This document shows positions 1 through 61,968 of a DNA stretch of 61,968 bases, one piece after another. The position numbers and the translations under genes are program-made. The notes beneath the pieces were generated by a model. It had not been told where the DNA came from. It did not search any database and worked only from the letters and a program-made list of their open reading frames with translations. Source of the stretch: Thermodesulfobacteriota bacterium (GTDB lineage Bacteria > Desulfobacterota > BSN033 > UBA1163); assembly GCA_026415035.1 (NCBI GenBank), contig JAOAHX010000018.1, forward strand, positions 1-61,968, given 5' to 3'. Numbering within the stretch: position 1 is the first letter of the stretch; each line of letters starts with the position of its first letter.

Positions 1-120
1 GATAAATTCCGAAGCTACGATGCCCTGATCTGCTGTGGATATCGCCACCTGAGGATCGATCACAAGAAACGATTCAGCTCCGGAAAGGTCTACATCAACA
101 GCCTGGAGGGATTCTGGGCT
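1..120 (+). pseudogene. IS1595-family (ISXO2-like) transposase remnant, cut by window edge
   Basis: Frame 1 from base 1 reads as the late part of an ISXO2-like DDE transposase. The recognisable elements are SYDALI, CGYRHLRIDHKKRF and GKVYINSLEGFW, which correspond to the conserved segment that normally ends in an E-x-FW motif before the C-terminal tail. The expected continuation (an AKERL-like stretch and an FRYNHR-like block) is absent after the tryptophan. The frame stays open to base 528, but that extension does not resemble a transposase. I read this as a truncated or frameshifted copy; the 5' part lies outside the window. No terminal inverted repeat could be identified on this side. Confidence 0.7.
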
Positions 121-214
121 GTGTCAAGCTCGGATAGACAACCCTTGGCCGGTTCATCCCGCCATCACCAGGGAGATCGAAGAGAAAGGAATCTTCCAGG
201 ATCGCCGGCTTTAA
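119..214 (+). other. Unidentified open tail after the transposase remnant
   Basis: Directly after the transposase match, a different frame stays open for 31 codons and ends in TAA at 212-214. It has a protein-like composition (ARIDNPWPVHPAI, then EIEEKGIF) but no start codon of its own that I can defend. It may be the 3' end of a gene interrupted by the insertion sequence, or chance. I do not recognise the family. From 215 to 291 I see nothing beyond spacer between this tail and the convergent gene end at 292. Confidence 0.25.
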
Positions 215-291
215 GCCTAAAAGTCGATACTCAATCTGACCCTGTCTTTGGGATGAGGGGCATCAACGCCTCTTATCCGATCCTCTTTTTA

Positions 292-897
292 CTATTCGTC
301 CAAAAATCGGATCACTTCGCCGTCAGGGATGGGTCTAAGGCGGCCTCCTTCGTTCATGTCGCGCACCATTCCAGCGGTGATGAGGGCCTCGTCAGGGTAC
401 CCCCGCTGCTCCCAATAGCCCGGGACGTAGCGGTCCACCAATTCGATCTTGACCACGCTCTTGGCCGACTTATAACCCCACAGATAGGGACAGAACCCAC
501 GGACAGGTCCTCCGTAATCCTCTTCTAAAAGCTCTCCGTCGAACTCGTAGGCGAGGAGGGTCTTCTCCCTGAGGGCCACTTCCATGGGGAGGGAGGTATC
601 GTAGATCATTCGATAAGACCAGAAGCGGACGTATCGGGCCCTGGAGTCGACCTGAACCGCATCCAGCAGGTCCGATATCTTTATCCCTCCCCACTTTCCT
701 CGGACGGAGAAGCGCGTCACGCTCGTGAGCCTGGCATCGGCGATCGACTTGGGAAAGGCCATCAAATCCTCCCAGGTGAAGCGTTTGGGAAGGCTGCAGA
801 GACCTGTCACCTCGACTGTCCAGCTCTTCCGGTCGAGCCTTCCCGGGTGGCCCTCCGCCCAGAAGATCGGTGTCCTCAATTCCTTCAACCTGCTCAT
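292..897 (-). CDS. Sulfite-oxidase-fold molybdopterin-binding-type protein with Cys-to-Ser change
   Basis: A 201-residue single-domain member of the oxidoreductase molybdopterin-binding (SUOX) fold. Start chosen at the ATG of MSRLKELRTP, which has an AGGAGGTT ribosome site upstream and overlaps the preceding gene's stop as ATGA. Typical landmarks are present: a WTVEVTG strand, FTWEDLMAFP, a GGIKISDLL segment after the active-site loop, and EEDYGGPVRGFCPYLWGYKSAK. In the active-site loop, where family members read CVTRW, this protein reads SVTRF, so the molybdenum-ligating cysteine is Ser59 (codon AGC, base 723 to 721). It therefore may not be a normal Mo enzyme. There is no signal peptide and no heme or dimerisation domain, so it is probably cytoplasmic and acts with an unseen partner. 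Confidence 0.75.
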   Translation of the reverse strand: MSRLKELRTPIFWAEGHPGRLDRKSWTVEVTGLCSLPKRFTWEDLMAFPKSIADARLTSVTRFSVRGKWGGIKISDLLDAVQVDSRARYVRFWSYRMIYDTSLPMEVALREKTLLAYEFDGELLEEDYGGPVRGFCPYLWGYKSAKSVVKIELVDRYVPGYWEQRGYPDEALITAGMVRDMNEGGRLRPIPDGEVIRFLDE

Positions 898-1400
898 GCG
901 AACCTCCTCTTTTGAAGCCTTTTGGAACGACCCTTGATAGAAGCCCCCTTTTTCTTGACGGGAAGCTTCACCACATTTTGAAAATGGCGAACCACATAGT
1001 AGGCATCCACCTCGACCTTCAGCAGTGCACAAGTGGGGGAGGAGACAAACTCTTTGAGGTAGGGGTGTTTGGCCAGATAGAGTTTTTGAAAGCGGACCCT
1101 CTCTCTGCCCTCCGTCTCTTTGACCACCCCGGTCGCGGTCACCGCCGCCGCCTGATAAAAATCGGCCTCCTGGTTCGATCGATTGTCCACGACCATGGCG
1201 ATCCTCGGGTTACTGGAGATGTTGTCATATTTCCGGGTGGCCCGGGTGGTTGCAAAGAGGAGGTGCCTCAGGTCACGGGTCGCGGCAAAAGCGACCAGGC
1301 TTCCGTAGGGTTGCTTTTCGCTCTGGGTGGCCAGAACGGCCAGCCGTTGCGTCGAAAAGAGATCCTTCAAAAAGGATTTCAGCGTCCCGGTCTTTTCCAT
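894..1400 (-). CDS. FMN-binding split-barrel (pyridoxamine phosphate oxidase-like) protein
   Basis: About 168 residues with the split-barrel pattern: an N-terminal helix, then LAVLATQSEKQPYGSLVAFAA, HLLFATTRATRKYDNISSNPRIAMVVDNR and TATGVVKE. These are the FMN/F420-binding barrel strands of the PNPOx-like superfamily. I take the second ATG (MEKTGTLK) because GGGAGG lies 5 nt upstream of it; a start 15 nt earlier is possible. The last strand (KVEVDAYYVVRHFQNVV) is followed by a very basic tail. The gene ends inside the start of the sulfite-oxidase-fold gene, implying translational coupling. The substrate cannot be assigned; members reduce quinones, heme products or aldehydes, or act as flavin sinks. 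Confidence 0.75.
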   Translation of the reverse strand: MEKTGTLKSFLKDLFSTQRLAVLATQSEKQPYGSLVAFAATRDLRHLLFATTRATRKYDNISSNPRIAMVVDNRSNQEADFYQAAAVTATGVVKETEGRERVRFQKLYLAKHPYLKEFVSSPTCALLKVEVDAYYVVRHFQNVVKLPVKKKGASIKGRSKRLQKRRFA

Positions 1401-1490
1401 CTGAACCTCCCTCATCCTCTTTCGAGAAAATTCTCGGCAACCGTCAGATGTCGTTTCATCCTTCTCCTGCCCATTCGATCAATCCGATCT

Positions 1491-2087
1491 TTACGCTTCT
1501 TCGACCCGAGGATTCGATTCGGAGGAGGGCCATGCTGGGATGGAAACCCCCATGGGAATCTTCTTCCGGTTCTCGGGATCGAAGCTCCACTTCCCCCCGA
1601 TGGGCCTGTCCCCTTCGAGCAGGATCTTCAACCTCTTTCTCTGGGCCATGTAGAAGCGGGTCATGGAGAAATGACCGGCCCCTTTGAAAAAGCTGAGGAG
1701 CCACTCCTCGGGGGTGAGAGATGCCGGGCTGGGTAATCGGTGAAGGCCCATCCGTCCCTTTCGGGCCTCTTGCTTCAACCCTTCTTCGAGCCCCCTGTCC
1801 ACCGGGTCCACAAACCAGATCTCTTCGACCTTCTTTTGGCGAAGGGACTTAAAAAGATCCTCTCGAAAATCGAGGGAGTGGAGGCGATAACCTTGCGCCT
1901 CAAGCCTTTTCTTATAGGCCTGCATCGAGGCCCGGTGGAGCAGAAGTTTTTTCTTGTGGAATTTGAGGGGGATCGCCCCTCCGAAGAAGAAGCAAGGGGC
2001 CTCCACCAAAAAGATCTCCCTCTCCTTCGAGAGGACGGGAGAGGATTTAAAAAGTTGATGGGGGAAGATGAGGGCGGCCTGCTTCAT
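1491..2087 (-). pseudogene. Truncated cryptochrome/photolyase-related protein (DPRP N-terminal domain only)
   Basis: A 198-residue ORF starting at MKQAALIFPHQLF (AAAGGGA upstream) matches the N-terminal antenna-binding domain of deoxyribodipyrimidine photolyase-related proteins (FeS-BCP/CryB/PhrB type). Landmarks are FPHQLF, FFFGGAIPLKFHKKKLLLHRASMQAY, FVDPVDRG and GGKWSFDPENRKKIP. Family proteins are about 500 residues; the FAD-binding helical domain and the four iron-sulfur cysteines lie in the missing C-terminal part. After RKKIP only about 20 unrelated residues precede the stop at 1491, and the next gene starts within 100 bp, so the rest is deleted rather than frameshifted. Either it is a pseudogene or a retained stand-alone domain. 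Its frame is intact and it sits in a run of co-directional genes. Confidence 0.7.
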
Positions 2088-2118
2088 GAGATGTCCCTTT
2101 GCGGCCAAAGCTTCCGTT

Positions 2119-3312
2119 TCAGTCTGTAAAACGAAAGCGCCAGAGCGCAATGACGAAGAAAAAAGACGCAAACCCAAGAAGAATGGAGACCTCCGGGAGA
2201 ACGGCGTTGACCCCAAGGCCCCTCAGGATCACATCGTGATATCCGGCCAACGCCCAGGCGTGAGGGGTAAAGAGAGAAAGCGTCTTCATCCAATCCGGCA
2301 TGATAAAAGAGGGCACCATCAGCCCCCCCAGGGCCGACAGGCTCACCGCCAGGAGCACTGAGAGGCCATTGACCTGAGCTTCGGTTCGGCCCAGCGCGGC
2401 CACGAAGAGCCCCATTCCATTGGCGGAGGCCGCAAGGGCCAGGGAGACGAGGATCAAAGCGGGGAGGGATCCGATCCGGATCCCGAAGATCAAGACCCCG
2501 ATGCAGAACATCAAGGCCGTTTGAATCAAGTTGACGAGATAGTAGGGAAGAAGTTTTCCGATGAGGAGTGTGGCCTTGGAAAGGGGGGCGGAGAGAATTC
2601 TCTGAAAGGTGCCGTCCTGCTTCTCTTTCAAGAAACTGGAGGCCAAGGTCAGGACGATGAAGAAGACCCCAAATATGGTGTAGGCCGGGACATTCTGTTC
2701 GATCGCTGTGGGACGCCGCTCGAACCGATACGATTTGGGGAAGGTATGGATCACCTTCACCCTCGAGGGCCGAATTTCACCCCCGAGGGGAAGAGAGGTC
2801 CCGCCCCTGGAGGGGAAAGGCGCTAAAAAGGCCCGTTGCTCGATCACACCTGCGATGGTTCCTTTAACCGTGGCCAGCAGTTGAGCATTCATGGCCGGAT
2901 CGCTCAAGAGACGAACGGTCGCCTCTCTCCTTCCGGAGCCCTCCCCCCTCTCCATCACCGTTTCCGTGAACCCCTCTGGAAAGAGGAGTGCTAAGGGATA
3001 GATCCTCTGCTCGATGAGGTCTTCCGCGATCTCCGAGGTCAGGGGTCTGCCCTCGTGAGTCTCCATCAGGACAAACCCTTCGATGCGTTTGAGGTCGACG
3101 ATGGCTTGGTCTGCCAGTGGGCAACCCGGTTGACGAACGACCAGGATGCGGATCGGGTGACTTTTGCTCCCCGCTTCAAAAACCCCCTCCAAGGCAAAAC
3201 TCATCACCAGAATAAAAAAGATCGGCATGATAAAGAGGAGGGCCAAGGCTTGACGATCCCGAAGCAGGACCTTCCATTCTTTAAGAGTAATGGCCATCAC
3301 CCGGTCGATCAT
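2119..3312 (-). CDS. ABC-2 type transporter permease
   Basis: A 397-residue permease. It has an N-terminal membrane helix (ALALLFIMPIFFILVMSFALEG), a large extracytoplasmic domain of roughly residues 40-215, then five hydrophobic segments (TIFGVFFIVLTLASSFL, LPYYLVNLIQTALMFCIGVLIFGI, LPALILVSLALAASANGMGLFVAAL, VNGLSVLLAVSLSALGGLMVPS and VSILLGFASFFFVIALWRF). This is the layout of ABC-2 half-transporters such as YhhJ/YbhR, which pair with a drug- or lipid-exporting ATPase. It starts 1 nt after the stop of the ATPase fusion gene (TGAGATG), so the two are almost certainly co-translated. The substrate is probably exported; the gene upstream suggests a glycolipid or modified polyisoprenoid rather than a drug, but this is inference. 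Confidence 0.85.
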   Translation of the reverse strand: MIDRVMAITLKEWKVLLRDRQALALLFIMPIFFILVMSFALEGVFEAGSKSHPIRILVVRQPGCPLADQAIVDLKRIEGFVLMETHEGRPLTSEIAEDLIEQRIYPLALLFPEGFTETVMERGEGSGRREATVRLLSDPAMNAQLLATVKGTIAGVIEQRAFLAPFPSRGGTSLPLGGEIRPSRVKVIHTFPKSYRFERRPTAIEQNVPAYTIFGVFFIVLTLASSFLKEKQDGTFQRILSAPLSKATLLIGKLLPYYLVNLIQTALMFCIGVLIFGIRIGSLPALILVSLALAASANGMGLFVAALGRTEAQVNGLSVLLAVSLSALGGLMVPSFIMPDWMKTLSLFTPHAWALAGYHDVILRGLGVNAVLPEVSILLGFASFFFVIALWRFRFTD

Positions 3313-3313
3313 C

Positions 3314-4765
3314 TCATCCGTCCCTGAGGGTCCTGCCGGTTAAATGGATAAAGACCGTTTCCAGATTGGGCTCCGAAAGGTGGAGGGTTTTGAGTTTTCC
3401 CTCCTCGCTTCCCACGAAATCGAGCAACGCCCTCGAGGCCTGCTCAAGATGCGCTGTTTCGATGAAGAACACACGCTTCTGCGGGTCCACGATCGTGACC
3501 GACCCCACCCGTCTCATCTTTTCGATCAAAGGGTCATCGGCCTCGCCGTTCAGCTCGAGACGGATCATCCCCCTTCCGAACTCCCGGATGAGTTGGGCCG
3601 GAGGACCCAGGGCGATCACCTTTCCCCAATCCAGAATGGCGATGCGCTCGCACAGGCGATGGGCCTCCTCAATGTAATGGGTGGTGTAAAGAAGGCTCAT
3701 GCCGGCCTGGTTCAGGGAACGTAGGCTTTCGAGGATGGCCATCCGGCTTTGCGGGTCTACGCCCACCGTGGGTTCATCGAGGATGAGCAGGTCGGGCTCG
3801 TGGAGGAGACCTGCCGCAATATTGAGGCGTCGCTTCATCCCGTGGGAGAAGGTGCCTACCGGCTGGCCCGCCCGATCCCACAAGGAGACGAAGGTTAAGG
3901 CATGGGCCACCCGTTCTTCCAGGTGTCTTCCTTTTAAGCCATAAAGCCTCCCGAAGAAGATGAGGTTGTCCCGTGCGGTCAAGGAGGGATAAAGGGCCAG
4001 GTTCTGGGGGACCAAACCGAGTTTCGTCTTGGCCTCCAGGGGGTTTGATAGGAGGTCGATCCCGTCGATTAGGATCCGGCCCCGGTCCGGAGGGATCAAT
4101 CCGGCCAGTAGCCCGATGGTCGTCGTCTTGCCCGCCCCATTGGGCCCCAGAAGGCCAAAACACTCTCCCCTTCGGATCTCGAAGGTTAAGCCCTGAACCG
4201 CATCGACCTTGCCGAAACGTTTCCAGAGGTCTTTGACCAGAAGGATGGGGTGGTTTTTCGTTGTGGAGGACCCTTTTCCCCTTTCCGGGGTCAAGAGACG
4301 GCCGAAGCGGAATCGATTATACCTCTGGGCGATGATGAAGGGAAGATTTTCGGCCAGGGCATAGAAGATCATGACCCAACCCACCCAAGTGGGATTCCAC
4401 AGGAAGAAGAGGGGGGCGAAGAGGATGAAGATCCAATGGGTGGCCTCGGCCCGACAGGTCTCGACGAGGAATGCCTCGAAATAGCTCTGGTCCTTCCCGT
4501 TCAGTTGCTTTTTCGGAAATCCAAACCTTCCGAGAAAGGAGGCCCCGTCGGGCAGGTGTTGCTTCCACTTTTTAACCTTAAAGACGTCTTGGTAAAGGTC
4601 TCCCCCTTTTTCCCAGCTCCTCCCCCGATAAAGCCAACCCTTGGGATTGAAATGGCGGGCGGGCACCCTGACCATCAGGGCGACGACTCCGATGTGAATG
4701 ATAAACCAGATCACAAAATCGATGACGATGGTCCAGAAGGTGGGAAGGTGAATCAGCCTCAACAT
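3314..4765 (-). CDS. Fusion of CrtO-like acyltransferase domain with ABC transporter ATPase
   Basis: One 483-residue frame joins two domains. Residues 1-160 resemble CrtO, the glycosyl-4,4'-diaponeurosporenoate acyltransferase of staphyloxanthin synthesis. Shared features are two membrane segments (10-32 and 111-146), RVPARHF, KVKKWK (63-68), LPDG (71-74), ETCRAEATHW (102-111), and an IFYAL-N-P-QRYNR block (133-151). After a Ser/Thr linker near 165-181 comes a full ABC-2 ATPase: Walker A GPNGAGKTT at 207-215, Q-loop LVPQN, a degenerate signature SHGMKRRLNIAAG at 307, Walker B LLILDEP at 326-332, H-switch TTHY. The permease follows by 1 nt and the CrtQ-like gene precedes by 1 nt. The likely role is to acylate and export a glycosylated lipid. 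Domain calls rest on recognised motifs. Confidence 0.8.
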   Translation of the reverse strand: MLRLIHLPTFWTIVIDFVIWFIIHIGVVALMVRVPARHFNPKGWLYRGRSWEKGGDLYQDVFKVKKWKQHLPDGASFLGRFGFPKKQLNGKDQSYFEAFLVETCRAEATHWIFILFAPLFFLWNPTWVGWVMIFYALAENLPFIIAQRYNRFRFGRLLTPERGKGSSTTKNHPILLVKDLWKRFGKVDAVQGLTFEIRRGECFGLLGPNGAGKTTTIGLLAGLIPPDRGRILIDGIDLLSNPLEAKTKLGLVPQNLALYPSLTARDNLIFFGRLYGLKGRHLEERVAHALTFVSLWDRAGQPVGTFSHGMKRRLNIAAGLLHEPDLLILDEPTVGVDPQSRMAILESLRSLNQAGMSLLYTTHYIEEAHRLCERIAILDWGKVIALGPPAQLIREFGRGMIRLELNGEADDPLIEKMRRVGSVTIVDPQKRVFFIETAHLEQASRALLDFVGSEEGKLKTLHLSEPNLETVFIHLTGRTLRDG

Positions 4766-4766
4766 G

Positions 4767-5885
4767 CTATGCCTTCCTGACCCCGGTTCTGACCTCCCTC
4801 CCCTTCCAGCGGACTTTCCGGAGGAGGAGGATTCGAAGGAGAGAGGTGATAAAAATGGCGATGAAGAAGAAGAGGGGGATCGGATAGAGGAGGGCGGTGG
4901 GAAAACCGAAGTTTCCTATTTGCCTTAGCCTTCCGTGAAGTTGAAACACATAAAGACCATAGAGAAAGCCCCACCCCCAAACGTCCGCCAGCGGTCCGAG
5001 AAGCATCGATTGGATCAGCTCTCGGGCACTGCCCACGGCCCCGAATATCCAGGCGATGATCATCAGGAGGGTGGGCCGGGAGGTCGCCTTGGCCCCTGTC
5101 CCAAAGCCCTTGCTGAAGCCCTCGACGAGCGAAGGCAAGCCCTCGGGGTACATCCGGAAGGCTATGGTGCCTTTTCCACCAAAACCGTGGACGGGCAGGC
5201 CGGCGGCAAGGAAGGCCTTTCCGAGGGAGAGGCTCTCCAAGACCTCCCCTTTGACTCGCGCGTGGCCCCCCACATTCCAATAATCGTCTCGAGCACAGAT
5301 CATACAGGGTCCGAAGGCGCCCGAAGGCCGCACCTTCGATCCCAAAAGGGTGAAGGCGTTGACCCCTGCCACGGTGAGGAGGTTGAAGAAGGCCGAAAGT
5401 CGCTCATAGGCCTTTTCCATCCGGTGATAGGGCTGGAGGGTGACCAACCCCCTCAGCTCCAGGTAGGCCGATACGATCTTTTCAAGACCGTCGGGTTCCA
5501 TCACCGTATCGGCATCCAGGAAAAGGAAGAGTTCCCCTGTGGCCTTCTGGGTCCCTTGCCAACAAGCCCAGTTCTTCCCGGTCCACCCCTCGGGCAGGTC
5601 TGTGATCGAGATCACAAGACAACCCTCCCTTCGGGCCACCTCGGCCGTCTCATCATTGGACTGGTCATCGATGACGATGATCTCGTGGGGTTTAATCCCC
5701 TGCCGGCGAAGGGAGGGAAGTAGGACGCCGAGCCTCTTTGCTTCGTTGCGGGCAGGAATGAGAATGGAGAGTTTTGGAATCGGATGGGGAAGGGATTTCT
5801 TTCGGACGAGAAGCGGAATGTTCCATAAAAAGATGAAGCCGAAAGACCAGAAGAGAAAGAGAAGGTAGAATTTATCGATGACCAT
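4767..5885 (-). CDS. CrtQ-like family 2 glycosyltransferase (glycosyl-carotenoate/lipid type)
   Basis: A 372-residue membrane-anchored GT2 glycosyltransferase. An N-terminal helix (residues 4-27) precedes the nucleotide-sugar domain with IPARNE (43-48), VIDDQSNDETAEVA (71 onward) and the DAD metal motif (124-126). The middle part closely follows the CrtQ glycosyltransferase of staphyloxanthin synthesis: TLQPYH, FFNLLTVAGVNAFT, GAFGPCMICARDDYWNVGGH and TIAFRMYPEGLPSLVEGFSKGFGTGA. The C-terminus has several membrane helices and ends with a VRWKGREV motif, also like CrtQ. It is probably active at the cytoplasmic membrane on a polyisoprenoid acid or similar lipid. No carotenoid backbone genes (crtM/crtN/crtB/crtI) are in the window, so the acceptor is unknown. 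Confidence 0.8.
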   Translation of the reverse strand: MVIDKFYLLFLFWSFGFIFLWNIPLLVRKKSLPHPIPKLSILIPARNEAKRLGVLLPSLRRQGIKPHEIIVIDDQSNDETAEVARREGCLVISITDLPEGWTGKNWACWQGTQKATGELFLFLDADTVMEPDGLEKIVSAYLELRGLVTLQPYHRMEKAYERLSAFFNLLTVAGVNAFTLLGSKVRPSGAFGPCMICARDDYWNVGGHARVKGEVLESLSLGKAFLAAGLPVHGFGGKGTIAFRMYPEGLPSLVEGFSKGFGTGAKATSRPTLLMIIAWIFGAVGSARELIQSMLLGPLADVWGWGFLYGLYVFQLHGRLRQIGNFGFPTALLYPIPLFFFIAIFITSLLRILLLRKVRWKGREVRTGVRKA

Positions 5886-5894
5886 CGAGAAAGG

Positions 5895-6809
5895 TTAAGC
5901 GGAGGTGCCTACAAGGCTTCGTAGGGCCTCTCCAATCCGGGGGTACTTGAAGACGAACCCTCCTTCCAGTAACCTCTTCGGAAATACCCGTTGGCCTTCG
6001 AGGATGACGGAGCCGAACTCTCCCAAAACCAGTTTGATCATGAAGGCGGGGGCGGGCATGAACGATGGCCGGCCCAGAACCTCTCCAAGGGCCTTGGCGA
6101 GGTCCCTGTTCCTCACAGGGTTTGGAGAGCAGAGATTGACCGGCCCTGAAATCTCGGGATGCTCGATCAGAAAGACAAAGGCCTCTGCGAGATCCTCGAT
6201 GTGAATCCAAGAGAACCACTGCTTTCCGCTTCCGATCGGACCTCCGAGGAACTTCTTGAAAAGGGGGATCATCTGTCCGAGGGCCCCTCCCTTCTCTCCC
6301 AAGACGATCCCGAAGCGGGTGAGGACGACCCGGGTCCCCTTCTCCTCCGCCTTTAAGGCTTCGGCCTCCCATTCGACCGCGATCCTGGCCAAGAAGTCGT
6401 CTCCTGGGGGAGAATCCTCTGTCAGTTCCTCGTCGCCGCAGAATCCGTAGTAGCCCACCGCGGAGGTGCTGAAGAGGGTGAAGGGTTTTCGAGAGGCCAC
6501 CGGGATCGCCTCCACGACGTTCTGGGTGGTGAGGATCCGGCTCTCCCGGATGGCCCGTTTATGCTCCTCCGTCCACTTGCTGAAGATGGAGGCCCCTGCG
6601 AGGTTGATGACCGCATCGTGGGCTTGGACGGCCTGTTGCCAGGGGCCCCTCCGGGTGGGATCCCCTTCTAAATAGGAGACCCCGGATGGAGCCCTCCTTC
6701 CCCCTTGCAGGGAACGGGTCAGGACGGTGATCTCGTGCCCCTCCTGGGTCAACCGGTCGATCAGGCGCGTCCCGACAAACCCGGTTCCGCCCGTCATGAG
6801 GATCTTCAT
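5895..6809 (-). CDS. TIGR01777 family NAD(P)-dependent epimerase/oxidoreductase
   Basis: A 304-residue extended short-chain dehydrogenase with TGGTGFVG at residues 6-13, the VINLAGASIFSKWTEEHKRAIRESR block that defines the TIGR01777 (YfcH/SulA-like) family, the SAVGYYG active-site segment, IHIEDLAEAF, and the C-terminal DUF1731 region (MPAPAFMIKLVLGEFGSVILEGQRVFPKRLLEGGFVFKYP). The length is normal and a GGAGGGGGG site precedes the ATG. The family's substrate is not known. In other bacteria its genes recur beside photolyases, cryptochromes and carotenoid genes, which fits this neighbourhood. The stop lies 9 nt before the CrtQ-like gene, suggesting one transcript. Confidence 0.85.
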   Translation of the reverse strand: MKILMTGGTGFVGTRLIDRLTQEGHEITVLTRSLQGGRRAPSGVSYLEGDPTRRGPWQQAVQAHDAVINLAGASIFSKWTEEHKRAIRESRILTTQNVVEAIPVASRKPFTLFSTSAVGYYGFCGDEELTEDSPPGDDFLARIAVEWEAEALKAEEKGTRVVLTRFGIVLGEKGGALGQMIPLFKKFLGGPIGSGKQWFSWIHIEDLAEAFVFLIEHPEISGPVNLCSPNPVRNRDLAKALGEVLGRPSFMPAPAFMIKLVLGEFGSVILEGQRVFPKRLLEGGFVFKYPRIGEALRSLVGTSA

Positions 6810-6828
6810 CGCTCCCCCCTCCGATCCC

Positions 6829-7215
6829 CTATTTTTTGTCTCCGATCAAGGGCAAGACCTTGTCGATGCGGAAATAGACGAGATATTTGGTCCTGTCTTT
6901 ATAAACGGTATAGGCGGGACAGGGATCCTTCCTGCGGATCTGCTCGATCAGGACCGTGTCCTTCTCTTCCTTCAGTTTGGTCAGATAGAGCCTCTTTCCG
7001 ACATAGCCCGGCTTGTCCTCCATGAAGAGGTAGGCGGCCTTGGGGTTCGACTGGAGGTTCTTATGCATCAACCGATCGGCCATGATGAAGGCGACCGTCC
7101 TTTCGCTGATGAAATGGGGCCTTCCGTAAATGGCCATCCCGACCTTTCCATCGGCATCCGCTGTGGCGATCACGCCCCGACCCTGGGTCTTCTCGAAATA
7201 TTCGCTGAGCTTCAT
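6829..7215 (-). CDS. Small FMN-binding split-barrel (PNPOx-like) protein
   Basis: A 128-residue single-domain split-barrel protein: GVIATADADGKVGMAIYGRPHFISERTVAFIMADRLMHKNLQSNPKAAYLFME followed by GKRLYLTKLKEEKD. This matches the minimal pyridoxamine-phosphate-oxidase-like fold in which FMN or F420 binds at the dimer interface. The ATG has a strong AAGGAGGGGG site. It stands 19 nt upstream of the TIGR01777 gene and is the second protein of this fold within 6 kb; the two differ in length and sequence, so they are not a recent duplication. The reaction is unknown; a role in detoxifying peroxides, quinones or pigments is only a contextual guess. Confidence 0.75.
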   Translation of the reverse strand: MKLSEYFEKTQGRGVIATADADGKVGMAIYGRPHFISERTVAFIMADRLMHKNLQSNPKAAYLFMEDKPGYVGKRLYLTKLKEEKDTVLIEQIRRKDPCPAYTVYKDRTKYLVYFRIDKVLPLIGDKK

Positions 7216-7287
7216 AATCCCCCTCCTTCGCTGGATTTAGAATCCTCTCCGTATCATGATAACTCGAAATTTTGAAAAAGACACGTT

Positions 7288-8637
7288 TCAACGGAGCTCC
7301 TGGACCTTCCTCACATATCGATCCGCATCGAATTTCCTCTTCAGGCCCTTGTCGTTCATGTACCTCACGGTCCCGAAGATGGGCCGTTCCGCCCAGGGGC
7401 GGTCGTGTTTCCCGAAGCACCAGGCCACGCCTGTGAACCCGTTGGGATCCCTCCCGTCCAGCTCATATCGGTTGTTAAGGTATAAGGCCGATCGGAAGGC
7501 CTCCTCAGGCGTCGGGCTCCACTCGAGGATCTTCTTCCCCCAGTACATCCTCATGTAGCCGTGCATCTTTCCGGTGAGGACCATCTCCCTCTGGGCCGCG
7601 TTCCAGTAAGGGTCGTGCGTCTTCGCCCTCTCAAGCTCTTCGAGGCTATAGAGATAGGGCCGTCTGTCCTTTCGATGGGACGAAAGGGTCTTCCTCGCCC
7701 ACTCTGGAATCGCCTCATAGGAATCGTACCTGAGGTTGTAGAAGACGAAGTTCATGCTCAACTCCCTCCGAACGATCAGCTCCTCGAGGTAGGCCTCGGC
7801 CCCGGGGCTTCTGACCTCCCTCACTTTTAGGGCGATCCTCAGGGGCGAGATCTGTCCGAAGTGGAGGTAGGGACTCATGTGGGAGAGGGCATCGCAGGTG
7901 GGATCGTTTCTCAATTCCGGGTAACGATCGAGCTTCCCCTCGATGAAGACCTTGAGAAGGCGATGGGCCTCGTGGGCCCCTCCCTGGAAAGAGGAGACCT
8001 TTTTCACGCTCCGATCGATGCGAAGCCTCCGGAGGGCCCCATCGAGATCGTCGAGCTCGAAGGAGTCGAATTCGAGCCCGAGGGAGGAGCACCGGGGTTC
8101 CCGGTTGGGGAGGGGGACCAAGAAGTAATCGAGTTTTTTAAGGATCTTGGGCCGAAGCGTCGCCGCCGCATACTCCTCTTTTGGGGAGGCCTCCTCCACC
8201 GGAACGATCACGTCGCTTTCGACCTGGATCAAGGGGCAGTCGACCCGCCTGGCCACCTCCTCCCTCCAGCCTCTCTGGATCCTAAGGTATCCCCGATCCA
8301 CCACCACGAGGGAGGCCTTTTTGGCCATCTCGACCGCTCCCTTTTCGGGTGAGATGTGCCGGATGACCATCCGGATCTTTCTCTCCTCGAGGGATCGCTT
8401 GGTCTCCCGCAGGCCTTCCAACATGAAGGCATAGTGCCTCTCGTTCGCCTCGGGAAAGCGATCGGTGATCCCGAAAAAGACGACCAGGGGTTGGTCGAGC
8501 TCGTCGGCCTTCGAGATGGCATATTCGAGGGCATGATTCTCCTCGGCCCTCTGGGAGGCCTGCATCCAGTAAAGGACGTATTGGCCTTTGCGAATCGGTC
8601 GGGCGTTGAGGGCCTTGAGTCTCTCCTTCTGGATCAT
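7288..8637 (-). CDS. phr: Class II deoxyribodipyrimidine (CPD) photolyase
   Basis: A 449-residue class II photolyase that repairs cyclobutane pyrimidine dimers with FADH- and light. The N-terminal Rossmann-like domain carries the class II hallmark VLYWMQASQRAEENHALEYAI. The helical FAD domain has LRNDPTCDALSHMSPYLHFGQISP, ELIVRRELSMNFVFYN, and the C-terminal MHGYMRMYWGKKILEW and YLNNRYELDGRDPNGFTGVAWCFGKHDRPWAERPIFG blocks that bind FAD and the lesion. Length is typical. It begins 4 nt after the tspO stop and is presumably co-transcribed. The presence of an intact photolyase implies that the organism meets light at least occasionally, an odd trait if it is the strict anaerobe the other genes suggest. 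Confidence 0.93.
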   Translation of the reverse strand: MIQKERLKALNARPIRKGQYVLYWMQASQRAEENHALEYAISKADELDQPLVVFFGITDRFPEANERHYAFMLEGLRETKRSLEERKIRMVIRHISPEKGAVEMAKKASLVVVDRGYLRIQRGWREEVARRVDCPLIQVESDVIVPVEEASPKEEYAAATLRPKILKKLDYFLVPLPNREPRCSSLGLEFDSFELDDLDGALRRLRIDRSVKKVSSFQGGAHEAHRLLKVFIEGKLDRYPELRNDPTCDALSHMSPYLHFGQISPLRIALKVREVRSPGAEAYLEELIVRRELSMNFVFYNLRYDSYEAIPEWARKTLSSHRKDRRPYLYSLEELERAKTHDPYWNAAQREMVLTGKMHGYMRMYWGKKILEWSPTPEEAFRSALYLNNRYELDGRDPNGFTGVAWCFGKHDRPWAERPIFGTVRYMNDKGLKRKFDADRYVRKVQELR

Positions 8638-8641
8638 TTCC

Positions 8642-9139
8642 CTAACGGTTTAAGATATAGAGGGCGTAATTGAGGACCGCTGCAAAACTGACCCAGAGGT
8701 GGTAAGGGAGCAAAAGGAACCCGGCCCACCTCGAAACTTGGAAGAAGAGGTAGATCGTCAGGAGAATGGCCGGCCACAAGAGGAGGATGTCGATGAGTCC
8801 GAGGAGGGGGGATCGGAGGCCAAAAAAGGCGATGGACCATAGCGTATTGAACCCCAATTGGACGAAGAAGAAGACCAAACCGGCCCGCGCCCGGGGATGA
8901 TCCTTCCTCTGCCAGACCAAAAAGAGGGATATCCCCATCATGACGAAAAGGCCGATCCAGACGGGGGTGAAGACCCAGTTGGGCGGGGTGAAGGGAGGCT
9001 TCTTCAGGGCCTCATACCAGGTGGGGATGGCGGGCGTGGTAAAGAGGGAGCCGATGAGGCCTGCCAGCTGGCAGAGGAGGAGGCTTGCGGCCAGTTTCCC
9101 CAAATCCTTTAGATCGATCCCTCGTTTAAATCCCTTCAG
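8642..9139 (-). CDS. tspO: TspO/MBR family tryptophan-rich sensory protein
   Basis: A small five-helix membrane protein. The signature WYEALKKPPFTPPNWVFTPVWIGLFVMMGISLFLVW, the FFVQLGFNTLWSIAFFG helix and the PYHLWVSFAAVLNYALYILNR end are diagnostic of TspO, which binds porphyrins and helps control tetrapyrrole or light and oxygen responses. The frame has no ATG close to the domain. An ATG at 9211 would overlap the NUDIX gene by 76 bases and add a charged tail. A CTG at 9139 overlaps the NUDIX stop as CTGA and has GGAAGG 7 nt upstream, so I favour it, without certainty. Its place next to the photolyase and the pigment-type genes fits a photo-oxidative role. Confidence 0.85.
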   Translation of the reverse strand: MKGFKRGIDLKDLGKLAASLLLCQLAGLIGSLFTTPAIPTWYEALKKPPFTPPNWVFTPVWIGLFVMMGISLFLVWQRKDHPRARAGLVFFFVQLGFNTLWSIAFFGLRSPLLGLIDILLLWPAILLTIYLFFQVSRWAGFLLLPYHLWVSFAAVLNYALYILNR

Positions 9140-9735
9140 GAAACACCTTCCTTTTCTGCAGTCGAAATCAGGTCCAAAAACTGCTTCAGGATGCGGGCCG
9201 TTGCGCCCCATATCGTATGGGGCCCGTACTGATAGGCCGGTACGATCTCCCGCCTTCCCATCCGGGTGATCTCCTGCTCGGTGAGGTTCTCCTTCTTGAG
9301 CAGGAAGGAGAGGGGGACCTCGATCAACTCCGCGATCTCGATGGCACTGGTCCGGAACGGGTAGGGATAGGGGAAGAGGCCGACAAAGGGCGTGACGATG
9401 AACTGGGTCACGGTCAGGATGTCGTCCAAGGTTCCAAGGATTTGGACATCCTCTTCACGAAGGCCGATCTCCTCGTAGGCCTCCCGGAGGGCGGTCTTCT
9501 CGAGACTCGCATCCTTTTCATCGACCATCCCGCCAGGGAAGGAGATCTCGCCCTTATGATATTTCACCAAGTCGGTTCTTTTGGTCAGCAGGAGATGGCA
9601 GGAGCCGTCTTTTTGGAACAGGGGCACGAGCACCGCGGCACGGGCATAATTAGGGGGATGATCGATGACCCTTCTCTCCCTCGAAGAGAGGACCTGGATG
9701 ATCCGGTCGATCGAAATCCTTTTTCGATCCTCCAT
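9136..9735 (-). CDS. NUDIX hydrolase, CoA pyrophosphatase-like (NudL type)
   Basis: A 199-residue NUDIX protein. The Nudix box is complete (GGMVDEKDASLEKTALREAYEEIGL: G-x5-E-x7-REAYEEIG) and is preceded by LLTKRTDLVKYHKGEISFPGG, the UPF0035/CoA-pyrophosphatase motif that marks NudL-like enzymes, which split CoA and CoA derivatives into phosphopantetheine and 3',5'-ADP. The late IWGATARILKQFL helix also fits this group. Start at the ATG of MEDRKRIS; no strong ribosome site is visible. The stop overlaps the inferred tspO start. Substrate preference is inferred from family only. Confidence 0.85.
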   Translation of the reverse strand: MEDRKRISIDRIIQVLSSRERRVIDHPPNYARAAVLVPLFQKDGSCHLLLTKRTDLVKYHKGEISFPGGMVDEKDASLEKTALREAYEEIGLREEDVQILGTLDDILTVTQFIVTPFVGLFPYPYPFRTSAIEIAELIEVPLSFLLKKENLTEQEITRMGRREIVPAYQYGPHTIWGATARILKQFLDLISTAEKEGVS

Positions 9736-9781
9736 CGCGAACCCGAGTCAGAGGGTCGATCTTAAGGGGGGCTCCTTGATC

Positions 9782-10348
9782 CTACAAGGCCCCCGCTTCT
9801 TTCAAGAATTCCTCAAGGGTCATGATCCTCAACAGGGGATAGAGGGCGAAGTCCCGATAAAGGTTGAGGCAACCCTCATGGATGGCCTGGCTCCGGCTGG
9901 CACAGCCATCCTCTAAGATGATAACCGAAAAGTCGTGGCAGAGCCCGTCCATGGCCGTCGTCAGGACGCAGCATTCCGTGGTGATCCCGGTGACGACGAT
10001 CGTGTCGATCCCCCAGGTGCGGAGGGTCTGATCGAGATCGGTCTTGAAGAAGGCGCTGAACCGCCTCTTCGGAAGGACCATGTCCGAAGGCTCGGGTTTC
10101 AGCTCGTCGATGACCTCGGCCTCTTCGGTCCCCCGAAGCGAGCGGGGCTTCATCCTCCCCTTGAAGATGAAGTCCTCTTTCAAGAAGCTGTCGCAGGCGA
10201 AGATGATGGGATAGCCCCTCGCCCTTCCTTCTTTTAACAACCTCTGAAGGGTGGGGATGATCTTTCGGGCCTCCTGGGTGATCGGAAGTCTCGATCCCTC
10301 TTGGAAGGTATCTTTCAGCATATCGACCACAACGATGGCAGGCTTCAT
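9782..10348 (-). CDS. Isochorismatase-family cysteine hydrolase
   Basis: A 188-residue alpha/beta hydrolase of the isochorismatase/nicotinamidase group. The catalytic triad can be placed: Asp9 (VVVDMLKDTF), a Lys in VLPKRRFSAF and a Cys in VTGITTECCVLTTAMD. The cis-peptide-forming TGI segment and the GCASRSQAIHEGCL helix are also typical. GGAGGGACC precedes the ATG by 6-7 nt. The metal and substrate residues are not distinctive enough to tell nicotinamidase from other amidohydrolases. It lies between tatD and the NUDIX gene in the same-direction run; if the NUDIX enzyme acts on cofactors this one might too, but that is speculation. Confidence 0.82.
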   Translation of the reverse strand: MKPAIVVVDMLKDTFQEGSRLPITQEARKIIPTLQRLLKEGRARGYPIIFACDSFLKEDFIFKGRMKPRSLRGTEEAEVIDELKPEPSDMVLPKRRFSAFFKTDLDQTLRTWGIDTIVVTGITTECCVLTTAMDGLCHDFSVIILEDGCASRSQAIHEGCLNLYRDFALYPLLRIMTLEEFLKEAGAL

Positions 10349-10367
10349 GAAAGGGTCCCTCCGCGGC

Positions 10368-11135
10368 TCATTTCACTCTGAAGACCTTTTTGGCGTTCTC
10401 CGTGGTGGCCTCGGCGACCTCCTCGAACGACACCCCTTTGATCGCCGCGATCTTCTCAGCGGTATAGCGAACATAACCGGGTTCGTTTCTCTTCCCCCGA
10501 AAGGGAACCGGCGTGAGGAAGGGGGCATCGGTCTCGATCAATAGGGAGTTCAGAGGAAGCTCCTTTACGAGCTCCTGGTAAGGGCCGCTGTTTTTGTAGG
10601 TGATGCTTCCGGGGATGGAGATGTAGAACCCCAGATCGATACAGGCTTTTGCCATCGCCCCGTCTCCCGAAAAACAGTGGATGACCCCTCCGTTCTCCCA
10701 GCCTTTTTCGGATTTCAAGATCTCGAGGGTCTCCCGATGGGCGTCTCGGTCGTGGATCACGATGGGAAGTTTGAACTCCCTCGCCAGGGCGATCTGCTCT
10801 CGAAAGCGTTCCACCTGCACCTCCCTGGGAGAACGGTTTCGGTAAAAGTCGAGGCCGATCTCTCCCAAGGCCTTCACCTTTTTGTGTCGACAGAGTCGCC
10901 GGAGGAGCGGATAGGTCCCTTCGTCGATCTCCCTGGCGTTATGGGGGTGGACGCCCAAGAGGGCATAGACGAATTCATGGGCCTCGGCAATCTGAAGAGT
11001 CCTTTCCCAGTCACCCCTCTCGGTTCCCACCGTGAAAATGTATCCGACGCCTTGGTCCTTCGCCCTTTGGAGCACTTCCTCCAAATCCTTCTCATACTCG
11101 GGCATCTCGAGGTGGGCATGAGAATCGATGAGCAT
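10368..11135 (-). CDS. tatD: TatD family metal-dependent DNase/hydrolase
   Basis: A 255-residue TIM-barrel metallohydrolase. All metal-binding landmarks are present: DSHAHLE near the N-terminus, GEIGLDFYR, VIHDRDAH, IHCFSGD and ETDAPFL. TatD/YcfH proteins are 3'-5' exonucleases or D-aminoacyl-tRNA deacylase-like enzymes. I start at the ATG of MLIDSHAH, the canonical family start. A GTG 21 nt upstream overlaps the preceding stop as GTGA and is the alternative. It lies directly after the PLD-type gene, so two putative nucleases follow each other in this operon. Confidence 0.9.
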   Translation of the reverse strand: MLIDSHAHLEMPEYEKDLEEVLQRAKDQGVGYIFTVGTERGDWERTLQIAEAHEFVYALLGVHPHNAREIDEGTYPLLRRLCRHKKVKALGEIGLDFYRNRSPREVQVERFREQIALAREFKLPIVIHDRDAHRETLEILKSEKGWENGGVIHCFSGDGAMAKACIDLGFYISIPGSITYKNSGPYQELVKELPLNSLLIETDAPFLTPVPFRGKRNEPGYVRYTAEKIAAIKGVSFEEVAEATTENAKKVFRVK

Positions 11136-11152
11136 CCTTAACCCCCGGTCCC

Positions 11153-11722
11153 TCACTCCCTCTTTTGGGAAGGACTGCCAGAGGCCTTGAGCTGATGGAA
11201 GTAATCGGTCAAGGCCCTGGCCACCTCTTTGGACTTGATCAGAACGGAGACTTCGTTATTGCTCGTGAGGGAAGAGAAGACCCAGTTGGTGCTGCCGACC
11301 AGGGCCCATTCTCCGTCGGCCACCAGAGCCTTTGCATGCATCGTTTTAAAGAGGGGGTCGTAAGTCACCTCCACGCCTCCCTCCGAGAGGATCTTTCCCG
11401 TCTGCCGGTTCCGTTTGGTCGTCCGATCGTCGCCCTCCCGGGCCTCCAGGACGACCTCGACCCTGACCCCCCGCTTCTTCGCCTCGATCAATTCTTTGAT
11501 CAGGAGATTGGAGGGGGTCTGGGGATACTTTTCATAATAGCCCATCTCGAACATCATGACCAACAGAGAGGACCTGGCCTCTCGGATCATTTTCCTCGCC
11601 ACCTCGAAATATTGGGCATCGGTCACCACCTGGACGTCCTCGGCGGGAAGGCCGAGGACCGGTGAAGCAAAGAAAGGGGCAATCAACCACAGGGTCAGTA
11701 AGGCAAGACGGCTTTTTCTCAT
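11153..11722 (-). CDS. Secreted single-HKD phospholipase D-like protein (Nuc/PLD nuclease type)
   Basis: A 189-residue protein with a clear signal peptide (MRKSRLALLTLWLIAPFFASPVLG). It has one PLD motif, MHAKALVADGEWALVGSTNW (H-x-K-x4-D), followed by SSLTSNNEVSVLI. Single-HKD proteins of this size act as dimers and include the Nuc endonuclease; a phospholipase role is possible too. I use the ATG that overlaps the sua5 stop by one base (TGATG); a GTG one codon earlier is equivalent. AGGAGAAGGA precedes it. It is probably periplasmic. It sits between sua5 and tatD in a tightly packed operon. Confidence 0.82.
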   Translation of the reverse strand: MRKSRLALLTLWLIAPFFASPVLGLPAEDVQVVTDAQYFEVARKMIREARSSLLVMMFEMGYYEKYPQTPSNLLIKELIEAKKRGVRVEVVLEAREGDDRTTKRNRQTGKILSEGGVEVTYDPLFKTMHAKALVADGEWALVGSTNWVFSSLTSNNEVSVLIKSKEVARALTDYFHQLKASGSPSQKRE

Positions 11723-12693
11723 CACGATCCTTCTCCTTTATGGCTTCCCCGGCGGAGCCGGTCCATGATCGCCCGTCCCAGACCGACCTCGGGAACGGGT
11801 TCCGCAAAGATCGCCTCCAGGCCGGACCTGTCGAGGCGCCGGAGGGCCGAAAAGAGGTTGGCCGCGGCCTCTCTCAAATCCCCCTTCTCCGAAAGGACCT
11901 CCACCGCGTCAAATCTCAAGGAGGGCCTGATCCGGTCGAAGGCGAGAAGGCCGATTCGCCTCCCCTCGTAACGGGCCACATCCGCCTCGGACCAATCGAG
12001 GAAGACCGGCGTCCGGGCCGCATAATGTTTAGAGAGCATCCCGGGGGCAAGAGGTCGATGGCCCTCAAAGGGGCCGATCTCCACCTGGCCGATCACCGAT
12101 TCGATCTCTTCGAGGGGAACTCCGCCCGGCCTCAAAAGACGGGGCCTCTCATCGACCAGGGAGATGATGGTCGACTCCACGCCCACCTCGCAGGGGCCTC
12201 CTTCCAGGATGAGATCGACCCGGTCCTCCAGTTGTTCACGGACATGTTCGGCGGTGGTGGGACTGACATAGCCAAAGGGATTGGCGCTGGGTGCAGCAAT
12301 GGGACAATCGGCGGCCTGGATGAGTTCGAGGGCCAAGGGATGCTTCGGCATGCGGATCGCCACCGTGGGAAGGCCACCCGTCACGATCTCGGGCACCTCC
12401 TCCCTTTTTTTGAGGACCAAAGTGAGGGGGCCGGGCCAGAACCGATCGATCAATCGCCGGGCAGGGGAGGGCAGCTCCATGGCGAGCCGATCAAGCTCGT
12501 TCAACCGGGCGATATGGACGATGAGGGGATCGAAAAGGGGCCGCTGTTTGACCTCAAAGATGCGGGCCACCGCCAAGGGGTTGAAGGCATCGGCTCCCAA
12601 TCCATACACCGTTTCCGTGGGAAAGGCCACGATGCCGCCCTGCCGGATGATCCGGGCAGCCTGATCGATCATTGGCTTCTCTTTTATCTCCAT
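11722..12693 (-). CDS. sua5: L-threonylcarbamoyladenylate synthase (Sua5 type)
   Basis: A 323-residue protein with the YrdC/TsaC domain (IVAFPTETVYGLGADAFNPLAVARIFEVKQRPLFDPLIVHI, the RFWPGPLTLVL block and PIAAPSANPFGYVSPT) followed by the smaller C-terminal Sua5 domain (PGMLSKHYAARTPVFL onward). It makes the threonylcarbamoyl-AMP used for t6A37 modification of ANN-decoding tRNAs. The two-domain length distinguishes it from short TsaC. Its ATG lies 9 nt inside the end of purK, so translation is probably coupled. The next gene starts at its stop codon. Confidence 0.93.
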   Translation of the reverse strand: MEIKEKPMIDQAARIIRQGGIVAFPTETVYGLGADAFNPLAVARIFEVKQRPLFDPLIVHIARLNELDRLAMELPSPARRLIDRFWPGPLTLVLKKREEVPEIVTGGLPTVAIRMPKHPLALELIQAADCPIAAPSANPFGYVSPTTAEHVREQLEDRVDLILEGGPCEVGVESTIISLVDERPRLLRPGGVPLEEIESVIGQVEIGPFEGHRPLAPGMLSKHYAARTPVFLDWSEADVARYEGRRIGLLAFDRIRPSLRFDAVEVLSEKGDLREAAANLFSALRRLDRSGLEAIFAEPVPEVGLGRAIMDRLRRGSHKGEGS

Positions 12694-13829
12694 CTCAACT
12701 TTTTATGGGCCGACAAAGCCCTTTCGATGGCCTCCTCCGCGCTTCCGGCCAGGGCGGTGAGGTGTCCCATCTTCCGTTTGGCCTTGGCCACCTTCTTGCC
12801 GTAGAGATGGAGTTTTACCTTGGGATCTCGAAGGGCCTCTTCCACACCGATGAGCTCATTGCCGTTTCCCTCTCCGAGGAGGTTGACCATGGCCACGGGA
12901 GAGAGAAGCTCGGTCGATCCGAGGGGGAGGTCGCAGATGGCCCTCAGGTGCTGTTCGAACTGGGAGGTCACGCAGGCGTCCAGGGTGTAGTGGCCGCAGT
13001 TGTGAACCCGGGGCGCGATCTCGTTGACCATCACCTTTCCATCCTCTAAGAGGAAGGTTTCGACGCAGAAGGTCCCAACGATCTGGAGGGCCTCGGCAAT
13101 CTTTACCGCAATCTCGATCAATCGGTCTTCCACGTCCCGACCGATCCGGGCCGGTACCGAAGAGAGGTGGAGGATATTCTCTCGATGGACGTTTTCGGCG
13201 ATGGGGAAGGTCACCACCTGGCCCGCCTTATTCCTGGAGCAGATGATGCCCAGCTCCTTCACAAAGGGGACGAACTTCTCCCAGACCAGCGCCTTCCCCT
13301 GGCTGAGCTCCTCCAACCGGTGAAAGGCTTCTTCGGCCTCTTGCTCGTTTTGGATGACGATCTGCCCTTTCCCATCATATCCGCCGAAGATCGTCTTCAG
13401 AACCGCAGGGAGCCCCACCGTCTCCCTTGCGACCTCCAGATCCTTAAGGGTCTCAATTTTACAAAAACCGGTCACAGGGATCTGATGGGAACGGAGGAAG
13501 TTCTTTTCCAGCAACCGGTTTTGAGTCACCTCCAACACCCGGCTCCCAGGAGAGACCTCTTTTCCTGCTTGCTCGAGGCCTTCCACCACCCGGACATGGA
13601 CGTTTTCAAACTCATAGGTGATGAGGTCGCAATGGCTGGCCAGTTCCTGGGCCGCCGCCAGATCATCGAAGGGGGCCTGGACCTGACCGTCCGCGACCTG
13701 ACCGCAGGGAGAGTCCGGCTCGGGATCGAGCGTCCAGATCCGGTAGCCCATCCGCTTGGCCTCCATGGCGAACATCCGGCCCAGCTGGCCGCCGCCCAGC
13801 ACGCCGATCGTCTTGGGAGGAAGTATCAT
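12684..13829 (-). CDS. purK: N5-carboxyaminoimidazole ribonucleotide synthase
   Basis: A 381-residue ATP-grasp enzyme of purine synthesis that carboxylates AIR to N5-CAIR with ATP and bicarbonate. Visible landmarks: GVLGGGQLGRMFAMEAKRMG at the N-terminus, LKTIFGGYDGKGQ, LVWEKFVPFVKELGIICSRN, and EIAPRVHNCGHYTLDACVTSQFEQHLRAI. Length is normal. It starts 7 nt after purE with GGATGA as ribosome site inside the purE end. purE and purK work in consecutive steps, so the pair forms the bacterial two-step AIR-to-CAIR route. Confidence 0.96.
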   Translation of the reverse strand: MILPPKTIGVLGGGQLGRMFAMEAKRMGYRIWTLDPEPDSPCGQVADGQVQAPFDDLAAAQELASHCDLITYEFENVHVRVVEGLEQAGKEVSPGSRVLEVTQNRLLEKNFLRSHQIPVTGFCKIETLKDLEVARETVGLPAVLKTIFGGYDGKGQIVIQNEQEAEEAFHRLEELSQGKALVWEKFVPFVKELGIICSRNKAGQVVTFPIAENVHRENILHLSSVPARIGRDVEDRLIEIAVKIAEALQIVGTFCVETFLLEDGKVMVNEIAPRVHNCGHYTLDACVTSQFEQHLRAICDLPLGSTELLSPVAMVNLLGEGNGNELIGVEEALRDPKVKLHLYGKKVAKAKRKMGHLTALAGSAEEAIERALSAHKKLRWR

Positions 13830-13836
13830 CTCTCGT

Positions 13837-14328
13837 TCATCCTTTAATGCGACTGTTTTCCAGAACAGCCTTGGTCATATTTTCCATATAGGTTTTTAAT
13901 TTCTCTGCGATATCGGGATGCTTGATGCCGAGGATCCTTGCCGCCAGAAGCCCGGCGTTGTGGGCGCCTGCCGTTCCGATGGCCACGGTGGCCACGGGAA
14001 TGCCTGCGGGCATCTGGACGATGGAGAGCAGGGAGTCCAGGCCTTTCAAGGCCTTCGATTCGATGGGAACGCCGATGACGGGCAACGTCGTTTTCGAAGC
14101 GGTCATCCCCGGAAGATGGGCCGCTCCTCCCGCGCCCGCGATGATCACCTCGAGCCCTCGGTCCCTTGCCGTCTCGGCATATTCGAACATCCAGTCCGGG
14201 GTTCGGTGGGCCGAGACGATGCGCATCTCGTAAGGGATGCCTAACTCGTCGAGGATTTTGGAAGCTTCTCCCATCGTCTCCAGATCGGACCGACTTCCCA
14301 TGATGATGCCCACCAGAGGCCTCTCCAT
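13837..14328 (-). CDS. purE: N5-carboxyaminoimidazole ribonucleotide mutase (class I PurE)
   Basis: A 163-residue class I PurE that converts N5-CAIR to CAIR. Motifs: [56 protein letters not shown] and [25 protein letters not shown]. The start at MERPLVG has an excellent GGAGGAG site 5 nt upstream; an in-frame ATG 42 nt earlier is less likely. It is the first gene of the long minus-strand run that reaches down toward the photolyase region; a terminator separates it from the P-type ATPase gene upstream. Confidence 0.96.
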
Positions 14329-14416
14329 AAGCTCCTCCGTCTTTGCGATTCTTCTCGTTCGATTTTTCAACCTCCCCCTTATCTTAAGAAATTTCCTTCC
14401 CTTTCACAAGAGAACC

Positions 14417-14451
14417 AAAAAGCCCTCTCCAGGGCGACAGAGAGGGCTTTT
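14417..14451 (-). terminator. Rho-independent terminator (bidirectional hairpin)
   Basis: A perfect 12-bp inverted repeat (AAAAGCCCTCTC and GAGAGGGCTTTT) with an 11-nt loop. On the minus strand the stem is followed directly by T-rich sequence, so it should end transcription of the P-type ATPase gene before purE. Its A/T flanks would also work on the plus strand. Confidence 0.88.
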
Positions 14452-14474
14452 GGGCCGGCTCGAACCGATCGGGT

Positions 14475-17210
14475 TTATGCCGAGGCCATCCTTCTTCCGA
14501 CGACCATCTTCCTTCTCAAGATCAGTTTGGTGAGCTCGATGATGACAAAGATCGCCAGACCGAAGCCGGTGATGAGGACCATATCGGAGAAGGACGGCTT
14601 CATGATCCCAAAGGCCTCCCGAACAGAGGGGATCTGGACGAGGATGGCGATCAACACGATCTCCCAGGCAATGGCAATGATCAACCACTTGTGGGGAGGG
14701 GCTTTGAAGATACTGTAGATGAGGGATCGGCAATTGAGGGCGACCACCAGTTCGATGACGACGAAGAGGAAGAAGACCTCTGTCCTCGCCTGGGTGATAT
14801 CCGTCAGTTTGTGAAAGAAGAGGAGGTAGAAGAAGGGGCATTCGATCAGCACCGCCCGAAGGATAAAGGATTTGACGTCCCATCCGAAGACGCTCTCTTT
14901 GGGATCTCTCGGCGGCCTCTTCATGATATCCGGGTCTGGCGGCGAGACGCCCAGGGCGAGGGCAGGCAGGCCGTCCGTGGCCAGATTCATATAGAGGATG
15001 GCCGCCGGCAGAAGGGGCAGAAATTCGGGCCCCATCGCCAGGACGATTCCGCCGATGACGATCACCTCGGTGAAATTGCACTGGAGGAGGTAGGCAAGGT
15101 ATTTTTTAATGTTGTCGTAGATCCATCGGCCCCGTTCGATGGCCTTCACGATGGTGGCGAAATTGTCGTCGCTCAGGATCATATCCGAGGCCTCTTTCGT
15201 GACTTCGGTCCCTGTGATGCCCATGGCGATCCCGATGTCGGCGTGTTTGAGGGCGGGGGCATCGTTGACGCCATCGCCGGTCATGGCGACCACCTCTCCC
15301 CTGTTCTTCCAGGCCTTCACGATCTTCAGCTTATCCATGGGCGAGACCCGGGCATAGACCGTCACTTGGTCGACGATCCGTTCGAACTCCTCATCCGGCA
15401 TCCTCTCCAACTCCTCACCGGTCAAAACCCTGTCGCCCTCTTGATAGATCCCGATCTCCTTGGCGATGGCGACGGCCGTCAGCTTGTGATCTCCTGTGAT
15501 CATGATCGGTTTGATCTGGACCTGTTTGCAGACCTTGATCGCCTCGATGGCCTCCTCCCTGGGCGGGTCCATCATGCCCGCGAGGCCGAGAAAGACCATG
15601 TGATGTTCCAGATCCTCCTCCGTGCACTGGATCGAATCCGGGCACTCTCGAAAAGCTACCCCCAGGACCCTCAAAGCCCCTTGGGCCATCTCTTCGTTGA
15701 CCTGTAAGAGCTCTCTCCGTTCCTGCTCTCCCAGCTTTCGGATCTCCCCGTCCAAGAATATGTGGGAGCATCGTTCCAAGACGGTTTCGGGAGCGCCCTT
15801 CATAAAGGCCACCCTCTTTCCATCGGCCATCTGGTGAAGGGTCGTCATCCGTTTTCTCTCGGAGCTGAAGGGAATCTCTTCGAGGCGGGGGTTTTGAACC
15901 CTGGTATAGGTCTGTTCAAATCCGGCCTTGAGGGCCGCCACCATCAGGGCCAACTCCGTCGGATCGCCCTTGAGGATCCATTTTCCCTCTTTCTGTTCAA
16001 GGGAACAATCGTTACAGAGGAGCCCTCCCTTCAAAAATAGATGGAGGGCTTCACTCTCTATGGGGTCTCGACCCCCGGCCCTTTGGAACTCCCCCTTGGG
16101 ATCATACCCGGTCCCGGTCACGTCGAAAAGGTGGCCGTCGACATAGATCTTTCTTACGGTCATCTCCCCTTTGGTCAGCGTCCCCGTCTTGTCCGAGCAG
16201 ATGACCGTCGTGCAGCCCAGGGTCTCCACGGCGGGCATCTTCCTCACCAAGGCATTCTGCTTCGCCATCTGCCGCATCCCGATGGCGAGGGCTCCTGTGA
16301 CGATGGCGGCCAACGCCTCAGGGACGGCCGCGACGGCCAGGGCGATGGCGAACATCACGACCTGAATGATAAAGGCGAAATCGATTTTGCCCCCCAAGGC
16401 CTCCCTGAGGATGCTGATGGTTGCGACCAGGAAACAGATGGAGAGGGCAATGATGCCGAGCCATTTGCCGATCTCTTCGGTCCTCTTTTCGAGAGGGGTT
16501 TTTTCGGCCTTGACCGAGGTGACCTGCTCTGCAATCTTCCCGAACTCCGTAAGCATTCCGGTGGAAGTCACGACGGCCTTGCCCCGTCCGAAGGTCACGG
16601 TCGTGCCCGTAAAGACCATATTCTTGCGATCGTTGACCCGGGTCTCCTCAGCCAGGGGGCTTACCTCTTTGCTGACCGGCACGGACTCCCCCGTAAGCGG
16701 GGCCTCGTCGCACCGCAGGGAGTGGCTCTCGACCAATCGGCCGTCAGCGGGAATCCGGTCTCCGGCTTCGAGCAGCAGGATATCTCCAGGGACGAGGTCT
16801 TTAGAAGGGATCTCCTCTTCGCGGCCACCCCTGAGGACGGTGATCGTGGGAGTGAGCATCTTTTTCAGGGCCTCCATGGCCCGCTCGGCCCGGTACTCCT
16901 GAATAAATCCCAGGAGGGCGCAGAAGAGGACGATGACGGCGATGATGGCCGCATCCACCACCTCGCCCACCAAGGCCGAAAGGACGACCGCGACAAGGAG
17001 GATGAGGATGAGAATGTTCTTGAACTGGTTGAAGAAGAGGGTCAGGGGGGAGACCTTTTCTTCCTTCTTCAGCTCATTCGGCCCGTAAAGTTGGAGTCTT
17101 GCCCTCGCCTCTTCATCGCTTAATCCCCGGAGAGGATCGGTTTGAAGCTCCTGAACCACCTGAACCGCATCGAGCGAATGCCAGGCTTTCTTCGGCAACG
17201 GATGGGCCAT
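14475..17210 (-). CDS. Cation-translocating P-type ATPase, Ca2+ (SERCA/PMCA) type
   Basis: A 911-residue P2A-type pump with an N-terminal cation-ATPase domain (WHSLDAVQVVQELQTDPLRGLSDEEA), TGES in the actuator domain, the phosphorylation motif DKTGTLT, and TGDGVNDAPALKHADIG. The Ca2+ ligands known from SERCA are largely kept: VPEAL in helix M4, NFTE in M5, and NLATDGL in M6. I therefore favour Ca2+ export over Na+/K+ or Mn2+, but this is inferred. About ten membrane segments; the C-terminal ones end at 14475. The gene appears monocistronic: its own promoter at 17295-17323 and a terminator at 14417-14451. Confidence 0.9.
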   Translation of the reverse strand: MAHPLPKKAWHSLDAVQVVQELQTDPLRGLSDEEARARLQLYGPNELKKEEKVSPLTLFFNQFKNILILILLVAVVLSALVGEVVDAAIIAVIVLFCALLGFIQEYRAERAMEALKKMLTPTITVLRGGREEEIPSKDLVPGDILLLEAGDRIPADGRLVESHSLRCDEAPLTGESVPVSKEVSPLAEETRVNDRKNMVFTGTTVTFGRGKAVVTSTGMLTEFGKIAEQVTSVKAEKTPLEKRTEEIGKWLGIIALSICFLVATISILREALGGKIDFAFIIQVVMFAIALAVAAVPEALAAIVTGALAIGMRQMAKQNALVRKMPAVETLGCTTVICSDKTGTLTKGEMTVRKIYVDGHLFDVTGTGYDPKGEFQRAGGRDPIESEALHLFLKGGLLCNDCSLEQKEGKWILKGDPTELALMVAALKAGFEQTYTRVQNPRLEEIPFSSERKRMTTLHQMADGKRVAFMKGAPETVLERCSHIFLDGEIRKLGEQERRELLQVNEEMAQGALRVLGVAFRECPDSIQCTEEDLEHHMVFLGLAGMMDPPREEAIEAIKVCKQVQIKPIMITGDHKLTAVAIAKEIGIYQEGDRVLTGEELERMPDEEFERIVDQVTVYARVSPMDKLKIVKAWKNRGEVVAMTGDGVNDAPALKHADIGIAMGITGTEVTKEASDMILSDDNFATIVKAIERGRWIYDNIKKYLAYLLQCNFTEVIVIGGIVLAMGPEFLPLLPAAILYMNLATDGLPALALGVSPPDPDIMKRPPRDPKESVFGWDVKSFILRAVLIECPFFYLLFFHKLTDITQARTEVFFLFVVIELVVALNCRSLIYSIFKAPPHKWLIIAIAWEIVLIAILVQIPSVREAFGIMKPSFSDMVLITGFGLAIFVIIELTKLILRRKMVVGRRMASA

Positions 17211-17294
17211 GCCCGCACCTCCTCTTTCGTCAATCTTTCATCAATGGGACCTTCCTGGAGTGAGGAGCCTCCCAGAAGGGTTTTTTAGTGGGAT

Positions 17295-17323
17295 AGGATA
17301 AACCATTCTTCAAAAAATCACAA
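17295..17323 (-). promoter_or_regulatory. Possible sigma-70 promoter for the P-type ATPase
   Basis: On the minus strand TTGTGA and TATCCT are separated by 17 nt, 85-110 nt upstream of the ATPase ATG. Both boxes are imperfect, so this is tentative. A stem-loop (17250-17280) lies in the leader between promoter and start. Confidence 0.4.
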
Positions 17324-17328
17324 GAAAA

Positions 17329-17357
17329 AACCCCGGCGTCCGTGAAGGGCCGGGGTT
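17329..17357 (-). terminator. Rho-independent terminator after the OadB/gamma-like pair
   Basis: Inverted repeat AACCCCGGC / GCCGGGGTT with an 11-nt loop, followed on the minus strand by a T run (TTTTTTCTTG). It ends the oadB-like transcript 45 nt after the small gamma-like gene. Confidence 0.9.
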
Positions 17358-17402
17358 GGCTTTGGTAAACCCTGGAGTGGTGGCTGAAAATCCAAGGGTA
17401 GA

Positions 17403-17996
17403 TCATGCGTGGGATGCAGAGGGTTTGACGGGACTCTCCTTCATCGTCTTTCGCATGATGTAGATGGCGATATTGAGCGTCACCCATAAAATGAGGAGGA
17501 CGACGAAGACGCCGGTGAAGCGGATGAAGAGGGTGGCCAGGACCCAGGTCCAGCTGTCCTTCTGGATGGTCACGAAGGTTTTAGGGCCATCCTTCTTCGA
17601 AATTCGGATGGCGTGCCATTTGGAGACCCCCTGATCCTCGATGTACATCTCCTCCTCCCAGTTCCGGTATCGGGCATCGGGATATTGCAGGAGCGCCTCT
17701 TTATACCAGGCGAAGACCTTATCGTAGGGGAGTCCATATTCCAGGACGAGACGCCCCGATTCTTCTTTGACCTTGTTGCCATCCGGCATGATCGGCGCTC
17801 CGATCCACTGAGGTCCCTTGGGGATGACCAGGGAGGAATCGATGGGACCGATAGATTTCTTTGCCTTTTGGGAGGCTTCTCCTCCCTTCTTTTCGCTCGG
17901 AGTCGCTTCTTGGCCTGACTCCTGAGCGGCTGCTGAGATGCCGACCATCAAAAAGATGAGCGCGAGAACCATCACGGTGATTTTCGTCCTTTTCAT
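17403..17996 (-). CDS. Secreted/membrane protein, probable gamma-like partner of the Na+ pump
   Basis: About 197 residues. A signal peptide (TKITVMVLALIFLMVGISAAAQ) is followed by a charged low-complexity stretch, an extracytoplasmic domain (roughly residues 50-145) that reads LVIPKGPQWIGAPIMPDG and WYKEALLQYPDARYRNWEEEMY, and one C-terminal membrane helix (LFIRFTGVFVVLLILWVTLNIAIYIM). The FTGVFVVLLIL helix resembles the single helix of OadG-type gamma subunits, and the gene begins 12 nt after the oadB-like stop. I infer a gamma-subunit role; OadG proteins are normally shorter (about 80-140 residues) and have no signal peptide, so the N-terminal domain is unusual. Start chosen at the ATG after AGGAGG. 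Confidence 0.5.
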   Translation of the reverse strand: MKRTKITVMVLALIFLMVGISAAAQESGQEATPSEKKGGEASQKAKKSIGPIDSSLVIPKGPQWIGAPIMPDGNKVKEESGRLVLEYGLPYDKVFAWYKEALLQYPDARYRNWEEEMYIEDQGVSKWHAIRISKKDGPKTFVTIQKDSWTWVLATLFIRFTGVFVVLLILWVTLNIAIYIMRKTMKESPVKPSASHA

Positions 17997-18008
17997 CACA
18001 CCCTCCTC

Positions 18009-19157
18009 TTAATCGAACATGGCCAGGAGCATGCCCGCTGCTGCCGGAGAACCGATCGACCCGCCCAGGCAGGCGCCCATCGCATGCATCAGCAGGTAAT
18101 TCTTCTTGTCGTACTTCTGACCCCATACCTGGGCCACGCGGGGCGACATGGGGATGGCGGAGACCCCTGAGATCCCGATGATGGGGTTGATCTTCTCCTT
18201 AACGAAGAGGTTCATAATCTTTACGGTCAGGATCCCCCCTGCGGTGCAGACCATAAAATCGAGGAGGCCCAGTCCGAAAACGGTGAGCGGTTTGGGGGTC
18301 AGAAAGACCTCTGCCTGCATCGAGGCCCCGATGCTCACCCCTAAGAGGACGGTGACCACATCCATCATCGGACCGCCGATGGTCTTGGTGAGCCGGGGAA
18401 CGACCCCGCTCTCCCGCATGAGATTTCCGAACATGAACATCCCCATCAGGGGCATGACCGCCGGAACGAGAAGGGCAACGATCCCGCCGCAGACCAGGGG
18501 AAAGAGGATCTTCTCCGTCTTAGAGACAGGCCTCAAGGAGGGTTTCATCCGGATGAGGCGCTCCTCTTTGGTCGTGAGCAGACGCATCACGGGAGGCTGG
18601 ATGAGAGGGACCATCGACATATAGGAATAGGCCGCCAAGGTATTGGCGCTCAAAAGGTGGGGCGCAAGCCGTGCGGTGAGGTAGATCGTCGTCGGGCCGT
18701 CGGCCCCGCCGATGATGCCCACGGAGGCCGCCTCCTTGATGCTATAGCCGAACAGGATCATTCCCGTGAAGGTGACGAAGACCCCTAACTGGGCCCCCGC
18801 CCCGATCAGAAGCATCTTCGGGTTGGCGATGAGGGGGCCAAAATCGGTCAAAGCGCCCAGCCCTAAAAAGATGAGGCAGGGGAGCAACTCCCACATGATG
18901 CCATATTTATAAAAAAACTGGAGCAGTTGTGGATGCCCGTCCTCGGTATAGCCGAAAAGAGGCGTGTTTGGAAAATTCACCAAAAAGATGCCAAACCCGA
19001 TCGGAACCAGAAGGTTGGGCTCAAATTCCTTAACGATCGCCAGATAAAGGAAGAAGAGGCCGATACACCACATCACGATCACCTTCCAGCTCATGAAACC
19101 GAGTCCGGTGGTCTGGAAGGTTCCGACAAGGAGATCCCATATTTCACCCCAACTCAT
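18009..19157 (-). CDS. Sodium ion-translocating decarboxylase beta subunit (OadB/GcdB/MmdB family)
   Basis: A 382-residue, very hydrophobic protein of the Na+-transporting carboxylic acid decarboxylase beta family. It couples decarboxylation of biotin-bound carboxyl groups to Na+ export. Diagnostic blocks: PCLIFLGLGALTDFGPLIANPKMLLIGAGAQLGVF, the GGADGPTTIYLTARLAP motif carrying the essential Asp, and SMQAEVFLTPKPLTVFGLG. It lacks nothing at either end. The alpha (carboxyltransferase) and biotin-carrier subunits are not in this window, so whether the acid is oxaloacetate, methylmalonyl-CoA or glutaconyl-CoA cannot be told. AAGGAGG precedes the ATG; a good promoter lies about 45 nt further upstream. 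Confidence 0.93.
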   Translation of the reverse strand: MSWGEIWDLLVGTFQTTGLGFMSWKVIVMWCIGLFFLYLAIVKEFEPNLLVPIGFGIFLVNFPNTPLFGYTEDGHPQLLQFFYKYGIMWELLPCLIFLGLGALTDFGPLIANPKMLLIGAGAQLGVFVTFTGMILFGYSIKEAASVGIIGGADGPTTIYLTARLAPHLLSANTLAAYSYMSMVPLIQPPVMRLLTTKEERLIRMKPSLRPVSKTEKILFPLVCGGIVALLVPAVMPLMGMFMFGNLMRESGVVPRLTKTIGGPMMDVVTVLLGVSIGASMQAEVFLTPKPLTVFGLGLLDFMVCTAGGILTVKIMNLFVKEKINPIIGISGVSAIPMSPRVAQVWGQKYDKKNYLLMHAMGACLGGSIGSPAAAGMLLAMFD

Positions 19158-19196
19158 CTCGATTCCTCCTTTTTAAACTCGAAATCTTCACCCCTG

Positions 19197-19225
19197 CTCT
19201 TAGCACAATAAAGAGGACTTGTCAA
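19197..19225 (-). promoter_or_regulatory. Sigma-70-type promoter for the OadB-like operon
   Basis: Minus-strand TTGACA and TAAGAG with exactly 17 nt between them, about 40 nt upstream of the oadB-like ATG. It separates this pair from the activase gene upstream. A short CAAGTT/AACTTG dyad lies just beyond at 19247-19261. Confidence 0.65.
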
Positions 19226-19350
19226 GGCGAAATGTGATTTTTATAACAAGTTTCTAACTTGCTGAAAAAATATAAATTTAGTCGATGTCCGAGGCAAAAT
19301 TTCAAGCGTGTGAGAAGGAGGGAATGGCCTTATTGTGTTAACGTGTGCAT

Positions 19351-22300
19351 TTATCTTCTTGCCCTGTTTTTCTCCATATATTCCCTTGCCTGGAACATGA
19401 AGGCCTCGAGGCGGGTCAGGGTGTTGGTCTGTTCCTGTCCATCGTAGGCCATGTTGAGGATGGGGATATTGTTGTTCTCTTCCCGGTACCTTTTGAGGAG
19501 GGCGCTGACGATCGTCCCAGGCATACAGGTGAAGGGCATGATATTGATGATCCCGCTTGCTCCCCGTTTGGCAAAGTCGATCGACTTTCCGATGGAGAGG
19601 ATGGCCTCCCCTTCGAAGCTGGAATCGAGATAGGGTTTGGCCTTTTTAAAGAGGGCCTGGGTCTTGGGCTCCCCGAAGTTCCGGAGGTGTCCCTTGAAGA
19701 TCCTTTCGAGGCGGTGCTCATCCTTCTTCTGATAGTAATCGGTCAGAAAGACCTTCAAGAGATTCGAAAAGGACTTCTTCCGAAGGCTCCGTCTCTTGGA
19801 GATGGTGTTGACATAGAGGATCCACTCGGTCATCGGCGCGATCCAGGCCTCGCCTCCGAACTGTTCAATCTTCCGGATCACGTCCTCGTTGCTGAAGCGG
19901 TTGAGCCGGACGTAGATCTCGCCCACGATCCCGATCAGGGGCTTCGATCCGGGGGCCTCTACTTCGATGCGGTCGAAGGCTTCTAAGCCCTGTCGGAGGA
20001 CTTCCTTCAGATCCCTTCCCTTCCGAATCGCGTCACAGACCTTTTGGAGGGACTCTTCATAGACCCGATCGGCCTCGCCCTTTTGCTTCTCATAGGGCCG
20101 GGTTTCGAGGAGCTTCTTGATCAGGAGGTCGACAGCGACGATCCCCTGCCACCCCAAACGGGAGAACTGGGAGCCCATGATCCCGAGGTCGTTGTAGAGC
20201 GTCTCGTCCTGATTGGGCGCATAGATCGGGACATGCGGGAATCCCAACTCGTCGAGGACGAGACGGTGGAAACGGTGGTACTGGCCGAAGCGGCAGGGCC
20301 CGTTTCCCGAGGGCATGAAGAAGGCCGCTCGCTCATGATCGAACCCCGGGGTCTTGACCAACTTGACCATATCCCCTGTGGTCAAAATGCAGGGGTAACA
20401 CTCCTTGCCCGAGGTGAGCCTCCTCCCCCAGTAGAGGGTCTCCTCGTCCGATTCCTGGAAGACCTCGGCCTCCACCCCGCAGGCCTCGAAGGCGGCCTTC
20501 ACCGCATAGGCGCCGTCATACATGTAGGGGATATAGATCTTCTTGCTCCGGTCGGTCTTGGGAGGCACCCTCTTCGAAGGAGCAAATTTCTTCGCCTTCG
20601 CATGCTTCAAGCTGTCGAGGAAGGCCTCGCAACGGGTGATGGCACCCGCATCCGCACTGTGTTCGTCGATCTCGATCTGGAGGTGGGGTTTGCCCTTCGA
20701 GAGTTCCCTGAAGAAATGGGTGATGAAGGAGTCCGGGCCGCAGCCGAAGTTGGTGATGTAAACGGCATAGAGCCTCGGATCCTCGTTGATGATCTTTCCG
20801 GCGGAGAGGATCTTCTGGCCGTAGCGCCAGTACATCTCCCGGATCTCCTCCGTGGGGTTGACCGAGTCGAGGGGGAGAAAATCCATGGGAATGGGAAGGA
20901 CGCCCAGGTCCCTCAACTTTTTCGGCAACTCCAAGTTGACCCCGGGATCGCAGGAGTTGTAGGGCCGTCCGACGATGACCATGGCCTTCTCCTCGGGCCC
21001 GAGCCGGTCAAGGACCTCCTTGCCCCGGTTGAGAAGCCCCTGGTAGAAGCGGGCCTGAAACCGCTCGGCCTTCTCCATGGCCTCTTTGACCTGTTTGGCC
21101 TTCCGCTTGAGGGACCTTCCGAACTCGACCAGTTCTTTCTCCAGATGATCCCTTCCGAACCTGAAATGGAAGACCGGCTGGAGGACCTCAACGCCCCCTT
21201 TCTTGAAATCGATGGAGGAGTGGACCGCATACGGAAAGGCCTGGGCATAGGGGCAGGCGGCGCTGATCGGGATCTCCGGATGAGGCGACTTGAGGTTGAC
21301 GATGGAGGGGAGGAAGATCCGACGCACGCCCTTCTCCATGAGATTGAGGACATGGCCGTGGCTCACTTTGATGGGGAAACAGGTCTCGGCCACGACGTTC
21401 TCCACGCCTTTCCGGATCAGCTCCTTGTTGGTCGCATCGGAGAGGACGGGCCGATAACCCAGCTCGACGAAGAAGGCCCTCCAGAAGGGCATCAGCTCGT
21501 GGAGGTAGAGAATCCTCGGGATCCCGATGAGCGGCGCATCCGCGGGAAGGGCCTCCTCCTTTTCGTAAGGGGCAAAGAGCATCCTCTCCCGCTCCTCGAA
21601 CAGGTCGGGGAGGTCCGATCCCCTGCTCCGTTTGATCACATCGTATTTCTCGCACCGGCTTCCATAGAAGAGGGGTTTCTCCCCCTCCACGCTCACCTTC
21701 CGGATGAGACAGAGGTTGGAGCAGGCCTTGCATTCGAAGGAGGTCTGTTCGTATCGGCGCTGACTGAGGTCGAACCCTTTGAAGCGGGATCGTTCCCAGG
21801 TCCGCTCCTCCATCGCCAGGATCGCCACCCCGAGGGCTCCGGTGACATCGTGGTTTTCAGGAACGATGATCCTCTTGCCCAGGACGCTCTCGAAGGCGGC
21901 CACCACCCCTTTGTTAAAGGCCGTCCCTCCCTGGAAGAAGATCCGTTCCCCGATGCGCCGATCCCCGACGACCCGGTTCAGATAGTTCTGGACGATGGAG
22001 TAGCTGAGCCCGGCGACGAGGTTCTCCTTGGAGGCGCCCCTCTGTTGGTGGTGGATGAGATCGGACTCGATGAAGACCGTGCACCGCTCTCCCATCCTCA
22101 CCGGCTCCGGAGCGGAGAGGGCGAGGTTTCCGAATTCCTCCTTGATCGAGATATCCAGTTTCTCCGCCTGCTCTTCGAGAAAGGAGCCTGTCCCGGCGGC
22201 ACAGACCTTGTTCATTTCGAAATCGACGACCACCCGTTGGTCGATGCTGATATATTTCGAATCCTGACCGCCGATCTCGAAGATCGTATCCACCGACGGG

Positions 22301-23556
22301 TCGATATGGACCGCGGCCGTGGCCTGGGCGGTGATCTCATTGCGGACCAAATCGGCGCCCACGAAATCGGCCGTCAGGTAACGGCCCGAACCGGTGGTGC
22401 CCACGCCCAGGATCTCGATCTTGTCGCCCAGCTCCTCTCCGATTTCCCTCAGGCCGGTGCGGACCGCCTCGATCGGCCTTCCGGCGGTCATCAGGTATCG
22501 CTTGGCCAGGACCTTCTTGTCCTGGTCGATGACGACGAGGTTGGTGCTAATGGAGCCCACATCGATCCCGAGGTAGGCCTTGATCTTCTGGGAAGGTGGG
22601 GAGGAGGGAGAAGAGGGGTTTTGGTTCCCCCCTGGAGAGGACGAAGATCGGTGATGGGAAGAGAGGCAGAGCGGTTTTAAGGGCGCCTCCTTCTCCTGGT
22701 GGTGCTGGAGATAATCGGTGAGGACCGTTAAATCCAGCCTCGCCCTTGATCGAACCTCCTTCTTCTCCCGGGTGACGAGGACAGCGCCGATGGCCCCCAT
22801 GGAGGCGAAATATTTCGGGATGATCAACTCCCCCTCGGAGAGTTCGAGGACCTCCTCAAAGGCCTTTCTCATCCCCACATTGGCCGCCACCCCGCCCTGG
22901 AAGGCGATCGGTTTATGAAAGGCCTTTCCCTTTCCGATGGTGCTCTTGAAATTCCTCGCCACGGCGTAACAGAGGCCTGCCACGATATCGTAGTCCGGCG
23001 TGGCGATCTGCTGAAGGTGGATCATATCGGACTTGGCAAAGACGCTGCACCGTCCGGCAATCCGGGGAGGATTTTTTGACTTGAGGGCCAGTTCGCCGAA
23101 GGCCTCGATCGTCAGGCCCAGCCGGGAGGCCTGTTGATCTAAAAAGGACCCGGTCCCCGCCGCACAGAGGGTGTTCATCGAGAAGTCGGCGATCTTAAGG
23201 CGACCGTTCTCCTCCTCGATCAGGATCAATTTCGAGTCCTCTCCGCCGATATCGATGATCGTCCGGACCTGGGGATAAAACTCCTGGACCGCCCTGGCCT
23301 GGGCGATGATCTCGTTGACGAAGTCTCCTCCGAGGAGATCGGCCAGTAATTTCCCACCCGTGCCGGTGAAGGAGAGGCTGTGAAATCGTTCCGGAGGGAT
23401 GCGGGAAAGGATTTCTTCTAAAATCTTCTGGACCGTCCGGATCGGCTGTCCTTTGGTCCGGGTATAATGTTCCTCGACGACCTCGGCCCGCTCATTCAGG
23501 ATGACCGTATTGGCACTGACCGAGCCGACATCAATCCCTAAGTAGAATCTGTCCAT
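19351..23556 (-). CDS. Large acyl-CoA dehydratase/benzoyl-CoA reductase activase-like protein (two BadF/HgdC domains + DUF2229)
   Basis: A 1401-residue protein. Two ASKHA ATPase domains of the BadF/BadG/BcrA/BcrD/HgdC family (about 1-280 and 325-590) each start with YLGIDVGS and each keep both cysteines that hold the inter-subunit [4Fe-4S] cluster in HgdC: Cys131 (CAAGTGSF) and Cys170 (RCSVFAKSD), then Cys452 and Cys492. A Ser/Pro-rich linker (285-324) joins them. A CKACSNLC motif and the DUF2229/CoA-dehydratase-like half follow, with further cysteine motifs (ETCFPIKVSHG, SAACPYAQ, GKECYPCI). HgdC-type activases drive ATP-dependent low-potential electron transfer. This long family's partner is unknown, and no HgdAB or BcrBC genes are adjacent. 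Confidence 0.9.
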   Translation of the reverse strand: MDRFYLGIDVGSVSANTVILNERAEVVEEHYTRTKGQPIRTVQKILEEILSRIPPERFHSLSFTGTGGKLLADLLGGDFVNEIIAQARAVQEFYPQVRTIIDIGGEDSKLILIEEENGRLKIADFSMNTLCAAGTGSFLDQQASRLGLTIEAFGELALKSKNPPRIAGRCSVFAKSDMIHLQQIATPDYDIVAGLCYAVARNFKSTIGKGKAFHKPIAFQGGVAANVGMRKAFEEVLELSEGELIIPKYFASMGAIGAVLVTREKKEVRSRARLDLTVLTDYLQHHQEKEAPLKPLCLSSHHRSSSSPGGNQNPSSPSSPPSQKIKAYLGIDVGSISTNLVVIDQDKKVLAKRYLMTAGRPIEAVRTGLREIGEELGDKIEILGVGTTGSGRYLTADFVGADLVRNEITAQATAAVHIDPSVDTIFEIGGQDSKYISIDQRVVVDFEMNKVCAAGTGSFLEEQAEKLDISIKEEFGNLALSAPEPVRMGERCTVFIESDLIHHQQRGASKENLVAGLSYSIVQNYLNRVVGDRRIGERIFFQGGTAFNKGVVAAFESVLGKRIIVPENHDVTGALGVAILAMEERTWERSRFKGFDLSQRRYEQTSFECKACSNLCLIRKVSVEGEKPLFYGSRCEKYDVIKRSRGSDLPDLFEERERMLFAPYEKEEALPADAPLIGIPRILYLHELMPFWRAFFVELGYRPVLSDATNKELIRKGVENVVAETCFPIKVSHGHVLNLMEKGVRRIFLPSIVNLKSPHPEIPISAACPYAQAFPYAVHSSIDFKKGGVEVLQPVFHFRFGRDHLEKELVEFGRSLKRKAKQVKEAMEKAERFQARFYQGLLNRGKEVLDRLGPEEKAMVIVGRPYNSCDPGVNLELPKKLRDLGVLPIPMDFLPLDSVNPTEEIREMYWRYGQKILSAGKIINEDPRLYAVYITNFGCGPDSFITHFFRELSKGKPHLQIEIDEHSADAGAITRCEAFLDSLKHAKAKKFAPSKRVPPKTDRSKKIYIPYMYDGAYAVKAAFEACGVEAEVFQESDEETLYWGRRLTSGKECYPCILTTGDMVKLVKTPGFDHERAAFFMPSGNGPCRFGQYHRFHRLVLDELGFPHVPIYAPNQDETLYNDLGIMGSQFSRLGWQGIVAVDLLIKKLLETRPYEKQKGEADRVYEESLQKVCDAIRKGRDLKEVLRQGLEAFDRIEVEAPGSKPLIGIVGEIYVRLNRFSNEDVIRKIEQFGGEAWIAPMTEWILYVNTISKRRSLRKKSFSNLLKVFLTDYYQKKDEHRLERIFKGHLRNFGEPKTQALFKKAKPYLDSSFEGEAILSIGKSIDFAKRGASGIINIMPFTCMPGTIVSALLKRYREENNNIPILNMAYDGQEQTNTLTRLEAFMFQAREYMEKNRARR

Positions 23557-23599
23557 TTACGCCTATCGGAATCTGTCCTTCGAAAAAACATTGAAATAA

Positions 23600-23629
23600 A
23601 TTTTAATCGATCCCATTTTCGGTTTTCAA
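23600..23629 (-). promoter_or_regulatory. Probable promoter for the activase gene
   Basis: Minus-strand TTGAAA and TAAAAT with an 18-nt spacer, about 45 nt upstream of the activase ATG. The 198-bp gap is shared with the divergent ATP synthase promoter. Confidence 0.5.
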
Positions 23630-23704
23630 GGTGAAGGGGATCCGAACCTCCTTTCTTTCAACGACCTTTCCCTTGAATCAGAAGGGAGGACGCACAAAAA
23701 TGGA

Positions 23705-23733
23705 TTGACAACCCCTTTTCGGTATGTTAGAGA
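23705..23733 (+). promoter_or_regulatory. Probable promoter for the ATP synthase operon
   Basis: TTGACA at 23705 and a weak TAGAGA at 23728 with a 17-nt spacer. Transcription would begin near 23740, leaving a leader of only about 15 nt before the first ATG and no visible ribosome site. Confidence 0.5.
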
Positions 23734-23754
23734 TTTCACGTTTCGAAACCCCTG

Positions 23755-23985
23755 ATGCCCCAGAATCGAAAGCCTGAAAAATTCACGAAAGATTGGGTGA
23801 AGTTTGGGGGCATCGGTGTGGAAATGCTCGCTTCGGTGCTGATCGGCGCATTCGGAGGCTATGGCCTCGACCTTCTCCTTAAAACCCGGCCCTGGTTGAT
23901 GATCGTGGGGTTCATCCTCGGGTCGGTGGCCGGTTTCCGGAGCATCTTCCGTCTCCTTCAGCAGGATCGAACAAAAAAGGATTGA
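23755..23985 (+). CDS. atpZ: ATP synthase accessory protein AtpZ/AtpI-like (PF09527 family)
   Basis: A 76-residue protein with two membrane helices (GIGVEMLASVLIGAFGGYGLDLLL and PWLMIVGFILGSVAGFRSIFRLL). The GGYGLD and GSVAGFRSIFRL features are typical of the AtpZ family that heads ATP synthase operons and is proposed to help Mg2+/Ca2+ handling or c-ring assembly. It begins the operon and is followed by the second small membrane protein after 1 nt. The ATG lacks a ribosome site; the leader is very short. Confidence 0.8.
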   Translation: MPQNRKPEKFTKDWVKFGGIGVEMLASVLIGAFGGYGLDLLLKTRPWLMIVGFILGSVAGFRSIFRLLQQDRTKKD

Positions 23986-23986
23986 G

Positions 23987-24298
23987 ATGAATCCTTTTCT
24001 CTTCGGAACAGGGGTGGGAATCGGGCTGGCGTTGCTCAACTTCCTCGCCTCCACCTTCCTCTCTTCGAAAGTGATCCAACGTTCCAAATTGACCTCGGTG
24101 CTCATCGCCCTGGCCGGTTTCATCGGAAGGCTGACAGGCCTCGGTCTCATTTTTTACGGGTTGAGCAGGGTGAAGGGGATCCACTTTCAGGCCGCCCTGG
24201 TCTCTTTCCTCATCTGTTTCACCCTTCTCCTCGTCGTCAAGACCATCCGGTTTTATCGGCAGTTAGGGACCGTCCCTTGGAAGCTGATCGGGAGGTAA
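23987..24298 (+). CDS. atpI: ATP synthase subunit I-like protein
   Basis: A 103-residue protein with four predicted membrane helices (GTGVGIGLALLNFLASTFLSS, LTSVLIALAGFIGRLTGLGLIFYG and AALVSFLICFTLLLVVKTI among them), the layout of ATP-synt_I (PF03899) proteins. These assist assembly of the c ring and are not part of the mature enzyme. GGATTGAG at the atpZ end provides its ribosome site, and atpB follows after 10 nt. Confidence 0.75.
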   Translation: MNPFLFGTGVGIGLALLNFLASTFLSSKVIQRSKLTSVLIALAGFIGRLTGLGLIFYGLSRVKGIHFQAALVSFLICFTLLLVVKTIRFYRQLGTVPWKLIGR

Positions 24299-24308
24299 GG
24301 ACTCGCCT

Positions 24309-25052
24309 ATGGAAAAGATCGACTTGATGGAACACCTTCACCCCCACGTCCTCGTCCCCCTCAAGATCGGAAGCATCGACGTCTCCATCACCAACGCCGT
24401 CGTGATGATGTGGATCGCCTGCGCCCTGGTCTTCCTCACCCTCTACTTTGCGGGAAGGGCCGGGCGTTTGGTCCCGAAGGGACTTCAGAACCTGATGGAG
24501 TCGATGGTGGACTATCTGAAGACGAACCTCATCTATGAGACGATCGGCGAGAAGGGGATGGCCTGGTTTCCCTTCATCGCCACGCTCTTCTTCTTCATCC
24601 TCTACTGTAACCTCCTCGGCCTGATCCCAAAGGGCTTTACCGCCACCTCGAACATCAACGTCACCGCCTCCCTGGCGGTGGTCGTCTTCCTCTGCACCCA
24701 GGGGGCGGGCATCTATAAACACGGGCTCTTCGGCTACCTGAAGAAATTTGTCCCCAAGGGCATTCCCCTCTGGATCATCCCCCTGATGGTCCCTATCGAG
24801 ATCATCAGCCAGTTCGCCAAACCCTTCTCCCTGGCCGTCCGGCTCTTTGCCAACATGACCGCCGGCCACCTCGTCATCCTGGTCTTCCTCTCCATGATCA
24901 TCATGTTCAAGAGCGTCATCATCACGCCCCTGCCCCTGGCCATGGCCGTGGTGATGATGGCCTTCGAGATCTTTGTGGCGCTGATTCAGGCATTCATCTT
25001 TTCGATCCTGGCCTCCATGTATATTGCCGAGGCCATCCACGAAGAACATTAG
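24309..25052 (+). CDS. atpB: F1Fo ATP synthase subunit a
   Basis: A 247-residue membrane subunit that forms the ion half-channels. Conserved elements: LMESMVDYLKTNLI, the FFFILYCNLLGLIP helix, and AKPFSLAVRLFANMTAGHLVI, which holds the essential stator arginine, followed by the last helix (IFVALIQAFIFSILASMYIAEAIHEEH) with the GLN/Q-x-FIF motif. It starts at ATG 24309. Confidence 0.97.
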   Translation: MEKIDLMEHLHPHVLVPLKIGSIDVSITNAVVMMWIACALVFLTLYFAGRAGRLVPKGLQNLMESMVDYLKTNLIYETIGEKGMAWFPFIATLFFFILYCNLLGLIPKGFTATSNINVTASLAVVVFLCTQGAGIYKHGLFGYLKKFVPKGIPLWIIPLMVPIEIISQFAKPFSLAVRLFANMTAGHLVILVFLSMIIMFKSVIITPLPLAMAVVMMAFEIFVALIQAFIFSILASMYIAEAIHEEH

Positions 25053-25104
25053 ACCCACCTCGAACCCCTCTTCTGGAGGGGGGTGGAAGGAGACATTAAA
25101 TTAA

Positions 25105-25353
<249 letters not shown>

Positions 25354-25461
25354 GGCACCGGGTTCCTCAAGGAAGGCGGGTTGGCCCTCGATGGCCACCC
25401 CGGACTCCAACCAGGATCCCGGGGGCGGTCATGGGAGGGATTGACCGAAAAGGAGTGGATC

Positions 25462-25956
25462 ATGTTTAAAGCAGAACCAGGATTGATCATCTGGACGCTG
25501 GTCTCCTTCTTTCTCCTTCTCATCCTGCTGGCCAAGTTGGCCTATCCCCATATCCTGAGGGGGTTGAAGAAGCGGGAGGAGACCATTCAGCAGCAGCTCG
25601 AAGAGGCCCGCCAGGCCAAGCAGAAGGCCGAACAGCTTCTCGAGGAGTACCGGCGCCAGCTCGCGGAGGCCCGCTCCGAGGCCCAGAGGATCATCAACGA
25701 GGGCAAGGAATTGGGTGAGAACATGCGAAAGGAGATCATCCAGAGGGCCCAGCAGGAGTCGAATCAGATCGTGAAGCGTGCCCAGGAGGAGATCGAGCTT
25801 CAGAAGCAGAAGGCGATCCTCGAGCTCCAGGAGAAGATCGCCGATCTCTCCATCATGGCGGCCTCGAAGGTCATCGGCAAGTCCCTCGATACCGAGGACC
25901 ACCGTCGCCTCGTCGAGGACTATGTCTCAAAGGTAGGTGAACTCTATGGGAAGTGA
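25462..25956 (+). CDS. atpF: F1Fo ATP synthase subunit b
   Basis: A 164-residue stator subunit: one N-terminal membrane helix (LIIWTLVSFFLLLILLAKLAYPHIL) followed by a long charged helix rich in E, Q, K and R (residues about 35-150) that dimerises and reaches F1. I place the start at MFKAEPG because AAAAGGAG lies 7 nt upstream; the frame is open for 81 nt more. There is one b gene and no b' gene. The end overlaps atpH by 11 nt. Confidence 0.95.
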   Translation: MFKAEPGLIIWTLVSFFLLLILLAKLAYPHILRGLKKREETIQQQLEEARQAKQKAEQLLEEYRRQLAEARSEAQRIINEGKELGENMRKEIIQRAQQESNQIVKRAQEEIELQKQKAILELQEKIADLSIMAASKVIGKSLDTEDHRRLVEDYVSKVGELYGK

Positions 25957-26488
25957 TCCGGTGGTGAGAGGCTATGCCGAGGCCCTCTTCCATATGGCCA
26001 GGGCCGAGGAGGTGCTCGATCGGGTGGAAGAGGAGTTGACCCGCCTCAAGACCGGCCTCGAATCGAATGCCGAACTCAAGGAGTTTCTAAGCAACCCTCA
26101 GGTCTCTTCCGAGGGGAAGCGAAGTGCCCTCTCCCAGATCTTCGGGGGGACCGTTTCTGCCCTCACCCTCGACTGGCTCCATCTGGTCATCGATCAGGGC
26201 CGTCAGAGGAGGCTTCCAAACATCATCGAGACCTTCTTTGGCCTGGCGGAGGAATCCCGGCAGAAGGTGACCGCCGAGGTGATCACGGCCACTCCCCTGA
26301 CGGAGGATCTGATCCAGCGCCTCGAGAAGGAACTCTCAAGGGCATCGAAGAAGCGGGTCTTTTTAAAACCGATGGTCGATCCCTCCATCTTGGGCGGAGC
26401 GATCGTCAAGATCGAAAATAAGATCATCGACGGAAGCATCCGGCATCGGCTCGAGGAGATCAAACAGGAGATGGTGAAGACCTACTGA
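25946..26488 (+). CDS. atpH: F1Fo ATP synthase subunit delta
   Basis: A 180-residue delta subunit (OSCP homologue) that ties the b stator to the top of F1. It shows VVRGYAEALFHMA at the N-terminus and the conserved C-terminal PSILGGAIVKIENKIIDGSIRHRLEEIK. The ATG chosen lies inside the atpF end with AGGTAGG upstream; a GTG three codons earlier is possible. A 104-nt gap follows before atpA. Confidence 0.95.
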   Translation: MGSDPVVRGYAEALFHMARAEEVLDRVEEELTRLKTGLESNAELKEFLSNPQVSSEGKRSALSQIFGGTVSALTLDWLHLVIDQGRQRRLPNIIETFFGLAEESRQKVTAEVITATPLTEDLIQRLEKELSRASKKRVFLKPMVDPSILGGAIVKIENKIIDGSIRHRLEEIKQEMVKTY

Positions 26489-26592
26489 CCCAAGGGGTTG
26501 GGGCCTCCTCCTCAAGGAGAGGCGAGGCCGATGAATCCAAAACCCTCTTACGGCGAAGGGGAGGGTGGAGAAGGGCATAGTGGGGTGGAGAC

Positions 26593-28110
26593 GTGGAACT
26601 GAAGATCAAACCAGAAGAGATATCAGCCATACTCAGACGCCATATCGAGCAATACCAGATTAAGACCGAGGCCGAGGAGATCGGAGAGGTGATCGAAGCC
26701 GGCGACGGGATTGCCCGGATCAAGGGCCTCCCGGGCTGCATGGCCTCGGAGATGCTCGAGTTCCCCAAAGGGATTTTGGGGATGGCCCTCAACCTCGACG
26801 AGGACCATATCGGTGCGATGATCCTCGGAGACTTCACCCAGATCGAGCAGGGCGATCCCGTGAAGCGGACCGGAAGAGTCCTTTCGGTTCCTGTGGGCGA
26901 TGCCCTGATCGGCCGGATCGTCAATGCCATGGGCCAGCCCATCGACGGGAAGGGACCGATCCATACGGAGAAATTTCGTTTGATCGAAGGCACCGCGCCC
27001 AATGTCGTGGAACGCCAGCCCGTGAAGGAGCCCCTCCAGACCGGGCTCAAGTGTATCGACTCGATGATCCCCATCGGAAGGGGGCAGCGGGAGCTCATCA
27101 TCGGCGACCGGCAGACGGGAAAGACGGCTATCGCGGTGGACACGATTCTCAACCAGAAGGGCGGGGACGTCATCTGCATCTACGTGGCCATCGGGCAGAA
27201 GCAGTCGACCGTGGCCTCGGTGGTCAACACCCTTCAGGAGTATGGGGCGATGGAATATACCATCGTCGTCTCCGCCACGGCCAGCGACCCTGCTCCCATG
27301 CAGTATGTCGCCCCCTATGCGGGCTGCGCCATGGGAGAGGAGTTCAGGGATACCGGGCGCCATGCCCTGATCATCTATGACGACCTCTGGAAGCATGCGG
27401 TGGCCTATCGGCAGATCTCTCTTCTCCTGAGGAGACCTCCTGGCCGGGAAGCCTTTCCAGGGGACATCTTCAACCTCCACTCCAGGCTCCTGGAGCGGGC
27501 GGCCAAACTGAGCGATGACCTCGGAGGAGGCTCCCTCACCGCGCTTCCCATTGTGGAGACCCAGGCAGGGGACTACTCGGCCTATATCCCGACCAATGTC
27601 ATCTCCATCACCGACGGCCAGATCTATCTCGAAAGCGACCTCTTCTATGCCGGGGTCCGGCCCGCGGTCTCCGTAGGCCTCTCGGTCTCGAGGGTCGGAG
27701 GCAATGCCCAGATCAAGGCCATGAAGAAGGTGGCCGGGATGCTCCGGCTTGACCTCGCCCAGTATCGGGAGCTGGTCGCCTTTGCCAAATTCGGCTCGGA
27801 GCTGGACAAGGCCACCCAGGCCCAGATCACCCGGGGAGAGCGTCTGGTGGAGATCCTGAAACAGCCCCAGTACAGCCCGATGCCCGTGGAGAATCAGGTG
27901 ATGATCATCTTCGTCGCGGAGAATGGCTATCTCGACGACCTCCCGGTGGAAAAGGTGAAAGATTTCGAAGCCGGGTTCTATCCCTTCATCCGCGAGAAGT
28001 ATCCCCAGATCCCCAAGGCCATCCGCGAGACGAAGGAGCTTTCCGAGGAGACCTCCAGGCTCCTCCATCAGGCGGCCCAGGAATATAAGAAGAATTTTGT
28101 GGTGACCTGA
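26593..28110 (+). CDS. atpA: F1Fo ATP synthase subunit alpha
   Basis: A 505-residue regulatory nucleotide-binding subunit with P-loop GDRQTGKT, the [35 protein letters not shown] region, and a full-length N-terminal barrel. It starts with GTG behind GGGGTGGAGA. It is normal in length and in order after atpH. Confidence 0.98.
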
Positions 28111-28114
28111 CCCC

Positions 28115-28996
28115 ATGCCCGGAACCAAAGAGATCCGACGAAGAATCCGAAGCGTCATCAGCATCCAGCAGATCACCCGCGCCATGGAGATGATCGCGGT
28201 CTCCCGCCTCAAGCGGGCCGAGGAGCGTCTCCGTTCGGCCCGACCCTACGCGGAGAAGATTCAGGAGTTAATGCAGAGCCTGGCCCCTTCTCTTCCCCGG
28301 ATTGACCATCCCCTTCTCGTCAAACGGGAGGTGAAACGGATCGGCCTCGTCCTGATCACCTCGGACAAGGGGCTCTGCGGCGGATACAACGCCAATGCGA
28401 TTGCCGAGGCGACTCGGTTCATCAGCCGTTTCCCGGACAAAGAGATCCGGCTCATCCTCATCGGCAGAAAAGGCCACGACTTCTTCAAGAAGAAGGCCTA
28501 TCCGATCGATTATACCCTCCTTCAGCTCTCGAAGGAGATCACCCTCCAGGAGGTAAGAGAAATCTCCGGGGTGATCATCAAAGGTTTTAAGGAGGCCCTC
28601 TACGACGAGGTCCACCTGATCTATACCCGGTTTCAATCGGCCATCTCCACCCACCCCACGCTCCTCCGACTCCTCCCCCTCGAAAGTCCGGAGAGGGCCA
28701 AGGGGGGAGGAGAGGTGAAGGGAGAGCCGATCTTCGAACCCTCGGCCGAAGAGATCATGGCCCAACTCCTGCCCAAATATCTCGAAGCGCAGATTTATAA
28801 AGGCCTTGTCGAGTCGGTCGCAAGCGAGCAGGGGGCCCGGATGGTCTCGATGAAATCGGCCACGGAGAATGCGGAGGAGATGATCTCCACCCTCACCCTC
28901 AGTTACAACAAGGCGAGGCAGGCCTCCATCACCAAGGAACTCCTGGAGGTGACCACGGGCGCCGAGGCCCTGCGGCTGGCCCAAAAGAAAAAATAG
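28115..28996 (+). CDS. atpG: F1Fo ATP synthase subunit gamma
   Basis: The 293-residue central-stalk subunit. The N-terminal coiled coil is typical ([34 protein letters not shown]), as are [13 protein letters not shown] and the C-terminal [45 protein letters not shown]. It begins 4 nt after the atpA stop, so translation is probably coupled. Confidence 0.97.
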   Translation: [293 protein letters not shown]

Positions 28997-30463
<1,467 letters not shown>

Positions 30464-30572
30464 AACAAAAGCTCGTAATGGGAAGCGAGAAACCGGGAAC
30501 GATCTCCAGGGATTGAGTGGGGATAAAACATCTGAGAAATGGGATCGTTTTTGGATCGGGTAAGTAATCGAG

Positions 30573-30980
30573 ATGGATGATCAGCCCTTTATCCTCGATG
30601 TCGTGACCTTAAAGAGGGTCGTCTTCAGCGAACCGGTCGAATCGGTGGTTGCGCCCGGAACGGTCGGTTACTTCGGGATCCTTCCCGGACATACCCCTTT
30701 TGTCTCAAGCCTGCAGGTGGGCATCACCCGGATCACAAAGCCAGGGGGGGAGAAGTTGAACCTCTTTACCAGCACCGGCTTTCTAATGACGGATGGGAAG
30801 AGGGTCATCCTCCTGGCCGATGCTGCCGAACGGCCGGAAGAGATCGATACCGCAAGGGCTCAACGGGCCAAAGAGAGGGCCGAAAAACGCCTGGCTGAAA
30901 GGGCACCGGATACGGACATCAACCGGGCCAAGGTGGCCCTCCTCCGTGCGGTCACCCGGCTCAAACTGGCCCAGGGGTGA
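30573..30980 (+). CDS. atpC: F1Fo ATP synthase subunit epsilon
   Basis: A 135-residue epsilon subunit: an N-terminal beta sandwich (VTLKRVVFSEPVESVVAPGTVGYFGILPGHTPFVSSLQVG) and a C-terminal helical hairpin (ARAQRAKERAEKRLAERAPDTDINRAKVALLRAVTRLKLA) that inhibits ATP hydrolysis. It closes the ten-gene operon. Its last 20 bases overlap the end of the convergent pckG gene, with no terminator visible between them. Confidence 0.95.
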   Translation: MDDQPFILDVVTLKRVVFSEPVESVVAPGTVGYFGILPGHTPFVSSLQVGITRITKPGGEKLNLFTSTGFLMTDGKRVILLADAAERPEEIDTARAQRAKERAEKRLAERAPDTDINRAKVALLRAVTRLKLAQG

Positions 30981-32754
30981 TCCCTTTGGAGAGGCGGGCT
31001 TTCAGGAGGCCGAGGGCCTTCGAAATCGCCTCGGGCATGGTCCGGCCGAATTGTTCGAAGAACTTTTCGATGCCCAAGATCTCGTCGTCCCACTCCCGGG
31101 GATGGATCTCGAAGAGTTTCGCAAGCCTTTCTTCGGAGAGGCCCAACCCCTCCCGTTCGATCTCGTTGAGATGAGGGACGAGCCCGAGAGGGGTCTCCCT
31201 TGCACCCACCCGGCCCCTGACCCGATCGACGATCCACTTCAACACCCGGATATTCTCTCCGAATCCAGGCCAGAGAAATCGGCCCTCCTCGTCGAGCCTG
31301 AACCAGTTGACCGAAAAGATTCTCGGCGGGTGTGCCAGCCTCTCTCCCATCCGGAGCCAGTGGCCGAAATACATCCCCATATTATACCCGCAGAAGGGAA
31401 GCATGGCCATCGGATCCCTTCTCAGGACCCCGATCTGATGGAGGGCCGCGGCGGTCGTTTCGGAGCCGTTTCTCGCCCCTAAAAAGACGCCGTGGGCCCA
31501 GTCGAATCCCTCCGTGACCAGCGGGATCAGGTGGCTCCGGCGCCCTCCGATCAGGATGGCCGAGATCGGCACCCCTGCGGGATTGGCAAACTCTTTGGAG
31601 AGGGTCGGTACCTGCTCGATCGAGACGGTGAACCTCGCATTGGGATGGGCGGCCTTCTTTTCGCCTCCGGGGCTCCAGGGCTGGCCCTGCCAGTCCAGAA
31701 GGCGATTCGGGACCTCTCCGTCCATCCCCTCCCACCAGGGCTCGTTTGTCTCGGGGTTCAAGGCGGTATTGGTGAATAGGACCGGAAAGCATCTCCCCGC
31801 CGTCAGGGTCTTCATCATGTTTGGATTGGTCTTCATCGAGGTGCCCGGAGCCACACCGAAGAGTCCGATTTCAGGATTGATGGCCCAGAGCCGACCGTCC
31901 GGTCCGACGTTGAGCCAGGCGATATCGTCTCCGAGGGTCCAGACCCTGTAGCCGGGCAGGGTCGATTCCAGCATGGCAAGGTTCGTCTTTCCGCAGGCCG
32001 ATGGCATGGCCGCCGCGAGGTAAGTCACCTCGCCTTCCGGGTCCTCGACACCGATGATGACCATGTGTTCCGCCAGCCACCCTTCCTTCAACCCCTGCCA
32101 GGAGGCGATCCTGAGGGAGAAGCATTTCTTTCCGAGGAGGGCATTTCCACCGTAGCCCGAACCGATGCTCCAGACGAGGTATTCGTCAGGAAAGTGCATG
32201 ATGAAACGGCGATTCGGGTCGAAGTCGCCTATGGAGTGAAGGCCCTTGACGAAATCCTCTCTCCTCCCGATCTTCTCGACGACCTCCTTTCCCATGCGCG
32301 TCATGATCCGCATGCTGATGGCGACGTAAGAGACATCGGTCAACTGAACGCAGGCCTTGGCATAGGGGGAATCGGGATGGCCCATCATATAAGGGAGCAC
32401 ATACATGGTGCGCCCTCTCATGCAGCCCTTCGTTAAAGAGGTGAGAAGGGCCTTGGCCTCTTTGGGATCCATCCAGTTATTGTTGGGCCCTGCGAGATCT
32501 TTCTCGGGATGGCAGACATAGGTGAGGTGCTCGGTCCTGGCCACATCGGTGGGATGGCTTCGATGGAGATACGCGTAGGGAAAGGTCCTCTGATTCAGTG
32601 GATGAAAAATCGGATGGGCTTCGATCCTCTCCTCCTTCATCCCGATCTCGATGAGGCGATGGGCCTCTTCCTCGGAACCGTCACACCAGTAGATCCGCTC
32701 CGGCTCGGTCAACCGGGCCTGCTCTTCCACCCATTCCTCCAGAGGAGTCGCCAT
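30961..32754 (-). CDS. pckG: Phosphoenolpyruvate carboxykinase (GTP)
   Basis: A 597-residue GTP-type PEPCK that interconverts oxaloacetate and PEP. The kinase-1a P-loop with the hyper-reactive Cys reads MPSACGKTNLAML, and the family blocks YVLPYMMGHPDSPYAK, TDVSYVAISMRIMTRMG, GSGYGGNALLGKKCFSLRIAS, VWTLGDDIAWLNVGPDGRLWAINPE and FGVAPGTSMKTNPN are all present. In anaerobes it usually serves gluconeogenesis. The ATG has AAAAGGAG upstream and a promoter 60-90 nt away. The 3' end overlaps atpC on the other strand. Confidence 0.97.
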   Translation of the reverse strand: MATPLEEWVEEQARLTEPERIYWCDGSEEEAHRLIEIGMKEERIEAHPIFHPLNQRTFPYAYLHRSHPTDVARTEHLTYVCHPEKDLAGPNNNWMDPKEAKALLTSLTKGCMRGRTMYVLPYMMGHPDSPYAKACVQLTDVSYVAISMRIMTRMGKEVVEKIGRREDFVKGLHSIGDFDPNRRFIMHFPDEYLVWSIGSGYGGNALLGKKCFSLRIASWQGLKEGWLAEHMVIIGVEDPEGEVTYLAAAMPSACGKTNLAMLESTLPGYRVWTLGDDIAWLNVGPDGRLWAINPEIGLFGVAPGTSMKTNPNMMKTLTAGRCFPVLFTNTALNPETNEPWWEGMDGEVPNRLLDWQGQPWSPGGEKKAAHPNARFTVSIEQVPTLSKEFANPAGVPISAILIGGRRSHLIPLVTEGFDWAHGVFLGARNGSETTAAALHQIGVLRRDPMAMLPFCGYNMGMYFGHWLRMGERLAHPPRIFSVNWFRLDEEGRFLWPGFGENIRVLKWIVDRVRGRVGARETPLGLVPHLNEIEREGLGLSEERLAKLFEIHPREWDDEILGIEKFFEQFGRTMPEAISKALGLLKARLSKGITPGPV

Positions 32755-32813
32755 CGGTCGATTCTCCTTTTTGATTTATATTCAACTTAAAGGGGGTTCT
32801 GGGGTTGTACGTC

Positions 32814-32842
32814 TTTATATACCTAATGGCCTTACTTTTCAA
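32814..32842 (-). promoter_or_regulatory. Probable promoter for pckG
   Basis: Minus-strand TTGAAA and TATAAA with a 17-nt spacer, about 60 nt upstream of the pckG ATG. Confidence 0.6.
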
Positions 32843-33178
32843 GTTCAAGTTAAGGCAATTATAAAAGATTGGCCACTGGTTTTGCGATCAATTGAAGGAG
32901 CCGGTCGGGGGCTTTCATGGCAATGAGGATAAAACGGTGTTCTCTTTCTCTTGAGTAGGCATAAAGCCCTTTCAGGCTGTTTAGGTGGAGCTTTCATGGA
33001 TTGAACCATTTCGGAAGAACGCCCCCACCTCCGGAGGACCTTGGCCTCAGGGATGGCCAGGAAGGTTTAAAGGGGCAGGGTAGGCCTTCTCTTCTCTAAC
33101 CTTTTATGGAAAAAGGGCGAAAGGTCGGTTGTCGTCTTCAAGCAGGCCCAAGAGAATGGCAAAATAAATGGGGCATGA
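32843..33178 (+). other. Gene-free stretch between pckG and the bioB control region
   Basis: About 330 bases without a convincing gene. A GCTTTCATGG word occurs twice (near 32911 and 32991), and several short GC-rich dyads occur (for example AGCCCTTTCAGGCT, and GGCC-TCAGGGAT-GGCC near 33043). A 54-codon minus-strand frame (32845-33009) exists but has no ribosome site and an unconvincing composition. A small RNA or an old gene remnant is possible; nothing was recognised. Confidence 0.35.
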
Positions 33179-33210
33179 TTGTCAACTTTTAATTGATAAC
33201 AGGTTGACAT
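33179..33210 (+). promoter_or_regulatory. BirA-like biotin operator
   Basis: TTGTCAAC and GTTGACAT form a 7-bp inverted repeat (TGTCAAC/GTTGACA) separated by a 16-nt A/T-rich spacer, the architecture of BirA operators in many bacteria (TTGT-AAC, spacer of about 14-16, GTT-ACAA). It overlaps the -35 box of the promoter in front of bioB. Biotinyl-AMP-loaded BirA would block transcription when biotin is plentiful. Confidence 0.75.
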
Positions 33211-33232
33211 TATTTTTATCCTATCTTATTCT
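33204..33232 (+). promoter_or_regulatory. bioB promoter overlapping the BirA-like operator
   Basis: TTGACA (inside the right operator arm) and TATTCT with exactly 17 nt between. Transcription would start near 33240, giving a leader of about 140 nt before bioB in which I see no recognisable riboswitch. Confidence 0.65.
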
Positions 33233-33377
33233 TTTTCAAATCTTCCCTCATTTTTTGGTTTGGGTGTGGTAGGATCACCAGGCCTTGATGACAGCCTCGC
33301 TTGGAAAAGAAAAGGATTTCGCCCTTGGGATCACGTCTCTTTTGAATGAAACCCATTAAAAGGAGCCCTCTTTATTT

Positions 33378-34349
33378 ATGAAAAATTTGGGTCGATTAGA
33401 GGAGAAAGTTTTATCCGGGGAAGGCCTCTCCGAAGAAGAGGCCAGAGGAATACTTCAGATAGGTCATGAAAATGTTCTCGAGATCATATCCCTTGCAAAT
33501 CAAGCCAGGGCCAGGTTTAAGGGGAATAAAATCAACCTCTGCTCCATCATCAATGCAAAATCAGGGCTTTGTGGAGAAGATTGTGCTTTCTGTTCGCAAT
33601 CGGTCTATCATCCTACCCAGATACCAACCTATCCATTTGTTGGCGAGGAGAGGGTGATTCAGGAGGCCAAAGAGGCAGCAAAGAGTCAGGCGCGCCACTT
33701 TTCGATCGTGATGAGTGGCTATGCCCCAACCGAGGATGAACTCAAGGGTATCGAACATTCGATTGTGGGGATCTTGAGAGAAACCTCCCTCGAGCCCTGT
33801 GCCTCGCTCGGGATTCTCGACAGGAGGTCCCTTACAAGGCTTAAAAAGGCGGGCTTAGGACATTATCACCATAATCTTGAGACCGCCCGGAGTTTTTTTA
33901 AGCACATCTGTACGACCCATAGCTACGAGGAGGATCTCAGTACAATTCAAATGGCTAAAGAATTGGGATTCCGGGTGTGCTGCGGTGGCCTCTTCGGGAT
34001 GGGCGAATCCTGGGAGCATCGTATCGAATTGGCCTACACGCTTAAGGAACTCGATGTTGACTCGGTTCCGATCAATTTTTTAAACCCCATCCCCGGTACA
34101 CGACTTGAGAAGGCAAGATTTCTAACCCCCATGGAATGCCTCAAAATCATCTCCCTTTTTCGATTGATCTTGCCGCAAAAAGATATCATCGTATGCGGGG
34201 GCAGAGAGGTCAATCTAAGAGACCTCCAATCGATGATCTTTTTTGCGGGGGCAAATGGGATGATGATCGGTGGATACCTTACCACAAAAGGGAGAAAACC
34301 GGAGGAAGACCTTCAAATGGTAAAGGACCTTGGATTCATCATTGCCTGA
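33378..34349 (+). CDS. bioB: Biotin synthase
   Basis: A 323-residue radical SAM enzyme that inserts sulfur into dethiobiotin. The SAM-cluster motif is CGEDCAFC, followed by QSVYH; the SIVMSGYAPTEDEL, GHYHHNLETARSFF, CCGGLFGMGESWEHRIELAYTL, PINFLNPIPGTRLE and GGREVNLRDLQSMIFFAGANGMMIGGYLTT blocks complete the barrel and the [2Fe-2S] site. AAAAGGAG lies upstream of the ATG. It stands alone, with no other bio genes nearby. Base composition is somewhat more A/T-rich than its neighbours, as is its upstream region. Confidence 0.97.
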   Translation: MKNLGRLEEKVLSGEGLSEEEARGILQIGHENVLEIISLANQARARFKGNKINLCSIINAKSGLCGEDCAFCSQSVYHPTQIPTYPFVGEERVIQEAKEAAKSQARHFSIVMSGYAPTEDELKGIEHSIVGILRETSLEPCASLGILDRRSLTRLKKAGLGHYHHNLETARSFFKHICTTHSYEEDLSTIQMAKELGFRVCCGGLFGMGESWEHRIELAYTLKELDVDSVPINFLNPIPGTRLEKARFLTPMECLKIISLFRLILPQKDIIVCGGREVNLRDLQSMIFFAGANGMMIGGYLTTKGRKPEEDLQMVKDLGFIIA

Positions 34350-34356
34350 AAAGGAT

Positions 34357-34380
34357 GGGGAGGTATTCCGACTTCTCCCC
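34357..34380 (+). terminator. Weak stem-loop after bioB
   Basis: GGGGAG and CTCCCC with a 12-nt loop just after the bioB stop. No T run follows, so it may be only a weak or Rho-assisted terminator. Confidence 0.3.
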
Positions 34381-34489
34381 TCCATAAACCTCCCAACAAC
34401 GCCACAGATCGATACCCTTTCCCCATTCCAAATTTCATCCCCTTTTTAGTCCGCCTTCTTAGGAGAAAACACGAGGCCTGAGGAAGTGT

Positions 34490-34518
34490 TTGACACCCCT
34501 TGTTCCTTGATGTATAAC
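34490..34518 (+). promoter_or_regulatory. Sigma-70-type promoter for the DUF362/acyl-CoA ligase operon
   Basis: TTGACA and TATAAC with a 17-nt spacer, a near-consensus promoter 45 nt upstream of the GTG of the DUF362 gene. Confidence 0.75.
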
Positions 34519-34562
34519 ATGCTTGCGATCAGAGGAGATTCCATCTCGCCCGAGGGATCGGC

Positions 34563-35885
34563 GTGAAGAAACACCCCGTGGCCATCGTCCGATACGAAAA
34601 TCCTTTGGGGTCGGTACGAAGAGCGGTGGACCTCTGCCGAGGTCTCGATCACCTTCCTGCCAAAGGAAGGGTCTTTATTAAACCCAACATCGTCTTCTGG
34701 ACCCGGACCACTCCCTTCCCGAAATGGGGGGTGGTGACGACCTCACGGGTCGTGGAAGATATGGTGGTCCTTCTCAAAGAACGCGGCATCGACGATATCA
34801 CTATCGCTGAAGGGATCACCACCTTCGACCCGAAGGACAGGGAGACCCCTGCTCACGCCTTTGAAACCCTCGGGTACAATCTCCTGAAGAAACGCTACGG
34901 GATCAAGACCCTGGACGTCTTCGAGCGGCCCTTTCGGAAGGTCGATCTGGGGGCAGGGGTGGTCCTCAACTTCAATGAAGATATCCTCGAGGCCGACTTC
35001 GTGGTCAACCTCCCCGTGTTAAAAACCCATGCCCAGACCGTGGTGAGCCTCGGAATCAAGAACCTGAAGGGGCTGGTGGACGTCCCCTCCCGAAAGAGGT
35101 GCCACAACCCGGACCCCGAGAAGAACCTCAGCTACTGGGTCGCCCGGCTCGCCAACAAACTTCCGCCCTCCTTTACCCTGCTCGACGGGATCTTCACGGC
35201 AGAAAGAGGCCCTTTTTTCGAGGGAAGGTTGAGGAGGACAAATCTCCTTATCGCCTCTCCCGATCTCTTTTCAGCGGACAAGGTGGGAGCCAAGGTGTTA
35301 GGCTATGAGCCCTCCGAGGTCCCCTATCTCCGGTATGCCTCACAAGACTGGGGAAGGCCCCTCGACTTCTCCGATGTCGAAGTGATGGGGGAAAGGATGG
35401 AGGCGGTTTCTTCCTTCCATGAGTATGCGTTTCCTTATACTGAGGATGGAACGCTTCCAAAACCCATGGAGAAGCTTGGCATCAAGGGATTGACGTATCG
35501 AAAGTATGATGATACCATCTGTACCTACTGTTCCGGTTTCACCACGATCATGCTCATGGCGATCGCCCATGCCTGGAGGGGAAAACCCTGGGACGAAATC
35601 GAGATCCTGACCGGCAAGAGGATGAAGCCGACCCCGGGAAAGAAGAAGACGATCCTTCTGGGAAAGTGCATGGTTCAGGCGAATAAGGACAGCGAACATA
35701 TCCAGGAGATGATCGCGGTGAAAGGATGTCCGCCCGATCTGAAAGAGGCCCTCCAGGCCCTCCAGAGGGCGGGCATCGAGGCAAATCCATCCTTTTTCGA
35801 ACATATGGATATGGCGGCAGGGTTCTTCCTTAAACGATTTGAAGGGAAACCCGAATTCGACGAATCCTTCTACCGGGTGGTTTAA
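34563..35885 (+). CDS. DUF362 domain protein
   Basis: A 440-residue protein with an N-terminal DUF362 domain: VFIKPNIVFWT, GVVTTSRVVEDMVVLLKERGIDDITIAEG, DFVVNLPVLKTHAQTVVSLGIKNLKGLVDVPSRKRCHN, LDGIFTAERGP and SPDLFSADKVGAKVLGYEP. The C-terminal third has three cysteine sites (CTYC, GKC and GCPP) and no ferredoxin domain; it may hold an extra cofactor. DUF362 proteins are common in anaerobes but their reaction is unsettled. The gene starts with GTG and is followed after 13 nt by an acyl-CoA ligase gene, so the two probably share a pathway. No signal peptide. Confidence 0.85.
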   Translation: MKKHPVAIVRYENPLGSVRRAVDLCRGLDHLPAKGRVFIKPNIVFWTRTTPFPKWGVVTTSRVVEDMVVLLKERGIDDITIAEGITTFDPKDRETPAHAFETLGYNLLKKRYGIKTLDVFERPFRKVDLGAGVVLNFNEDILEADFVVNLPVLKTHAQTVVSLGIKNLKGLVDVPSRKRCHNPDPEKNLSYWVARLANKLPPSFTLLDGIFTAERGPFFEGRLRRTNLLIASPDLFSADKVGAKVLGYEPSEVPYLRYASQDWGRPLDFSDVEVMGERMEAVSSFHEYAFPYTEDGTLPKPMEKLGIKGLTYRKYDDTICTYCSGFTTIMLMAIAHAWRGKPWDEIEILTGKRMKPTPGKKKTILLGKCMVQANKDSEHIQEMIAVKGCPPDLKEALQALQRAGIEANPSFFEHMDMAAGFFLKRFEGKPEFDESFYRVV

Positions 35886-35898
35886 CGAGGAGTCCGGC

Positions 35899-37704
35899 AT
35901 GGGGCAGGAGACTTTACTCACCTATTTTTATCGGAATGTGAGGGAATGTCCCGATCGGGTGGCCTTACGCCACAAGGATTACGGGATCTGGCACGATGTC
36001 ACCTGGAAGCAGTATGGCGAGAAGGTGAGGCAGGTGGCCATGGGGCTGATCAGCCTCGGCCTGAAGAAAGGGGAGTGCGTCTCCATCATCAGCGAGAACC
36101 GGCCGGAGTGGGTCTATGCCGACTTCGGGATCATGTCCGCAGGAGGAGTGACCACCGGCATCTATACGACCAATGCCCCAGAACAGTGCGGCTACATCGT
36201 CCAGAATTCCGGTTCGAGATTCTATTTCGCGGAGAACGAGGAGCAGTTCGACAAGACCCTCAAGTTCAGGAAGGATACCCCCCATCTCGAAAAGGTGATC
36301 GTGATGGATATGGAGGGATTGAAGCGTTACCCTGACCCTCTCCTGATGAGCTTCGACGACCTGTTAAAGCGGGGAAAGGAGTTCGATGAGAAACATCCCG
36401 GTCTCTTTGAGCAGCGCCTGGGAGAGGTCCAACCTGAAGACCTGGCGGTCCTCATCTACACCTCCGGCACCACCGGGCCTCCCAAGGGAGCCATGCTCAC
36501 CCATGCCAACCTCCTCTTCATGAGCGAGGCCATGACCCGGGTGAATCCCGTGAAGGACGGCGACGAAACGCTCTCCTACCTCCCCCTGTGCCACATCTTC
36601 GAACAGCTCTTCACGGTGATGATCAATATCCGTTACCGGACGGTCTGCAATTTCATCGAGAGTCCCGACACGGTGATGGAGAATATGCGGGAGGTCTCTC
36701 CGACGATCACCTGCGGGGTGCCCCGCATCTGGGAGAAGTATGCCTCGGGGATCATGATCCGGATGGCTGACGCCACCTGGTTCAAGCGGACGGTCTTCAA
36801 GGCCTGTATGGGGATCGGCATGAAGTATGCCGATCGGAAGTTGAACTTTAAGCCCATTCCCTTCTATTTAAAAGCGGCTTATCTGGCCGCCTATGCGGCG
36901 GTCTTCCGTAAGCTCAAGGAACGTCTGGGCTTCGACCGGGTGCGGATCGCCTACTCCGGGGCCGCTCCCATCTCCCCGGACGTCCTGAAGTTCTTCAACG
37001 CCATCGGCCTTCCCCTTGTGGAGGGCTACGGCCAGACCGAGGGGACGGGCGTCACCACCGTCAGCCAGAAGGGACGACTCAAGATCGGGAAGGTCGGCCA
37101 ACCCCTTCCGGGCGTCGAGGTGAAGATCGCCGAGGACGGAGAGATCCTGGTGAGGGGGCCGGGCGTCTTCAAGGGCTATTTTAAGAACCCCGAGGCCACT
37201 GCCGAGACGCTCAAAGACGGATGGCTCCACTCGGGAGACGTGGGAGAGCTGGACGAGGATGGGTTTTTGAAGATCACCGACCGGAAGAAGGACCTGATCA
37301 TCACCGCGGGCGGAAAGAACATCGCCCCCCAGAACATCGAGAATCAGCTCAAATTCAGCCCCTACATCAACGATGCCATCGTCATCGGCGACCGTCGGAA
37401 ATATCTCGTGGCCCTCATCGCCATCGACGAGGAGAACGTGATCAAATATGCTCAGGATCACAAGATCCAGTTCAGCACCTATGCCAGCCTCACCCAGGCG
37501 CCGGAGATCCGGCAGCTGATTCAGAAGGAGGTGGACCGGGTCAATAAGACCCTTGCCCAGGTGGAGCAGGTCAAGAAGTTCGCCATCATCCCCAAGAAGC
37601 TCTACGAGGAGGATGGCGAGGTGACGCCGACCATGAAGGTGAAGCGCAAGGCGATCAACGAGGCTTACAAGGACGTGATTGAAAAGTTGTATAGGGGGGA
37701 TTGA
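35899..37704 (+). CDS. AMP-forming acyl-CoA synthetase (long-chain fatty acid-CoA ligase group)
   Basis: A 601-residue adenylate-forming enzyme that activates a carboxylic acid to its CoA thioester with ATP. Motifs: the phosphate-binding loop LIYTSGTTGPPKGAMLTH, YLPLCHIFEQ, GYGQTEGTG, the hinge region WLHSGDVGELDEDGFLKITDRKKDLIITAGGKNIAPQNIE, and a late TPTMKVKRK with the catalytic Lys. Sequence layout fits the COG1022 long-chain group; aromatic or cyclic acids cannot be excluded. The start at MGQETLL has GAGGAG upstream. The gene ends 55 nt before the convergent end of the liv operon. Confidence 0.92.
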   Translation: MGQETLLTYFYRNVRECPDRVALRHKDYGIWHDVTWKQYGEKVRQVAMGLISLGLKKGECVSIISENRPEWVYADFGIMSAGGVTTGIYTTNAPEQCGYIVQNSGSRFYFAENEEQFDKTLKFRKDTPHLEKVIVMDMEGLKRYPDPLLMSFDDLLKRGKEFDEKHPGLFEQRLGEVQPEDLAVLIYTSGTTGPPKGAMLTHANLLFMSEAMTRVNPVKDGDETLSYLPLCHIFEQLFTVMINIRYRTVCNFIESPDTVMENMREVSPTITCGVPRIWEKYASGIMIRMADATWFKRTVFKACMGIGMKYADRKLNFKPIPFYLKAAYLAAYAAVFRKLKERLGFDRVRIAYSGAAPISPDVLKFFNAIGLPLVEGYGQTEGTGVTTVSQKGRLKIGKVGQPLPGVEVKIAEDGEILVRGPGVFKGYFKNPEATAETLKDGWLHSGDVGELDEDGFLKITDRKKDLIITAGGKNIAPQNIENQLKFSPYINDAIVIGDRRKYLVALIAIDEENVIKYAQDHKIQFSTYASLTQAPEIRQLIQKEVDRVNKTLAQVEQVKKFAIIPKKLYEEDGEVTPTMKVKRKAINEAYKDVIEKLYRGD

Positions 37705-37759
37705 AAGGGAAATTCCAGATGCGCCCTTCGAGGGCCAAGACCCAAAAATTCTCCGATGC

Positions 37760-38527
37760 TTACCGCCAGCGTTTCTTCCGTTTCCACCTCTGATAGCCTT
37801 TGGCCGATTCCTCAGAACGGATGCCGAGATAGAATTCTTTGACATCCTCGTCCTGAAGAAGGATTTCGGGTTTATTGGCCGCCACGATCCTTCCGCTTTC
37901 GAGGACGAAGGCGTAGTCCGAAATCCTCAAGGCCATCTTCGCATTCTGTTCCACGAGGAGGATCGTCGTCCCCTCATCGTTGATCGTCTGGATGATGCCG
38001 AAGATCTCCTTGACGAGAAGGGGGGAGAGCCCCAGAGAGGGTTCATCGAGCATCAAGAGTTTGGGACGGGCCATCAGGGCCCTCCCGATGGCCAGCATCT
38101 GCTGTTCGCCACCGCTGAGCGTCCCCGCCCACTGATCCTTTCTCTGCCGAAGGATGGGAAAGTGGTGGAGGACCCGTTCGTAGTCCTCCCGGATCCCCTT
38201 TTTGTCCCTTCGGGTGTAGGCCCCCATCTTCAAGTTTTCGTCGACGCTCAACTCGGGAAAGACCTCTCGTCCCTCGGGGACGTAGGAGATGCCGAGATGG
38301 ACGATCTCCTCGGCGTCCTTCCCGTCGATCCTCTTGCCCATGAATTCGATCGTCCCCTTGTCGGGTTGATCTTCCAGGAGCCCCATGATCGTCTTGAGGA
38401 TGGTCGTCTTTCCGGCGCCGTTGGCCCCGAGGATGGAGACGATCTGTTTCTCCTGGACCTCGAGGGAGACTCCCCGGATTGCCATGATGAGACCATAGAA
38501 GGTTTCGATGTTTTTAACGTTGAGCAA
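37760..38527 (-). CDS. livF: Branched-chain amino-acid-type ABC transporter ATPase LivF
   Basis: A 255-residue ABC ATPase. Walker A GANGAGKTT, signature LSGGEQQMLAIGRAL and Walker B LLMLDEPSLGLSP; the LivF-type end YAFVLESGRIVA is followed by an extra basic tail (KGYQRWKRKKRWR). The start is a TTG that overlaps the livG end by 14 nt, with a GGAGAGGAAGAG site. It is the last gene of the liv operon. Confidence 0.93.
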   Translation of the reverse strand: MLNVKNIETFYGLIMAIRGVSLEVQEKQIVSILGANGAGKTTILKTIMGLLEDQPDKGTIEFMGKRIDGKDAEEIVHLGISYVPEGREVFPELSVDENLKMGAYTRRDKKGIREDYERVLHHFPILRQRKDQWAGTLSGGEQQMLAIGRALMARPKLLMLDEPSLGLSPLLVKEIFGIIQTINDEGTTILLVEQNAKMALRISDYAFVLESGRIVAANKPEILLQDEDVKEFYLGIRSEESAKGYQRWKRKKRWR

Positions 38528-39305
38528 GGCTCTCTTCCTCTCCTAAATAGGCCTTCAAGACCTCGGGATGCCTCTGGATCTCCTGGGGCAACCCCTCGGC
38601 GATCTTCTCTCCGAAATTGAGGGCCAGGATTCGGTCAGAGACCTCCATGATCAGGTTCATGTCATGCTCGACGAGCAGGACCGTGATGCCGAGATCGTCC
38701 CGGATGTCCTGGATGGAGAAGATCATGTCCATCTTCTCCTCGAGGTTCATCCCTGCGGAAGGTTCGTCGAGAAGGATCAACTCCGGTTCCAGGGCCAGGG
38801 CCCGGCCCAATTCCACCAGTTTTCGGGTCCCGTAAGGGAGATTGATCACAAACTGGTTTCTTGCGGATTGCAAGTCCAGGAAGTCGATGATCTCTTCCAC
38901 CTTCCGCCGATGTTCGATCTCCTCCCGGGCGGCCTTTGAATTCTTATTGAGGAAGGTGGCTCCGCTCCAGACGCCCGTTTTCATGTGGATGTGACGGCCC
39001 AGCATCAGGTTATCCATCGTGGTCATGTGGGAGAAGAGCTCGATGTTCTGAAAGGTCCGGGCGATCCCTTTCTTGGCCACCTGATGGGGCTTCAGATGGG
39101 TGATCTCCTCCCCTTTGAAATAGATCTTTCCGGCGTCAGGAGGATAGATCCCGCTGATGCAGTTGAAGATGGTCGTCTTGCCCGCCCCGTTCGGCCCGAT
39201 GATCGAGTAGATGGTCCCCTTCTGGACCTCGAAGCTCACCCGGTTGAGGGCCTTGATCCCCCCGAAGGAGATGGTCAGGTTTTCGATTTTTAGGATCGGC
39301 TCCAT
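38514..39305 (-). CDS. livG: Branched-chain amino-acid-type ABC transporter ATPase LivG
   Basis: A 263-residue ATPase with GPNGAGKTTIFN, the LivG-specific block (ARTFQNIELFSHMTTMDNLMLGRH), the region PYGTRKLVELGRALALEPELILLDEPSAGMN, and VLLVEHDMNLIMEVSDRILALNFG. The start at MEPILKIENL is preferred over the open frame upstream, which is low-complexity Arg/Ser sequence. It pairs with LivF on the LivH/LivM permeases. Confidence 0.94.
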   Translation of the reverse strand: MEPILKIENLTISFGGIKALNRVSFEVQKGTIYSIIGPNGAGKTTIFNCISGIYPPDAGKIYFKGEEITHLKPHQVAKKGIARTFQNIELFSHMTTMDNLMLGRHIHMKTGVWSGATFLNKNSKAAREEIEHRRKVEEIIDFLDLQSARNQFVINLPYGTRKLVELGRALALEPELILLDEPSAGMNLEEKMDMIFSIQDIRDDLGITVLLVEHDMNLIMEVSDRILALNFGEKIAEGLPQEIQRHPEVLKAYLGEEESLAQR

Positions 39306-39372
39306 GGAAGTTCGATCGCCCAAGGAAGGCCGGGGGCGGGCAGAGAGGGTCCTCTCCCTGCCCTGTCCCCCT

Positions 39373-40563
39373 CTACTTCGTGATCTGGATCCAGTCCGTG
39401 AGCCTCTCGATCGAGCCGTCAGGACGGACCTTCCCATAGAAGACATGTTTCCCGCCCTGCCGGTCCATCGGCGTTTTCGCCGGACCATAGGTGATGGGCG
39501 GACCGATGCCTTGCCAGTTCTTGAGCGTTTCCATGGCGCTCACCCAGGTCTCGGGGGTCAAATTCCTCCCGGCCCTCCGGAGCCCTTCGAAGAAGGGCTC
39601 GGCGAAGATGATGCCGGCATAGTAGAAGACGCCCCAGCGCTCCTGGGGGGCATATTTCTTCTGGGCCTCTCGGTATTTGACCATCAGGGGATGGTTGGAG
39701 TCCGGAAGCTCACCGAAGAAGGAGTTGATCATTCCGGCCCATAACCCTTTGGTGATGCTCATCATCAGGGCCGCGTCGGAAAGGGTGTTGCTTGTCGCCC
39801 ACTGAGGTTTGAATCCGATCTTGGCCGTCTCCGCCAGAAGCAGGGCGGCATGGGTGGGCATGGCCCACATGATGACCGCTTCGGCTCCGGAGTTCTTCAA
39901 TTTTAAGGCGTGGGTGCTGAGATCCCGGTCGGTCACCTCCGCAGAGACCTTCTCGACCAGCTTCAATTTGTGCTTCAAGAGATAGCGCTCCACCCCCATA
40001 AGCCCCTGTTTTCCGTAATCGTCGTTCTGATAGAACATGGCGATCTTTTTGAACCCAAGCTTCTCATAGAGGTAGCCCGTGAGGTTGAAGGCCTCATCGT
40101 CGTAGAGGGGGTAGATGGCGAAGAGGTACTTTTGGATCGGGGTGATCCATTCATAGACGCCCGTGACCGGGCCGCACCAGGGGACTTTGTTCTCCATCAG
40201 GTAATCCCGGGCGGTCATCCCGGTGGCCACCCCGACGCCTCCCACGACGGCGAAGACGCCGATCTGCTCTACAAATTCCTTTGCGATGGCCTTGGTCTTG
40301 GCCGGCATGTAGGAGTCGTCCCGCAAAAAGTATCGGATCTTTCTTCCGTGGATCCCGCCCTCATCGTTGATGATCTTGACCAGAAGGTCCGTCCCTCTGG
40401 CCACGGCTCCCCAAGGGGCAGCGGGTCCGGTTTGAGGCCCCCATTGTCCGATGAGGATCTCTGTGTCCGTAACCCCCCGGACGGCCTGACCCCATGTCGG
40501 AGAAGAGATGAGAAATCCAAACATCGTAAGAATAAGACCGATCCCCCATTGACGCTTCCTCAT
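39373..40563 (-). CDS. livK: Branched-chain amino-acid-type periplasmic binding protein (LivK family)
   Basis: A 396-residue solute-binding protein with a signal peptide (MRKRQWGIGLILTMFGFLISSPTWGQA) and the peripla_BP_6 pattern: VTDTEILIGQWGPQTGPAAPWG, LLVKIINDEGGIHGRKIRYFLRDDSY, KTKAIAKEFVEQIGVFAVVGGVGVATG, KIAMFYQNDDYGKQGLMGVERYL, and LSTHALKLKNSGAEAVIMWA. Such proteins bind amino acids, aliphatic amides, fatty acids or aromatic acids; the residues do not settle which. AGGAGG lies before the chosen ATG. Confidence 0.92.
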   Translation of the reverse strand: MRKRQWGIGLILTMFGFLISSPTWGQAVRGVTDTEILIGQWGPQTGPAAPWGAVARGTDLLVKIINDEGGIHGRKIRYFLRDDSYMPAKTKAIAKEFVEQIGVFAVVGGVGVATGMTARDYLMENKVPWCGPVTGVYEWITPIQKYLFAIYPLYDDEAFNLTGYLYEKLGFKKIAMFYQNDDYGKQGLMGVERYLLKHKLKLVEKVSAEVTDRDLSTHALKLKNSGAEAVIMWAMPTHAALLLAETAKIGFKPQWATSNTLSDAALMMSITKGLWAGMINSFFGELPDSNHPLMVKYREAQKKYAPQERWGVFYYAGIIFAEPFFEGLRRAGRNLTPETWVSAMETLKNWQGIGPPITYGPAKTPMDRQGGKHVFYGKVRPDGSIERLTDWIQITK

Positions 40564-40621
40564 CCTATTCGCCTCCTTTCTTAGTTTTCCCATCATTAAA
40601 CGGTTGACCCCGACTCTTCGT

Positions 40622-41494
40622 TTAAACCTTTTTCACGTAATGCCTGGCCAATAACCCGCTCGGTCTCACGCAGAGCATCAGGACGATGATCGCAAAGGCC
40701 ACGACCGATTTGAACGAGAGGGAGACGTAGCCTCCGAAGAGATTTTCGATCACTCCCAGCAGGGCCCCTCCCAGGGCGGCTCCCGGAAGACTGGTCATCC
40801 CGCCGAGGACCCCCGAGGCGAAACCTTTGAGGAGGGGATCCATCATCATGGGGGGATCGAGCACGCCCAAGGCGGCGATGAGCATGCCCGCCACGGCTCC
40901 GACCATGGAGCTGAGAGCCCAGGTGAAGGAGTAGATCCATTTGGTCCGGATCCCCATGACGCGGGCCGCCAGTTGATTCTGTTGGGTGGCCCGCATGGCG
41001 ATGCCCCATTTCGTATAACGAAAGAAGAGAAAGAGGATGAACATCAGGAAGAGGGAGACGATGATCGTCCAGAAGTTGATTTTGCTGATCACCAATCCCG
41101 AGAGGTTGTAGGTCTCGATGTTGGAGACCGGGAAGGGGAGGGATCTCTGGTCGGGACCCCATTTCCATCCCACAAATCCCATCAGGATCATTTCAAAGCC
41201 GAGGGTGATGATGATCAGACCGAGGACCGTCGGGTCTTTGGCACGCCTGAGGAAGGCAAATTCAAAGAAGACCGCCAGGAGGACGGCAAACAGGAGGGTG
41301 AGGGCCAGGGCGTAGGGGAAAGGGAGCTTATAGGTATCGAGGAGGGTGAAGGCAATGAAGGTGCTGATCATCGCCATCTCCCCCTGAGCAAAGTTGAGGA
41401 CTTCGGAGGTCTTATAGATGATAACCATGGCCAGCGCCAGAAGGGCGTAACAGGCGCCCACCGCCAATCCGCTCACAATCAGTTGTCCCAGCAT
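40622..41494 (-). CDS. livH: Branched-chain amino-acid-type ABC permease LivH
   Basis: A 290-residue permease with about eight membrane segments. LivH hallmarks: VSGLAVGACYALLALAMVIIYKTSEVLNFAQGEMAMI at the N-terminus, and the coupling loop DPLLKGFASGVLGGMTSLPGAALGGALLGVIENL. GGAGCCC precedes the ATG. It forms a heterodimer with LivM. Confidence 0.94.
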   Translation of the reverse strand: MLGQLIVSGLAVGACYALLALAMVIIYKTSEVLNFAQGEMAMISTFIAFTLLDTYKLPFPYALALTLLFAVLLAVFFEFAFLRRAKDPTVLGLIIITLGFEMILMGFVGWKWGPDQRSLPFPVSNIETYNLSGLVISKINFWTIIVSLFLMFILFLFFRYTKWGIAMRATQQNQLAARVMGIRTKWIYSFTWALSSMVGAVAGMLIAALGVLDPPMMMDPLLKGFASGVLGGMTSLPGAALGGALLGVIENLFGGYVSLSFKSVVAFAIIVLMLCVRPSGLLARHYVKKV

Positions 41495-41536
41495 ATTGGG
41501 CTCCGAGAAGCTATTCGAAATCCGACTTTGAGCCTT

Positions 41537-42598
41537 TTAAAAGGGCCAGGTCTTCCAGTATCGCTTGCAACGGATCCAGAATCCGAAGATTCCCAGCGGT
41601 TCAAAGAGGACGATGAGGATCATGATGAGGCCGTAAACGATGACCGCGATGTTTGAGATCCCTGCCATGCTCATGTATTTCTGGGAAAAAGCGACGAGGG
41701 CGGGCCCGATAAGAGAAATGTCCTGGATGGCTTGCAGTTTAATGTCGAGAAAGGTCATCAGGGCCGCTCCGCTGATGGACCCCATGATCGAGCCCAATCC
41801 ACCGACGACCACCATCGCCAAAAAGGTGATCGACATGATGAGGTGGAAACTCTCCGGGTTGATGAAGCCCAGGATGAAGGCATAGAGGCCTCCTGCGATC
41901 CCGGTATAAAAAGCGCTCACGGCGAAGGCGAGGGTCTTGTAATAGGTGAGATTGACCCCCATGGCTTCGGCCGCGATGTCGCTGTCGCGAATGGCAATGA
42001 AGGCCCGGCCCACCCGGGTCTTCATCAACTTCACGGCACCGATGACCATGACCGTGGCGATGACCATGATCAGGTAATAAAAATGGAGATCTTTGATCGG
42101 CACCCCGAGGAATTCGAGTTTCGGGGCCTGCAGCCCCATCCGCCCACCGAAGAATTCGAGGTGTTTGATGGTCGTGGTCACCGCCATGCCGAACCCGAGG
42201 GTCGCGATGGCGAGGTAGGGCCCCTTCAGTCGCAGGGCCGGGAGCCCCAAGAGGAATCCAAAGGCAGAGGAAGCGAATCCCGCGAGGGGAAGGGCAACAA
42301 GAAGGGGAAGGTTCCACCTCGAGACCAGGATGACCGAAGCAAAAGCACCGATGGCGAAGAAGCCGGCATGTCCCATGGAGATCTGGCCGGTATATCCGAC
42401 GAGGATGTTCAGGCCGACGGCGACGATGGCATGGACCGCGATCAGGTTGACGATATATAGGGAGAGGCCTAAAAGGTGATAGGTTTTGATGAGATAGGGC
42501 AAAAGGGCGAGAAAGAGGAGAAAGAGAAGGCTCCAGACCAGAATGGTGTTGCTCTTGAAAAGTTCGATGTCTTCATAATAGTTTCGTTTGATATCCAC
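41537..42598 (-). CDS. livM: Branched-chain amino-acid-type ABC permease LivM
   Basis: A 353-residue permease: LSLYIVNLIAVHAIVAVGLNILVGYTGQISMGHAGFFAIGAFASVIL is the LivM signature, followed by LKGPYLAIATLGFGMAV, VGRAFIAIRDSDIAAEAMGVNLTYYKTLAFAVSAFYTGIAGGLYAF and VVGGLGSIMGSISGAALMTFL. It begins with GTG, without a clear ribosome site, and heads the operon behind a strong promoter. The order livM-H-K-G-F places the binding protein in the middle. Confidence 0.94.
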   Translation of the reverse strand: MDIKRNYYEDIELFKSNTILVWSLLFLLFLALLPYLIKTYHLLGLSLYIVNLIAVHAIVAVGLNILVGYTGQISMGHAGFFAIGAFASVILVSRWNLPLLVALPLAGFASSAFGFLLGLPALRLKGPYLAIATLGFGMAVTTTIKHLEFFGGRMGLQAPKLEFLGVPIKDLHFYYLIMVIATVMVIGAVKLMKTRVGRAFIAIRDSDIAAEAMGVNLTYYKTLAFAVSAFYTGIAGGLYAFILGFINPESFHLIMSITFLAMVVVGGLGSIMGSISGAALMTFLDIKLQAIQDISLIGPALVAFSQKYMSMAGISNIAVIVYGLIMILIVLFEPLGIFGFWIRCKRYWKTWPF

Positions 42599-42661
42599 GA
42601 GACGTCAACCGATTAGGACGGATCCTTTATTTAAAATCGTTTTCCTCCAAGGCGTGATGTT

Positions 42662-42689
42662 ATTATAGGCCTCGCCCAGCTTTTGTCAA
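42662..42689 (-). promoter_or_regulatory. Strong sigma-70-type promoter for the liv operon
   Basis: On the minus strand TTGACA and TATAAT, both consensus, are separated by 16 nt, about 65 nt upstream of the livM GTG. Confidence 0.8.
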
Positions 42690-42731
42690 CTCTTTTTTTA
42701 AAGAAGTTCGGAGAGTTAACCCTCCCCTCAT

Positions 42732-42760
42732 TTGACAAAGAGGAAGGGTTCCACTATAAA
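42732..42760 (+). promoter_or_regulatory. Sigma-70-type promoter for the unrecognised gene at 42803
   Basis: TTGACA and TATAAA with 17 nt between, 43-70 nt upstream of the start chosen for the next gene. It is divergent from the liv promoter 43 nt away. Confidence 0.75.
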
Positions 42761-42802
42761 ATAGTCCATTCGCGAAGAGAAGGGGAAGGGGGAGAAGGGC
42801 CG

Positions 42803-43261
42803 GTGGTGAAGTTCTTCGAGCTGATTCGAGGGGGAGGGGAGAGGGAGAGGGTCGCTCCGAAAGAGGAGAGGACCTACGAGGAACAGATGGATGAACTCAC
42901 CTCCTGGAATATCGAGCATACGGACATCCTGAAGATTCTAAGGCAGGAGATTAACGAGGAAAGGTTGGCACGCTGGTCGGAGGCCCTGGAGAGAGGGGTT
43001 CGAAGGCATCTCGATCCCAAATGGGTCACCAACGAGGCAGCCCCTCTCATGGCGGTCTATCGTGACCTGTATCGATTTGTGAAGGAGATGAGGGTGAGGC
43101 TATTAGGGCACCCCTCGGTGCAGGGGATGAAATCCTTGGAGCGTTCCGATTCCCTGGTGGTTTGCATCCTGTGCGGGATTCGGGCGTTGCAGAAGGAGAG
43201 AGGGGCGAAACGGCCCATCGATACCCTCCAATGGATGATCCTCGAAAGGTATTTAGGATAA
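42803..43261 (+). CDS. Unrecognised protein, conserved-looking, cytoplasmic
   Basis: About 152 residues, not recognised. It is mostly charged and helical (EERTYEEQMDELTSWNIEHTDILKILRQEINEERLARWSEALERGVRR, then YRDLYRFVKEMRVRLL), with one CILCGIRAL motif near the end and no membrane segment or signal peptide. The start is taken as one of two adjacent GTG codons because the -10 box of a good promoter lies just upstream and GGGGGAGAAGG is the ribosome site; the frame is open further upstream but would begin before the promoter. It is followed by the tRNA-Val promoter. Codon use resembles its neighbours, so it is probably a real, native gene. Confidence 0.65.
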   Translation: MVKFFELIRGGGERERVAPKEERTYEEQMDELTSWNIEHTDILKILRQEINEERLARWSEALERGVRRHLDPKWVTNEAAPLMAVYRDLYRFVKEMRVRLLGHPSVQGMKSLERSDSLVVCILCGIRALQKERGAKRPIDTLQWMILERYLG

Positions 43262-43281
43262 CGCCCGGCTCCTTTAAGGGG

Positions 43282-43310
43282 TTGACATTTTGAAGCGGTT
43301 CAATAATAAT
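43282..43310 (+). promoter_or_regulatory. Promoter of tRNA-Val
   Basis: TTGACA and AATAAT with a 17-nt spacer; the -10 box ends 9 nt before the first tRNA base, the expected distance. Confidence 0.75.
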
Positions 43311-43319
43311 TCAGCACGA

Positions 43320-43394
43320 GGGCGCTTAGTTCAGGGGGAGAACGCCTGCTTCACACGCAGGAAGTCAGAGGTTCAAATCCTCTAGCGCCCACCA
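43320..43394 (+). tRNA. tRNA-Val (CAC anticodon)
   Basis: A complete cloverleaf: 7-bp acceptor stem GGGCGCT/AGCGCCC, D arm GTTC-GAAC, anticodon stem CCTGC/GCAGG with loop TTCACAC (anticodon CAC), T arm AGAGG-TTCAAAT-CCTCT, discriminator A and an encoded CCA end. It reads GTG valine codons. yebC starts 41 nt downstream, perhaps on the same transcript. Confidence 0.96.
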
Positions 43395-43435
43395 TCTCTT
43401 TCTCGATTCGCCTTGCCACTCGCAAGAGGGAAGCG

Positions 43436-44185
43436 ATGTCCGGACATTCGAAATGGAGCACCATTAAACGGAAGAAAGGGGCGGCCGACGCCAAACGGGG
43501 AAAGCTCTTCACGAAGCTGATCCGGGAGATCATGGTCGCCGCCCGCGTGGGCGGGGGAGATATCAATGCCAACCCGAGGCTCCGAACCGCGGTCCAGGCT
43601 GCCAAGGCAGAGAACATGCCGAAAGAGAATATCGAACGGGCCATCAAAAAAGGGACCGGAGAGCTGGAGGGCGCCCATTACGAATCCTTGACCTACGAAG
43701 GCTACGGCCCAGGGGGAGTGGCGATGCTCCTCGAGGTCTTGACGGACAACAAAAATCGCACCGTGGCCGAGGTGAGGCACATCTTTTCGAAGTATAACGG
43801 AAGCCTGGGGGAGACGGGATGTGTCTCCTGGATGTTCGATAAAAAGGGGCTGATCTTGGTGGAGAAGGAAGGGACAGACGAAGACCGGCTGATCGAGGTG
43901 GCCCTCGATGCCGGGGCGATCGATGTGAAGGACACGGGCAAGGAATTCGAGGTCACGGTCCCACCGGCCCAGCTGGAGAGCGTGAAGAAGGCCATCGAAG
44001 AAGCGGGTTTCAAATATAGCTATGCCGAGGTGACGATGGTCCCTCAGACCACTGTCCGACTCACCGGAAAAGAGGCCGAACAGATGCTCAAGCTCATGGA
44101 GGGGCTCGAGGATTCCGACGACGTCCAGAAGGTCTATGCCAATTTTGACATCGCCGACGAGGAGATGGAACGACTCAGTGCTTAA
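43436..44185 (+). CDS. yebC: YebC/PmpR family protein
   Basis: A 249-residue YebC-type protein. It begins [32 protein letters not shown] and contains [38 protein letters not shown] and [37 protein letters not shown]-like text, all diagnostic. Family members bind DNA as regulators and, as shown more recently, help ribosomes through difficult sequences. In many bacteria yebC precedes ruvC, as here. Confidence 0.97.
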
Positions 44186-44210
44186 AGACCCAATCCCCCT
44201 CGGGAGGCCG

Positions 44211-44250
44211 AAGCCACCATATCCATCGTTCGAGATAGGTGGCTTTTTTT
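44211..44250 (+). terminator. Rho-independent terminator after yebC
   Basis: Stem AGCCACC/GGTGGCT with an ATATC/GATA extension, followed by seven T. It separates yebC from ruvC. Confidence 0.9.
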
Positions 44251-44279
44251 ACATCTAAGTTAAGTAAGCGAGGTAAGGG

Positions 44280-44765
44280 GTGAAGGCCATCGGGATCGAT
44301 CCGGGCCTGGCCATGACCGGATTCGGAATTGTGGAGGCCCTCTTCAGGGGGGGGAGGGCCTGTCATTGGGGCACGATCCGGACCGGATCGGGCCATCCCC
44401 TCTCCTCCCGGTTAAAGACCATCTATGACAATGTCAAGGGGCTCCTCGAGGAGTGGAGGCCGGACCTTATGGCCATGGAGGAGGTCTTCGTGCTCAAAAC
44501 CTTTCCGAGGGCGGCCATCCAATTAGGGGAGGTGAGGGGGGTGATTTCCCTGGCCGCCCAGGAGATGGGCGTTCCCGTCATCGGGATCAAACCCACGGAG
44601 GTGAAGAGCGCCCTGACCGGTAGCGGACGTGCTGACAAGAAGCAGATGGAGAAGGTGATCCGGCAGTTGCTCAAGATCGATGGGCCGATCGGATCGAGCC
44701 ATGCGGGCGATGCCCTGGCCTTGGCATTAACCGGCCTTTCTCGAAGCAGACACTTTCGGTGGTAG
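44280..44765 (+). CDS. ruvC: Holliday junction resolvase RuvC
   Basis: A 161-residue RNase-H-fold endonuclease. The four acidic catalytic positions are visible in GIDPGLAMTGFG (Asp7), MEEVFVLKTFPRAAIQLGEVRG (Glu), and SSHAGDALALAL (two late acidic/His sites, HAGDA). It starts with GTG behind GAGGTAAGGG. It cuts Holliday junctions moved by RuvAB, whose genes follow. Confidence 0.96.
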   Translation: MKAIGIDPGLAMTGFGIVEALFRGGRACHWGTIRTGSGHPLSSRLKTIYDNVKGLLEEWRPDLMAMEEVFVLKTFPRAAIQLGEVRGVISLAAQEMGVPVIGIKPTEVKSALTGSGRADKKQMEKVIRQLLKIDGPIGSSHAGDALALALTGLSRSRHFRW

Positions 44766-44851
44766 ACGGAGTCGGTTTGGATGCCGAAGGGGTAGGGCAC
44801 CTCCCGAAAGGGACGGGCCCGGGACTATCAGAAGCCCTTTAAAGGTCGAGG

Positions 44852-45481
44852 ATGATCCGTTATCTCGAAGGCAAGCTCTTGAAGAAGGAGGAGGACCGCA
44901 TCGTCGTCCTCGCCAACGGCGTGGGCTATGAGGTCCTCCTTCCGGCGATCGTCCGCCGGACCTTCAACTCCAAAAAGGCGGGCGAGGACGGGGAGATCGT
45001 AAAACTCTATATCCATTATCAACAGACGGAGCGGCAGCCCAAGCCGGTCCTCATCGGCTTCAACTGTGAGCCGGAGAAGGAGTTCTTCGAAAAGTTCATC
45101 ACCGTGGAGGACATCGGACCCCTGACCGCGGTCAAAGCCCTGGTCGAGCCCATTCCCAAAATTGCGAGGGCCATCGAGGAGAGGGATTCGAAGACCCTCG
45201 AGCGTCTGAAGGGCATCGGCAGGCGGACCGCCGATAAGATCATCGCCACCCTCCAGGGGAAGGTCGGAAAATTTGCCCTCATGCGAGAGGACCAGGTTCC
45301 GGTGGAAGAGGTGGTGGATTTCAAGAGACAGGTGGAGGAGGTGCTGGTTAAGGACCTCGGACACAAGGTGAGCGAGGCGCAACGGCTGGTGCAGGAAGCG
45401 CTGAAGAGAAACCCCAATGTCTCCTCGCCCGAGGAGCTCTTCGAGGAGGTCTACCGGGGGCAGAGGGGAAATCCATCGTAA
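44852..45481 (+). CDS. ruvA: Holliday junction branch migration protein RuvA
   Basis: A 209-residue protein that begins MIRYLEGKLLKKEEDRIVVLANGVGYEVLLP (domain I OB fold) and has the tandem helix-hairpin-helix region: EKFITVEDIGPLTAVKALV and LERLKGIGRRTADKIIATLQGKV. Domain III (residues about 150-205) binds RuvB. AAAGGTCGAGG precedes the ATG. The 86-nt gap from ruvC contains no terminator. Confidence 0.96.
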   Translation: MIRYLEGKLLKKEEDRIVVLANGVGYEVLLPAIVRRTFNSKKAGEDGEIVKLYIHYQQTERQPKPVLIGFNCEPEKEFFEKFITVEDIGPLTAVKALVEPIPKIARAIEERDSKTLERLKGIGRRTADKIIATLQGKVGKFALMREDQVPVEEVVDFKRQVEEVLVKDLGHKVSEAQRLVQEALKRNPNVSSPEELFEEVYRGQRGNPS

Positions 45482-45493
45482 AAGGCGGGGAGG

Positions 45494-46537
45494 ATGAAGA
45501 AGGTCGAGAAGGAGGCCAAAGCGAATTCCGCGGTCGAGAGGGAGGAAGATTTCAAAGACCTCCGGCCCAGAAGGCTTTCCGAATACATCGGCCAGAAGCA
45601 GGTGGTCGAGACCTTGGAGATCGCCATCGAGGCAGCCAAGCGAAGGGGCGAGCCACTCGATCACGTCCTGTTTCACGCCCCTCCTGGCCTGGGAAAGACG
45701 ACCCTTGCCCATATCATCGCCACAGAGATGGGCGTCCAGATCGTCACCTCCTCAGGCCCCGCCATCGAAAAAGGAGGAGACCTCATCAGCATCCTCACCC
45801 ATCTGGAGAAAGGGGACGTCCTCTTCATCGACGAGATCCACCGCCTTCCTAAGGTCGTAGAGGAGTTCCTCTACCCGGCCATGGAGGAGTTCTGCATCGA
45901 TTTCATCTTTGATAAAGGGGCCCATGCCCGAAGCCATCGGTACCGGCTCGAACGGTTCACCCTCGTGGGCGCCACGACTAGGGCCGGGCTTCTATCGGCG
46001 CCCCTCCGAGAACGGTTCGGGATCTTGAGGAACCTCGATTTTTACACGGTCGAGGAGTTGAGCCAGATCGTCAAACGATCGGCCGCCCTTTTGGGGGTTC
46101 CTATCGATGAGGGGGGGACCGAGGAGATTGCGAGGCGTTCGAGAGGCACTCCTAGGATTTCGAATCGCCTGCTCAAGCGGGTCAGGGACTATGCCGAGAT
46201 CCGAGGGGAGGGCAAGATTACCAAGGAGATCGCCGATGAGGCGCTCCGCCTCGAGGGCGTAGACGAGGTGGGCCTCACCAGCCTCGACCGAAGGTTCCTC
46301 GAAACGATCATCCGCTATTACAAAGGGGGACCGGTGGGGCTCGAGGCGATCGCCGCTACCCTTCAAGAGGAGGCCGATACGCTGGTCGATATGGTGGAGC
46401 CTTTTCTACTGAAGATCGGTTTTCTCACCCGGACACAGAACGGAAGGAAGGCCACCGAACTGGCCTACGAACATTTCGGACTCCCCTCGCCCGAATCCGG
46501 CAGGCAACTCTCCTTCCCCACGCGGAAACGGCCCTAA
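45494..46537 (+). CDS. ruvB: Holliday junction branch migration ATPase RuvB
   Basis: A 347-residue AAA+ motor. [26 protein letters not shown], Walker [12 protein letters not shown], Walker [25 protein letters not shown], and the C-terminal [50 protein letters not shown] winged helix are complete. It starts 12 nt after ruvA. The last four bases overlap the end of the convergent UXS gene. Confidence 0.97.
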
Positions 46538-47514
46538 ACCCAGACCCCTTTTTTGGCCCCCTCCTTCCGGAGCTGCTCTTCAAAATAGGCGATCGTCCTC
46601 TTCAGGCCTTCCTCGAGGGGGACTTGGGGGGCCCAGCCCAGTTTCTCCTTGGCCAGATCGATGAGAGGTCGACGCTGTTTCGGATCGTCCGGCGGGAGAG
46701 GCTTGAAGACCATCTTCGATTTCGAGCCCGTCAAAGAGATGATCTTCTCCGCCAGTTCGAGGATGGAGACCTCCTCGGGGTTTCCGAGATTGACCGGGCC
46801 GGTGAAATCGTCCGGCGTCTCCATCAACCGGATCAGCCCCTCGATCATGTCGTCCACATAGCAGAAGGAACGGGTCTGGGACCCGTCCCCATAGATGGTG
46901 ATCGGGTCGTTCCGAAGGGCCTGAAGGATGAAGTTGGAGATGACCCTGCCGTCGTCCGGATGCATGCGGGGCCCGTAGGTATTGAAGATTCGGGCCACCT
47001 TGATCTTAAGGCGATGCTGTCGGTGATAATCGAAGAAGAGCGTTTCGGCGCACCGCTTGCCCTCGTCGTAGCAGGATCGGGGGCCGATGCAGTTGACATT
47101 GCCCCAGTAATCCTCGGGCTGGGGATGGACTGTGGGATCGCCGTAGACTTCGGAGGTGGAGGCCTGAAGGATTTTGGCCTTCAGCCGTTTGGCCAGGCCG
47201 AGCATGTTGATCGACCCATGGACGTTGACCTTGGTCGTCTGAACCGGATCGTATTGATAGTGGATGGGCGAGGCGGGACAGGCCAGATTGTAGATCTGAT
47301 CTACCTCCACGTAGAGGGGAAAGGTGATGTCATGGCGAAGCAGTTCGAAGTAGGGGTGATCGAGGAGGTGCACGATATTCCTCTTGGTCCCTGTATAGAA
47401 GTTATCGACACAGAGGACGTCGTGTCCCTCCCTCAGAAGGCGTTCACAGAGATGGGAGCCGAGGAATCCAGCTCCCCCGGTCACCAGGATCCGGGGGAAA
47501 GTCGCGCTTCTCAT
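46534..47514 (-). CDS. UDP-glucuronate decarboxylase-like SDR (UDP-xylose synthase family)
   Basis: A 326-residue extended SDR with [52 protein letters not shown], the catalytic STSEVYGDP and YDEGKRCAE (Tyr-x3-Lys), [22 protein letters not shown] and [21 protein letters not shown]. These features, notably CPASPIHYQ and TRSFCYVDD, mark UXS-type enzymes that decarboxylate UDP-glucuronate to UDP-xylose. It should supply sugar nucleotides for surface polysaccharide. No glycan cluster adjoins it. It converges on ruvB with a 4-bp overlap. Confidence 0.92.
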
Positions 47515-47596
47515 AGAACCCGTTTTCCCCTTTCACGGCAGATGCCCGAAGGCCGAACCGCGAAGGAAGACTCCGAGGAGGATTACCAAACCCGGC

Positions 47597-49498
47597 TCAG
47601 AGCAGATCTTTGTTGATCTCGATCTTCGCCCGGGTTCGGAGATGTTGAAGCCAGTTTTTGAAAAATTCCTCCTGCTTTTGATAGATCAACCTCCTTTCGA
47701 GCCCCTTTTTGACCGATTCAAATTTGCCTGGATCAGCCGGTTCGGAGCTGAGAAGCCTCACCACGAAGTAACCCTCTTTTGTTTTGAGGGGCGCCTCAGG
47801 AAAAGGTTTTCTCTCCGTGAGGGAGGCGAGGTGGGATCCCCATTCTCCCACCGGGCCAATCTTCGGGATGACCCCGGCAGCCCGCTGGAAGGGTCCGGTC
47901 TCCTCGATCTTCAACCCCTTATCGGCAGCGAGCCGGCTCATCTCCTGGCCGGCTTTCAATTGATTGAGGATCTCTTGGGCCAGGTCACGAGCCTTTTCAT
48001 CCATTTTCTTGGTGAGGACCTTCTGGAGGACCTGCTCCTTAACCTCCTCGAGAGAGGGGATCCTCGACTCCTTACGGTCCACGAGCTTCAGGAGATAAAA
48101 GTTGGGCGGAAGGGTCACAACCGGAGAGATCTCCCCCAGCTTCAGGGAGAAGGCACTGGCGTGAAAGGCGGGGTGGTTTCCGATCTCGGGGATCTCCTCC
48201 CCCTCTTTGAAGAAACCGGTTGTCTTCAGAGGGACCCCGTTTTCTCGGGCATATTTCTCCAGATCTCGGCTTCTGAAAAGGGAGTAGAAGGCCTCATCGG
48301 CTCTTCGAGAGGCCTCCGCCTTGGCCTTTTCTCGTTTGAGGATCTGCAGGATCTGGTCTTTGACTTCCTCAAGGGATCTCTGCCTCTCCTCTTTCACCTC
48401 CTCGGCCTTGAAGATCCGGAATCCATCCCCTCCCTTCAGGAGGGGGCTGACCTCCCCTGCCTTGAGAGAGAAGAGGGCCTTTTCGAGAGGCTCCTCGAGG
48501 CTTCCCCTCTGAACCCATCCCAGATCTCCTCCCCGGGAGGCGGTTTCCGCTTCGGAATGGTCTCTGGCCAGGGAGGCGAAGTCCTTTCTCTTCTTGGCGA
48601 GTTCGAGGATCTCCTCTGCCTTTTTTTTCTTCTGTTCGACCCTATCGGGAGGAGATTGGGGCTCCACCCGGATGAGGATCTCCCGGGCCTTTACCTGCTT
48701 CGGGATCTTGAAGCCTTCCTTGCGCTGCTCGTAGTAGCGCTGGATTTCCTCGGGAGAGACCTGGACCCTCCCCTCATAATCGGAGGGACGAAAGGCGAGG
48801 TATTGGACCTGGAGATAGGTCGGAATTCTAAACTCCTCCTGGTTCTTCTGAAAATAGTCCTTGACCTCCACCTCGTTGACGGTCACCTGAGGTCGGAGGC
48901 TCTCCGGAGCGATCTTCACGAAGAGGAGATTCACCTTTTCGTTTTCGAACAGGTAGGTCTCCAGGAGCTCTTCCTCTGAAACCTTTTCGCCATTGAGCCG
49001 GATGAGGTGGACCACCTTCGAATAGAGAAGGTTCTCCCTCTGTCTCTCCTCGAAGGCCTCTGGCGTCATCCGATTGGCTTTCAGGAACCTCTCATAGAGG
49101 CGAGCGTCGAATTGACCGTTGACATGGAAGGTCGGGATCGCCTCGATGGCCATTCGAAGCTCTCCATCCGAGACGTTTAGCCCCAGCCGTTTCCCCTCCT
49201 CAAGAATCAAAACCCTGGAGATGAGCTCCTCCAGGACCATTTCTCTAAGGCGCAACGCTTCGGCCATCTTTTCGTTAAAGGCCGGTCCCATGGCGGACCG
49301 GTAGCGGTTCCACACCTCTTGGAACGCCTCCTGATACTCTCGGAGGGGGATGGGGGTCTGGTTCACTTTGGCGACGTAATCGTACTTCTTTTCACGGAAA
49401 AAGGAGTACCCCCCCCAGGAGATGAAGGTGACGGCCACCAAGAGCAGAAGCCCCCTGAGCATCCAGGAGGTGGCATGTTTTCTAAGGATCGTCAACAT
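47597..49498 (-). CDS. PpiD-like periplasmic peptidyl-prolyl isomerase/chaperone
   Basis: A 633-residue inner-membrane-anchored protein. A short cytoplasmic start and one helix (WMLRGLLLLVAVTFISWGGYSF) are followed by a SurA-N-like chaperone domain (about 40-220), and a parvulin domain: VKAREILIRVEPQSPPDRVEQKKKKAEEILELAKKRKDFASLARDHSEAETASRGGDLGWVQRGSLEEPLEKALFSLKAGEVSPLLKGGDGFRIFK (about 263-365). The remainder is helical with a second, degenerate parvulin-like end. PpiD proteins act on newly exported outer-membrane proteins. AAAGGAG lies 8 nt before the ATG. It diverges from mreB. Confidence 0.9.
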   Translation of the reverse strand: MLTILRKHATSWMLRGLLLLVAVTFISWGGYSFFREKKYDYVAKVNQTPIPLREYQEAFQEVWNRYRSAMGPAFNEKMAEALRLREMVLEELISRVLILEEGKRLGLNVSDGELRMAIEAIPTFHVNGQFDARLYERFLKANRMTPEAFEERQRENLLYSKVVHLIRLNGEKVSEEELLETYLFENEKVNLLFVKIAPESLRPQVTVNEVEVKDYFQKNQEEFRIPTYLQVQYLAFRPSDYEGRVQVSPEEIQRYYEQRKEGFKIPKQVKAREILIRVEPQSPPDRVEQKKKKAEEILELAKKRKDFASLARDHSEAETASRGGDLGWVQRGSLEEPLEKALFSLKAGEVSPLLKGGDGFRIFKAEEVKEERQRSLEEVKDQILQILKREKAKAEASRRADEAFYSLFRSRDLEKYARENGVPLKTTGFFKEGEEIPEIGNHPAFHASAFSLKLGEISPVVTLPPNFYLLKLVDRKESRIPSLEEVKEQVLQKVLTKKMDEKARDLAQEILNQLKAGQEMSRLAADKGLKIEETGPFQRAAGVIPKIGPVGEWGSHLASLTERKPFPEAPLKTKEGYFVVRLLSSEPADPGKFESVKKGLERRLIYQKQEEFFKNWLQHLRTRAKIEINKDLL

Positions 49499-49529
49499 CC
49501 GAGCGCTCCTTTCAACGTTGGAATATTAA

Positions 49530-50675
<1,146 letters not shown>

Positions 50676-50693
50676 AGCTCATCCCAGAGGTCG

Positions 50694-51560
50694 ATGAGGA
50701 TCCGAGATTTCCTCTCTCGAAGGTCTATCCTGCCCTCCCTCCTTTCCCTTCTCCTCCTCGCGTTGATCCTGGTCACCCTGAGAATGAAAGGCCATCAAGG
50801 GATAGCCTTTGTCGATGGACTCCTCCTGGAGGTCAGCGCCCCCCTCCAGAAAGGGGCCACCTTGGTCTTTAAAAAGCTCCAGGGCCTTTGGGAAGGATAT
50901 CTCTTTCTGGTCGATGTTCGGAAGGAAAACGAAGCGCTGAAAAAGAGGTTGGCCGATCTGCAAAGAGAGAATGATCAGATGAGGGAGATGATCCTCTCCC
51001 TCGATCGCCTCAAGAGACTGCTTCAGTTTCGGGAGACCCTTTCTGCGACCGTCGTCGCGGCGGAGATCGTCGGTCGGGATCCTACCACGTGGTTCAAAAG
51101 CCTCACGATCAATAAAGGGGAGAAGGAGGGGATTCGGAAGGGGATGGCCGTTATCTCGCCGGAAGGAGTGGTGGGCCAGGTCCTAAAGGTGGGTCCCTCC
51201 TATGCCGTTGTTCTCCTCATCACCGACTATAACAGTGCGGTCGATTCGATGGTCCAGCGGACCAGGGCAAAAGCCATCGTGGGAGGGGGCGGGGAGAACC
51301 GGTGCCAGTTGAGGTATCTGCTTCGGACCGAAGATGTGGTGGTCGGCGACCGAGTCGTCACCTCCGGGTTGGCTGGAAATTTTCCCAAGGGGATGATGAT
51401 CGGCGAGGTGTGCAAGGTCGATAAAAGGGGCCACGGCATCTTCCAATATGCCGAACTCGTCCCCAGCGTAGATTTCTCAAAACTGGAGGAGGTCCTGGTC
51501 GTTCAAGACCCCTCTCCTCCGATTGAGGAGAAGCCGAGGAAAGGGAAGAAGGCCCGATAG
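50694..51560 (+). CDS. mreC: Rod-shape-determining protein MreC
   Basis: A 288-residue bitopic protein: one N-terminal helix (LPSLLSLLLLALILVTLRM), a coiled coil (VRKENEALKKRLADLQRENDQMREMILSLDRLKRLLQF) and the beta-barrel domain with AEIVGRDPTTWFKSLTINKGEKEGIRKGMAVISPEGVVGQV and LVVQDPSPP near the end. It links MreB to PBP2 on the periplasmic side. AGAGG precedes the ATG. Confidence 0.95.
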   Translation: MRIRDFLSRRSILPSLLSLLLLALILVTLRMKGHQGIAFVDGLLLEVSAPLQKGATLVFKKLQGLWEGYLFLVDVRKENEALKKRLADLQRENDQMREMILSLDRLKRLLQFRETLSATVVAAEIVGRDPTTWFKSLTINKGEKEGIRKGMAVISPEGVVGQVLKVGPSYAVVLLITDYNSAVDSMVQRTRAKAIVGGGGENRCQLRYLLRTEDVVVGDRVVTSGLAGNFPKGMMIGEVCKVDKRGHGIFQYAELVPSVDFSKLEEVLVVQDPSPPIEEKPRKGKKAR

Positions 51561-51570
51561 ATCCCACGAC

Positions 51571-52098
51571 ATGAAACGCTTCTTCATCTCCGTCTTTTTA
51601 GGGCTTCTGTTGATCACGCTCCAGGCCTCCTGGTTGACCCTGCCTCACCTTCGATGGGTCCGGCCCGATATGATGCTTCTGTTGACGCTCTACGTGGGGC
51701 TCACCTTCCCCCTTGCCTCCGGAGGGATCTTGGCCCTCTTCTTGGGTTATCTGCTGGACCTCTATTCGGGGAATACCTTGGGACTCTTCACCGTCACCAG
51801 ACTTTTCCTCTTTCTCGGGATCCAATTTTTTAAGAGACACCTCTATCTTGAACATTATCCGGGGCGGTTTGTCTTCGTCCTCCTGGTTTGCATCTTCGAA
51901 GGATTTCTGATCCTTCTGCTTCTCAAGGCCTTTCTCCCCGAGGCCTCAACCCATTTTCTTCGGCCGTTTTTGACGATGTTTCTCCCCCAATGTTTCTCCT
52001 CCGCCCTTTTGGCTCCCTTTCTATTTTCACTCCTTGGGGAGAGAGGAATCCTCTTTCGTTCGGCTCTTCTTTCCAGAGCCGGGGGGGGGAAGGGGTAG
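51571..52098 (+). CDS. mreD: Rod-shape-determining membrane protein MreD
   Basis: A 175-residue protein with five or six membrane helices. It begins MKRFFISVFLGLLLITLQASWL; the RPDMMLLLTLYVGLTFPLASGGILALFLGYLLDLYSGNTLGLFT block is typical. I start at the ATG 10 nt after the mreC stop. It has no cytoplasmic domain and completes the MreBCD set. Confidence 0.9.
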   Translation: MKRFFISVFLGLLLITLQASWLTLPHLRWVRPDMMLLLTLYVGLTFPLASGGILALFLGYLLDLYSGNTLGLFTVTRLFLFLGIQFFKRHLYLEHYPGRFVFVLLVCIFEGFLILLLLKAFLPEASTHFLRPFLTMFLPQCFSSALLAPFLFSLLGERGILFRSALLSRAGGGKG

Positions 52099-52101
52099 GG
52101 G

Positions 52102-53973
52102 ATGGTGGAACTGGACACCCAGAGGATGGAGGTTTTCCAGCAGAAGGGGCGCTATCTCCGATTCGTTGTGGCCGGTTCCTTCCTCCTGCTTTTTATCTAT
52201 CTCTGGTATCTTCAAGTGATCCGAGGAGCTGAATTCCGTCAGCTCTCGGAGAACAATCGGATTCGAATTCGTGAGGTGGTGGCCGATCGGGGGATGCTCA
52301 TGGACCGCCATGGCCATGTCTTGGCCCATAATCGGCCCTCCTTCGATGTCTTTCTCATCCCGGAGGATATCCGGGCGAATCCGGACGTCCTGGAGAAGGT
52401 CGGGGAGGTCCTCCAAATCCCCCAGGAGGAGTTGCGGGAGAAGATGAAACTTTCGAAACGACAGCCCCCCTTCAGACCGGTCAAGGTGAAATCGGATATC
52501 GACTGGCAAAAACTGGTGCTCCTTGAGACAAATCGGGTCCACCTCCCCGGGATCCTCGTCGATGTGAGGCCCATCCGGGCCTACCATTATGGCCCTTTCG
52601 CCGCTCACCTGTTGGGCTATATCGGAGAGGTGGACGAGAATGAGTTGAATCACAAGAGGGGCCAGCCCTATCGATTGGGGTCGATGATAGGAAAATACGG
52701 GGTCGAATATGGCTGGGAGGCCTATCTCAAGGGGGTGGACGGTGGGAGGCAGATCGAGGTGGACGCCCTGGGAAGGGAGATCAGGCACCTCCGGAGCGTG
52801 GAACCCTTCCCCGGCCACAACATCGTTCTCACCATCGATTTTGGCCTTCAGAAGGTGGCCGAAGAGGCTTTTCAGGAAAAGGCAGGTGCCCTCGTCGCCA
52901 TGGACCCCAAGAGCGGCCGCATCCTCGCCATGGTGAGCAGACCTGCCTTCGATCCGTCGATCTTCGCAAGAGGGATCTCCCCTGAAGAATGGAAGGAATT
53001 GATCGAACATCCCTTTCATCCCCTTCGGAACAAGACCATTCAGGGGCAATACCCTCCCGGTTCGGTCCTCAAGATCGTCACGGCGATTGCGGGATTGGAG
53101 ACGGGCGCCATCACTCCCCAGACCCAGATCACCTGCACGGGGGCCTTCCCGTACGGGAACAGGGACTTTCGCTGCTGGAAGGAGAAGGGGCACGGGACGC
53201 TCAATCTCCATCAAGCCTTGGTCCAATCGTGCGATGTCTATTTCTATCAGGTGGGGTTGAAGGTGGGGGTGGATGCGATTGCCCATTACGCCGCTCAACT
53301 CGGCCTGGGAAGAAAGACCGGCATCGCCCTCCCCCACGAAAAGCCAGGGACGGTTCCCACCACCTCATGGAAGAAGAGGCGTTTCGGAGTGCCCTGGTAT
53401 AGCGGCGAAACCCTCTCCGTCGCCGTGGGACAGGGGTATATGAATACCACCCCATTGCAACTGGCAACCCTCATCTCAGCGGTTGCCAACGGAGGGAGGC
53501 TCTATCTCCCCCAGGTGGTCGAGAGGGTGGAAAACATCTATGGTGAAGTGGTTAAAGCCTACCCTCCATTGGAGATCGGAAAGGCAGAGATCTCCGAGAC
53601 GACGCTCCGCATCATTCAGGAGGCGTTGTGGGGAGCGGTCAACGAACCGGGATGCACCGGTGGGGCGGCGGCCCTGAAACAGGTGAAGGTAGCGGGGAAG
53701 ACAGGGACGGCCCAGGTCGTGCGCATGGCGGCCGATTTTAAGAAAGGGGACATGAACCGGATGCCGCTCAAATTGAGGGATCATGCCTGGTTTGTGGCCT
53801 ACGCCCCCTTCGAAGATCCAAAGATTGCGGTGGCGGTCCTGGTCGAGCATGGGGGATATGGAGGGGCGGCGGCCGCTCCGATTGCCAAGAGGGTGATCGC
53901 CAAGTATTTCGGCCTCGATGTCGGGCCACCCCCCCAGGGGGAAGAGAGGGCTGTGGAACCCGTCCATGATTGA
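52102..53973 (+). CDS. mrdA: Penicillin-binding protein 2 (elongasome transpeptidase)
   Basis: A 623-residue class B PBP. After one membrane helix (LRFVVAGSFLLLFIYLWYLQV) comes the dimerisation domain (NRIRIREVVADRGMLMDRHGHVLAHNRPSFDV). The transpeptidase domain has the active-site tetrad in YPPGSVLKIVTAIAG (S-x-x-K), SCD in LVQSCDVYFYQVG, and KTG in VAGKTGTAQ. It cross-links lateral-wall peptidoglycan and pairs with RodA, whose gene overlaps its end by 8 nt. It starts 3 nt after mreD. Confidence 0.96.
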   Translation: MVELDTQRMEVFQQKGRYLRFVVAGSFLLLFIYLWYLQVIRGAEFRQLSENNRIRIREVVADRGMLMDRHGHVLAHNRPSFDVFLIPEDIRANPDVLEKVGEVLQIPQEELREKMKLSKRQPPFRPVKVKSDIDWQKLVLLETNRVHLPGILVDVRPIRAYHYGPFAAHLLGYIGEVDENELNHKRGQPYRLGSMIGKYGVEYGWEAYLKGVDGGRQIEVDALGREIRHLRSVEPFPGHNIVLTIDFGLQKVAEEAFQEKAGALVAMDPKSGRILAMVSRPAFDPSIFARGISPEEWKELIEHPFHPLRNKTIQGQYPPGSVLKIVTAIAGLETGAITPQTQITCTGAFPYGNRDFRCWKEKGHGTLNLHQALVQSCDVYFYQVGLKVGVDAIAHYAAQLGLGRKTGIALPHEKPGTVPTTSWKKRRFGVPWYSGETLSVAVGQGYMNTTPLQLATLISAVANGGRLYLPQVVERVENIYGEVVKAYPPLEIGKAEISETTLRIIQEALWGAVNEPGCTGGAAALKQVKVAGKTGTAQVVRMAADFKKGDMNRMPLKLRDHAWFVAYAPFEDPKIAVAVLVEHGGYGGAAAAPIAKRVIAKYFGLDVGPPPQGEERAVEPVHD

Positions 53974-55063
53974 CCGGCGTTTTCTCATCCATTTCGATTG
54001 GGGGCTGTTGGGGATCGTCCTGCTCATCTCGGCGATGGGGATCTTGAATCTATACAGCGCCACCGCGCACGAGGAGACCACCGGCATGCCTCTCTATTTC
54101 AAACAGATCCTCTGGCTCGGTTTCGGGCTGGGAATCATGCTGGCCATCACCTTTTTCGAATACCGCCATTATACCGATTTTGCCTACCTCCTGCACGGCG
54201 TGGCCGTCGTCCTGCTCGTTGTCGTTCTGGCCTTTGGCATCATCACCTCCGGTGCCCAACGATGGATCAGGCTCGGTCCCCTGACCTTTCAGCCCTCCGA
54301 GTTCGTCAAGATCTCCCTCATCCTGGCCCTGGCCAAGTATTTCCAGAGATACCCCGGCCGTGAGGGGTTTTCCCTGAAGCAGATTGGTCTTCCCCTGTTG
54401 CTCTTCTTGGTTCCGATGGGGCTTATCCTGAAGCAGCCCGACCTCGGGACAGCCATCCTCCTTCTGCTCGTCTTTCTCTCCATTTTGGTCTATGCCCGGG
54501 TCCGGTGGAGCGTGCTCGCAACCCTGGCGGGCACCGGCCTCTTCCTGGTCCCCATCGCCTGGAGATTGTTGAAGGACTATCAGAAGCAGCGGATCATCAC
54601 GTTTCTCAACCCGGACCTCGATCCCCTCGGAACGGGCTACCACCTCATCCAGTCGAGGATTGCCATCGGATCAGGGGGCTTCTTCGGAAAAGGGTTTATG
54701 AAGGGCACCCAATGCAAATTGGGGTTCCTTCCGGAGCAACACACCGATTTCATCTTTTCCGCTTTTGGGGAGGAATGGGGGCTGGTCGGCTGTGCGGTCT
54801 TGTTGGGGCTTTATCTCTTGCTGATCCTCAAGGGTTTACAGATCGCCGAGAATTCGAAAGACCGGTTCGGGGCGATCCTTTCGTTCGGGGTGGTGGCCAT
54901 GATCTTTTGGCATACCTTCATCAACATCGCCATGGTCCTGGGGTTGCTCCCCGTCGTGGGAATCCCCCTTCCTCTTTTCAGCTATGGAGGATCTTTTCTA
55001 CTGTCCACCCTGATGGGCATAGGCCTGCTTCAAAACGTGAACATCCGAAGGTACCTGTTCTAA
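53966..55063 (+). CDS. rodA: Rod-shape SEDS glycosyltransferase RodA
   Basis: A 365-residue SEDS protein with about ten membrane helices. Start at MIDRRFLIHFDW, inside the mrdA end. Landmarks: FGIITSGAQRWIRLGPLTFQPSEFVKISLILALAKYF, LKQPDLGTAILLLLVF with the catalytic Asp, GTGYHLIQSRIAIGSGGFFGKGFMKGTQCKLGFLPEQHTDFIFSAFGEEWG and LPLFSYGGSFLLSTLMGIGLL. It polymerises lipid II during elongation. Confidence 0.96.
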   Translation: MIDRRFLIHFDWGLLGIVLLISAMGILNLYSATAHEETTGMPLYFKQILWLGFGLGIMLAITFFEYRHYTDFAYLLHGVAVVLLVVVLAFGIITSGAQRWIRLGPLTFQPSEFVKISLILALAKYFQRYPGREGFSLKQIGLPLLLFLVPMGLILKQPDLGTAILLLLVFLSILVYARVRWSVLATLAGTGLFLVPIAWRLLKDYQKQRIITFLNPDLDPLGTGYHLIQSRIAIGSGGFFGKGFMKGTQCKLGFLPEQHTDFIFSAFGEEWGLVGCAVLLGLYLLLILKGLQIAENSKDRFGAILSFGVVAMIFWHTFINIAMVLGLLPVVGIPLPLFSYGGSFLLSTLMGIGLLQNVNIRRYLF

Positions 55064-55080
55064 ATCCTTTGAGGAGAGGC

Positions 55081-55096
55081 GGCCCTCGAAAGGGCC
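55081..55096. terminator. GC-rich stem-loop between convergent rodA and ssb
   Basis: GGCCCT-CGAA-AGGGCC is a perfect hairpin with a stable four-base loop, between the two stop codons. Neither side has a T run, so its role as a terminator is uncertain. Confidence 0.4.
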
Positions 55097-55102
55097 CGAG
55101 GG

Positions 55103-55522
55103 TCAGAAGGGGACATCGTCATCAGGGGGCGGAGCCTCATCCGGATCGATCTCGTATTCCCTCTCAGAAATCGCCGGTTCCATCGGAGCCCCCGGCGGTC
55201 CCAGCATCTGCATCTGGTTGGCAATGATCTCGGTGGTGTATCTCCGGTTTCCGTCCTTGTCCTCCCAGGTGCGGGTTCTGAGCCGACCTTCGATATAGAC
55301 CTGTTTCCCTTTGCTGAGGTATTGCCTGCAGATCTCGGCCAATTTGCCGAAGGCGACGATCCGATGCCATTCCGTCACCGATACCTTCTCTCCTGAGCGG
55401 TTCACCCGGTTTTCGGTCGTTGCGATGCGAAAATTGGCGACCTGAGTTCCGTTTCCAAGGAATTTGATCTCTGGATCGGCTCCTAAATTGCCCACGAGGA
55501 TGACCTTGTTCACCCCGGCCAT
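55103..55522 (-). CDS. ssb: Single-stranded DNA-binding protein
   Basis: A 139-residue [102 protein letters not shown] form the OB fold. A short acidic tail ends DDDVPF, the motif that recruits repair and replication partners. GGGGGAGGTGGG precedes the ATG; a longer open frame upstream is ignored because it is not conserved in the family. Confidence 0.96.
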
Positions 55523-55716
55523 GATCCCACCTCCCCCAAATGGCCCTTTTCGCCCCGCCTCCATCGGCCCTCACCGGCACGATCGAGACAGGGACGAGTT
55601 TCACCTTACCATTTCTCAGCCCTCTTTTCAAGCGCTCTTTTTCTCCACCCGGGCCTTCTGTTTCGGCCCTCTCCTGAGGGGGCCTGGTTGTCGGCGGAAA
55701 GCCCCCCTGTTTCATA

Positions 55717-55745
55717 TTGACGCCATTTTTTTAATATCTTAACCT
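55717..55745 (+). promoter_or_regulatory. Probable promoter of the TlpA-like gene, giving a leaderless transcript
   Basis: TTGACG and TAACCT with a 17-nt spacer. The expected start point (about 55752) coincides with the ATG itself, and no ribosome-binding site exists. Confidence 0.45.
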
Positions 55746-55751
55746 TTATCT

Positions 55752-56324
55752 ATGAAAGGGAGAGGGTTTTGGGGCAGGGGATGGAGATGGCTGCTCGTGG
55801 GCGCCCTGGTGTTACCTTTCTTCTCCCCTCAAGAGTTCAAGGGGCTATCTCGAGCCAATTCCAAAACCAACCCTTGCGAAAACTTCGGCATACACCGATT
55901 GAAGAAGGAGCCTCCCCCTTTCTCCTTGAAGTCCCTGGAGGGGAAGGAGGTCTCCTTGAAGGACTACAAAGGTAAACCGGTCCTTCTCTTTTTCTGGGGA
56001 TCCTGGTGCCAAGCCTGTAAAGAAGATCTCGCCCTTTTGGAAAAATTTGGGGGGAGATCGAATCTCCAGATGGAGATCCTCACCATCGCCGTCGATGGGG
56101 AGAAAGAGAGGAGGATCCGGTCGATCGTCAAGGAATACCGGATCACCCTGCCTGTCCTCCTCGATCAGAAGGAGAAGACCGCCAGGGCCTATGGCGTTCG
56201 GATGATCCCCACGGCCTATCTGATTAATCAGGAGGGTTGGATGGAGGGGATGATCGTCGGCCAGAGAGAGTGGCACTCCTCCGAAGCCCAATTGGCCATC
56301 CGAGAGGCCTTGGGGCTTCATTGA
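55752..56324 (+). CDS. TlpA/ResA-like exported thioredoxin-fold protein
   Basis: A 190-residue protein with an N-terminal signal or anchor (WRWLLVGALVLPFFSP), then a thioredoxin fold of the AhpC/TSA-Redoxin group: PPFSLKSLEGKEVSLKDYKGKPVLLFFWGSWCQACKEDLALLEKF. The redox pair is the CQAC motif. The cis-proline loop reads RMIPTAYLIN. It probably reduces or isomerises disulfides in exported proteins such as c-type cytochromes. It has no visible ribosome site. lon follows with its own promoter. Confidence 0.85.
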   Translation: MKGRGFWGRGWRWLLVGALVLPFFSPQEFKGLSRANSKTNPCENFGIHRLKKEPPPFSLKSLEGKEVSLKDYKGKPVLLFFWGSWCQACKEDLALLEKFGGRSNLQMEILTIAVDGEKERRIRSIVKEYRITLPVLLDQKEKTARAYGVRMIPTAYLINQEGWMEGMIVGQREWHSSEAQLAIREALGLH

Positions 56325-56348
56325 CAAATTTCTTCCGTTTCATATAAG
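56321..56348 (+). promoter_or_regulatory. Promoter for lon
   Basis: TTGACA (overlapping the stop of the TlpA-like gene) and TATAAG with a 16-nt spacer, leaving a leader of about 125 nt before lon. No heat-shock-type repeat was seen. Confidence 0.65.
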
Positions 56349-56481
56349 ATTGTAACGGAGGGGATAGATAAAAAAACTCTTCCCTCACGTTCTGAGTCCC
56401 GGAATTCGAAACCCCCTTCTTAGGGTTTCAGGAAGGTGACCGGATGAGACCGATGACGACCCGCGAGAATGGGGTCTTCCG

Positions 56482-58815
56482 ATGAGATATCTCAACAAAA
56501 CCGAGACCGGTTCCATCCCTCAACGACTTTTTTTTATTCCGATCAGGGACGCCGTCATCTTCCCCAATGTCGTCCTCCCCCTCTTCTTTCAGTCGGAAGA
56601 GGCCATCCACCTCCTCAATCAGGCGGTTCTGGAAAACAGCTTCATCGGGTGTGTCTATCCAAGGGTCAACCATTCCAGGGGGCCTCTCTCGAGAGAGCTT
56701 TTAAACATTGGGACGGCCTGTCGGATCCTTCAACTGGTGAGGTTGCCCGAGAGGGGGATGAAGGTCTTTCTTGAAGGGGTCAGCCGCATCCAGATCGAAA
56801 ACGTCCTTCCCGAAACGCCCTATTTCAGGGCGGATGCGAAGGAGGTCAGAGATCCCGAGGTGAAGAATCCCCTTGCAGAACCCCTCGTCCACAGCATCGG
56901 GACCCTCTTTAAACTTTCCCTGACCCTCGGCAGGCCGATCTCGGACGAAGCCTTAAAAGCCCTCGACCAGATCGAACACCCAGGCCGGCTGGCCGATTTG
57001 ATTGCCCTCTCCCTGCCCTTCGGGTTGCGGGAGCAACAAGAAATCTTTGAGACGGTGGACCCCATCGAACGCTTGAAAAAGGCCTACCATCTGTTCTGTC
57101 GGGAATATTCACCGCAGTCTCTGACGTCTCGCCTATTCCTAACGGGTTGCAAGGAGACGGGAAAATCCCAGCGCGATGCTTTTCACCGCCCCCCCCTCCG
57201 GGGCCCCCGGGAGACGGCCGAGGAGGATCCCTACCATAACGAGATCCAGGAGCTTCGGGCCAAGGTCCAAGTTTCGGGGATGCCAGAGAAGGTCATGGAG
57301 ATTGCTTACAAGGAGATCCATCGGCTGGAGCGGATGAATCCTATTTCGGCCGAATATACGGTCTCCCGGACCTACCTCGACTATCTGATCCATATGCCCT
57401 GGGATAAGAGGACGGAGGATAACCTCGATCTCGCTCGGGCTGAGACCATCCTGAACGAGGATCATTATGGGCTCGAAAAGGTGAAGGATCGAATCCTCGA
57501 GTTCCTCGCGGTCAAGAAGCTGAAGAACCCCATGAAAGGCCCGATCCTCTGCTTTGTGGGGCCACCGGGCGTTGGCAAGACCTCCTTGGGCCGGTCGATT
57601 GCCCGCTCTTTGGAGCGAAAGTTCATCCGGATCTCCCTCGGAGGGGTGAGGGATGAGGCCGAAATCCGGGGGCATCGGAGGACCTATGTAGGGGCCCTTC
57701 CGGGGAGGATCATCCAGGAGATCAAAAGGGCAGGGACTTCCAATCCAGTCTTCATGCTCGACGAGATCGACAAGATCGGTCAAGATGTGCGTGGAGATCC
57801 GGCCTCAGCCCTTCTCGAAGCCCTCGATCCTGAACAGAATTGTGCCTTTACCGATCACTATCTCGATGTGCCTTTCGACCTCTCCCACGTCCTCTTCATT
57901 ACCACCGCCAACACGCTCAATCCCATTCCCCCTGCCCTATTGGATCGGATGGAGGTGATCTCCATCCCCGGGTATACGGAGGAAGAGAAGGAGAAGATCG
58001 CCCTCGGTTTCCTCATCCCCCGTCAAAAAGAGGAGAACGGATTGAAAGACTATCCCATCTCCTTTACGCCCGAGGCCGTGAGCAAGATCATCCGGGAGTA
58101 TACCCGGGAATCTGGTGTAAGAAACCTCGAACGGGAGATCGCCACCATTTGCAGAAAGGTCGCCAAAGAGGTGGCCATGGGCAGGCCGGCCACGGACAGG
58201 ATCGATCCCCCGACCATCGAACGCCTTTTAGGGCCCCGAAAGTTTCACCGGGAGATCGCTCAGGAGGAGGACCGAATTGGGGTGGCCACGGGCCTGGCCT
58301 GGACCGAAACCGGAGGGGATATCCTCTTCATCGAAACCACGAAGATGAAAGGGGATAAGGGACTGCTGCTGACCGGATCCTTGGGAGAGGTAATGAAGGA
58401 ATCGGCCCAGGCCGCCTTTTCCTACCTGCGGGCCAATGCCTCTGCCCTTGAGATCCCGGAAGGTTTCCATCAGGAATGGGATATCCACATTCACGTCCCC
58501 TCAGGGGCGACCCCCAAAGACGGGCCATCCGCAGGGATTGCCATTGCCACGGCGGTCCTCTCCCTCCTGAAAGGAAAGCCCGTCCCCCGGGAAGTAGCCA
58601 TGACCGGAGAGGTGACCTTAAGTGGAAGGGTGTTGCCTGTCGGTGGCATCAAAGAGAAGGTCCTTGCCGGGCGAAGGGCCGGGGTCAAGACGATCATCCT
58701 TCCAAAGCAGAACGAGAAAAACCTTGAGGATATTCCGGATTACGTTAAAAAGGAGATCCAATTTGTCCTGGTCGAGCACATCCAGGAAGTCTTTGATCGG
58801 GTCCTGCCTCCCTAA
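56482..58815 (+). CDS. lon: ATP-dependent protease Lon
   Basis: A 777-residue Lon. The N-terminal substrate domain (about 14-210) is followed by an AAA+ module with Walker A GPPGVGKT at 360-367 and MLDEIDKIG, and the Ser-Lys protease domain: Ser683 in PKDGPSAG and Lys724 in GGIKEKVLAGRRAG. The usual length is about 800. A charged insertion (GKSQRDAFHRPPLRGPRETAEEDPYHNEI, about residues 230-258) sits between substrate and helical domains. It starts at ATG with only a weak GGGG site. Confidence 0.95.
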   Translation: MRYLNKTETGSIPQRLFFIPIRDAVIFPNVVLPLFFQSEEAIHLLNQAVLENSFIGCVYPRVNHSRGPLSRELLNIGTACRILQLVRLPERGMKVFLEGVSRIQIENVLPETPYFRADAKEVRDPEVKNPLAEPLVHSIGTLFKLSLTLGRPISDEALKALDQIEHPGRLADLIALSLPFGLREQQEIFETVDPIERLKKAYHLFCREYSPQSLTSRLFLTGCKETGKSQRDAFHRPPLRGPRETAEEDPYHNEIQELRAKVQVSGMPEKVMEIAYKEIHRLERMNPISAEYTVSRTYLDYLIHMPWDKRTEDNLDLARAETILNEDHYGLEKVKDRILEFLAVKKLKNPMKGPILCFVGPPGVGKTSLGRSIARSLERKFIRISLGGVRDEAEIRGHRRTYVGALPGRIIQEIKRAGTSNPVFMLDEIDKIGQDVRGDPASALLEALDPEQNCAFTDHYLDVPFDLSHVLFITTANTLNPIPPALLDRMEVISIPGYTEEEKEKIALGFLIPRQKEENGLKDYPISFTPEAVSKIIREYTRESGVRNLEREIATICRKVAKEVAMGRPATDRIDPPTIERLLGPRKFHREIAQEEDRIGVATGLAWTETGGDILFIETTKMKGDKGLLLTGSLGEVMKESAQAAFSYLRANASALEIPEGFHQEWDIHIHVPSGATPKDGPSAGIAIATAVLSLLKGKPVPREVAMTGEVTLSGRVLPVGGIKEKVLAGRRAGVKTIILPKQNEKNLEDIPDYVKKEIQFVLVEHIQEVFDRVLPP

Positions 58816-58904
58816 AGAACAGGGTTCAGACCGCGAATCTATGTCCATCCAGGGATAAACAAGAAGGGGACACCTCGATTTCTTGAGGATTCATCATCGG
58901 CTCG

Positions 58905-59801
58905 ATGGGCTCCTTCAAAGCGGGTTTTATCTCCATCATAGGAAGGCCGAACGTCGGCAAGTCCACCCTGTTCAACCGAATCATAGGCGAGAAGGTCGCG
59001 ATCGTCACCCCGACCCCCCAGACGACCCGCCATCGGATCCTCGGGATCAAGAACGTCGAGGGGGGGCAGCTCATCTTTCTCGACACCCCAGGGCTTCACG
59101 AAGGCCGAACGGAGTTGAACCGGAGGATGGTCCAAACGGCCCTGGCCTCAAGCCGGGATGCCGACGTCATCCTCTTTATGATCGAGGCGGTGTCTCCCCA
59201 GATTGAAGAAGACCAGAAACGGCTCGATTCGCTCAAGAAGAACAAGGGGGTCCCTTTCCTTGTGATCAACAAGATCGATCTCATTCGCAAGGAACTCCTC
59301 CTGCCCTTGATGGATCAATACCAGAAGCTCCATCCCTTTGAGAAGATCATCCCCGTCTCTGCCGCTTCCGGAGAAGGGGTAGACCTTTTGGTCAAGGAGA
59401 TTCTGAACGCCCTTCCTGAATCTCCTCCCTACTATCCCGAGGACATGTTCACCGACCAGACGGAGAGGGCCATCGTCTCTGAAATGATTCGGGAACAGGT
59501 GATTCACCAAACCTACCAAGAAATCCCTCACGCCACGGCAGTGACCATCGAATCTTTCAAGGAACATCCCGAGAAAGGATTGGTGGTCATCCAGGGCACA
59601 ATCTATGTTGAAAAAGAATCCCAACGGAAGATCCTCATCGGGAAAGGCGGCCAGCGGTTGAAAAAGATCGGGGAAGCGGCGAGGAAGGAGATCGAGGCCT
59701 TTTTGGGGAAAAGGGTCTTTTTAGAGTTATGGGTGAAGGTTGTGAAGGATTGGACACGGGACCCTCATTCCTTAGATGAATTGGGATATCTCGGTCCGTA
59801 G
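58905..59801 (+). CDS. era: GTPase Era
   Basis: A 298-residue Era: G1 GRPNVGKST, TTRHRILGI, DTPGLHEGR, NKIDLI, and the SAASGEGVDLL G5 region, followed by the KH domain IEKESQRKILIGKGGQRLKKIGEAARKEIEAFLGKRVFLELWVKV. It binds the 3' end of 16S rRNA during 30S assembly. It lies 89 nt after lon, without a terminator between them. Confidence 0.96.
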   Translation: MGSFKAGFISIIGRPNVGKSTLFNRIIGEKVAIVTPTPQTTRHRILGIKNVEGGQLIFLDTPGLHEGRTELNRRMVQTALASSRDADVILFMIEAVSPQIEEDQKRLDSLKKNKGVPFLVINKIDLIRKELLLPLMDQYQKLHPFEKIIPVSAASGEGVDLLVKEILNALPESPPYYPEDMFTDQTERAIVSEMIREQVIHQTYQEIPHATAVTIESFKEHPEKGLVVIQGTIYVEKESQRKILIGKGGQRLKKIGEAARKEIEAFLGKRVFLELWVKVVKDWTRDPHSLDELGYLGP

Positions 59802-59943
59802 AGGATCATGAGGGCCTGCCATTGTCTAGCCTTTGAACAACCCTGTTCGGTTTGGCGGCTCTTCTGCGCCAACACCCCTGATGAAGCAACCCAAGAGGAT
59901 GGTCCTAAGGGCATCCTTTGCAAACGAGATGGGGGCATATCGG

Positions 59944-60435
59944 ATGGCACCGGATTTTGAAGAAGAGGAGAAGGAAAGGCTATCGTGGAGGGAGATCGAT
60001 CGGATCAGAGATCGAAGTCGCCATGCCCCGAAAGAGCCTCTCCAGGGCCGACGGAGGTCCAAACGATCGGAATGGTTGATGAAGAGGTACCGAAAGGAAG
60101 CGGATAAACTCTTCATGGGGAAAAAGGGGACGAGGGAATACCAAAAGGCCCAAGAGGAACTCGATCGGGCTTACGGGACCGAGCGGTTCGGCGAAATCGC
60201 CCGGGCGTACTTAGATCAATACGGACTGCCCGAAGATTGGCGTACCCTCTCCCTCCTCTTGGATCACACCGATCCGGAGAAGGTCCTCGAGGTCCTACGG
60301 ACCATGCGGACCCTTTACGAGACAAGATCTGCGGCGGAGAGGCAGGGGTTTCGATCCAAACTGGATATTATGGCCATGACCGCCAGCCATCCAGAGGTTC
60401 GAGAGATGGCCGAAGAGATGCTGAAATCGTTGTAG
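59944..60435 (+). CDS. Unrecognised small charged protein
   Basis: About 163 residues, not recognised. The N-terminal half is very charged and basic (FEEEEKERLSWREIDRIRDRSRH, KRSEWLMKRYRKEADKLFMGKKGTREYQKAQEELDRAYGTERFGEIARAYLDQYG) and looks like an extended helix; the second half (RTLSLLLDHTDPEKVLEVLRTMRTLYETRSAAERQGFRSKLDIMAMTASHPEVREMAEEMLKSL) looks like a compact helical domain. The basic segment suggests nucleic-acid or ribosome contact. I start at the ATG of MAPDFEEEE with GGGGG upstream; an ATG 15 nt earlier or a TTG at 59833 is possible. It follows era by about 140 nt and may be co-transcribed. Confidence 0.65.
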   Translation: MAPDFEEEEKERLSWREIDRIRDRSRHAPKEPLQGRRRSKRSEWLMKRYRKEADKLFMGKKGTREYQKAQEELDRAYGTERFGEIARAYLDQYGLPEDWRTLSLLLDHTDPEKVLEVLRTMRTLYETRSAAERQGFRSKLDIMAMTASHPEVREMAEEMLKSL

Positions 60436-60592
60436 CCCGAGAGGTGGGATCCCTGCTCACCCTTGGACGGTCCTTCTTTTCGGAGGACCACCCTGCCTCC
60501 TCGGGAAGGGAACGGACTCCCTCTTCTGGCGAAGTCGCTTCAGCCTTTTCTGTTCCCCGTATTTTCCAAATCGCCCACCCCGACTCATCGTT

Positions 60593-61438
60593 CTACCATT
60601 TATAATACATCATCTCGCGACAATAGGCCCTGACCCTGTTGATCAGCAGGACTTCCTCAGGGTCTTCCATGGGCTGGAAAGATTGCGCAATGCGTACATT
60701 GGTCTCCAACTGCTCGAGGCTATCGCACCCCACCACAGCGGAAGAGATCGGCTGTGTCAGGGCGAACCGAAGGAAGGTTTCAGCCGCTTCATCCCCGAAG
60801 ACCCTCAGGCTGACCCCCCTGGAAAGGGTCTTCATGCCGAGAACCCCCATCCCCTTACCCAGGGCCTTTGGGAGAACCTCGGAGAGAAAGGACCGGTAGT
60901 GGGGTTCGGCCGGGTTCACAGGCATCAGGACGGCGTCGAAGGGAAAGCGATCGAGGGCTTTTGAAAGAACATCGGGATTTTTGTGGCCGGATATTCCTAT
61001 AAAACGGACCATTCCCTGCCGCTTGGCCTCCTCAAAGGCTCTGATCGCTCCCGTTGGGGAGAAGATTTCTTCAATTTCTCCAAAGGTACGAACATCGTGA
61101 ACCATCCAGAGGTCGAGAAAATCGGTCCTCATGCGTTGAAGGGTCGTTTCCAAATGTCTTAAGGCTCCCTCGGCGGTCCGCTCGTGGGATTTGCTGGCCA
61201 AGAAGATCTCCCGACGCCTCTCTCCAAGGGCCAAGCCATAATAGGACTCGCTTCCCGAGTAAGCCCGGGCAGATTCAAAATAGGTGATGCCAAGATCGAG
61301 GGCACGCTGAATCAAGGCGACCGCCCGCTTCTCTTCACCGTACGTCCTGAGTATCCCTTCTCCACCCAATCCCAAGAGGGTGATATCGGCGCCTGTATTT
61401 CCAAGAGGTCTTTTGGGAAGGGCTTTTTTATTTTCCAT
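60593..61438 (-). CDS. Aldo/keto reductase
   Basis: A 281-residue TIM-barrel AKR: LGNTGADITLLGLGGEGILRTYG, the catalytic-site segment ITYFESARAYSGSESYYGLALG, FLASKSHERT, and DLWMVHDV supply Tyr, Lys and His. The usual Asp before the Tyr (DTA-x-x-Y) is Glu here. NADPH-binding text follows late (TQPISSAVVGCDSLEQLETNV). I start at MENKKALPKRPLG, with CAGGAG 11 nt upstream. Substrate unknown. The gene is alone; about 125 nt of spacer separate it from the GIY-YIG gene end. Confidence 0.88.
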   Translation of the reverse strand: MENKKALPKRPLGNTGADITLLGLGGEGILRTYGEEKRAVALIQRALDLGITYFESARAYSGSESYYGLALGERRREIFLASKSHERTAEGALRHLETTLQRMRTDFLDLWMVHDVRTFGEIEEIFSPTGAIRAFEEAKRQGMVRFIGISGHKNPDVLSKALDRFPFDAVLMPVNPAEPHYRSFLSEVLPKALGKGMGVLGMKTLSRGVSLRVFGDEAAETFLRFALTQPISSAVVGCDSLEQLETNVRIAQSFQPMEDPEEVLLINRVRAYCREMMYYKW

Positions 61439-61562
61439 CAGGATACCATGCTCCTGAATTTGGTATGGGTCGATCGAAAAAATATTAAAGCAGGCACCGA
61501 TACTTCGCAAGGTTCAGATAAAAAGTCCTTGGCCAGGCAGAAGAGGGGACCCGAAACTTTTT

Positions 61563-61808
61563 TCACCGGAGCCCTTTGTTTTTCAGTTCGAGTCTTCCTG
61601 GGATGGATTTGAGGTATTTTTCTCTTTGGATGGCTTGGGAGCGGGTTTGGAATTCTTCTTTATGGAGGAGTTTCCAGGGGCGTTTAAATCTGGTGGAGGG
61701 GCTTTTTCCGGAGTTATGTTCGAGGAGTCTTTTTTGGAGGTTGGAGGTGTGGCCTACGTAGGAGGAGTGGTCGGCTTCGCTTTTGAGGACATAGACATAG
61801 TAGGGCAT
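61563..61808 (-). CDS. Small GIY-YIG nuclease domain protein, copy 1
   Basis: An 81-residue stand-alone GIY-YIG domain (UPF0213-like): YYVYVLKSEADHSSYVGHTSNLQKRLLEHNSGKSPSTRFKRPWKLLHKEEFQTRSQAIQREKYLK. YVYVL and YVGHT form the family's first motif; the Arg in NLQKRLLEH and the late Glu of QREKYLK fit the active site. The ATG lies only 9 nt after the CCA end of a damaged tRNA and lacks a ribosome site. A second copy of its 3' part starts 318 nt upstream on the same strand. Proteins of this kind are often mobile or duplicated; the cellular role is unknown. Confidence 0.88.
   Translation of the reverse strand: MPYYVYVLKSEADHSSYVGHTSNLQKRLLEHNSGKSPSTRFKRPWKLLHKEEFQTRSQAIQREKYLKSIPGRLELKNKGLR
61573..61650. 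repeat. 78-bp direct repeat, copy 1 (GIY-YIG gene 3' part)
   Basis: The 78 bases here are identical to 61891-61968. The repeat is limited on the right only by the end of the window, so the true duplicated unit is longer. On the other flank identity ends next to the stop codon. Spacing between copies is 318 bp, a multiple of three. Confidence 0.97.
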
Positions 61809-61817
61809 AAGGGAGAA

Positions 61818-61875
61818 TGGTGGAGCTGATGGGGATCGAACCCACGACCTGTCGATTCGACCGCTCTCCCAGCTG
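61818..61875 (-). pseudogene. Broken tRNA between two GIY-YIG copies
   Basis: The minus strand carries the 3' part of a tRNA: D-arm text CAGCTGGGAGAGC, variable loop AGGTC, T arm GTGGG-TTCGATC-CCCAT, acceptor 3' strand CAGCTCC, A and CCA. The 5' acceptor strand (expected GGAGCTG) is absent, and the anticodon arm is reduced to GTCGA-A-TCGAC, missing about six loop bases including the anticodon. It cannot function as a tRNA. The arm sequence would fit a tRNA-Asn, but identity is uncertain. Confidence 0.75.
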
Positions 61876-61880
61876 GGGGG

Positions 61881-61968
61881 TTAGAGGATTCCTTTGTTTT
61901 TCAGTTCGAGTCTTCCTGGGATGGATTTGAGGTATTTTTCTCTTTGGATGGCTTGGGAGCGGGTTTGG
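61881..61968 (-). CDS. Small GIY-YIG nuclease domain protein, copy 2 (partial, cut by window edge)
   Basis: The C-terminal 28 codons of a second GIY-YIG gene in the same orientation; it is identical to copy 1 through SIPGRLELKNKG and then ends IL instead of LR. The TAA stop lies 6 nt before the broken tRNA. The 5' part is outside the window, so its integrity is unknown. Confidence 0.8.
   Translation of the reverse strand, partial: QTRSQAIQREKYLKSIPGRLELKNKGIL
61891..61968. repeat. 78-bp direct repeat, copy 2
   Basis: Identical to 61573-61650 over its full visible length. The repeat runs off the window end. Confidence 0.97.

Follow-up and report, generated by a model that had tools for sequence, protein, structure and literature searches.

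Three genes of the minus strand, separated by 1-nt gaps, were found in the window (the whole stretch of 61,968 nucleotides analysed here, from an uncultured anaerobic bacterium). The upstream gene (4767..5885) codes for a CrtQ-like GT2 glycosyltransferase of 372 aa (PF00535, E 8.6e-23), which displayed 44% identity over 360 aa with its counterpart in a Salinicoccus crt locus. It is followed by a single open frame of 483 aa (3314..4765) where a CrtO domain (residues 1-161, 4283..4765) is joined to an ABC ATPase (3317..4246) through a linker located around residues 159-173 (4247..4291). The CrtO domain matched PF18927 over almost its full length (E 3.4e-33, 115 bits for a cut-off of 27.3, profile positions 3-121 of 123), while the C-terminal part matched PF00005 (ABC_tran, E 3.6e-32, 112 bits) and displayed the complete set of Walker A, Q-loop, signature, Walker B and H-loop motifs. 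The downstream gene (2119..3312) codes for an ABC-2 permease of 397 aa (PF12698, ABC2_membrane_3, E 2.6e-36). The initial annotation had proposed this arrangement from the DNA letters, i.e. three tightly spaced genes, a CrtQ-like glycosyltransferase, an N-terminal CrtO domain joined to an intact ABC ATPase and an ABC-2 permease as partner. Its gene boundaries were reproduced here and profile and similarity searches bore out each of the domain assignments. In carotenoid synthesis, CrtQ and CrtO are known for the finishing steps; in staphyloxanthin, the golden pigment of Staphylococcus, they glycosylate and acylate the carotenoid acid, respectively.

The CrtO part was 50% identical to CrtO of a Salinicoccus crt locus and retained the residues W67, K68, E102, R105, E107, H110, F120, N140, P142, R148 and R151, which are invariant in an alignment of 52 CrtO proteins including the window sequence as one row. 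Comparison with a congener yielded dN/dS values of about 0.08 for the CrtO half and 0.09 for the ATPase half, at high dS, indicating that both are under strong constraint. The closest curated NCBIfam model for the ATPase was TIGR01188 (drrA), with 276.6 bits, below its cut-off of 312.45. With full ATPase motifs and an ABC2_membrane permease, the pair has the make-up of an ABC-2 exporter.

The structural model of the CrtO domain (pLDDT 84) consisted of three long helices with shorter ones between the first and the second. Loop 34-92 and the C-terminus were positively charged across the 52 CrtO proteins, which places the C-terminus on the cytoplasmic side; three membrane helices with an N-out/C-in topology are therefore predicted as the likely arrangement. 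A cytoplasmic C-terminus fits the presence of the ATPase, which is necessarily cytoplasmic. Predicted pLDDT was below 50 at residues 160-192, suggesting that the linker is probably flexible. A Foldseek search with the CrtO model returned no match at E 0.001 or better. As for the CrtO fold, VIA gave a best Z of 6.9 (rmsd 3.7, 94 aligned), which is in the range of common helical arrangements; among the solved structures listed, none stood out as a relative. Pullulanase, a lone weak match in a PDB sequence search (0.014), was taken as a chance hit and rejected as a CrtO relative.

The fusion as such occurred in the window assembly only. PF18927 was recorded in nine of the 395 genomes of the phylum (window genome counted) and, in seven of the eight other carriers, CrtO stopped ahead of the ATPase core, the ATPase being encoded in a separate or overlapping frame. 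The fusion had been put forward as a feature of the system. Since in comparable relatives CrtO and the ATPase are encoded by separate neighbouring genes, it would rather be a lineage-specific detail, and a physical coupling of acylation to transport would concern this one lineage. Two observations, taken together, had been named in advance as arguing against the fusion: the genes do lie apart in relatives, whereas a sequencing error was not shown. Such an assembly or sequencing error, hiding two ordinary genes that overlap at TTGA, is an unlikely explanation that nonetheless deserves consideration. CrtO and ATPase are separate in the congener and in family members, the window genome is split into 81 contigs and the change that joins the two frames spans a single base. 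Moreover, enumeration of single indels showed that a one-base deletion anywhere in an 18-nt stretch generates a CrtO TGA stop overlapping a TTG start (TTGA), which is why an error keeps some weight. Yet, the alignment of the junctions showed the window to be already one base shorter than congener G007, insertion of a base gave no sensible gene pair, and the stretch contains no long homopolymer. Furthermore, the ATPase of G007 starts at its own ATG, which in the window is replaced by a codon that is no start codon. No ATG, GTG or TTG was found in the ATPase frame within the linker (4247..4291), the in-frame TTG of Leu158 (4292..4294) being the one codon nearby at which a separate ATPase might start. 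This loss of the ATG, together with the lack of another start nearby, makes a true fusion likelier than an error. A second odd junction was observed in G113, where an ATPase without the usual N-terminus (L009 1073-2376) lies beside CrtO on a contig of 3117 bases.

The order GT2-CrtO-ATPase-permease was recovered in seven further Desulfobacterota genomes and in two Methylococcaceae methanotrophs, Methylotetracoccus oryzae and Methylolobus aquaticus, which were the only CrtO carriers among 38 genomes of their family. A scan of GTDB contigs yielded 80 CrtO loci, most of them with a GT2 nearby; those with adjacent ATPase and permease belonged to the Desulfobacterota group and to the same two methanotrophs. 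In a tree of GT2 and CrtO (quick method, SH-aLRT support, no bootstrap), the ten cassette loci were all on one side of a branch with an SH-aLRT of 97, which suggests a single origin and transfer between phyla. Permease orthologues (at least 48% identity) occurred in nine of the 395 phylum genomes, i.e. in eight of the nine CrtO carriers versus one of the 386 others, G260 (Fisher p 6e-15, kinship of genomes being ignored in this test). The conserved partnership with an exporter thus held, through both the four-gene order and a permease that tracks CrtO. Most carriers are MAGs. Evidence on the other side comes from one Desulfobacterota carrier (G250), which displayed GT2-CrtO without ABC genes. 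In the titles and abstracts covered by a non-exhaustive literature search on CrtO and ABC transporters, no such fusion or cassette was described.

As regards the lipid, most CrtO loci of Bacillota adjoin crtN, crtP or a phytoene/squalene synthase. No squalene/phytoene (diapophytoene) synthase (PF00494) was detected in the window genome, a 97% complete draft, nor in the eight other Desulfobacterota carriers (completeness of all nine, 76-100%), using a search that was positive in congener G192 and in seven of 14 controls. Squalene-hopene cyclase was likewise not found in the window genome, and a hopanoid was rejected as the lipid on this ground. The polyisoprenoid considered by the initial annotation, if of the squalene/phytoene type, is consequently not supported for Desulfobacterota, where the lipid is probably not made from squalene and the likeliest acceptor is a polyene or other acid of different origin. 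Both methanotroph carriers possess PF00494 and crtN-ald-crtN2 elsewhere in their genomes; the cassette may thus serve a C30 acid there, a C30 carotenoid acid being the likeliest acceptor in these two. PF00494 was also missing in several draft genomes of Spirochaetota, Chloroflexota and Clostridia carrying CrtO. In a Chitinivibrionales MAG (L033), crtN, GT2 and CrtO occurred together and PF00494 was not found in the genome. G368 (genome of locus L012) displayed a squalene-hopene cyclase (3e-145) with PF00494 undetected, so that the synthase may be missing from this assembly and absence from a draft is no proof.

More specifically, the acceptor could be a polyene acid of the polyketide type (aryl-polyene/flexirubin-like), synthesised by a cluster located elsewhere in the window genome (G000:C6), which codes for three KS, a FabZ-like protein, a methyltransferase and a LolA-like protein (best model flexirubin LolA2, below cut-off). 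A polyene acid would be chemically near the acceptor of CrtQ, a polyene carboxylate. Yet, most family members without CrtO also had a KS orthologue of about 80% identity, while carriers outside the family showed only matches of 43-56%. Being family-wide, the KS orthologue does not co-occur specifically with CrtO; the cluster was rejected as a specific partner and its product is doubtful as the acceptor. A KS/FabZ/methyltransferase/LolA cluster and an MMPL transporter, near CrtI-like proteins and similar to clusters for aryl polyenes or flexirubins, were recorded at L138 1-11200 and L139 6700-12500. Even less probable is an ordinary glycosyl-acyl C30 carotenoid, whose backbone genes would be located elsewhere, be missing from the assemblies or have diverged too far. 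The gene content of the two methanotrophs speaks for it, as does the fact that the C30 genes of Methylobacterium extorquens lie outside a single cluster (PMC10448405). The window genome also codes for two CrtI-family proteins, both distant (about 25% identity to CrtN; 176 and 185 bits against TIGR02734, cut-off 238). This carotenoid reading is opposed by the missing PF00494 in all nine Desulfobacterota carriers and by the missing cyclase in the window genome.

Altogether, the cassette is best read as making and exporting a glycosylated, acylated lipid, to which we assign a probability of roughly 0.6. By analogy with CrtQ and CrtO of staphyloxanthin, the GT2 would transfer a sugar onto a hydrophobic acceptor at the cytoplasmic side and CrtO would add a fatty-acid ester onto that sugar. 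The ATPase-permease pair would then extract the glycolipid from the cytoplasmic leaflet, transport being presumably outward. In the window genome, where CrtO and ATPase form one chain, each subunit of an ATPase dimer would bring a tethered acyltransferase, two in all. For the initial proposal of a line that glycosylates, acylates and exports, the CrtO/CrtQ kinship and the export are supported, a carotenoid as the lipid is not. It is improbable that the ABC genes encode a generic exporter of drugs or hydrophobes merely accompanying GT2-CrtO: the nearest curated models of the pair were of the DrrA/NodI and SagH/RbbA types, each below cut-off, and G260 carries the pair beside a regulator-like gene without GT2 or CrtO, so that transporters of this type can occur apart from CrtO, but order and tight spacing are conserved over several families and two phyla, the loci share one tree branch and permease and CrtO strongly co-occur. 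In its most complete form, the lipid-exporting reading becomes tentative: a glycolipid line of Gram-negative anaerobes, applying CrtQ/CrtO chemistry to a non-carotenoid lipid, with its own ABC-2 exporter and, in one lineage, acyltransferase and ATPase fused.

Compared with known systems, the cassette resembles the CrtQ/CrtO pair of staphyloxanthin by its combination of GT2 and PF18927 acyltransferase, its 44-50% identity to Salinicoccus and its retained invariant residues. It differs by the additional ABC-2 exporter and, in the window genome, by the CrtO-ATPase fusion and the undetected carotenoid backbone synthase. With DrrAB-type exporters it shares an ATPase gene and a permease gene as well as drrA as best NCBIfam model; yet, its ATPase is below the family cut-off, is associated with a lipid-modifying pair and is fused to CrtO. 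The acyltransferase of mycobacterial acyltrehalose biosynthesis is, to our knowledge, unrelated to CrtO. Glycolipid acylation is also coupled to membrane transport in this mycobacterial system, as described in PMC4183827, but its MmpL10 belongs to another transporter class and the comparison is one of analogy. In M. extorquens, a glycosyltransferase likewise adjoins an acyltransferase (META1p3663/META1p3664) and not all pathway genes cluster together; C30 tailoring involves a lysophospholipid-type acyltransferase there and a CrtO homologue was not found (PMC10448405). The cassette would amount to CrtQ/CrtO tailoring with a dedicated exporter, probably acting in Desulfobacterota on a lipid that is not squalene-derived. 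The occurrence of this pair under selection with its exporter, and with squalene/phytoene synthase undetected, suggests that the family acts more widely. The cassette offers a genetic route to a so far undescribed lipid of the Desulfobacterota envelope. Should the fusion prove genuine, it would provide a natural example of acylation linked to transport.

Within the window's family, the site of the cassette is a NUDIX-TspO-photolyase-PNPOx-SDR operon. Its flanking part in the window (5895..9735, minus strand; Pfam/NCBIfam) codes for an SDR (TIGR01777), a PNPOx, a class II photolyase, TspO and a NUDIX protein, in an order shared by relatives whether or not they carry the cassette. In G279, from the same genus, the SDR directly abuts the next PNPOx and the site is empty, identifying the cassette as an accessory insert. 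From such gene neighbours, a function under light or oxidative stress may be suspected. Photolyase was rejected as a strict partner, since it was present in 4/4 carriers versus 5/13 non-carriers of the family (p 0.08). A photolyase-related DPRP remnant (1491..2138, minus strand) with a large internal deletion falls inside the stretch that is absent from G279; tblastn with the 499-aa protein of a congener recovered only residues 7-210 and 475-498, about 264 internal codons being lost relative to that congener. In the congener G007 (L014 4225-7038), a Fur-family regulator and a peroxidase-family gene adjoin the cassette, which likewise hints at such a function.
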